The notes under the pieces: generated by a model
What the model was told of the DNA's origin: nothing
Database searches by the model: none
The model's input: the letters and a program-made list of their open reading frames with translations, nothing else
Source of the DNA: a virus
Length of the DNA: 26,621 nt
Virus record (IMG/VR): IMGVR_UViG_3300018084_000013
Span: 1 to 26,621 of that record
Direction: 5' to 3' (one strand)
Position numbers and translations under genes: made by a program
Shown: positions 1 to 26,621 of the stretch, one piece after another
Layout: each line of letters starts with the position of its first letter
Numbering within the stretch: position 1 is the first letter of the stretch

Positions 1-38
1 GAATTCGCCTTGGCAAGTGCTTTGTCGATGCTCTTCAT
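1..38 (-). CDS. 5' end of a small unknown protein, cut by the window edge
   Basis: An ATG at 38 opens a frame that stays open to position 1, giving MKSIDKALAKAN before the window ends. It has a strong ribosome site (AAGGAG, 6 nt before the ATG) and lies 20 nt behind a copy of the 32-bp repeat, exactly like four other small genes in this region, which is the main reason to believe it. Its first residues (MKSIDKAL) resemble those of the next gene upstream (MKKIDILK), so the two may be related, but the overlap is too short to be sure. No function can be assigned. Confidence 0.6.
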   Translation of the reverse strand, partial: MKSIDKALAKAN

Positions 39-58
39 TGGGGTCTCCTTAGTATGGG

Positions 59-90
59 GGGTCTCATTAAGGGGCATGTAATTTCTGCGA
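59..90 (-). promoter_or_regulatory. 32-bp start-associated repeat, copy 1
   Basis: Read on the minus strand this copy starts TCGCAGAAATTACAT and ends CTTAATGAGACCC. It lies 20 nt before the ATG at 38. The hexamer next to GAGACCC (CTTAAT) is a weaker match to TATAAT than in copies 2, 3 and 5. No -35 hexamer is seen at the usual distance. Confidence 0.75.
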
Positions 91-124
91 GGTAAAGTGA
101 AACCTAGAGCCCGTGTTAGGGGCT
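91..124 (-). terminator. Probable weak intrinsic terminator
   Basis: On the minus strand a 5-bp stem AGCCC/GGGCT (124-120 with 112-108, 7-nt loop) is followed by a T-rich but interrupted tract. It lies 8 nt after the stop of the 57-aa gene and just before repeat copy 1. On the plus strand the same stem is followed directly by TTTT. The stem is short, so termination may be partial. Confidence 0.4.
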
Positions 125-131
125 TTTAGGC

Positions 132-305
132 TTACTCATCCGTAAGGGCATAGTATTCATCAAGCAGATTGTGTTCTGTCAGAAACGCGTTCCATTCCTT
201 TACAGCAGCACGGTGAATCAGGAACATCGCTGTCGCGGTGGCCATGACTCCAAGTGCTACCTTGTGGTCTGAAACGAACTTCTTCAGGATATCAATCTTC
301 TTCAT
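132..305 (-). CDS. Small single-pass membrane protein, 57 aa
   Basis: The start is taken at the ATG at 305, not the longer frame from 413, because an AAAGGAA ribosome site precedes it and repeat copy 2 sits 20 nt upstream; the longer frame would run through that repeat and a terminator. The product begins MKKIDILKKF, has one predicted membrane helix around residues 17-32 (VALGVMATATAMFLIH), and then an acidic tail ending LLDEYYALTDE. Short N-basic, single-helix proteins ending in an acidic tail are common in actinophages but I know no assigned function. It is transcribed alone, judged by the repeat in front and a hairpin behind. Confidence 0.7.
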   Translation of the reverse strand: MKKIDILKKFVSDHKVALGVMATATAMFLIHRAAVKEWNAFLTEHNLLDEYYALTDE

Positions 306-325
306 GATAAAATTCCTTTCGTTGG

Positions 326-357
326 GGGTCTCACTATACCCCATGCAATTCTTGCGA
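326..357 (-). promoter_or_regulatory. 32-bp start-associated repeat, copy 2
   Basis: Minus-strand copy starting TCGCAAGAATTGCAT and ending TATAGTGAGACCC, 20 nt before the ATG at 305. The TATAGT is a good -10-like hexamer. In this copy and copy 5 the ends also form a short inverted repeat GGGTC/GACCC. Confidence 0.8.
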
Positions 358-394
358 CCCTTTTTCGAAATTTCCACCCGGGGAATTTTTGCCA

Positions 395-419
395 AACTAA
401 AACCAAACCCCATGTGGGG
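395..419 (-). terminator. Intrinsic terminator after the 29-aa gene
   Basis: Minus strand: CCCC, loop ACAT, GGGG (419-408) followed at once by TTTGGTTTTAG. The stem is only 4-5 bp but GC-only, and the T-rich tail resembles that of the terminator at 585-608 (TTTGGTTTTC). It sits 25 nt after the stop at 444. Confidence 0.5.
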
Positions 420-443
420 AATGGCTCTGAGAATCTAGGTAGG

Positions 444-533
444 TTACTTAGTTAAGAATCGTACTGCCAACACTACCAGCCACAGTCCTCCAGTGAAGAT
501 TGTGAGTGCTAGGTGGACGAGCAGTTTTAACAT
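444..533 (-). CDS. Tiny single-pass membrane protein, 29 aa
   Basis: This 29-codon frame runs from the ATG at 533 to a TAA at 446-444. The product is almost entirely one membrane helix: MLKLLVHLALTIFTGG, then LWLVVLAVRFLTK. Length alone would not support it, but it has an ideal AAGGAG site 7 nt before the ATG, lies 20 nt behind repeat copy 3, and is followed by a hairpin-plus-T terminator, the same set of signals as its neighbours. The function is unknown; membrane insertion near a holin could mean a lysis or superinfection role, but nothing in the sequence proves that. Confidence 0.65.
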   Translation of the reverse strand: MLKLLVHLALTIFTGGLWLVVLAVRFLTK

Positions 534-553
534 TGCGGTCTCCTTACATAGAT

Positions 554-585
554 GGGTCTCACTATAAGCTATGTAATTTCTGCGA
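554..585 (-). promoter_or_regulatory. 32-bp start-associated repeat, copy 3
   Basis: Minus-strand copy starting TCGCAGAAATTACAT and ending TATAGTGAGACCC, 20 nt before the ATG at 533. Its first 15 bases are identical to copy 1 and its last 13 bases to copies 2 and 5. Confidence 0.8.
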
Positions 586-608
586 AAACCAAAGCCCTTG
601 TGGGGGCT
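585..608 (-). terminator. Intrinsic terminator after the 70-aa gene
   Basis: Minus strand: stem AGCCC/GGGCT (608-604 with 597-593, 6-nt loop) followed by TTTGGTTTTC. It begins 15 nt after the stop at 624 and runs directly into repeat copy 3, so one unit ends where the next promoter-like element starts. Confidence 0.55.
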
Positions 609-623
609 CTGGCTCTTGAGACT

Positions 624-836
624 TTACTCAGGGTTGGATGGGTTCTTGTACACAGGTTCGATGAGTTCTGGGTTCAGAAGTGCACGAATCACTGCGGCTT
701 CCATCCGCGTCCATTGATGCTCTACCTCGCTAGTTGCGCTAGTGGCTGAGATCGTGACTGTATCGCGGGTGTAAGTTACTGTGATTGTTACTTCATTTCC
801 CAACTCGTTTTCAAACGTGCGTGAGAATGCAACCAT
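624..836 (-). CDS. Small unknown protein, 70 aa
   Basis: The ATG at 836 is preceded by AAAGGAAGAAC and lies 17 nt behind repeat copy 4. The first half alternates hydrophobic and polar residues (NEVTITVTYTRDTVTISAT), suggesting beta strands; the second half is likely helical (WTRMEAAVIRALLNPELI). There is no membrane segment, signal peptide or recognised domain, and no function is proposed. It is a predicted soluble cytoplasmic protein, made from its own unit between repeat copy 4 and the terminator at 585-608. Confidence 0.65.
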   Translation of the reverse strand: MVAFSRTFENELGNEVTITVTYTRDTVTISATSATSEVEHQWTRMEAAVIRALLNPELIEPVYKNPSNPE

Positions 837-853
837 GTTCTTCCTTTCGTTAG

Positions 854-885
854 GGGTCTCATTAGAAGCTATGTCAGTTTCGCGA
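854..885 (-). promoter_or_regulatory. 32-bp start-associated repeat, copy 4
   Basis: Most divergent copy: starts TCGCGAAACTGACAT and ends TCTAATGAGACCC on the minus strand, 17 nt before the ATG at 836. Length is again exactly 32 bp. TCTAAT keeps the TNTAAT pattern of a -10 hexamer. Confidence 0.7.
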
Positions 886-892
886 GATAGTC

Positions 893-932
893 AAAAACAA
901 GAGGGCATGTAGCGTTGGCTACACACCCCCTC
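893..932 (-). terminator. Strong intrinsic terminator after the 94-aa gene
   Basis: The best terminator in the window. Minus strand: outer stem GAGGG/CCCTC (932-928 with 905-901), an interior mismatch, inner stem TGTAGC/GCTACA with loop CAAC, then TTGTTTTTG. It starts 28 nt after the stop at 960 and ends just before repeat copy 4. Confidence 0.8.
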
Positions 933-959
933 ATTTGTCCGTAACTGTTGGGTCGAGTG

Positions 960-1244
960 TTACCGTAGCTTGAGCACGAAGCTCATGGCTCGTGAGGTTA
1001 TGACGTTTACTCGTTCGTATTGAAGGATTAATATGATTCCGATAATGTTTCCGGTGACAAGGATCAGTGTGTCTGGACTGGGTCGTTTAGGATGTTTATC
1101 ATCTCTTAACTTAGCAAGTTTCGTTACTTGATCCACTATCGCTGGTGTTTCTTTCGGATCGTACGGTTCCTTAGCAATTCGTGCGAGTAGTTCGTTAATT
1201 GCCTCATCGAACACGAGGTTCGGTTTGGGCTTTCGGTTAAACAT
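960..1244 (-). CDS. Conserved-type small membrane protein, 94 aa
   Basis: The ATG at 1244 follows AAGGAGACCGT and lies 16 nt behind repeat copy 5. Residues 1-60 are soluble and charged (FDEAINELLARI, then KLAKLRDDKHPKRPSPD). Residues 60-78 (TLILVTGNIIGIILILQYE) form one membrane helix, followed by a short basic tail VNVITSRAMSFVLKLR. From memory the pattern DTL...GN..GI.LI..YE..NVITS.A resembles hypothetical proteins found near the tail and lysis genes of many actinophages, but no role is known to me. It is the first gene after the holin and is followed by a strong terminator. Confidence 0.75.
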   Translation of the reverse strand: MFNRKPKPNLVFDEAINELLARIAKEPYDPKETPAIVDQVTKLAKLRDDKHPKRPSPDTLILVTGNIIGIILILQYERVNVITSRAMSFVLKLR

Positions 1245-1260
1245 ACGGTCTCCTTTGTTA

Positions 1261-1292
1261 GGGTCTCACTATAGGAGATGTTTGTATTGCGA
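1261..1292 (-). promoter_or_regulatory. 32-bp start-associated repeat, copy 5
   Basis: Minus-strand copy starting TCGCAATACAAACAT and ending TATAGTGAGACCC, 16 nt before the ATG at 1244 and beginning 2 nt after the holin stop codon. No hairpin terminator separates it from the holin, so late-operon transcripts may read through here. Confidence 0.75.
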
Positions 1293-1294
1293 CC

Positions 1295-1657
1295 CTACTC
1301 AGTTGGAGGTCGGCCCTTGACTTGAAGAAGAATCTCTCCCTTAGTCTCAAGCGCTTTAAGATCTATTGATGTCATGCGAAGAACACTATCGCCCGGTTCA
1401 TCACCCTCAGTCCACACGAGTGAACCATCATACTGACTGCCCCGAGCAGAATAAATCGACTTAAGCCAGACAACTGCGACACCAATGAAGGTGTTTAAAA
1501 CGGCGATGGTTCCATTAACTTCGGCAGCATATGAAAAATGCCAAATCTGCGCAAGTGCAAAATATAGCGCACCAATAGCAGGTAGCAACAGTTGAGCTGT
1601 GAGTTTCAGTTTGTCATACACAGCACTGCTAGGTAGCTTTGTCTGCGAAGGTACCAC
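1295..1657 (-). CDS. Holin, Dp-1-like family
   Basis: This 120-aa protein has the look of the Dp-1-type holin family: a YDKLK entry, a first membrane helix with LLPAIGALYFALAQIW (residues ~22-38), a short loop with EVNGTIA, and a second helix IAVLNTFIGVAVVWLKSIY (~51-68). A polar C-terminal tail of about 50 residues follows, which is longer than in most family members I recall. Holins assemble in the cell membrane and time lysis by releasing or activating the lysin. The start is GTG at 1657 with AAGGAG 7 nt upstream. It ends the late operon, right after the tail tip genes, a usual place for a holin; the lysin is unusually far away at 25786. Confidence 0.75.
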   Translation of the reverse strand: MVPSQTKLPSSAVYDKLKLTAQLLLPAIGALYFALAQIWHFSYAAEVNGTIAVLNTFIGVAVVWLKSIYSARGSQYDGSLVWTEGDEPGDSVLRMTSIDLKALETKGEILLQVKGRPPTE

Positions 1658-1667
1658 TGCGGACTCC

Positions 1668-2480
1668 TTAGTTAATTGATTTCTTCCAAAGTCCTAGAAT
1701 CTTTCCATATGGTCTGGCCAGCTTCCACACCCCTGCAACTTTAACATAAGGAATAGCTTTCTTCCAAACACCACTGGACCGTACATAAGCTCCGGCAACA
1801 GTAGTCGTATTTGAGATCGAAGAATATGGACCTTCTCCAACTGAATTCGCTGCCTTAACCTTGAAGTAGTACTTCACGCCAGGACTAAGACCGGTAATTG
1901 TTTTATTATCGTCGGCTGTTGTGGTAGTACTACCAGTTGCGTCTATAGCTGTGCCATAACTAATCGTATACAAAGTAACCGGTAATCCATCTCCAGGATT
2001 CTGCGTCCAAGCTAAACCCACTGTAGTTTGTTCAACGTTAGATATAGTCGGCGTACTTGGTGCCCCTGGATTTCGAGGAATGGTCGGTAGATCAAAGTTA
2101 GCAGATCCATCCGAGAGAAGATTAGGTCCACTACCTTCCCATCCTCGAATAGATACATTTAAATTAAAGTTCTTTGTGCCGTTGGCATTGTGGCCAACAT
2201 TAATTGATCCAGAAGCAAGCCATAACGGTTGGTGATTATGTCCCGAATTAAACGCATGAACTCCATCGCCGCCGTCATTGTCTAAGTAAACCAGAGTGCC
2301 ATTGACATTAGCTGAACCTAGTCTAAGACCACGACAGGAAAACGCCGGGAAAGACCAACCAACTTGCCAGTTGATTGTTGAATAGTTACCGAGAACATTC
2401 TGAGAGGCAAGCTGCCAGGCAATAAAAGCAAAGTCGCCTAGGCTACCAACATCGCCGTTAACCTGCCCTGATGTAGACAT
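1668..2480 (-). CDS. Minor tail (tip) protein with fibronectin type III domain
   Basis: A 270-aa protein at the end of the tail genes. Residues 1-135 are beta-rich with NGTKNFNLNVSIRGW, a pattern like the tail-tip host-interaction proteins of the DUF859 type. Residues ~142-228 form a fibronectin type III domain (PSTPTISNVEQTTVGLAW, then ITGLSPGVKYYFKVKAANSVGEG in spirit of the family). Residues 231-270 hold three short repeats of the form YVK-x-GVWK-x-A-x-PY. Together this suggests a surface-exposed tip protein contacting the host envelope or carbohydrate. The ATG at 2480 follows AGGAGGATCT. The holin starts 11 nt downstream. Role inferred from position and domains. Confidence 0.7.
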   Translation of the reverse strand: MSTSGQVNGDVGSLGDFAFIAWQLASQNVLGNYSTINWQVGWSFPAFSCRGLRLGSANVNGTLVYLDNDGGDGVHAFNSGHNHQPLWLASGSINVGHNANGTKNFNLNVSIRGWEGSGPNLLSDGSANFDLPTIPRNPGAPSTPTISNVEQTTVGLAWTQNPGDGLPVTLYTISYGTAIDATGSTTTTADDNKTITGLSPGVKYYFKVKAANSVGEGPYSSISNTTTVAGAYVRSSGVWKKAIPYVKVAGVWKLARPYGKILGLWKKSIN

Positions 2481-2488
2481 AGATCCTC

Positions 2489-2728
2489 CTACGGCAAGAT
2501 CTTGAAGTAGATGTCTCCATCGTTGCCACCAGATGGATCAGCGGTTCCGGACGAAATACCAGAAGCAGTACGGTAGTTCGCTTTGCCAACCGGAATGAGT
2601 CCTTTGACCAAAGCAATGAAGTCGCGGGTACGGTTAATCTCTCTTGCGCCCCAACGGACGCGTCCTTCCTCTCCCGTATCTGGGACAAGAGGATATCCAG
2701 CAGCTACGGCGTCATCACCAATAGCCAT
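2489..2728 (-). CDS. Small tail-tip associated protein, 79 aa
   Basis: The ATG at 2728 follows AGGAGGTGCGAC, a near-perfect ribosome site. The protein starts MAIGDDAVAAGYPLVP and ends with a Gly/Asp-rich segment PSGGNDGDIYFKILP; endings of the GNDGDIYFK type are frequent at the C-termini of phage fibre and tip proteins. A central stretch (EGRVRWGAREINRTRDFIALV) is probably helical. It lies between the Gp37-like tail protein and the fibronectin tip protein with gaps of 15 and 8 nt, so it is probably part of, or an assembly helper for, the tail tip. No enzyme motif is seen. Confidence 0.6.
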   Translation of the reverse strand: MAIGDDAVAAGYPLVPDTGEEGRVRWGAREINRTRDFIALVKGLIPVGKANYRTASGISSGTADPSGGNDGDIYFKILP

Positions 2729-2743
2729 GTCGCACCTCCTTTG

Positions 2744-3901
2744 CTATGGTTGGTCTTCCCAGTACTCAACTGCGCCGAGGTCATCCCACTCTTGAATGTA
2801 ATCCCAGGCAATCCAAGAACCAGGATAGATGAATGTATTTACTGACAAAGTCGGATAAGTTCTTTCTCCTTCTTTGTCATGAATAAAGATTTGTTCAGTT
2901 ACTTGCATGTTACTAGTGGTGCCATCATCGTCTCTCAACTCTACAAGATCGCCGAGATAATAGTCTACCTCATACTGATATGTAGCTACAGCCGAAAGTT
3001 GTCCATCCAAAGCTAAGAACATTCGATTCTTGGCAAGTTCGTCCTTACCCTTCTGAGTACGTTCGTCCAAAGTTAACCCATCGTCACATTCGACCATGAG
3101 CACTCTACGTTCAAACCCAGCAATGCTAGTATCGACATTCTCCTCGTATACAAGCGTCACATTTGTAGAATTAAATACATATGCTACATTCTTATGTACT
3201 GCTGAGGAAGTTAGTCGATTAGTATTACGAAGGTTATCTAAGTCAGGACTAAATATTACAGCCGGAAGAGTTGATTGTCCTGTAGTTCTATCACTTCCCA
3301 TGTAAATATCGGCATAGAGAAGATTTGTCGACGGGTGCCGAACAATTTTAAACCCAATCGCAAAAGCATCGAGTATGCCTTTCATCGCATCATATAAAGT
3401 TTGGATCGATGCTGGGAAGAAAATCGATTCTGTAGGAAAAGAGATGGTATCAGTTGGATACCAGTCAGTTGCTCCAGTAATTAATGGACTGATAATATCT
3501 CCAGCATTAAGCGTACCATCGACACAAACATAATTAAACATATCACTAAGAAGGTTGGCTGCCGTATCCGAATAATCACCCCAAGGAGACCATACGCCGG
3601 CAGTTACAAGAGCAAGCATGCGTTGTTTGAGAATATTTTCGAAAGATGGTCCGGTAATTTTTAGAATACGGCGACCATCATCGTCGGTGACATCTTGAAC
3701 CGTCTCTACCGTCATTATACGATTAGACGCATTCACTGCAAGATTTACACCAGGAATAAATCTAGTTCGATTCTCAAGAGTAGAAACAATATGTAATTCA
3801 AAATCACCAATTGAGCTAAATCGTTCAGACCAAATCAATGATTCGAATTTATCTACTACTATGATACGACGATAGAGGCTGTCAAGAATATACACCTCCA
3901 T
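2744..3901 (-). CDS. Tail protein, Siphovirus ReqiPepy6 Gp37-like
   Basis: A 385-aa protein that fits the Gp37-like tail family: the N-terminus (VYILDSLYRRIIVVDKFESLIWSERF... as a theme) describes a host-facing hub protein in which each half has a 'defined by cell wall phages' baseplate-hub fold. Visible family features are the opening EVYILD, the W-S-E-R-F segment near residue 24, FELHI near 34, and GR.L.I.G.S....L..R (residues ~76-92). Such proteins follow the distal tail protein and are thought to form the central hub at the tail tip. The start ATG at 3901 shares bases with the stop of the preceding gene (TAATG), so the two are translationally coupled. Confidence 0.75.
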   Translation of the reverse strand: MEVYILDSLYRRIIVVDKFESLIWSERFSSIGDFELHIVSTLENRTRFIPGVNLAVNASNRIMTVETVQDVTDDDGRRILKITGPSFENILKQRMLALVTAGVWSPWGDYSDTAANLLSDMFNYVCVDGTLNAGDIISPLITGATDWYPTDTISFPTESIFFPASIQTLYDAMKGILDAFAIGFKIVRHPSTNLLYADIYMGSDRTTGQSTLPAVIFSPDLDNLRNTNRLTSSAVHKNVAYVFNSTNVTLVYEENVDTSIAGFERRVLMVECDDGLTLDERTQKGKDELAKNRMFLALDGQLSAVATYQYEVDYYLGDLVELRDDDGTTSNMQVTEQIFIHDKEGERTYPTLSVNTFIYPGSWIAWDYIQEWDDLGAVEYWEDQP

Positions 3902-4722
3902 TACAAACCTCCATACCTAGGGGTATACTCGAATGTGTATGAGATCGCAGCACCTACAGCATAAACACGAAAATAATTGTCGCCTGGATCTAGTTCGGTC
4001 CAAGTTGATTGCGGTGATACCCCATACAAGAAAGAGGTAGTAACCGCCGACCTTGTAAGTGTGACGGCTTTACTACCAGCAATGCTATTGATTACTAGAA
4101 TATCATCAGCCTGAAGCGTACCCGCGAAATCAATCGTATGGGTAACGCCATCACCTCCGCGAATATAAACAGTAAACTCGGTAAGTGCACGATCTATAAG
4201 AAGCGTTAAAATTCCTCCGACTTCTACTGTTCCATCGTATGTTATAAGAGTTTCTGTAACATCGTCGACGGTATCGCCTTCAAGTACTATGGATTCAAGA
4301 GCGATGAAATCTGGATCATAGCAGATTAAAGATATAATTACTTTGGGTTCTGCAGTAAAGAGAACGGAATCAAATGATTCTATTCGTCCCATAATATTTA
4401 CCGTAAAATCATCCTCGAGAAAGAAGCGAAGACCTACTTCAGACTTGGGCATGAAGAATTGGTACAGTCGATTACGAAGATCACGCACTGAGGTTGTAAC
4501 ATAATCGGGGTCGAGACCCAGAGTAATGATAATGTTCCGGGTCTCTCTCCGACTTGACTGATATAGTGCGCCATCATAAACTGCGAACGAAGAGGATACA
4601 AGAGTTGCCTTAACTGGGTCTAACCCATCAATACTTTCGACGATCAACCCATCGTCGGCCGACTCTAACCCTAGAGTTAGAAGCTGGCCAGAAGAGGATC
4701 GTACTTCAACTTGGGATATCAT
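3901..4722 (-). CDS. Distal tail (Dit-like) protein
   Basis: A 273-aa protein directly after the tape measure, the canonical position of the distal tail protein in siphoviruses infecting Gram-positives. The N-terminal half has family-type elements: strands around VEVRSSSGQLLTL, a basic patch SSRRETRNIIITLGL (residues ~57-71), and LRNRLYQFFMPKS (~82-94), which corresponds to the belt part of Dit. The C-terminal half is beta-rich and ends in YTFEYTPRYGGL. Dit rings join the tail tube to the tip hub. Its ATG at 4722 overlaps the tape-measure stop (TAATG) and its stop overlaps the next ATG in the same way. Confidence 0.75.
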   Translation of the reverse strand: MISQVEVRSSSGQLLTLGLESADDGLIVESIDGLDPVKATLVSSSFAVYDGALYQSSRRETRNIIITLGLDPDYVTTSVRDLRNRLYQFFMPKSEVGLRFFLEDDFTVNIMGRIESFDSVLFTAEPKVIISLICYDPDFIALESIVLEGDTVDDVTETLITYDGTVEVGGILTLLIDRALTEFTVYIRGGDGVTHTIDFAGTLQADDILVINSIAGSKAVTLTRSAVTTSFLYGVSPQSTWTELDPGDNYFRVYAVGAAISYTFEYTPRYGGL

Positions 4723-7700
4723 TAGTTAGGTAGCACCCCCTTCGCAGTAGACAGCTGGTTCTTAGTGTTCCTATAGATCTCAGCCGTAGATAGAGCCTTC
4801 GGCGAAGTATTATACTGGTTGAAGTTATACGTGTCGCCATCGTCCATAGTAGATTCAGAAGACTCGTCCTGATTCTGTTGATAACCATCTGCGGCTTGAC
4901 GTGCTGAAGAATATGCCGCTTCTACACGGAATGGTTTGGTATCCAGCATCTTCCAAATATCGGCCGACTTACGTTCTACATCGGATAGATCGAGAACGGG
5001 CGTAATTATAGGCGTCATGTCCATATCATGAGGAATGACATCTGCCATACCCGTAAGTGCACCGCGAAGGGAATCAAGCGTGTCTTCTCCAAGTTGCTCA
5101 GCAGCCACTACGGCTCCACGAGAATATATCTTAAGACCAATGGTTAAACCTTCAACGATCATTCGTGATGCCCAGATAGCTTCCTTAGCAGGAGAACTAA
5201 TGTCAAAGAAGTTCAGGACCCCATGCCATGCGTTCTTAGCTATGGCCAGAAGTTTGTCACCAATCTGACCACCAAAGGCATTGAATCCCGTAACAGCACC
5301 CCGAACAATAGCCCACGCCATGTCGGCGCCAGCAGTGCCTAGTCGTCCAGAATTCTGATTGATAGCTTTTGTGATGCCATCCATAATAGCAATGATCATC
5401 TCAAAGCCAGCATTTACAATCTTGGGTATGTTACGTCCAAGAGCATTCAAGAACTGAGTGATTATGTATGTTACCATGTCGACAACTCGTCCGATGTTGT
5501 CACCCATACCCTTAAGGATACCAATGAGAATATGAAGACCAGCTTCGACTATCTTCGGGATTGACTTTTCGAGAATATCGAGAATCACTAAGATTAGTTT
5601 GTAGATGAAATCACTAAGTTTTGGTAGAAGATCGTCTAAGGCATCGAGGAGATATACGATGAGTTTAACAATCAACTCCACAAGCTTTGGAACGGCTTCA
5701 ACAAGGACATCAATAAGGATTAGTAATGCAATTCCGATCTGTTTAACAATCGTTGGAATAAGTCCGATAACAGCACTAATTATTCCAACGAAAGCTGCAA
5801 CTCCCGCAGCACCGGCAATACTTAATGCTGTTAGTGCCGTTGCAAAGAACAATACACCAGCTCCGGCAAGGGCAAGTCCCAAGCCAAGCAAGGCAACTGC
5901 TGCTCCCAAACCAAGCATCGCTGGAATTACTGGCTGAAGTACTAATGCTGCAACTCCAAGAACAGTAAACGCAAGAGCAAGAGTAACAAGGCCCTTGACT
6001 ATTTCGCCCCAAGACATGCCACCTAGAGTCTTAAGAACTCCAGCCAGTGCAACTAGGGCACTAGATACGATCAAGAGAGCAAACGCTCCTGATAGGGTAC
6101 CGCTCATGACAATCAAAGCTACGGCGACAATCGCTAAAGCACCAGCAAGAGTAACAAGACCCTTAACAATAGTGCCCCAATTCATGCCGCCCATCTGCTC
6201 GAGAGCTTTGGCAAGAATGACAATCGCAGTAGCTACGATTAGAACACCTGCGGCTTGCAATGGGGCAGTTGGCGGGATGGCTATAAGAGCCGCACTTATC
6301 AGAATAAGACTCGTCGCAAGGATAGCCATTCCTTTGCCGACGTTTTCCCAAGATATACCGGACATACTCTTTATAGCTTCGGCTAGGATGAGCATTGCCG
6401 CGGCTACAATAACAATGCCCGTCGCTTGGAGAGGGGCAGTTGGCGGGATGGCTATAAGAGCCGCACTAATAAGGACAAGGCTTGCCGCTAGAACAGCTAT
6501 ACCTTTTCCAATGTTTTCCCACGAAACACTGGAGAGATCTTGTACTGCACTGGCAAGTATCTTGATACCTGTGGCCAGAAGTACAATACCTGCGCCAGAA
6601 AGAATACCAGTCGCATTAGCATTTGCAAACATAGTGAAGAGAGTGAGAGCTCCAAGAAGAGCGGCAACGCCCGTAAGTCCTCGAGCCATCTCTTCCCAAT
6701 TGAGATCTACCATATCATGCACCGCGCTAGCCAAGATCTTAATAGCAAACGCAATAGCAACTATCCCAAGACCTGTAGATATAAGTCTTGCGCCGTCTGG
6801 CATAAGAACGGATGCTGCGGTAATAGCTGCTAGAAGAACTGTGACTCCAGTTAGACCTCTAGCAAGCTCGTCCCAGTCAAGTGAAGACATGCTCTTCACT
6901 GCAAGGGCTAGAATATTAATAGCGATGGCAAGAACAGTCATAGCTGCAGCCATCACATAGATCTTTACGACGTGAGTACTTGGGAACTGCGTCATAATTG
7001 CTAATGAAGCAAGAAGCTGAGTAAACATGATAGCAATAGCTGACATAGCTACTGCAAGTTTCGCAGAGTCAATATTAGACAGAATTGAAATAGCCACGGC
7101 TAGAACTCCGACAGCAATCGCAATCTGAAGAAGTGTAGCTGCTTGCAAAGTGGTCTGCATAGCATTTAATGCACTGGTCAACGATCCAATAACGCCGGTG
7201 ATGCCACCCCTACCAAACCAATCTTTCAGAATGATAAGGAAGGCTACCAACGTACCAGTATTAATTGCGGCAAGCATATCGCCAAAGTTTACGCCTCCGA
7301 CAACCTCGGCGACGTCTGTCCAAATTTCGACAAACTTACTTGCCATTGGCTCAAAGAAATTCCACATTGCTTCTGCAGCAAGACCCATACGAGTCCACGC
7401 ATAGGTTATGAAGTTAAGAAGAGTTCCAAGAGGACCGAGCTGAAGAGCAAAGTCTGAAACTCTACCTGCTGCATCATCAACGTCGAAACCTTCAAACAAC
7501 GTTGCTAAACCTTTAGTCAACGCGGTTATTAGCTTGATAGGCACTTCAATGACGTTTTTAATTCCATCGAAGAACTTGATGAGACCTTGACCCTCATTGA
7601 TTGATTTCCTCAAGGCTACAAGGAAGTCCCCAATATTTGCGGTTACGCTAAGAATGTTGCCAGCACCTTCTCCGGCACCCGAAAATAGTTCGAACAAGAC

Positions 7701-9116
7701 ACGAATTACCTGCTTTAGAATGTCATAACCGATGCCAAATATAGCGAACACTCCAGCGAAAGTCCTCCGGAGCTTATCAGCAGTTTCAGCACTTATAACT
7801 AGTAACGCTGTAAAGTTTTTAAATGACGCCGAGAAATCGGCAAGTTGTTTTCCTGTAGTTTTAGGGAACATCAATCGGAATGCTTCACCAATGGGTTCTA
7901 AAACTTGCCCAAAGACTTTGAACACGTTAGCGATACCGGCAAATAGGTTGTCACGTCCGCCAAGAGATTTCCATTCAGTTAAAAGCTGGTTGCGAGAACG
8001 TGCTGACTTTCCGATGATCCCATCGAGTACGCCGTATACTCCAGTCCAAAGAGCTTTTGCCTCTTCGAAATTACCAAAGATTAGTTGCCAAGTCTGTCCC
8101 CATCCAGAGCCAGCGGACTCCCGCAAAGACCCCAATAGTGCAGACATCGTCTTAACCTCAGTTGCTGCGGCACGAGCAACAGCAGCCTGCTTCTGGATAG
8201 CTTCAATCTGGGTTTGGCTATATCCCATCACAGCGAGTTCAGCATCAGTCAAGTCGCCAGTAAACTGAGCAAGAGTTTGTGACAGAACGTCGGTTGTTAA
8301 CCATCCCTCTTGCAACGAGTTACGGAATGAATCTCCGTTGATCTTGACCGTCTGCATGGTTCCGCTAAGTTCTACTGCTGTAGAATTCAACGTACCCATA
8401 ACTACAGCAGTTTGTGCCAATGCTCGCTGGAAAACCGTACCACCCATACCAGCGTTTACGACCGAGTTCCAGTCGATCAAACGAACTGTTCCTGTCGCAA
8501 GAGCTTGAGAAAGTTGGTACATGGCCATAGAAGCTTGCTCCGAGTTTGACCCGGAGAGAGCGGCGAGGTTTGCGATACCCTTAATAGCAGCAACAGCTGG
8601 TTCAAGAGCTACACCAGCGGCCGTGAATGTACCGATATTCTTGGCCATCTGTGCGAAGTTATAAATCGTCTGGTCAGCATACAAGTTAAGCTCTTGTAGA
8701 GCATCAATAACTTGCTGCATTGTGACTGCAGCAGCACCAGTATTCGCCAGAATCGTCTGGATGGAGTTAATGTTGGTCTCATACTCCCGAAAACCAGTAC
8801 TGATTGGATCGATTGTCAAGGATTTAACAACGGCGAGACCTGTAATAGCTGCTTGATGAGCGATAGTTACAAGAGCTGTAATAGCAGTAACAGACATCGC
8901 AGAGAATTTGTTAGCTAGATGATCGACAGAATCAGCAATATGACCAAGTTGAACGTTCTTACCAGCTGCATGAACATCGGCGAGACCTTTGGTAGCCCCC
9001 TCAAGCTTCAAACTCTTGTTTAGGGCGTCTAACGACGCGAGCGTTGTCTTGATTCCATGTTCAAACTGGGCATTGTCAAACTTCATACTAACAACGCGTT
9101 CATCGATGTTGCTCAT
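4722..9116 (-). CDS. Tail tape measure protein, 1464 aa
   Basis: The longest gene; its product spans the tail tube, fixes tail length, and is injected at infection. The start is set at ATG 9116, which overlaps the previous stop (ATGA); the frame is open to 9137 but the extra residues lack a better ribosome site. Residues ~105-245 match the tape measure N-terminal domain (FREYETNINSIQTIL; LSGSNSEQASMAMYQLSQAL; DWNSVVNAGMGG). A long hydrophobic stretch follows, including six repeats of about 57 residues at ~739-1042 built around W-x-E-x-x-x-G-L/M/I. Residues ~1105-1190 form amphipathic helices (VPKLVELIVKLIVYLLDAL). At the usual 1.5 A per residue its length predicts a tail near 220 nm; this is an estimate. 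Confidence 0.93.
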   Translation of the reverse strand: MSNIDERVVSMKFDNAQFEHGIKTTLASLDALNKSLKLEGATKGLADVHAAGKNVQLGHIADSVDHLANKFSAMSVTAITALVTIAHQAAITGLAVVKSLTIDPISTGFREYETNINSIQTILANTGAAAVTMQQVIDALQELNLYADQTIYNFAQMAKNIGTFTAAGVALEPAVAAIKGIANLAALSGSNSEQASMAMYQLSQALATGTVRLIDWNSVVNAGMGGTVFQRALAQTAVVMGTLNSTAVELSGTMQTVKINGDSFRNSLQEGWLTTDVLSQTLAQFTGDLTDAELAVMGYSQTQIEAIQKQAAVARAAATEVKTMSALLGSLRESAGSGWGQTWQLIFGNFEEAKALWTGVYGVLDGIIGKSARSRNQLLTEWKSLGGRDNLFAGIANVFKVFGQVLEPIGEAFRLMFPKTTGKQLADFSASFKNFTALLVISAETADKLRRTFAGVFAIFGIGYDILKQVIRVLFELFSGAGEGAGNILSVTANIGDFLVALRKSINEGQGLIKFFDGIKNVIEVPIKLITALTKGLATLFEGFDVDDAAGRVSDFALQLGPLGTLLNFITYAWTRMGLAAEAMWNFFEPMASKFVEIWTDVAEVVGGVNFGDMLAAINTGTLVAFLIILKDWFGRGGITGVIGSLTSALNAMQTTLQAATLLQIAIAVGVLAVAISILSNIDSAKLAVAMSAIAIMFTQLLASLAIMTQFPSTHVVKIYVMAAAMTVLAIAINILALAVKSMSSLDWDELARGLTGVTVLLAAITAASVLMPDGARLISTGLGIVAIAFAIKILASAVHDMVDLNWEEMARGLTGVAALLGALTLFTMFANANATGILSGAGIVLLATGIKILASAVQDLSSVSWENIGKGIAVLAASLVLISAALIAIPPTAPLQATGIVIVAAAMLILAEAIKSMSGISWENVGKGMAILATSLILISAALIAIPPTAPLQAAGVLIVATAIVILAKALEQMGGMNWGTIVKGLVTLAGALAIVAVALIVMSGTLSGAFALLIVSSALVALAGVLKTLGGMSWGEIVKGLVTLALAFTVLGVAALVLQPVIPAMLGLGAAVALLGLGLALAGAGVLFFATALTALSIAGAAGVAAFVGIISAVIGLIPTIVKQIGIALLILIDVLVEAVPKLVELIVKLIVYLLDALDDLLPKLSDFIYKLILVILDILEKSIPKIVEAGLHILIGILKGMGDNIGRVVDMVTYIITQFLNALGRNIPKIVNAGFEMIIAIMDGITKAINQNSGRLGTAGADMAWAIVRGAVTGFNAFGGQIGDKLLAIAKNAWHGVLNFFDISSPAKEAIWASRMIVEGLTIGLKIYSRGAVVAAEQLGEDTLDSLRGALTGMADVIPHDMDMTPIITPVLDLSDVERKSADIWKMLDTKPFRVEAAYSSARQAADGYQQNQDESSESTMDDGDTYNFNQYNTSPKALSTAEIYRNTKNQLSTAKGVLPN
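5990..6890 (-). repeat. Six 57-codon repeats inside the tape measure gene
   Basis: Six successive units each contain a Trp followed by an E/D-x-x-x-(K/R)-G-(L/M/I) helix and a long Ala/Ile/Val/Leu helix (for example LNWEEMARGLTGV, VSWENIGKGIAVL, ISWENVGKGMAIL, MNWGTIVKGLVTL). Two neighbouring units are still nearly identical in DNA: the stretch beginning at 6262 is matched by one beginning at 6433, 171 bases away, which is exactly 57 codons. Confidence 0.85.
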
Positions 9117-9493
9117 GCAGAGGTCACCGCCTTCCACAACTCGTCGGAGATTTCGTCAAATATAGGCTTTAGTGCTGGGTTGATGTAGTCGACTCCCGCG
9201 ACAAAACCACCGTTCCCTGTTCCATAGCCGTATTGAATCATCAGTGCTACAGGGAATCCATTCTCAACATCTGAGTTTGTGAATGTGAGAATATAGATTG
9301 AGCCCCGTTTACTGATCTCGTATCCCCAAGAATTAGAAGCTAGGCCAGAATTCACTGGAGTGGCCATGCGTAGTGCCAATACGCCACTAAGACCACCTTT
9401 ATGAAGTATCGCCATAGTATCTTGGTTCCGCTTTAGCTTAGCAAGAAACTCCTCCGTCTTGCTGAAGGAGCCGCTTGTCGAAATATCAAACAT
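9113..9493 (-). CDS. HK97-gp10-like or related tail/neck protein
   Basis: A 126-aa protein directly before the tape measure. It shows an N-terminal helix with KTEEFLAKLKRNQDTMAIL, then ATPVNSGLASNSWGYEI, the 'TP.d.G.l..sW' pattern typical of HK97-gp10-like tail completion proteins, followed by strands and GYGTGNGGFVAGVDYINPAL and an amphipathic C-terminal helix. That family caps or connects the tail in related phages. In many phages it sits earlier, among the connector genes, so its placement here is slightly unusual. The ATG at 9493 has AAAGGAG 4 nt upstream; the TGA overlaps the tape measure ATG. Confidence 0.6.
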   Translation of the reverse strand: MFDISTSGSFSKTEEFLAKLKRNQDTMAILHKGGLSGVLALRMATPVNSGLASNSWGYEISKRGSIYILTFTNSDVENGFPVALMIQYGYGTGNGGFVAGVDYINPALKPIFDEISDELWKAVTSA

Positions 9494-9513
9494 TAGGCTC
9501 CTTTCAAAGTCGA

Positions 9514-9783
9514 TTAAATGCTTAGTTCGTAAAGTCCTGCAAACTGAGCTGGATTCATCATGGTGACGCCTCTAGTTCCGGCTAAAGTCCAGCCGCCTTG
9601 AATAATCCAGTCATTAAGTTGCGCGGTTCGACCTTCGCCATTAGCTAAAACTATCTCCAAAGTGTCTCCTACAATTGTTGTTGTACTGATTACACCGGAG
9701 GCCGATCTAACGAATTGACGAATCTCAGTTACATTCGTACCGATCCATTGAACTGCGTCGATATAGGGATGATATCTAGCCAT
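9514..9783 (-). CDS. Small protein, PGDYG-like phage family, 89 aa
   Basis: The start is the ATG at 9783, preceded by GTAGGAGTGAAC, 8 nt after the previous stop; an upstream frame start at 9912 would overlap the fibre gene. The product has VQWIGTNVTEIRQFV near residues 11-25, then strands, then LNDWIIQGGW (~57-66) and MNPAQFAGLYELS at the end. The order 'VQW.G.N..EI..F ... G.....DWII.G ... F...YE' is that of a small family of phage proteins called PGDYG-like, though the PGDYG core itself is not present (NDWII instead of GDYII). The biochemical role of the family is unknown to me. Confidence 0.55.
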   Translation of the reverse strand: MARYHPYIDAVQWIGTNVTEIRQFVRSASGVISTTTIVGDTLEIVLANGEGRTAQLNDWIIQGGWTLAGTRGVTMMNPAQFAGLYELSI

Positions 9784-9791
9784 GTTCACTC

Positions 9792-11072
9792 CTACGCGGG
9801 ATAAGTTCCGGTCAGCAAGAAATCCGAGCCGGTCTTGAAGCTGATACCACCATTCAGGAACAGCGAGATGGAAGTGTAAGCGGCAGATGTCTTGTAGATG
9901 CCACCACCCCACGTAACGAAGTTGGCTCCGACGGCGAGATACGAGTGGCTAACATAGGTGAAAGCAACATCACCGGAGTGAGGGTTGTCCCAGCCGGTGA
10001 TCTGGATGGTGGCGTTGCTCCATCGACCCGTTGTGTCGTTGATAACTCCACACACAGCCTGGCCATCCGCATCATCGTGCGCGGAGTTATAGGCCCCCGT
10101 ACCCGGGTTGCACTGGGCGTATGACCAGGCGTAGTCCGACGCGCCCGAGGCTCCGTTGATCCGCAGATACATGGCAACGGCGCCACCAGACGCCATCCTG
10201 GCCGACACCTTGAGTGTGATGTCCCGGAGGTTGCTGGGAATGCTGGAGAACGTCACCGTGGCTGTGTCGGCGCCAATGGTCTGCCGAGCTACGTAGAGCG
10301 TGTTGTCTGCAACGATAATGCCATCGGTCTTGAGTTGTCCAACTCCATTGCGATACAGGTTCGTATCCTTCGCAGAGCCAAAAACGAGCACGGCATTAGC
10401 AGCGTTCTGCTGGCCCTGGATCCCGACTGCGTCAGCGATGTTGACGTCTACCAGCTTACCATCGTCACCAATGAAAACAGCGTCTCCAGAACCGCCACCG
10501 AAACGACCTTTAGCTGCGGTAACGTCTCCAACCACGATCAATGCGTCGTCAGTCTTTAGCGTATTAGCTGCAGAGCGATATAAATTGGTATCACCAGCCC
10601 AGACAATTTGCTGAGTTGAAGGCAAATTGTTCAGAGCATAGAATTTCGACCAAGCAGACCAACCGCCAGAATTCGTACCTTGCCGCATCCAGTATTCGTA
10701 TTCAACTGAAGATGCGCCTGATCGAGTCCACATCTGGTAGGCCGAGGCGGCTAACGCTTGAACTGTCAGCAGCGTTCCATCCATGCCACCAAAGTCCCAG
10801 CCACCGGCAGTTGCCTCGGTAGCAGTTACCCACGTTAATGAAAAACCCATTGGGTATGAGCTGGGAAGATCAGTCTCAGGATAGTCGTCAATATCAATAT
10901 AAGTCACAATGCTATTGTCAGGAATTGCAACCAAAGCATAGCCTGCATCAATTGTGGTTGTATCAAACCTAGTTAAGATAAGATGCCCATTTATATCGAT
11001 TTCGCCATCAACAATCGAAGCAGCCTCAATGGCTTCCATTCGAGTAGCAGTCAAGCCCGTTACAGTAGCCAT
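9792..11072 (-). CDS. Fibre-like or receptor-binding protein, 426 aa
   Basis: Residues 1-160 resemble the shaft-and-collar part of phage tail fibres (ILTRFDTTTIDAGYALVA; QMWTRSGASSVEYEYWMRQG; GGWSAWSKFY), a pattern seen where fibres end in a carbohydrate-binding or 'WxxW' region. Two related segments follow, DTNLYRSAANTLKTDDALIV (161-180) and DTNLYRNGVGQLKTDGIIV (236-254). Residues 260-426 are a separate beta-rich domain, probably a jelly-roll type head. It lies between tail-tube and tape-measure genes rather than at the end of the tail cluster. The 3' third (about 9800-10300) is visibly richer in GC than the flanking genes. The ATG at 11072 has GGGGAGGAGACCC upstream. Function inferred from composition. 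Confidence 0.6.
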   Translation of the reverse strand: MATVTGLTATRMEAIEAASIVDGEIDINGHLILTRFDTTTIDAGYALVAIPDNSIVTYIDIDDYPETDLPSSYPMGFSLTWVTATEATAGGWDFGGMDGTLLTVQALAASAYQMWTRSGASSVEYEYWMRQGTNSGGWSAWSKFYALNNLPSTQQIVWAGDTNLYRSAANTLKTDDALIVVGDVTAAKGRFGGGSGDAVFIGDDGKLVDVNIADAVGIQGQQNAANAVLVFGSAKDTNLYRNGVGQLKTDGIIVADNTLYVARQTIGADTATVTFSSIPSNLRDITLKVSARMASGGAVAMYLRINGASGASDYAWSYAQCNPGTGAYNSAHDDADGQAVCGVINDTTGRWSNATIQITGWDNPHSGDVAFTYVSHSYLAVGANFVTWGGGIYKTSAAYTSISLFLNGGISFKTGSDFLLTGTYPA

Positions 11073-11084
11073 GGGTCTCCTCCC

Positions 11085-11813
11085 CTATAGCGAATGGATT
11101 GCGTAGCTTTCAGCATCGATAAAAATGGCGGATGGCCAGGTAATCTCGAACGTCGTTGCATCGAGCATAATAATCGCACTATCTGGGCCAATAGCTGTCC
11201 AACTACCATCTCCGTGATCAATAATTTGAAGAATGGAGTTTGTTTCAAATATATCAAAAATTTCATCGGGAAGAGGTAATCGAGGCGCATTACCTTCAGT
11301 TCCATAAAGAATGTCCTCAAGCGCTTGCACAGTCCAGGAATATGCAATTTCTGTCTCAATTACTAAATGCGCAGATCGTTTTATTCCTGGAATATCGATT
11401 GGCAGTGTAGTAAAGTTCCAACTATATATTTCAATTACTGATTGTTGATTCAAAAATATCGCCGGAGCTAAAAATACATTATAAACAAGATGCAAACGAT
11501 AGTGATCCTTTGTCATTGTTCGATAAGATAGTCCAAATGGTTTAGACCGTTTCTGGATAAATATATGTTCATAGAACGATGGCGGATAACTAATCAAATT
11601 AATGCTCCCAGAGAAAAAACCACTACCAGATCGGTTAACAACTTTATGCCCATCTTGATAGTGCTGACGTTTAATTGCTTCTGCCGGGGTCTCAGTTACG
11701 GATATGAGTCCATTCCAAGCTTCACCAGCCCCGATCAAAGGGTAAAACACTCCTCGATCTAATCCCGCCTCATAATCACGAGCATCCCAGGTCAGCCTAG
11801 TGATGGTACTCAC
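11085..11813 (-). CDS. Third tail-tube paralogue, 242 aa or slightly shorter
   Basis: Related along its length to the tail-tube protein at 13106-13981 and to its neighbour at 11817-12521: shared blocks include G-x-D-x-G-V-x-Y-P near the start, AWNGLISVTETP, FGLSYRT, YRLHLVYN..LAP, and ALEDILYGTEG. It ends in a different C-terminal module, GDGSWTAIGPDSAIIMLDATT, that the other two lack. The start is uncertain. The only near-cognate codon at the 5' end, GTG at 11813, lies directly against the AGGAG with no spacer. Aligning with the paralogue's GTG-ACT-GCT-CTT-ACC-TGG puts the start at ATC 11804 (ATC-ACT-AGG-CTG-ACC-TGG), which has ideal spacing to AGGAGG. It is the most diverged of the three copies. 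Confidence 0.7.
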   Translation of the reverse strand: MSTITRLTWDARDYEAGLDRGVFYPLIGAGEAWNGLISVTETPAEAIKRQHYQDGHKVVNRSGSGFFSGSINLISYPPSFYEHIFIQKRSKPFGLSYRTMTKDHYRLHLVYNVFLAPAIFLNQQSVIEIYSWNFTTLPIDIPGIKRSAHLVIETEIAYSWTVQALEDILYGTEGNAPRLPLPDEIFDIFETNSILQIIDHGDGSWTAIGPDSAIIMLDATTFEITWPSAIFIDAESYAIHSL

Positions 11814-11816
11814 CTC

Positions 11817-12521
11817 CTAGTTCGGGGTCAACGTTATGTTGTCAACTGTCTGCGCCTGTGTTGTATCAGCAACCACAAGGGCTTCATGGAAGAATATAGC
11901 TACAAGTTGATCTGGCGTTGGCAACTGTGACGAATCTCCTTCAGTACCATAAAGTAGATCTTCAAGCACAGCTAGATCCGATGGATTAGCATAACGTGAA
12001 TCTACTACGAAATGCGCCGTACGCTTGAATGCAGAAACAGGAGGCGGTAAAGTTGTGATTGTCCAACTCAACTGCATTGGGTCTGCAGAATCACCAAGAG
12101 TTGCATGAGCTCGAGTAGCAGGTGCAGCAAGTGCACCATAAACTAAATGAATCTTGTATCCTAAATCTGGTCCTTCGATTTCGTTACCAATTCGTGTTCG
12201 GTATGAAAAACCGAAAGGCTTTCTTGGCTGTTGTGTGGCGAAAAGTCCATTGTGGATTGGTATGATCCCATCACTTGGGCCAAATTCCGCCGGAGCTCCA
12301 TAAGACACAAGCGTCGCATTAAACTCTTCAGCCGTAGCCAAATTAAGATACTTCACACCATCAAGGTAATAAGGTCTTGGTAATCCTCCCCCGGGGGATT
12401 CTGTCACTGAAATAAGGCCAGACCAAGCGACACCAATGCCGTCAAGAGGATACAAAACACCTTGGTCAATACCAGTTTCAAAGAATCGCTCAGTTCGAGC
12501 TCCCCAAACAAGTTGTGCCAT
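11817..12521 (-). CDS. Second tail-tube paralogue, 234 aa
   Basis: Clearly homologous to the major tail protein at 13106-13981: FFETGIDQGVLYPL, VAWSGLISVTESPGG, GVKYLNLATAEEFNATL, QQPRKPFGFSYRTRIGNE, LGYKIHLVYGALAAPA and AVLEDLLYGTEGD all have counterparts there. It ends ALVVADTTQAQTVDNITL, a single copy of the 22-residue unit repeated thirteen times in the 539-aa protein at 22093-23712. The start is ATG 12521 with AAAGGAGGAACGAC. It may form a minor part of the tube, a terminal ring, or a decoration; position after the chaperone suggests a minor tube-related protein. Retained length and conserved motifs argue against a pseudogene. Confidence 0.78.
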   Translation of the reverse strand: MAQLVWGARTERFFETGIDQGVLYPLDGIGVAWSGLISVTESPGGGLPRPYYLDGVKYLNLATAEEFNATLVSYGAPAEFGPSDGIIPIHNGLFATQQPRKPFGFSYRTRIGNEIEGPDLGYKIHLVYGALAAPATRAHATLGDSADPMQLSWTITTLPPPVSAFKRTAHFVVDSRYANPSDLAVLEDLLYGTEGDSSQLPTPDQLVAIFFHEALVVADTTQAQTVDNITLTPN

Positions 12522-12534
12522 GTCGTTCCTCCTT

Positions 12535-13077
12535 TCAGCCTTTCGTTCCCATAGATTCACGTCTCTGAGCATTTAGAGAACGCTGATGTTGCATCATTTC
12601 TCGACGTCCAAGTTTCCGTTTCGGTTGATTCTTTAGGTTAATTACCTTAATAAGTGTAAGAAGACGATTCAAATGCCATTTCTCACAGTAAAGAGGAACG
12701 TTAAGAGTAACCATCCAATAATAAATGATTTCGGCTGTGATTACATCTCGAACCGGACGTTTTGGACCGATCTCTTTGAACGTTGTAGCCGTTTGTGCTG
12801 CGTTGATGTAGACGTTAATAGCTTGAACATTGTCTTTTGACAAGTGTTGAAAGACTTCTGCAGGAACTCCCGGAGACAAAACCATAGCCATTATGTATGC
12901 GAGAGTTTCTGCAGAAGTTTTATCATCAGTACCTAAGAATGGCTTTTCGAATTTCGACTCCCATTTTGACAGTGAGACCAGAGAATGCTCAAGCTGCAAG
13001 TCGAAAGACTGCATGGTAACAAACTCACCGGTTGCTTCATTGAAACCCTCAGTAAGTGGAACAGTAATGCTGAGCAC
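12535..13077 (-). CDS. Tail assembly chaperone
   Basis: A 180-aa protein between the major tail protein and the other tail genes, where siphovirus tail chaperones lie. It shows the family-type first half (FDLQLEHSLVSLSKWESKFEKPFL; TSAETLAYIMAM) and a second half AEIIYYWMVTLNVP..CEKWHLNRLLTLIKV, ending in a basic tail. These proteins bind the tape measure and help tube proteins polymerise round it. Many phages make a second, longer form by a ribosomal frameshift; here I see no overlapping open frame past the stop at 12535 that would extend it, because the next gene is a tube paralogue with its own ribosome site. The start is GTG 13077 with GAGGAGACCAGAG upstream. Confidence 0.72.
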   Translation of the reverse strand: MLSITVPLTEGFNEATGEFVTMQSFDLQLEHSLVSLSKWESKFEKPFLGTDDKTSAETLAYIMAMVLSPGVPAEVFQHLSKDNVQAINVYINAAQTATTFKEIGPKRPVRDVITAEIIYYWMVTLNVPLYCEKWHLNRLLTLIKVINLKNQPKRKLGRREMMQHQRSLNAQRRESMGTKG

Positions 13078-13105
13078 CTCTGGTCTCCTCTCTTAGTAGA
13101 AGTGT

Positions 13106-13981
13106 TTAGACGAAGACGATGAGCCAGTCGTCGTCCACACCAGCCGGGAAGTAGTAGCCGGCTGCTGGGCGAGCCTTGATGAACATGTTTTCCGTAATCG
13201 GAGCGGTCGGACCTGATGGCAAGTCGCCGTCGGCGTCCGTGTAGTAGATGACGCCAGTAACGGCCGGGATTGTAACGATGTCGGTGGCCGAAACATACGT
13301 TGGCTCAAGAGGCGTGGCCGACGTCATAGTACCGGTGAAGATGGCCAGAACAGCTGCCGGTGACGGCAAGGACGGATCGGTACCGACTCCACCATAAAGC
13401 ATTGCCTCGAGCGTGGCGAGAGCAGTAGAATCTACCTTGGTTGAATCAATCGTCATACTCGCAGTAGGCTTGTAGGTACTTACGGCCAAAGGAGTCGTAG
13501 TGACTTCCCAGCTGAATGTAATTGCCTCAGGTGAGTCGTTGATCGTGTTGTAAGCTTTCTCGGATGGTGCCGCGAGGCAATTCCAAACCAAGTGTAGCTT
13601 GTAACCGAGCTCAGTGTTGAGAAGATCGTTGCCAAGACGAGTACGGTATGACAGGCCAAACAACCTTCGTGGCTGCTGACCAATAGACACACCTGCTTCT
13701 GGCACTGCTGATCCATCACACTCAGCGAATTCGTCGGGGTAGGTATATGCTTCGACAGTGCACCCGAATTCCTCAACCGAGAGGAGGTTAAGGTATTTGA
13801 TGTTGTCTGCATAAGTCGCGGTTGCTTCTGCACCAGTCGGAGACTCGGTGACAGTAGTAAGACCGTTCCATGCAAAGCCGGTGTCATAAACACCGCTTGG
13901 GTTCGGTAGGTATAGAACTCCATGATCGACACCGGTCTCATAGAACCGTTCGCCGACATTGTCCCAGGTAAGAGCAGTCAC
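13106..13981 (-). CDS. Major tail (tube) protein with C-terminal Ig-like domain
   Basis: A 291-aa protein after the tail terminator gene, the standard place for the tail tube subunit. Residues 1-220 are the tube part: FYETGVDHGVLY, FAWNGLTTVTESPTG, QQPRRLFGLSYRTRLGND, LGYKLHLVWNCLAAPS, ALATLEAMLYGG. Residues ~225-291 are an added domain (PTYVSATDIVTIPAVTGVIYY, then FIKARPAAGYYFP, then DDWL) that is homologous to the end of the capsid protein in this window. It is probably displayed on the outside of the tail. The start is GTG 13981 with GAAGGGGAGTACA; no ATG is closer to the family start. Taken as the major copy because it is first, longest, and next to the chaperone. Confidence 0.82.
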   Translation of the reverse strand: MTALTWDNVGERFYETGVDHGVLYLPNPSGVYDTGFAWNGLTTVTESPTGAEATATYADNIKYLNLLSVEEFGCTVEAYTYPDEFAECDGSAVPEAGVSIGQQPRRLFGLSYRTRLGNDLLNTELGYKLHLVWNCLAAPSEKAYNTINDSPEAITFSWEVTTTPLAVSTYKPTASMTIDSTKVDSTALATLEAMLYGGVGTDPSLPSPAAVLAIFTGTMTSATPLEPTYVSATDIVTIPAVTGVIYYTDADGDLPSGPTAPITENMFIKARPAAGYYFPAGVDDDWLIVFV

Positions 13982-13992
13982 TGTACTCCCCT

Positions 13993-14292
13993 TCAGAAGT
14001 AGAGATTGAAGACGGTGTGGTTGAGATTGTTCACCGCATACGCCCTGCTAAAAATACACAAAGGCAAAGAAGCAACCGTTTTCGGAATCACACTATCAGG
14101 ATCCTTATCGATTACGGTCACCATGTATCGCGTCGTGAAACGGTACGGTGAGTTATTCGCGAAGTCCGTGCTCATGTTATTAACCTTGTACACGATACAC
14201 GGATACGCCATTTCGAGACCCGCTGGCGGCTGGAAATATACATTAGGGGCAATAATCTCAAGAAGAGATTGGAGTTGAGTCCTTGTCCCCAT
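13993..14292 (-). CDS. Tail terminator-like neck protein, 99 aa
   Basis: The start is set at ATG 14292, since GGGAGG lies 8 nt before it; the GTG at 14301 would fall inside that ribosome site. The product shows FQPPAGLEMAYPCIVYKV and YRFTTRYMVTVIDKDPDS, then VASLPLCIF and LNHTVFNLYF. The theme 'P.g..m.YPcIvY ... Y.VTvid.dpds' with one long N-terminal helix is that of tail terminator or tail completion proteins, which stop tube growth and join tail to head. It overlaps the previous gene by 35 bases and precedes the major tail gene by 11, in the conserved order connector, terminator, tube. Confidence 0.68.
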   Translation of the reverse strand: MGTRTQLQSLLEIIAPNVYFQPPAGLEMAYPCIVYKVNNMSTDFANNSPYRFTTRYMVTVIDKDPDSVIPKTVASLPLCIFSRAYAVNNLNHTVFNLYF

Positions 14293-14602
14293 TCCAAACA
14301 CCTCCCAACCGCAGAATAAGCCGAGGTCTCTCGACAGTCACTTCCGTAACTTTCCAGAGAACCCCTTGCCACCGAATATAGCGCATCGCGAAGATGTGTT
14401 CGTTGGCGTATGCGTCCGCGACAATGCTGATCGAGTTCTGAACAGAAATATCATCATTTACTTTCTGTTCATCCTCCCGAAGTTTTCGCACGTTTCGCAT
14501 CACGTCGCCATAATATGGACGTTCCGTGATAATAGATGTGAAAACTCCGGGAGCACTCTCTACAGTCTCGCCGTACCCGATTGCACCAAAAAACTTAGCC
14601 AC
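14258..14602 (-). CDS. Head-tail connector (head closure-like) protein, 114 aa
   Basis: A GTG-start gene at 14602 with GGAGGTG 9-11 nt upstream, lying directly after the capsid gene. The protein contains ITERPYYGDVMRNVRK (residues ~25-40), VNDDISVQNSISIVAD (~48-63), MRYIRWQGVLWKVTEV and ERPRLILRLGGVWNG. The last two segments are the strand-rich core that recurs in head closure proteins of phages of Gram-positives. It should bind beneath the portal ring or adaptor and seal the filled head. Function is assigned by gene order and this pattern, and could alternatively be another adaptor in the same stack. Confidence 0.65.
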   Translation of the reverse strand: MAKFFGAIGYGETVESAPGVFTSIITERPYYGDVMRNVRKLREDEQKVNDDISVQNSISIVADAYANEHIFAMRYIRWQGVLWKVTEVTVERPRLILRLGGVWNGDKDSTPISS

Positions 14603-14621
14603 CGGGTACTACACCTCCGAT

Positions 14622-16643
14622 TTATGCGTCGTCGCGAGTAAACGTCCACTCGTCATTGATGTTGTCTGCCAGGAAGTAACCCGCGGAAGGAGTTGCAACC
14701 ACAGTAACACTTGCGCCGGCAGCAATGGCCGCCTGTGCGCCAGTAGACATGGTCACGCCAGTGTCCTTGTTCTTGTAGACAACACCAGTAGTAGCGACGA
14801 TAGTCACTACACCAGTGCTAGCTACGAAGGTCGGAGCATTCGGGACCACAATAACGTCCGTGCCAGCAACCTTCTTGAAGATGAGTGCGGACTTTAGCTT
14901 GGTAAGAGCACCAGACAGACGTGTCTCCATCAGGTACTTATACTGGTTGTAGTCGATGTCAAACTGATCGAATGTCGCGATCTCGCCGCCTCGGTTGGTA
15001 CCGACGTTGTAATCCTGCAGGTTCACCAGAATGGCCAGAAGATTTGACTCGCCCTCCATGACCTCGACAGGAACAATTCGATCCACACGCAATTCAGCAG
15101 CCAGTTCATCCATCGTTCGGTAAACTCGACGACCAACAGCATCACGCAAAGTCAGCATCTTGGCGATGACCACCTCAGTGGTGAACATCGTAGGCATGCC
15201 GGTTCCCTTGTAGTATCGACGGTTTGAAATAACCGCGTCAACAAACTCAAGATAGCTCGAAGACGCATCGTCGACGTTCACATTGACCGTCATGGCGTAA
15301 TAATCGTGGTCATTGAGGATCGAACGGATACCGTCACCGCTAGCAGCAGCGATCGGGTCCTTGATCTTGTCCTCGTCGTCCACAGCACGACCGTCGCCGA
15401 TCAGGATAGCGCGAGCCAACTCTTCCTCAAGCATGAGTCGAATTTCGCCCCACAGCCACGCCACCACGTCGAAGTCAGTGATATCGATGATGTCATCGCG
15501 ATCCAGCTTCTGCTTCTTGTAGATGGTGGTCGGACCAGTGGTCCGCTTAGACACGCCGAAGAACTCTTCCTTCTTCAGCGAACCCTTGACGTAGCCCTTT
15601 GCCCGAGCTTCATCGAGGGTCAGATCAGCCGACAGCGTTTTGATGCGGGAGAACGGGGTCTTGTGGGTACCGTTCAGGACAGCGGCAACCCATTCGGTCC
15701 GACGCTTGTCGAATTCCGGCGTAGCGGTGATCGCCTGAGCCTCAGGAAACAGAACGTCAATGTTGTCGATGTTGTGGGCAAGGGCATACTCTTCTAAAGC
15801 TTCCTTCCACGATCCGCCCTTGCGAGCACTTTCGAAGATCCCTTTGATGGCGTCATGAGTGAGGGTGTGCTTCTCACCCTGCGACGCGCCAGTCGTCTGG
15901 TCGAAGACGTTCTTCGTCACGGTGGTGTTTCCTTCCTGATGGGTGAGGTCGCCCTCGGTGGCTTCAGTACCTTCTTCGGTGCTCTCAGTGGATTCGGTAC
16001 CATCTGCGGTACTCTCAGCGGTGCCGTCTTCGGTACCCGACTGAGCTGCGGAACTTTCACCGGCGTTTTCAACAGCAACACCGATCATGTAATGAACAGC
16101 ATTCTTCTGTTCGTCGGTCAAAGAGTCATAGACTTCCTGAAGTGTCCGACCAGACTTCTTATCCGCGTGTTCGAACTCGAGCTCGAGACCGGTGTAGATG
16201 ATGGCTTCGTCCTCGAGAGTTTCGACCTCTCCGTCGCTGTGCTGAACGGCTACGTAGTCGATAAGTGCTCCCGGATTCGCTCCAGACAGAACTAGACTAA
16301 CTTCACGAATAATACCATGAAGAACCTGTTTGGCCTTACCAATCATCTTCTCGACAAGCGCATTCGCATAGATCGAAAGCGAGTTGATATCACCATGTTC
16401 GACGAGCGCCTTGGCAGTCAAACCAGCCGGCGTGCCATTGAAATAACCGTCGCAGTAGACTCCGTCTTCGCGTGCATGTAGAAGAACGTGACCTAAAATG
16501 TTTTCCGGGGTATTGTGACCGTGCTGCCAAACTAGAGGAACCTGAATGCCATCCATGTGTTTAAACGCTTCGGCAGTGATAGTTCGTCCGTCGGAGCACT
16601 TGAGACCAGCCTTAGTGGCGTAACCGCTGAAATCAGCTTCCAT
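14622..16643 (-). CDS. Prohead protease fused to major capsid protein, 673 aa
   Basis: The start is ATG 16643 (AAAAGGAGGGGAACAG upstream), overlapping the portal stop by 11 bases. Residues 1-135 are an HK97-type serine protease: VPLVWQHGHNTPEN holds the likely catalytic His (H41), INSLSIYAN the likely Ser (S88 or S90), and IIREVSLVLSGANPGALI follows as in the family. Residues ~165-195 (LQEVYDSLTDEQKNAVHYMIG) look like a delta or scaffold domain, and ~195-235 is a Glu/Ser/Thr/Gly linker. Residues ~240-605 are the HK97-fold capsid protein (VAWLWGEIRLMLEEELARAILIGDG, MFTTEVVIAKML, VGRRVYRTMDELA). Residues ~607-673 are an Ig-like domain shared with the tail tube protein. The protease presumably cuts itself and the scaffold off during maturation. 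No separate scaffold gene is seen. Confidence 0.9.
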   Translation of the reverse strand: MEADFSGYATKAGLKCSDGRTITAEAFKHMDGIQVPLVWQHGHNTPENILGHVLLHAREDGVYCDGYFNGTPAGLTAKALVEHGDINSLSIYANALVEKMIGKAKQVLHGIIREVSLVLSGANPGALIDYVAVQHSDGEVETLEDEAIIYTGLELEFEHADKKSGRTLQEVYDSLTDEQKNAVHYMIGVAVENAGESSAAQSGTEDGTAESTADGTESTESTEEGTEATEGDLTHQEGNTTVTKNVFDQTTGASQGEKHTLTHDAIKGIFESARKGGSWKEALEEYALAHNIDNIDVLFPEAQAITATPEFDKRRTEWVAAVLNGTHKTPFSRIKTLSADLTLDEARAKGYVKGSLKKEEFFGVSKRTTGPTTIYKKQKLDRDDIIDITDFDVVAWLWGEIRLMLEEELARAILIGDGRAVDDEDKIKDPIAAASGDGIRSILNDHDYYAMTVNVNVDDASSSYLEFVDAVISNRRYYKGTGMPTMFTTEVVIAKMLTLRDAVGRRVYRTMDELAAELRVDRIVPVEVMEGESNLLAILVNLQDYNVGTNRGGEIATFDQFDIDYNQYKYLMETRLSGALTKLKSALIFKKVAGTDVIVVPNAPTFVASTGVVTIVATTGVVYKNKDTGVTMSTGAQAAIAAGASVTVVATPSAGYFLADNINDEWTFTRDDA

Positions 16644-17877
16644 TTTGACTGTTCCCCTCCTTTTCTGTCTGTGTTGAATTGGTTTGCTCCGACGGAACCT
16701 CTTCTGGTTCCGGCATACTGGTATTCCGGAGCTCGTCGGACTTCGGATCCTTAGAGGGCTTCCATCCAATAGCAGTCCTCATATCATTGGGGGAAGCTAT
16801 CTCACCTCGGATGAAGACATCGGCGATCTCGGCCACCTCACTGATAGGTACCAGCTTGAATGGATCACGGAACGCCATGATCGATTGCTTCTGTGTACGG
16901 GCAGTCTTGGTTAGGAAAGCGCGACGCATGGCCTCCATGACGCTTGTAACAAGCGGCTCGATCGTTCGATTGTGGTAGTTCAACATTGTCTTCTCATCGG
17001 CTGTGCCATTCATAACGTTGGCAGTTAAGCCTAGCTGGTTGTAAAGCAGCTCCATAAGAAGCTCAACCTGCTTGAGAAGATTGTTTTCGGCAGGACGATT
17101 AAGTTGTGTGATCTTCTCGGTGGCATCGACATAAGCAATGCCGTATTTACTACCACTGAGTTGATGCTCAAGATCTGTCCTTCGATGCGCTGCCTGCTGT
17201 CGTCGTGACTCAGATTTAACCGCATATGGTAGTTGAATGATGATGTCAAGCTTTCCAGAGCTCGATTGGTCATCGACAATGTCGAGAAGACTCAGTTTTC
17301 GAAGTAGTCTCTGAAGAGTTGAGTTATACTCATTCATAACGTTATACATCGGATTCTCAACGATCGCAACGTACTTCTTTTCTAAGGTGATCTGTTCTTT
17401 ACGACCTTCACGTTCGTTATACACGTTCAAACGAACGTGATACGGTTCCCAACCAACAATTTCACCAACCCGTATTGTTTTAACATCAAATCCACCAATG
17501 GAAGGATTCAATGTTGTGTCGACGGGAACAAGGCCAACAACGCCCCTGTCAAATAATGTCGTGAAGATATCCTGGCGGAAGTGCCGAGCGGCTTGGTCGA
17601 GATTAGCTTCGACCGTAAGACAATCTTGTAGACCACTCTTGATATCTTCCGCATAACGACCTTCATCGTCGAGTCGAACGTGTCGAAGATCTGCTGCTGC
17701 CGCATCGATGGCTAAACGCGTATAAATCGAGGATATGATTGAGCGTTCGTTTGAAACTCGAAGGCGTACTCGATCGGGTCGCGTACCGAAACTAGCCGCA
17801 GCTGCCGCCGAATGAATTTCACGATCAACGTTTATGAACGCGTTCCATGCGTGTTTCAAACGGTCAAATATAGCCAT
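16633..17877 (-). CDS. Portal protein, HK97 family
   Basis: A 414-aa protein between the terminase and capsid genes. Family features: the opening FDRLKHAWNAF, RSIISSIYTRLAIDAAA (residues ~45-61) as in phage portal family proteins, the stem/crown region with VGLVPVD and NEYNSTLQRLLRKLSLLD, and near the C-terminus LYNQLGLTANVMNGTADEKT, RTIEPLVTSVMEAMRRAFL, and IRGEIASPNDMRTAIGWKP. Twelve copies form the ring through which DNA enters and leaves the head. It is shorter than the 500-residue average of portals but within the HK97 range. The ATG at 17877 is preceded by AAGGGAGGTGACAT. A Gln/Ser/Glu-rich tail ends the protein. Confidence 0.92.
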   Translation of the reverse strand: MAIFDRLKHAWNAFINVDREIHSAAAAASFGTRPDRVRLRVSNERSIISSIYTRLAIDAAAADLRHVRLDDEGRYAEDIKSGLQDCLTVEANLDQAARHFRQDIFTTLFDRGVVGLVPVDTTLNPSIGGFDVKTIRVGEIVGWEPYHVRLNVYNEREGRKEQITLEKKYVAIVENPMYNVMNEYNSTLQRLLRKLSLLDIVDDQSSSGKLDIIIQLPYAVKSESRRQQAAHRRTDLEHQLSGSKYGIAYVDATEKITQLNRPAENNLLKQVELLMELLYNQLGLTANVMNGTADEKTMLNYHNRTIEPLVTSVMEAMRRAFLTKTARTQKQSIMAFRDPFKLVPISEVAEIADVFIRGEIASPNDMRTAIGWKPSKDPKSDELRNTSMPEPEEVPSEQTNSTQTEKEGNSQNGS

Positions 17878-17918
17878 ATGTCACCTCCCTTCCAGGAAGA
17901 AGTTCTTGGTTAGGAGTG

Positions 17919-18143
17919 CTACGTCAACATGACTCCAGCTGCACGAAGCTTAGCGAGGAGAAGATTGAAATCGACTACCATGGCTGGTAAAGTGGCAGCA
18001 ACACTATCGACCTGAGCTGCAACAACTTTAGCTCCAGCGAGAGCTACTCCAGCTTCGTTAAAGAGCGAAACGCGCTCCATTTGTTGATTCGGTGTTGGCG
18101 AAGTTTGTGGAACGACAGCTACCTGCTTGACGACCTGATTCAT
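17919..18143 (-). CDS. Small virion-type protein, 74 aa
   Basis: The ATG at 18143 follows AAGGAGACTGTTCG. The protein has an N-terminal polar segment (VVPQTSPTPNQQMERV), then SLFNEAGVALAGAKVVAAQVDSVAAT and a C-terminal LVDFNLLLAKLRAAGVML-like helix. The motif 'LF.e.G.a......A.vaav....a......Fn.LLakLRaaG.m' resembles the trimerising or base region of short phage head or tail fibres, so a small decoration or head fibre is plausible, but there is no proof. It sits between the GMKWG-tagged protein and the portal with normal operon spacing and no membrane segment. Confidence 0.6.
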   Translation of the reverse strand: MNQVVKQVAVVPQTSPTPNQQMERVSLFNEAGVALAGAKVVAAQVDSVAATLPAMVVDFNLLLAKLRAAGVMLT

Positions 18144-18184
18144 CGAACAGTCTCCTTAAGATTTTCGAGTTATAGGAATATAAC

Positions 18185-18607
18185 TTACAAACGCCGAGCA
18201 GCAGAGACAGCTGCCACACCACTAAGCATTGTTGTACCTGCAATAGCCATTACGGTTACTACTGTCTCTGAACCATGTTTAGTTTGATTTGCTAGTTCAT
18301 AGTCGGTATTTAACTTTTCTCGAGTATTATTTAGTGTTTTACGTGCTTCACGACGGCCAATGATATGCCGATCACGCTTGTACTTAGTCTTTGCCGACTT
18401 GTAATCGCGTAGAAGTTGGCCACTTGCGACTCGCGCGCGAGCTTGATCGATAGATGCGTTTCGCTCCACACGATCCCGCTGACGAGAAGCCTTGTTCAAA
18501 CCACGCATTTCTTTACGATGCTCACGTCGAACACCCCACTTCATGCCTCGAGTGCCGAAGTGTTCGAAAACTTCTTCAGGAGATCCAGGTTTCGTCTTGT
18601 AATCCAT
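18185..18607 (-). CDS. GMKWG-tagged basic protein with C-terminal membrane helix, 140 aa
   Basis: The ATG at 18607 follows CAGGAGGTGTTAC. Residues 16-28 are HFGTRGMKWGVRR, the same motif as in the 2H phosphodiesterase at 21187-22077 (HYGTLGMKWGIRR). The motif is followed by a strongly basic, helical stretch (EHRKEMRGLNKASRQRDRVER; RDYKSAKTKYKRDRHIIGRRE) and a C-terminal hydrophobic helix at ~118-136 (ETVVTVMAIAGTTMLSGVAA). From memory, HG.KGMKWGVRR occurs in many unrelated-looking phage structural proteins; its role is not known to me. The gene lies between large terminase and portal, so a head-internal or DNA-binding protein that reaches the membrane at injection is one possibility. Confidence 0.68.
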   Translation of the reverse strand: MDYKTKPGSPEEVFEHFGTRGMKWGVRREHRKEMRGLNKASRQRDRVERNASIDQARARVASGQLLRDYKSAKTKYKRDRHIIGRREARKTLNNTREKLNTDYELANQTKHGSETVVTVMAIAGTTMLSGVAAVSAARRL

Positions 18608-18631
18608 GTAACACCTCCTGTCAGCGGAATA

Positions 18632-20374
18632 TTACTCGAACGCCTCCTTGTTTACTTTGTAAGCTACAAAGGCATCCATCATTGCGGATACGTTGTCGAT
18701 CTTCTCCTCGTAACGACGTTTGAGAAGTTTACGGTTCCCATTAGTATCTTCGATGGTAATAGCATTACCCATCGCGAATTGCATCAGAGCTTGATCGAAA
18801 AGCAGGAGACGCTGTCCGGCTAGATGTTTAAGCTCACCAAGAGGCACGGATTCCGTTCTAGCACCCTGCTGAACTTTCTCTATCCCGAATGGCCCATTCT
18901 CTACTTCCCAACGAGCAACAAACTCTTTGGCATTATACGGGTCAAAGCCAAGAGCTCGAACATCATAGTTCGATGCTTCGATAAACTGTTCGAGGTCATC
19001 GTAAACCTCCATCATGTCGAGAATTGTTCCCTCAAGCACGTGAAGACTGCTTTCATTGAGGAATTCTTGATACTTCTGGCGCATGGCGCCAGGTAGCTTC
19101 TTAAGCGTCAACGAAGTGATATAGCTCCTCGTCTTTACTCCAAACTGACCGTTTGGCAACGGAAATAAGAATGTAAACGCACAGAAGTCGTCGCCTTGGG
19201 AGAGGTCAGCTCCGAGAGCGCATGGCATCTCCCAAAACTCTCTTGGGCGATGCGTTAAAGTCTCTTCGTAAGTGAAGAAGTAAGTGTAGCCCTCCATCGG
19301 AATGCCAAACCGCTTCGCCAAAATATCGTTTCGAGATGCTGGAGCATTCTCAGCTCTTTCAACGTCAAGTTGGTACGTTTCATAAGAAACCGTTAACCCA
19401 AGGTTCGGATTGGCTTTTTGCCACATTGCTGGATTTCCGACCTCTTCAAGTTCATCAAGTCGATAATGCCAAATGGAAATATGTGGAGCTTTGTATTCGC
19501 CTTTCAGAATCTTAGCGAGTTCTAACTTAATTGTGTCACCAGAACCATTTCGAACCGTTCCTTCTGAACTTATGGCTACAATTAACCAATCGTCCAGTTT
19601 TGAGGCTCCTTGCTCTACAGCACCAACAACATCTTCCCTAAGATCGCCGGATAACCATTCGTCAATTGTACTGATCTTTGGACGAAGACCTTGTAGCTTG
19701 GCAATCGACATCGGCCGAACCTCAAGAAGCGATCCAGTAAGGAAGTTTTCAATTCCCTTCTTGGTACTTACTAGTTTCTGACGTAATGCACGGTTGCCTG
19801 TTGTGTTCTGCAAGCTGCCTTCGGTCAAGAACTTGAATAAAGGTCCTCGACTACGTGTGATAGCCGTTCTGAACGGCGACATTACCTCGTCAGCCTGCTT
19901 CATCGTTGGAGCCGTAGTAATCTGATGCGTAGTCGAGGTATCGACATTAAGAAAATAACTCTGTATACACTCAGCATACATAGACTTGGCTGAGCCACGT
20001 GCTACAATCAGATACTGCTTTGTAGTCAAGCGCGTCTTAATGGTTCGTTCAATAAAACGTCCTCCACCGTGGTTATCGGGCTCGAAAATACTCCTTTGAA
20101 CGAAATAATACCAACCAAAGATCTGTTCGGCCCAAAGTTTGAATGACGGAAGCAAATATAGATCACTACCATCGGTCAAGGTGAGTTCGTTCTCACAGTA
20201 ACGAACGAAGCCTTCAACTGCTTGATCATCATAGTAGATGTTTAGATTGGCAATTAGCGCATCGATGCGGTTCATTTCGAGTGAAATCTCTCTATTTACC
20301 GGAATATCGCCACGCAGCACTGCCTCACGAAACTTACCGTAGTAAATCGGCGTCGCCCGATTCGACAGTGCCAT
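18632..20374 (-). CDS. terL: Terminase large subunit
   Basis: A 580-aa packaging ATPase and nuclease. The start is ATG 20374, with GGGAGG 7 nt upstream, rather than TTG 20380, which lies too close to that site. Residues ~122-132 carry a Walker A-type loop (LIVARGSAKSM), ~233-239 the Walker B segment KISTIDE, and ~267-272 an AISSEG coupling motif. The C-terminal nuclease half has GADLSQGDDF (D390), LGFDPYNAKE and a late acidic segment NVSAMMDAF, which fit the three metal-binding positions of the RNase H-like fold. It binds the portal, cuts concatemeric DNA, and pumps it into the head. Neighbours agree: portal and capsid follow downstream. Confidence 0.95.
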   Translation of the reverse strand: MALSNRATPIYYGKFREAVLRGDIPVNREISLEMNRIDALIANLNIYYDDQAVEGFVRYCENELTLTDGSDLYLLPSFKLWAEQIFGWYYFVQRSIFEPDNHGGGRFIERTIKTRLTTKQYLIVARGSAKSMYAECIQSYFLNVDTSTTHQITTAPTMKQADEVMSPFRTAITRSRGPLFKFLTEGSLQNTTGNRALRQKLVSTKKGIENFLTGSLLEVRPMSIAKLQGLRPKISTIDEWLSGDLREDVVGAVEQGASKLDDWLIVAISSEGTVRNGSGDTIKLELAKILKGEYKAPHISIWHYRLDELEEVGNPAMWQKANPNLGLTVSYETYQLDVERAENAPASRNDILAKRFGIPMEGYTYFFTYEETLTHRPREFWEMPCALGADLSQGDDFCAFTFLFPLPNGQFGVKTRSYITSLTLKKLPGAMRQKYQEFLNESSLHVLEGTILDMMEVYDDLEQFIEASNYDVRALGFDPYNAKEFVARWEVENGPFGIEKVQQGARTESVPLGELKHLAGQRLLLFDQALMQFAMGNAITIEDTNGNRKLLKRRYEEKIDNVSAMMDAFVAYKVNKEAFE

Positions 20375-20389
20375 TACCAATCCTCCCTT

Positions 20390-20869
20390 CTAATTGATTA
20401 ACGTGACAACAGATAGCACTATCACAATCACTAAAGAAATACCACTTACAACTGCATTATAATTCAAACGAGCTTCGCCATGACCAGCACGAGAACCTTG
20501 AGCCTGTGTGACGAAAGACGCTAAAGGGCTAACTAACGCTTCGACTTTCTCAGTCAAAGCTCTTAAATCAGCCTTAGTGGCATAATCGCCACGTTCTGAC
20601 TCAATCTGAGTCCTAAGATTATTGGCTCTCTCATCCTTGTATGTCTGGTCTGCACGAGCAAGAGCGAGTGCGTCACGATCTGCTTGTTCTTTAATCTGTA
20701 ACGCTTTTTCTCGTTCTATACCAACTTCGGTGTAACGCCGATCCCTCTCATCGAAAAATTTCGCGCGCTCTGCCGCGACTTGAGTGTAACGACGTTCACG
20801 CTCTTCTTGAAGCGCCATAAGATGTATAAACAGAGAAATTTTGACTCCGGGATCGGACGTTACACTCAT
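20390..20869 (-). CDS. Coiled-coil protein with C-terminal membrane anchor, 159 aa
   Basis: The start is ATG 20869 (AAAGGAG 7 nt upstream), not the TTG at 20875. Residues ~15-110 form a long charged coiled coil rich in Arg, Glu and Ala (EERERRYTQVAAERAKFF; RRYTEVGIEREKALQIKEQA; DYATKADLRALTEKVEALV). A Gly/Ser linker (GSRAGHGEARLN) leads to a terminal membrane helix at ~139-158 (AVVSGISLVIVIVLSVVTLI). That layout, with the anchor at the C-terminus, resembles haemolysin XhlA-like or holin-accessory proteins and some spanin-like proteins. It sits 15 nt before the large terminase and could be a second lysis component. I do not recognise it firmly. Confidence 0.68.
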   Translation of the reverse strand: MSVTSDPGVKISLFIHLMALQEERERRYTQVAAERAKFFDERDRRYTEVGIEREKALQIKEQADRDALALARADQTYKDERANNLRTQIESERGDYATKADLRALTEKVEALVSPLASFVTQAQGSRAGHGEARLNYNAVVSGISLVIVIVLSVVTLIN

Positions 20870-20887
20870 TGGCAAACTCCTTTGTGA

Positions 20888-21172
20888 TTACAGAGCGAAC
20901 CACTTCCAGGATGTCGGCACGACGCTGTAGGTCATGGCGATAGAACTTCCCGGACGCAGGAAGAATGCACCAACAACGCGACCTGTGGTTACGCCATCGA
21001 CAGCGACGACTGTCACTGTACCACCAACAACCTCGACCCACATCACATAGTCGGAGTCGTTGGTTACTGCCACCGTGGAGGCAGGGATTGCTGGCTTGCC
21101 AGACCAGTCGCCGACTGGCTTACGCTCTTCGGCCGCGGCCAGAGTCGTCTTGAGCTGATCTACGTCAACCAT
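20888..21172 (-). CDS. Small beta-rich virion-type protein, 94 aa
   Basis: The ATG at 21172 follows AAAGAGAGATTACC, a moderate ribosome site. After a short helix (VDQLKTTLAAAEERKP) the protein is beta-rich: STVAVTNDSDYVMWVEVVGG, TVTVVAVDGV, RVVGAFFLRPGSSIAMTYS, ending VPTSWKWFAL. Pattern and size resemble small decoration or fibre-head domains of actinophages, where a strand-rich module ends in a W-K-W-F type tail. It is not obviously the Ig-like domain found on the capsid and tail tube proteins. The function is inferred only from location between structural genes. Confidence 0.6.
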   Translation of the reverse strand: MVDVDQLKTTLAAAEERKPVGDWSGKPAIPASTVAVTNDSDYVMWVEVVGGTVTVVAVDGVTTGRVVGAFFLRPGSSIAMTYSVVPTSWKWFAL

Positions 21173-21186
21173 GGTAATCTCTCTTT

Positions 21187-22077
21187 CTACTTCTTGAGTG
21201 CGTTGGCGAGGAGACGTGATACTTGGTCATTAGCTAGTTTCGTTGCCTGCTGCTTGCCGACACCGACTAGAACTTCGCCAGCAAACTTGCCGCCAGCTCT
21301 GGTGATCCTTGCTCCTCTTGAAGGAGGAACAACACGCGAATATTGTTGCTCAAGATTCATTCGATCGACAAGCGTCTTGAGCTCCGCATTGCTTAGTGCC
21401 TTGACGCCGCCTTTTCGTGCTTTCGAAGCAGCATTCGCAGCTGTGGTATAGTCTTGCGATGCACCTTTATTGGCTTTCGCTGCACGCGCAAGTTGACGAT
21501 TTGACCGACGAATACCCCATTTCATTCCGAGAGTTCCGTAATGCTCGATTGTGTCTTTCCCAAGAGCACTCATGTAGGCTTGATCTTCGTCCCATCCGTA
21601 TCCGTCATCTAGACGCCACTCGGGACCTTCGAAGTCATCAATCCAAAGAGCTACCGTATCGAAGTTGACCCAATTAATACCCGGGTAATCGCGTTCGTCC
21701 TCATGCGCGGGCGACTCTGGATAACCGAGCGTCAAATGTGGAATCCACTTGGGGAATTGTTCGATCGAATCATAAGCCTTTCGAATGGTGGGATTTTTGA
21801 GAAGATAAGTTCGAACCTCCTCGAGCTTCTTGACACCATATCTATGAAAGAACAAGACGTCTGCTTCTTCTTCTCCCAGCGTATCTCGGCGTTCAACCGA
21901 TAAACCAAATCGACACAATGAAGTATCAACAACATGATCGATATAATCTTCAACGGCAGTGGTGTCTTCCATCGATTCGTCAAGGAATAAAAGCGTTAGG
22001 TGGGGCACCTTCTCGCTTGAGATCTTCCACACATAGTCATCCTGTGCAGGAATGGCTACAATTGCTACTCCACGCAT
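21187..22077 (-). CDS. 2H phosphodiesterase-like protein with GMKWG tag, 296 aa
   Basis: Residues 1-155 match the 2H phosphoesterase fold (LigT/CthP-type): the two hallmark motifs are PHLTLLF (H26, T28) and PHLTLGYP (H114, T116), 88 residues apart, each in a strand as expected. Family members open 2',3'-cyclic phosphates or cleave 2'-5' and related cyclic oligonucleotides; phage members include the anti-CBASS enzyme Acb1. The substrate here is unknown. Residues 179-191 are HYGTLGMKWGIRR, shared with the 140-aa protein next to the terminase, followed by a basic, Ala-rich helical tail that contains LSNAELKTLVDRMNLEQQYSRV. The ATG at 22077 follows GGAAGGAGGCCCC. Encoded among virion genes, so it may be packaged. 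The enzyme call is firm, the role inferred. Confidence 0.78.
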   Translation of the reverse strand: MRGVAIVAIPAQDDYVWKISSEKVPHLTLLFLDESMEDTTAVEDYIDHVVDTSLCRFGLSVERRDTLGEEEADVLFFHRYGVKKLEEVRTYLLKNPTIRKAYDSIEQFPKWIPHLTLGYPESPAHEDERDYPGINWVNFDTVALWIDDFEGPEWRLDDGYGWDEDQAYMSALGKDTIEHYGTLGMKWGIRRSNRQLARAAKANKGASQDYTTAANAASKARKGGVKALSNAELKTLVDRMNLEQQYSRVVPPSRGARITRAGGKFAGEVLVGVGKQQATKLANDQVSRLLANALKK

Positions 22078-22092
22078 GGGGCCTCCTTCCGC

Positions 22093-23712
22093 TTAGAAAA
22101 AGCTCATGAACGCTGCTTTAAGAGCTGGATCTGAACCTCCTCCTACGATTTGAAGGATGAGATTATCCACTGTCTGCGACTGAGACGCATCAGCAACAAC
22201 CAGAATATGGTGTTGAAATAGCGATAGGCTTTCGACTGTCTGGGCTTGAACTGCATCAGCGATTGTCAGAATATGATGTTGAAACAGTATAAGATTGTCA
22301 ACAGTTTGTTGTTGAACTGCGTCAGCAACTGCGAGAATATGGTGTTGTATCAATACTACGTTATCAACAGTTTGTTGTTGAACCGAATCAAATACGACGA
22401 AAACGCCAACTGGAACAAGAACTACGTTATCGATTGTTTGCAATTGAACCGCGTCAGCAACTGTCAGAATATGATGCTGAAGCAGTACAAGATTGTCAAC
22501 AGTTTGCAATTGAACCGCGTCAGCAACTGTCAGAATATGATGTTGTATTAGTGTTAGATTGTCAACAGTTTGTACCTGAGACGCATCAGAAACTATCAGA
22601 ATATGATGCTGTACTAGTACTAAGTTATCAACTGTCTGAGCTTGAGATGCATCAGCAACCACAAGCACCTGATGATGAGCTAACACTAAGTTATCGACCG
22701 TCTGTGCCTGAGCCGCGTCAGCAACTGTTAGTACTTGATGCTGAGTTAATACTAGGTTGTCGACCGTCTGAGCTTGTGCTGCATCAGCAACTACAAGCGT
22801 AACGGCCGAGTTCGTAGTTAGAACAACATTGTCAACAGTTTGAGCTTGAGCCGCGTCAGCAACTGTTAGTACTTGATGCTGAGTTAATACTAGGTTGTCG
22901 ACCGTCTGAGCTTGAGATGCATCAGCAACCACAAGCACCTGGTGCTGAGTTAATACTAGGTTGTCGACCGTCTGAGCTTGAGATGCATCAGCAACTGTAA
23001 GTGGAGTAGCAGCGAGGGGGCGAACTGCTATTAGAAGAGCTGAGTTACCAGCAGCACCCACGTCGAGCGACCAAACGCCTACATTTTCCGAAGCGGTATT
23101 AAGTTGTCTGAACGCAACTGCACCTTCTAGAGCCCCGATCACATCGCCGCCGATGATTCCAGATTCTAGGTAGTTGGTATAATTTGTTGGAGCAGCTGTG
23201 ATACCAGTAAATGAACCGGTGAGTGAAATTTCACCATTAACGCCGACAGCGATCCAAAGCGTATCCTCGGATGCCCAATCCGCCGGATCAAGCGCAGCTG
23301 GATCAGCAGCAGCTGAAGTTCCATTGGCTTTAGCAGTAGCCGTGGGTAGAGTTGTTTTATGCGCTCCCGGAATCTCCATGAGGAACATTACTGAACGAGT
23401 TGACCCAACGGTGGTAACTGTGAATGTACCTGACTCGGAACCGGTGGCATCTAACTTATATGCTGCACCAATAGATTGAATCGTAGTCGAGTTAGCAGAC
23501 TGATCAATAAACTCAGTAAAGCCACCGCCCCATGCACTGAACTCGGCATTAACAGACCCGCCAAGATATGTAACGATAATGGCCAATAGCAGAGCGCCGG
23601 GTGTATTCGGCAAGTTCGACTGATTGGGGAACGTATGCGTCGTAGTGGCAGCAGCCTGACTAGATTGTAAGAGTGAAGTCGCGGCCGCCGTTGGAATGGC
23701 CGGGAACGCCAT
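22093..23712 (-). CDS. Repeat-bearing virion-type protein, 539 aa
   Basis: Residues 1-235 form one beta-rich domain typical of phage head or tail surface proteins (FSAWGGGFTEFIDQSA; IGAAYKLDATGSESGTFTV; ALEGAVAFRQLNTASENVG; ALLIAVRPL). From ~237 to ~525 there are thirteen tandem units of about 22 residues with the core VADAxQxQTVDNLxL followed by xQHxVL or similar. The protein ends GGGSDPALKAAFMSFF. The invariant Asp and Asn residues could bind metal or shape a beta-solenoid, but that is guesswork. A single copy of the unit ends the tail-tube paralogue at 11817-12521. The ATG at 23712 follows a weak site; CTTAGGGGGGTGAACT precedes it. Probably a long surface fibre or decoration. Confidence 0.65.
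   Translation of the reverse strand: MAFPAIPTAAATSLLQSSQAAATTTHTFPNQSNLPNTPGALLLAIIVTYLGGSVNAEFSAWGGGFTEFIDQSANSTTIQSIGAAYKLDATGSESGTFTVTTVGSTRSVMFLMEIPGAHKTTLPTATAKANGTSAAADPAALDPADWASEDTLWIAVGVNGEISLTGSFTGITAAPTNYTNYLESGIIGGDVIGALEGAVAFRQLNTASENVGVWSLDVGAAGNSALLIAVRPLAATPLTVADASQAQTVDNLVLTQHQVLVVADASQAQTVDNLVLTQHQVLTVADAAQAQTVDNVVLTTNSAVTLVVADAAQAQTVDNLVLTQHQVLTVADAAQAQTVDNLVLAHHQVLVVADASQAQTVDNLVLVQHHILIVSDASQVQTVDNLTLIQHHILTVADAVQLQTVDNLVLLQHHILTVADAVQLQTIDNVVLVPVGVFVVFDSVQQQTVDNVVLIQHHILAVADAVQQQTVDNLILFQHHILTIADAVQAQTVESLSLFQHHILVVADASQSQTVDNLILQIVGGGSDPALKAAFMSFF
22138..23004 (-). repeat. Thirteen tandem 66-bp coding repeats
   Basis: The units encode VADAxQxQTVDNLxL-type 22-mers. Some are nearly identical in DNA: 22709-22776 equals 22847-22914 over 68 bases, and 22877-22929 equals 22943-22995 over 53 bases. 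Units towards the 3' end of the gene (low coordinates) are more diverged, so the 5' units look most recently copied. Confidence 0.9.
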
Positions 23713-23752
23713 AGTTCACCCCCCTAAGTGTCTAGACTTGTGATCATCCAGA

Positions 23753-24124
23753 TCACGTAGGATCAAGCACCTCGATGTCAAACGCCGGAATATCGACAGT
23801 ACCCGCGGCTACGAGCGCCTGACTCGTACACGTAGTAACATACCGTAACGTTGAGTCAGTTGTGCGAGCAATCACAACATGTGTTGCGGTACCACTCGCA
23901 TCAATTACTACTCCAGGCTTGGCGGCGACAGTTACCTTGCGACCTGAAACGTCGCCGTTCGCCTTGGTGAAGTCAGTGTCTGGAGTTAATGCAACGTCAG
24001 CGAGAGATACAGCCGCTATGCCTGCATAGTTCGCTGGCTCACCCGAGCAAACGTGCATAATGTTGCATTGATCGATGTAATCGAAATAAGCGTCGATAGT
24101 GGCATCGGGGGCTGCTTTAGCCAT
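23753..24124 (-). CDS. Conserved-type phage structural protein, 123 aa
   Basis: The ATG at 24124 follows AGGAGGAAGTC, a strong site. The protein opens MAKAAPDATIDAYFDYIDQC with a Met-rich CNIMHVCSGEP segment, then has SLADVALTPDTDF, DVSGRKVTVAAKPGV and HVVIARTTDSTLRYVTTC, ending VDIPAFDIEVLDPT. From memory the sequence type 'AKAAPDA.iDA.fDYI..c..MhVCs.eP..Ya' is widespread in siphoviruses of diverse bacteria next to small structural genes, without a known activity. It is probably a virion or assembly protein. It has no membrane segment and four to five Cys, including two near residue 20-26. Confidence 0.65.
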   Translation of the reverse strand: MAKAAPDATIDAYFDYIDQCNIMHVCSGEPANYAGIAAVSLADVALTPDTDFTKANGDVSGRKVTVAAKPGVVIDASGTATHVVIARTTDSTLRYVTTCTSQALVAAGTVDIPAFDIEVLDPT

Positions 24125-24133
24125 GACTTCCTC

Positions 24134-24592
24134 CTAGAAGTTTTTCGCAAATGCGAGTAAGCACCAGGCTGATTGGGTATCCGACCAGCGTAATCCAATG
24201 AACGATGATGAACCAGGAGTTGTTGATACTCCATCGTAGTAGCTGTTCGGATCCAGAATTGCACCGTTTAAAGTTAAATTCCAGCCTCCTGTACTATCTT
24301 GAACAACCTCGATCATCAACCGAGTAGCACCAGTTCCAGGATTTGCTGGGGCTGGAAGTTCGTAATCAGCAATTAGGACAACGACCGAATCATCTGTAGT
24401 AGAATCATCGATCAACGTTTGAACAAGTGGTTCGTTCAGAAAATATGGCAACGAAGTCCAATAGTTAACCCCATCGCCAATCTTCAGTTTGCCAGTATCA
24501 CTTTCAATACCAGGTTCACCGGAAGATAGAATTGGATTATCGGTTGTCCATTCAGCTGCAGGTCCGCGGCGAAGCTTGAAGGTGTAGGTCAT
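24134..24592 (-). CDS. Fibre-like protein with N-terminal hyaluronidase-type repeat, 152 aa
   Basis: Residues 1-45 carry the phage fibre motif 'f.lRRG.aa.Wt..NPiLs.GEpGiE.dTgklKiGDG...W.sLpYf', seen at the start or in the shaft of many tail fibre and hyaluronidase-like proteins. Residues ~60-152 are beta-rich (SVVVLIADYELPAPANPG; RLMIEVVQDSTGGW; NLTLNGAILDPNSYYD), probably a small head domain ending SAWCLLAFAKNF. The ATG at 24592 overlaps the stop of the upstream gene (ATGA) and follows GGAGGTTCACC. It may be part of a short fibre that works with the two genes downstream. Fold assigned from the motif, attachment site unknown. Confidence 0.68.
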   Translation of the reverse strand: MTYTFKLRRGPAAEWTTDNPILSSGEPGIESDTGKLKIGDGVNYWTSLPYFLNEPLVQTLIDDSTTDDSVVVLIADYELPAPANPGTGATRLMIEVVQDSTGGWNLTLNGAILDPNSYYDGVSTTPGSSSFIGLRWSDTQSAWCLLAFAKNF

Positions 24593-24996
24593 GGTGAACC
24601 TCCGTCCAGAACCAAATTATCTTCAAGTTCAGGCTCTACAAGGTTCGGATCGACCCACTGGGTCTCTTCGCGGTAAGCATTGATCCGCCACTCAAGCTCT
24701 TTGATTTGCGAATTAAGCGCTTCGACCAAATATGCCGTCTGTGGAGGATCGAACATAATGCGAACCTTGAGATAGACATAAGTTCGAATCGCGTTATAGC
24801 GAGAATCAGTGCCGTAGAAGGTGGCCCACACGGCAGTATCATCCTCGATCATGAATCCGGCTTCTGGTCCAATGCCGAGTTGGTTTAGCACGGCGAAGGC
24901 TGTGTTGATGTGGATCAGAATATCGAGATCGAAGGCGATGTAATCTGCGTCGATCCCGAGAACCTTCTTAACACTTTTGAGGATACTTTCCTCCAT
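24589..24996 (-). CDS. Head-tail connector-like (gp6-like) protein, 135 aa
   Basis: The start is ATG 24996, with a very strong GAAGGAGGTGG upstream; the frame is open to 25167 but that part overlaps the lysin gene. The protein is mainly helical: MEESILKSVKKVLGIDADYIAFDLDILIHIN-type N-terminus with 'lgi..dy.afD.dil.hIN.af..L.qlG', then GFMIEDDTAVWATF, RTYVYLKVRIMFDPP, and a C-terminal helix LVEALNSQIKELEWRIN. This is the pattern of gp6-like connector proteins, though in this phage the gene lies far from the capsid gene, between lysin and fibre-like genes. Alternatively it is an assembly or adaptor protein for the fibres. The tail is acidic. Confidence 0.62.
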   Translation of the reverse strand: MEESILKSVKKVLGIDADYIAFDLDILIHINTAFAVLNQLGIGPEAGFMIEDDTAVWATFYGTDSRYNAIRTYVYLKVRIMFDPPQTAYLVEALNSQIKELEWRINAYREETQWVDPNLVEPELEDNLVLDGGSP

Positions 24997-25018
24997 GTTG
25001 GCCACCTCCTTCGGTGGA

Positions 25019-25786
25019 TTAGTAGGTAAACAGATGCGCCCAGTCGTCAGACCAGAACTGGCCGTAATAACTAGTAGACGACGCGTAGAACCGCTTCTGC
25101 CACGCAGTAATAGCGGCAACTGAATTATTGCCAAGGATACCATCTGGAGTTCCGCAATTGAATCCAAGAGAGTTCAATCGCTCTTGGATCGCTTTGCAAT
25201 CTGGACGTTCATTAGCATACCATCCGCCGTGCGATTCGTTAGGGCCCAAGTAATGGCCGAACCAATGACCCGACGGCATGTATGACGGCCAGGACCGACG
25301 CAACACCGGAACGTATGATGGAGGCACTGATGTCCACAAATATGCTCGTTGATCGACTTTTGACCGATACCACGAGATGTGCGACCAATGGTCATGTCCT
25401 GAACCACTGTATCGCTGCAAATTTCCAACGCCATTCCAGCGAGCCCAGTAGTAGACTGGCTGATCTGCCCAAGGCTGCCCAATGAATTCACAGATCATCG
25501 GAAGTTCGCCGCGCATAAGTCGCGCGAGAACGTCACGATGCTTGGCCCTTAGTCCTTCGTCCCTGCGATGAGAGAAGTCTCCCGCGCAGGCGTATGACCA
25601 ATTGACGTATGGCCCATCAGAACCATTTGGATCACGCCAACGTGAATAGTCACCTGAACCAACCTCACTGGCGGCTAGATGGAATCCGAAGGTGTGTCCA
25701 ACATCGCCAACGATACCCGAATTTCCTCCGCCAAGTGCTGTCCAATCAGACATCTCGGCAACAACAACCGGAGCTGCGACTCCCAT
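25019..25786 (-). CDS. Endolysin-like peptidase with peptidoglycan-binding domain
   Basis: A 255-aa protein. Residues ~25-140 look like a zinc-peptidase-type catalytic region: GHTFGFHLAASE, GPYVNWSYACAGDFSHRR and YSGSGHDHWSHISW, where the clustered His residues (H131, H133, H136) resemble the final metal ligands of M15-type peptidases. Residues ~160-190 carry LPxGHxFGxxxGPxxSHGG-type elements (PSGHWFGHYLGPNESHGGW), a linker I associate with actinophage lysins. Residues ~196-233 are a PG_binding_1 domain (AIQERLNSLGFNCGTPDGILG..S..AI..WQK). The ATG at 25786 overlaps the previous stop (TGATG) and follows GAGGGTGG. It cuts host wall at lysis, or less likely is a virion-associated lysin, given its place before the head genes. 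Confidence 0.7.
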   Translation of the reverse strand: MGVAAPVVVAEMSDWTALGGGNSGIVGDVGHTFGFHLAASEVGSGDYSRWRDPNGSDGPYVNWSYACAGDFSHRRDEGLRAKHRDVLARLMRGELPMICEFIGQPWADQPVYYWARWNGVGNLQRYSGSGHDHWSHISWYRSKVDQRAYLWTSVPPSYVPVLRRSWPSYMPSGHWFGHYLGPNESHGGWYANERPDCKAIQERLNSLGFNCGTPDGILGNNSVAAITAWQKRFYASSTSYYGQFWSDDWAHLFTY

Positions 25787-25935
25787 CAGACACCACCCTC
25801 ACTCTTAGGAGGACTCTCGCGATTGAGACGAGAAGCAACTTCATCGATCTCATCCTGAGACAGATTTTCGGTCCAATCCTCCGGCGGAGAATTTCCAGGA
25901 TCTGGTGCCGGCTTCGGCTCTTCAGTTTCGCTCAT
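25786..25935 (-). CDS. Small acidic protein, 49 aa
   Basis: Runs from ATG 25935, with GAAGGAGAAAGAGTA upstream, to a TGA that overlaps the lysin ATG (TGATG). The protein is Pro- and Glu-rich at the N-terminus (SETEEPKPAPDPGNSPPEDW) with a single likely helix (LSQDEIDEVASRLNRES). It fills the whole space between the HNH gene and the lysin, and its ribosome site and coupled stop make it credible despite its size. No function is known; short acidic proteins like this are common before lysin and terminase genes. Confidence 0.65.
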   Translation of the reverse strand: MSETEEPKPAPDPGNSPPEDWTENLSQDEIDEVASRLNRESPPKSEGGV

Positions 25936-25952
25936 TACTCTTTCTCCTTCCG

Positions 25953-26363
25953 TTACCAAAGTTGAGTGTCACCAGCACTCCTCGGAATATATATCTGAGG
26001 TAGTTGCCGTTCGTCACCATAGTGGATTGCGTTGTGAGTTGAAAGCGTAGTCGTGATTAGAAACTCAGGATCTAGTATCGAGTCGTCTCCATTCTGGATC
26101 TCTTGAGACGTCATCGGATTCATGTGATGGATGTAGAGTCGACTATGAATCTCAAAGCCCTCAACACCTAGATCGCATCCGAGGTCTCTGGCAATAACAT
26201 GTTGACGAACTTGGCGCCATTCGTGTGACCGATAGAACTGTTGGTTCATCCATCGATCGAATCCGAATGTGTCTACTCCGACAAACCCGTTGAGTTTCAG
26301 ATAAGAAAAACGATCTTGGAGGGTATCAAGTCTACGAAGTTCTCTGTATGACTTAATCCTCAT
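25953..26363 (-). CDS. HNH endonuclease
   Basis: A 136-aa protein with a clear HNH core: SHEWRQVRQHVIARDLGCDLG (residues ~46-65 in part), the two-His element LYIHHMNPM (H79, H80), a D98 PEFLITTTLSTHNAIHYG segment with N111 and H114. One Cys (C63) remains of the usual zinc pairs, so structural zinc binding may be reduced. HNH nucleases of this kind sit next to terminase genes in many cos phages and are needed with terminase to cut the packaged DNA. The ATG at 26363 overlaps the previous gene by 11 bases and follows CGGAGACCACT. A homing nuclease is the alternative but is less likely given the site. Confidence 0.85.
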   Translation of the reverse strand: MRIKSYRELRRLDTLQDRFSYLKLNGFVGVDTFGFDRWMNQQFYRSHEWRQVRQHVIARDLGCDLGVEGFEIHSRLYIHHMNPMTSQEIQNGDDSILDPEFLITTTLSTHNAIHYGDERQLPQIYIPRSAGDTQLW

Positions 26364-26621
26364 AGTGGTCTCCGTCTGGAGGGACTTCCTGACCCGTGTA
26401 AGAACGCATCGCTGTTATAGCATTCGCAATGAGCTCTTCGATCCGGCTCGTGGCAGCTAGCGCACCCGTCTTAGCTTTGAGTAGCTCATTCTCATGCTCG
26501 AGACGTTGCTGTTCTAGCTGCTCACGAGTCGAACCCAGCTTGAGGTAGTGGCTAATCACCTGTGCCGAGGCTGTCCCACTCCTCAACTGTTGTTCGGCGA
26601 GGTCTACAGCCAGTGTAATCA
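26353..26621 (-). CDS. C-terminal part of a probable small terminase, cut by the window edge
   Basis: The frame is open from the window edge at 26621 (reading ITLAVDLAEQQLRSGTASAQ) to a stop at 26353, so the TTG at 26586 that a gene finder might choose is not the start; 88 residues are visible. The sequence SGTASAQVISHYLKLGSTRE is followed by a Glu/Gln/Leu-rich coiled coil (LEQQRLEHENELLKAKTGAL) and an acidic end. From memory this type of ending, GTAS.QVI.HYLKLGS.RE...., occurs on small terminase-like proteins upstream of HNH and terminase genes in actinophages. The N-terminal DNA-binding part would lie outside the window, so the call is tentative. Confidence 0.55.
   Translation of the reverse strand, partial: ITLAVDLAEQQLRSGTASAQVISHYLKLGSTREQLEQQRLEHENELLKAKTGALAATSRIEELIANAITAMRSYTGQEVPPDGDHYED

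Follow-up and report, generated by a model that had tools for sequence, protein, structure and literature searches.

Five copies of a rigid 32-bp element, each in front of a very small gene in a viral DNA fragment, belong to a widespread class of putative promoters that co-occurs with a phage-encoded, single-chain, two-barrel RNA polymerase. On sequence evidence alone, these elements are most likely the promoters of that polymerase, although the fragment itself does not reach the polymerase gene and shared descent of the phage clade remains the main caveat. The finding offers a testable answer to the question of what DNA such polymerases recognize.

The window analyzed here is the whole 26,621-nt stretch of an IMG/VR virus fragment. 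Its recognizable genes lie on the minus strand, with structural and lysis genes followed by small ORFs at the low-coordinate end. A sequence-only reading had noted five start-associated 32-bp repeats at this end, and this observation is confirmed, as all five are present at the reported coordinates on the minus strand. We refine the layout to TCGC-N7-ACA-N5-hexamer-GAGACCC (4+7+3+5+6+7 = 32) with no length variation, although the ACA block reads GCA in copy 2. The elements and the features around them are as follows, where scores are those of the matrix described below and RNA starts are predicted.
59..90, minus strand: element 1 (TCGCAGAAATTACATGCCCCTTAATGAGACCC), score 41.4; hexamer 66-71, predicted RNA start near 65; heads ORF 1-38
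326..357, minus strand: element 2 (TCGCAAGAATTGCATGGGGTATAGTGAGACCC), score 33.7; hexamer 333-338, predicted RNA start near 332; heads ORF 132-305
554..585, minus strand: element 3 (TCGCAGAAATTACATAGCTTATAGTGAGACCC), score 43.8; hexamer 561-566, predicted RNA start near 560; heads ORF 444-533
854..885, minus strand: element 4 (TCGCGAAACTGACATAGCTTCTAATGAGACCC), score 22.4; hexamer 861-866, predicted RNA start near 860; heads ORF 624-836
1261..1292, minus strand: element 5 (TCGCAATACAAACATCTCCTATAGTGAGACCC), score 30.2; hexamer 1268-1273, predicted RNA start near 1267; heads ORF 960-1244
1..38, minus strand: start of a 55-aa ORF (MKSIDKALAKAN...), cut by the window end and complete in the extending contig L008
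132..305, minus strand: 57-aa ORF, PHROG 12653 (unknown function)
444..533, minus strand: 29-aa hydrophobic ORF (MLKLLVHLALTIFTGGLWLVVLAVRFLTK)
624..836, minus strand: 70-aa ORF, weak match to PHROG 12635
960..1244, minus strand: 94-aa ORF, PHROG 5818 (unknown function)
91..131, minus strand: spacer with a hairpin (-12.3 kcal/mol), terminator-like end of the unit of element 2
358..443, minus strand: spacer with a hairpin (-23.7 kcal/mol), terminator-like end of the unit of element 3
586..623, minus strand: spacer with a 12-bp hairpin (-19.2 kcal/mol), terminator-like end of the unit of element 4
886..959, minus strand: spacer with a 14-bp hairpin followed by a T run (-29.0 kcal/mol), terminator-like end of the unit of element 5
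1295..1657, minus strand: holin-like ORF (PHROG 9233), the first gene before the array, carrying no element

GAGACCC alone occurs 12 times in the window against 2.8 expected, but only these five sites are full elements. When a matrix trained on 70 elements from other phages was applied, the five sites scored 22.4–43.8, whereas the next site in 26.6 kb scored −20 and the best of 200 first-order shuffled windows reached 14.5. Each element heads a one-gene unit, consisting of a leader with a ribosome site, an ORF of 29–94 aa, and a stable hairpin before the next element. The distances from the end of GAGACCC to the start codon are 20, 20, 20, 17, and 16 nt for elements 1 to 5. The claim that none of the structural genes has the element holds for the window. 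A contig identical to the window in 11,851 of 11,853 shared bases (L008, IMGVR_UViG_3300021081_000033) adds 1,825 nt beyond window position 1, including the rest of the first small gene, and shows no further copy. No σ70-type pair of hexamers, with a −35 hexamer 16–18 nt before the −10 hexamer, was found at any of the five elements, and an Rfam search of the window gave nothing. Incidentally, GAGACC in each element is a BsaI recognition site, and these phages thus keep many such sites in place.

The element is widespread. At a matrix score of 10 or more, the Streptomyces phage Scarif has 13 copies, pSt2402 has 8, and ReqiPoco6 has 12 within 50 kb of its sequence, all on the gene strand. A blastn search with the consensus hit 215 phage records, which comprise Arthrobacter 86, Gordonia 55, Streptomyces 54, contig89 12, Rhodococcus 4, Microbacterium 3, and one other. 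An exact-pattern scan of IMG/VR returned at least 120 stretches. In contrast, phiC31 has no element at the matrix threshold and no polymerase of the kind described below, so the idea of a phiC31 early promoter was dropped. Literature searches, including the Scarif, Gordonia, and Arthrobacter phage papers, showed no mention of such an element, and the promoter class appears undescribed as far as the searched literature goes.

Copies also expose probable errors of annotation. Annotated gene starts sit inside or right behind the element at 24867, 26467, and 27040 of the Scarif record and at 13387, 13978, 15688, 16315, 20504, and 22230 of the ReqiPoco6 sequence L202, several of them on the ATG made by TATAATGAG. 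The real starts are probably ~20–30 nt further on.

The phages with the element encode a two-barrel RNA polymerase of about 920 aa. Scarif gene 88 (921 aa), annotated as an RNA-dependent RNA polymerase, belongs to PHROG 4291 and has the active-site motif of cellular RNA polymerases, ADFDGD. DFDGD is present in all 34 homologues read, and ADFDGD is invariant in 26 aligned proteins. N-terminal helix-turn-helix (HTH) segments match HTH_23 and σ70 region 4 above Pfam cut-offs. In an AlphaFold2 model of the Streptomyces phage homologue (pLDDT 79), residues ~225–760 match QDE-1 (Z up to 13.0), plant RDR2, and the phage polymerases P23-45 gp64 and P74-26 gp62 (Z of 11.9 for the latter), the QDE-1 and P23-45/P74-26 matches having Z of 11–13, so the predicted fold has two double-psi β-barrels. 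On the other hand, the N-terminal 230 residues modeled alone gave no fold match below E 0.001.

A tblastn search found the polymerase in only 250 of 50,697 phage records, which comprise Arthrobacter 95, Gordonia 55, Streptomyces 54, Lactococcus 13, contig89 12, Curtobacterium 7, Rhodococcus 4, Microbacterium 4, and a few more. These counts nearly equal those of the element, with ratios of element to polymerase records of 54/54 in Streptomyces, 55/55 in Gordonia, 4/4 in Rhodococcus, 12/12 in contig89, and 86/95 in Arthrobacter. As an independent test, 33 IMG/VR contigs of 38 kb or more were picked by the element alone, and 32 of them encode PHROG 4291. The 33rd ends a few kb after the primase-polymerase gene and shows no helicase either, so it is probably truncated before the helicase/polymerase region. 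Two long relatives of the window, G016 and G015, carry both elements and polymerase.

Co-occurrence alone, however, cannot single out the polymerase, because portal and primase-polymerase genes track the same clade almost as well. A rank comparison of element divergence with protein divergence does not favor the polymerase clearly over helicase or DNA polymerase either. Ten divergent genomes share, besides structural genes, a primase-polymerase, a helicase, a single-strand binding protein, VRR and Cas4 nucleases, DUF6353 proteins, a few unknown proteins, and the polymerase with its small neighbor gene. Within this conserved non-structural core, the polymerase is the only recognizable transcription enzyme. 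The link is therefore strong in context but not proven by co-occurrence.

In order to see if the element persists with divergent polymerases, all gapped 4-mer pairs were enumerated without any motif as input in genomes whose polymerase is 38–55% identical. In most of them, the top pairs are again TCGC/T...TATAAT and ACA...TATAAT at the same distances on the coding strand, whereas three weaker cases (G011, G014, and BitterVaud1) came out only with a relaxed pattern. The consensus per genome is TCGCAtattTTACA.GGCCTATAaTGAGACC in Scarif, TCGCAaGAAttACA.GGcCTtTAaTAGAaCC in Yotsuba (Curtobacterium), TCGTAAAAAtTACAtGG.aTATAATAGAAA in the genome G006, TCGCGAaaTattCA.cTCCTATAATGAAA in the genome G012, tTTTAAgTTTTACATACCCTATAATGAAAgg in P078 (Lactococcus), and TCGCGAt.aAAACATcGCtTATaATGAA in BitterVaud1 (Bifidobacterium). 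So the ACA-N5-TATAAT part is the most general, the TCGC box varies, and GAGACCC is a local form of a purine-rich start. A relaxed scan over 12 genomes and the window gives 142 sites forward and 4 reverse.

The polymerase is also encoded in at least 153 contigs of bacterial genome assemblies, mostly of gut Firmicutes, and long chromosomal contigs among them suggest prophages. Around 80 of these copies, chosen by the polymerase only, TCG[CT]-N7-[AG]CA-N5-TATA[AG]T occurs 10 times forward and 0 times reverse, while the other 48 spacings total one forward and four reverse. The relaxed pattern gives 83 forward and 6 reverse sites, and 68 sites in 53 loci lie 886–1,486 nt (median 951) before the polymerase reading frame.

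These polymerase-proximal copies are mostly followed by a hairpin and a T run, and bear on where the RNA would start. In 63 of 68, a stem of 5 bp or more begins at the first base behind the hexamer, whereas shuffled downstream sequence reaches equal stems in about 5. The strongest stem starts at that base in 24 of 68 and within 3 nt of it in most of the rest, and the arms differ between loci while pairing is kept. Because outer pairs are often G-U into the T run and the sequences are related, the resolution is only about 3 nt. A similar test on mixed phage elements was only suggestive (z of 2.7 at +1). The conserved short unit, an element followed at once by a hairpin of ~25–60 nt and a T run just upstream of the nuclease/polymerase genes, is seen in up to 53 of 80 bacterial loci (near 2,000–2,115 in the loci L240, L254, L263, L302, L304, and L310), and ~950 nt before the polymerase gene in the genomes G006, G007, G012, and G013 and in ReqiPoco6 (L202:45794). 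A search of eight such loci found no Rfam family, and the RNA could be a primer, a regulator of the polymerase, or an attenuator.

Elements also head tRNA-like genes in two phages, so the signal acts in transcription. ReqiPoco6 has a tRNA-Ala gene starting 8 nt behind a hexamer, and G006 has a tRNA-Cys-like gene starting 4 nt behind one. In both tRNA-like genes (L202:14636-14711 and L204:19313-19385), the tRNA 3′ end runs into a T run, so that the tRNA may double as the terminator stem. A σ −10 box needs a start 6–8 nt downstream, which would cut into these RNAs. By inference, the hexamer more likely abuts the start site, as in T7-type promoters.

We therefore favor, with good but not full confidence, the view that each element is a promoter for the PHROG 4291 polymerase. 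In this view, the TCGC(A/G) and ACA blocks, at about −25 to −22 and −14 to −12 from the RNA start, would be the specificity contacts, probably made by the HTH domains fused to the polymerase. The AT-rich hexamer (consensus TATAAT) would be the stretch that melts, and RNA would start at or within about 3 nt of the purine behind it, the G of GAGACCC. Each promoter would make a short transcript with a ribosome site, one small ORF, and a hairpin terminator. The analysis itself establishes the element, its rigid spacing, strand and position, its co-occurrence with the polymerase, and the active-site motif and predicted fold of that protein. That this polymerase rather than another core protein reads the element, that transcription starts there and depends on the polymerase, the contacts, the exact start site, and the presence of the polymerase in the phage of this fragment are inferred.

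The interpretation offered by the sequence-only reading is thus partly supported. Of its suggestions (promoters read by an altered polymerase, an activator-dependent class, or sites for a regulator), the first is the best supported, except that the polymerase is most likely phage-encoded rather than a modified host enzyme. Its reading of the hexamer as a −10 box is doubtful.

The rival that remains possible, though unlikely, is that host RNA polymerase reads the hexamer as its −10 box, helped by a phage activator that binds TCGC/ACA in place of a −35 box. TATAAT is indeed the host −10 consensus, no −35 box is present, and an upstream box about 30 nt before a σ-type start is where an activator would sit. 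However, the same spacing serves phages of actinobacteria and of Firmicutes, whose hosts differ, the conserved core contains no recognizable activator but only small unknown proteins, and the hairpin stems and tRNA-like genes start too close to the hexamer for a σ −10 box. An activator-dependent host promoter is nevertheless not excluded.

An operator or stoperator for a phage repressor or silencer is much less likely. Many asymmetric copies in one orientation are also seen with cluster A stoperators, but the element lies nearly always just before a gene or RNA start with constant spacing, never inside the structural genes of the window, and includes an AT-rich hexamer at the start. The least likely alternative is an RNA leader or translation signal, which the constant distance to start codons with good ribosome sites would suggest, because the element also heads tRNA-like genes and hairpin RNAs without ORFs, and most conserved bases would lie upstream of the RNA.

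A more speculative possibility, which we regard as tentative, is that the polymerase is packaged in the virion and injected. These elements would then be the first promoters used, letting the phage express many tiny host-takeover genes without host RNA polymerase, and the same enzyme would make the conserved hairpin RNA just upstream of its own gene, with a promoter code (TCGC-N7-ACA-N5-TATAAT, start at the next purine) shared from actinophages to gut Firmicutes prophages. The homologue in Lactococcus phage 1706 (orf75) is annotated as a structural protein, and ReqiPoco6 copies that label, which hints at a packaged polymerase. A window protein (21187-22077) has HYGTLGMKWGIRR at residues ~178–190 (Pfam DUF7211, below cut-off), and the N-termini of PHROG 4291 polymerases have HYG..R.SGRYPWGSG; the similar HYG...WG tags might mark proteins for packaging. 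At 22093-23712, the window also encodes a 539-aa protein with many near-identical repeats of about 22 residues (VADASQAQTVDNLVLTQHQVL) and no PHROG match, whose position suggests a fiber-like virion protein.

How one-chain two-barrel RNA polymerases, relatives of the presumed ancestor of all cellular polymerases, choose their start sites is largely open. The element is a sharply defined candidate promoter with hundreds of natural variants, next to one polymerase family that reaches from soil actinophages to prophages of gut bacteria. It also gives a ready way to find unannotated short genes and RNAs in these phages and to correct misplaced gene starts.

Among known systems, the middle promoters of T4 (MotA/AsiA) likewise have an upstream box instead of a −35 hexamer plus a TATAAT-like hexamer, but no MotA or AsiA relative was identified here, and the likely RNA start is too close to the hexamer. 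The sequence-only reading had likened the element to the start-associated sequences of some mycobacteriophages, but with different sequence. Those of cluster K mycobacteriophages (PMC3203893) are also repeated and oriented just before gene starts. Their consensus GGGATAGGAGCCC is absent from the window at up to 2 mismatches, and we found no polymerase link described for them. The cluster A stoperator sequence GGTGGMTGTCAAG is at chance level, with one match with 2 mismatches in the window against 1.0 expected.

YonO of SPbeta (PMC5467207) is a phage-encoded one-chain two-barrel RNA polymerase of about 100 kDa that transcribes a phage gene set. It transcribes the late structural operon from one start, and its promoter was stated to remain undetermined, whereas here many separate putative promoters head small genes and structural genes lack them. 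The closest system is that of Thermus phage P23-45 (PMC10770324), which has two such polymerases, each with its own promoter motif upstream of mapped starts of a subset of phage genes, and related phages keep or lose motif and polymerase together. The P23-45 motifs are described as AT-rich and GC-rich and are backed by ChIP-seq and cappable-seq, whereas the element described here rests on sequence only, spans phages of two bacterial phyla, and accompanies a polymerase that carries fused HTH domains and is not fused to the tape measure. On present evidence, the element would work like the P23-45 system.
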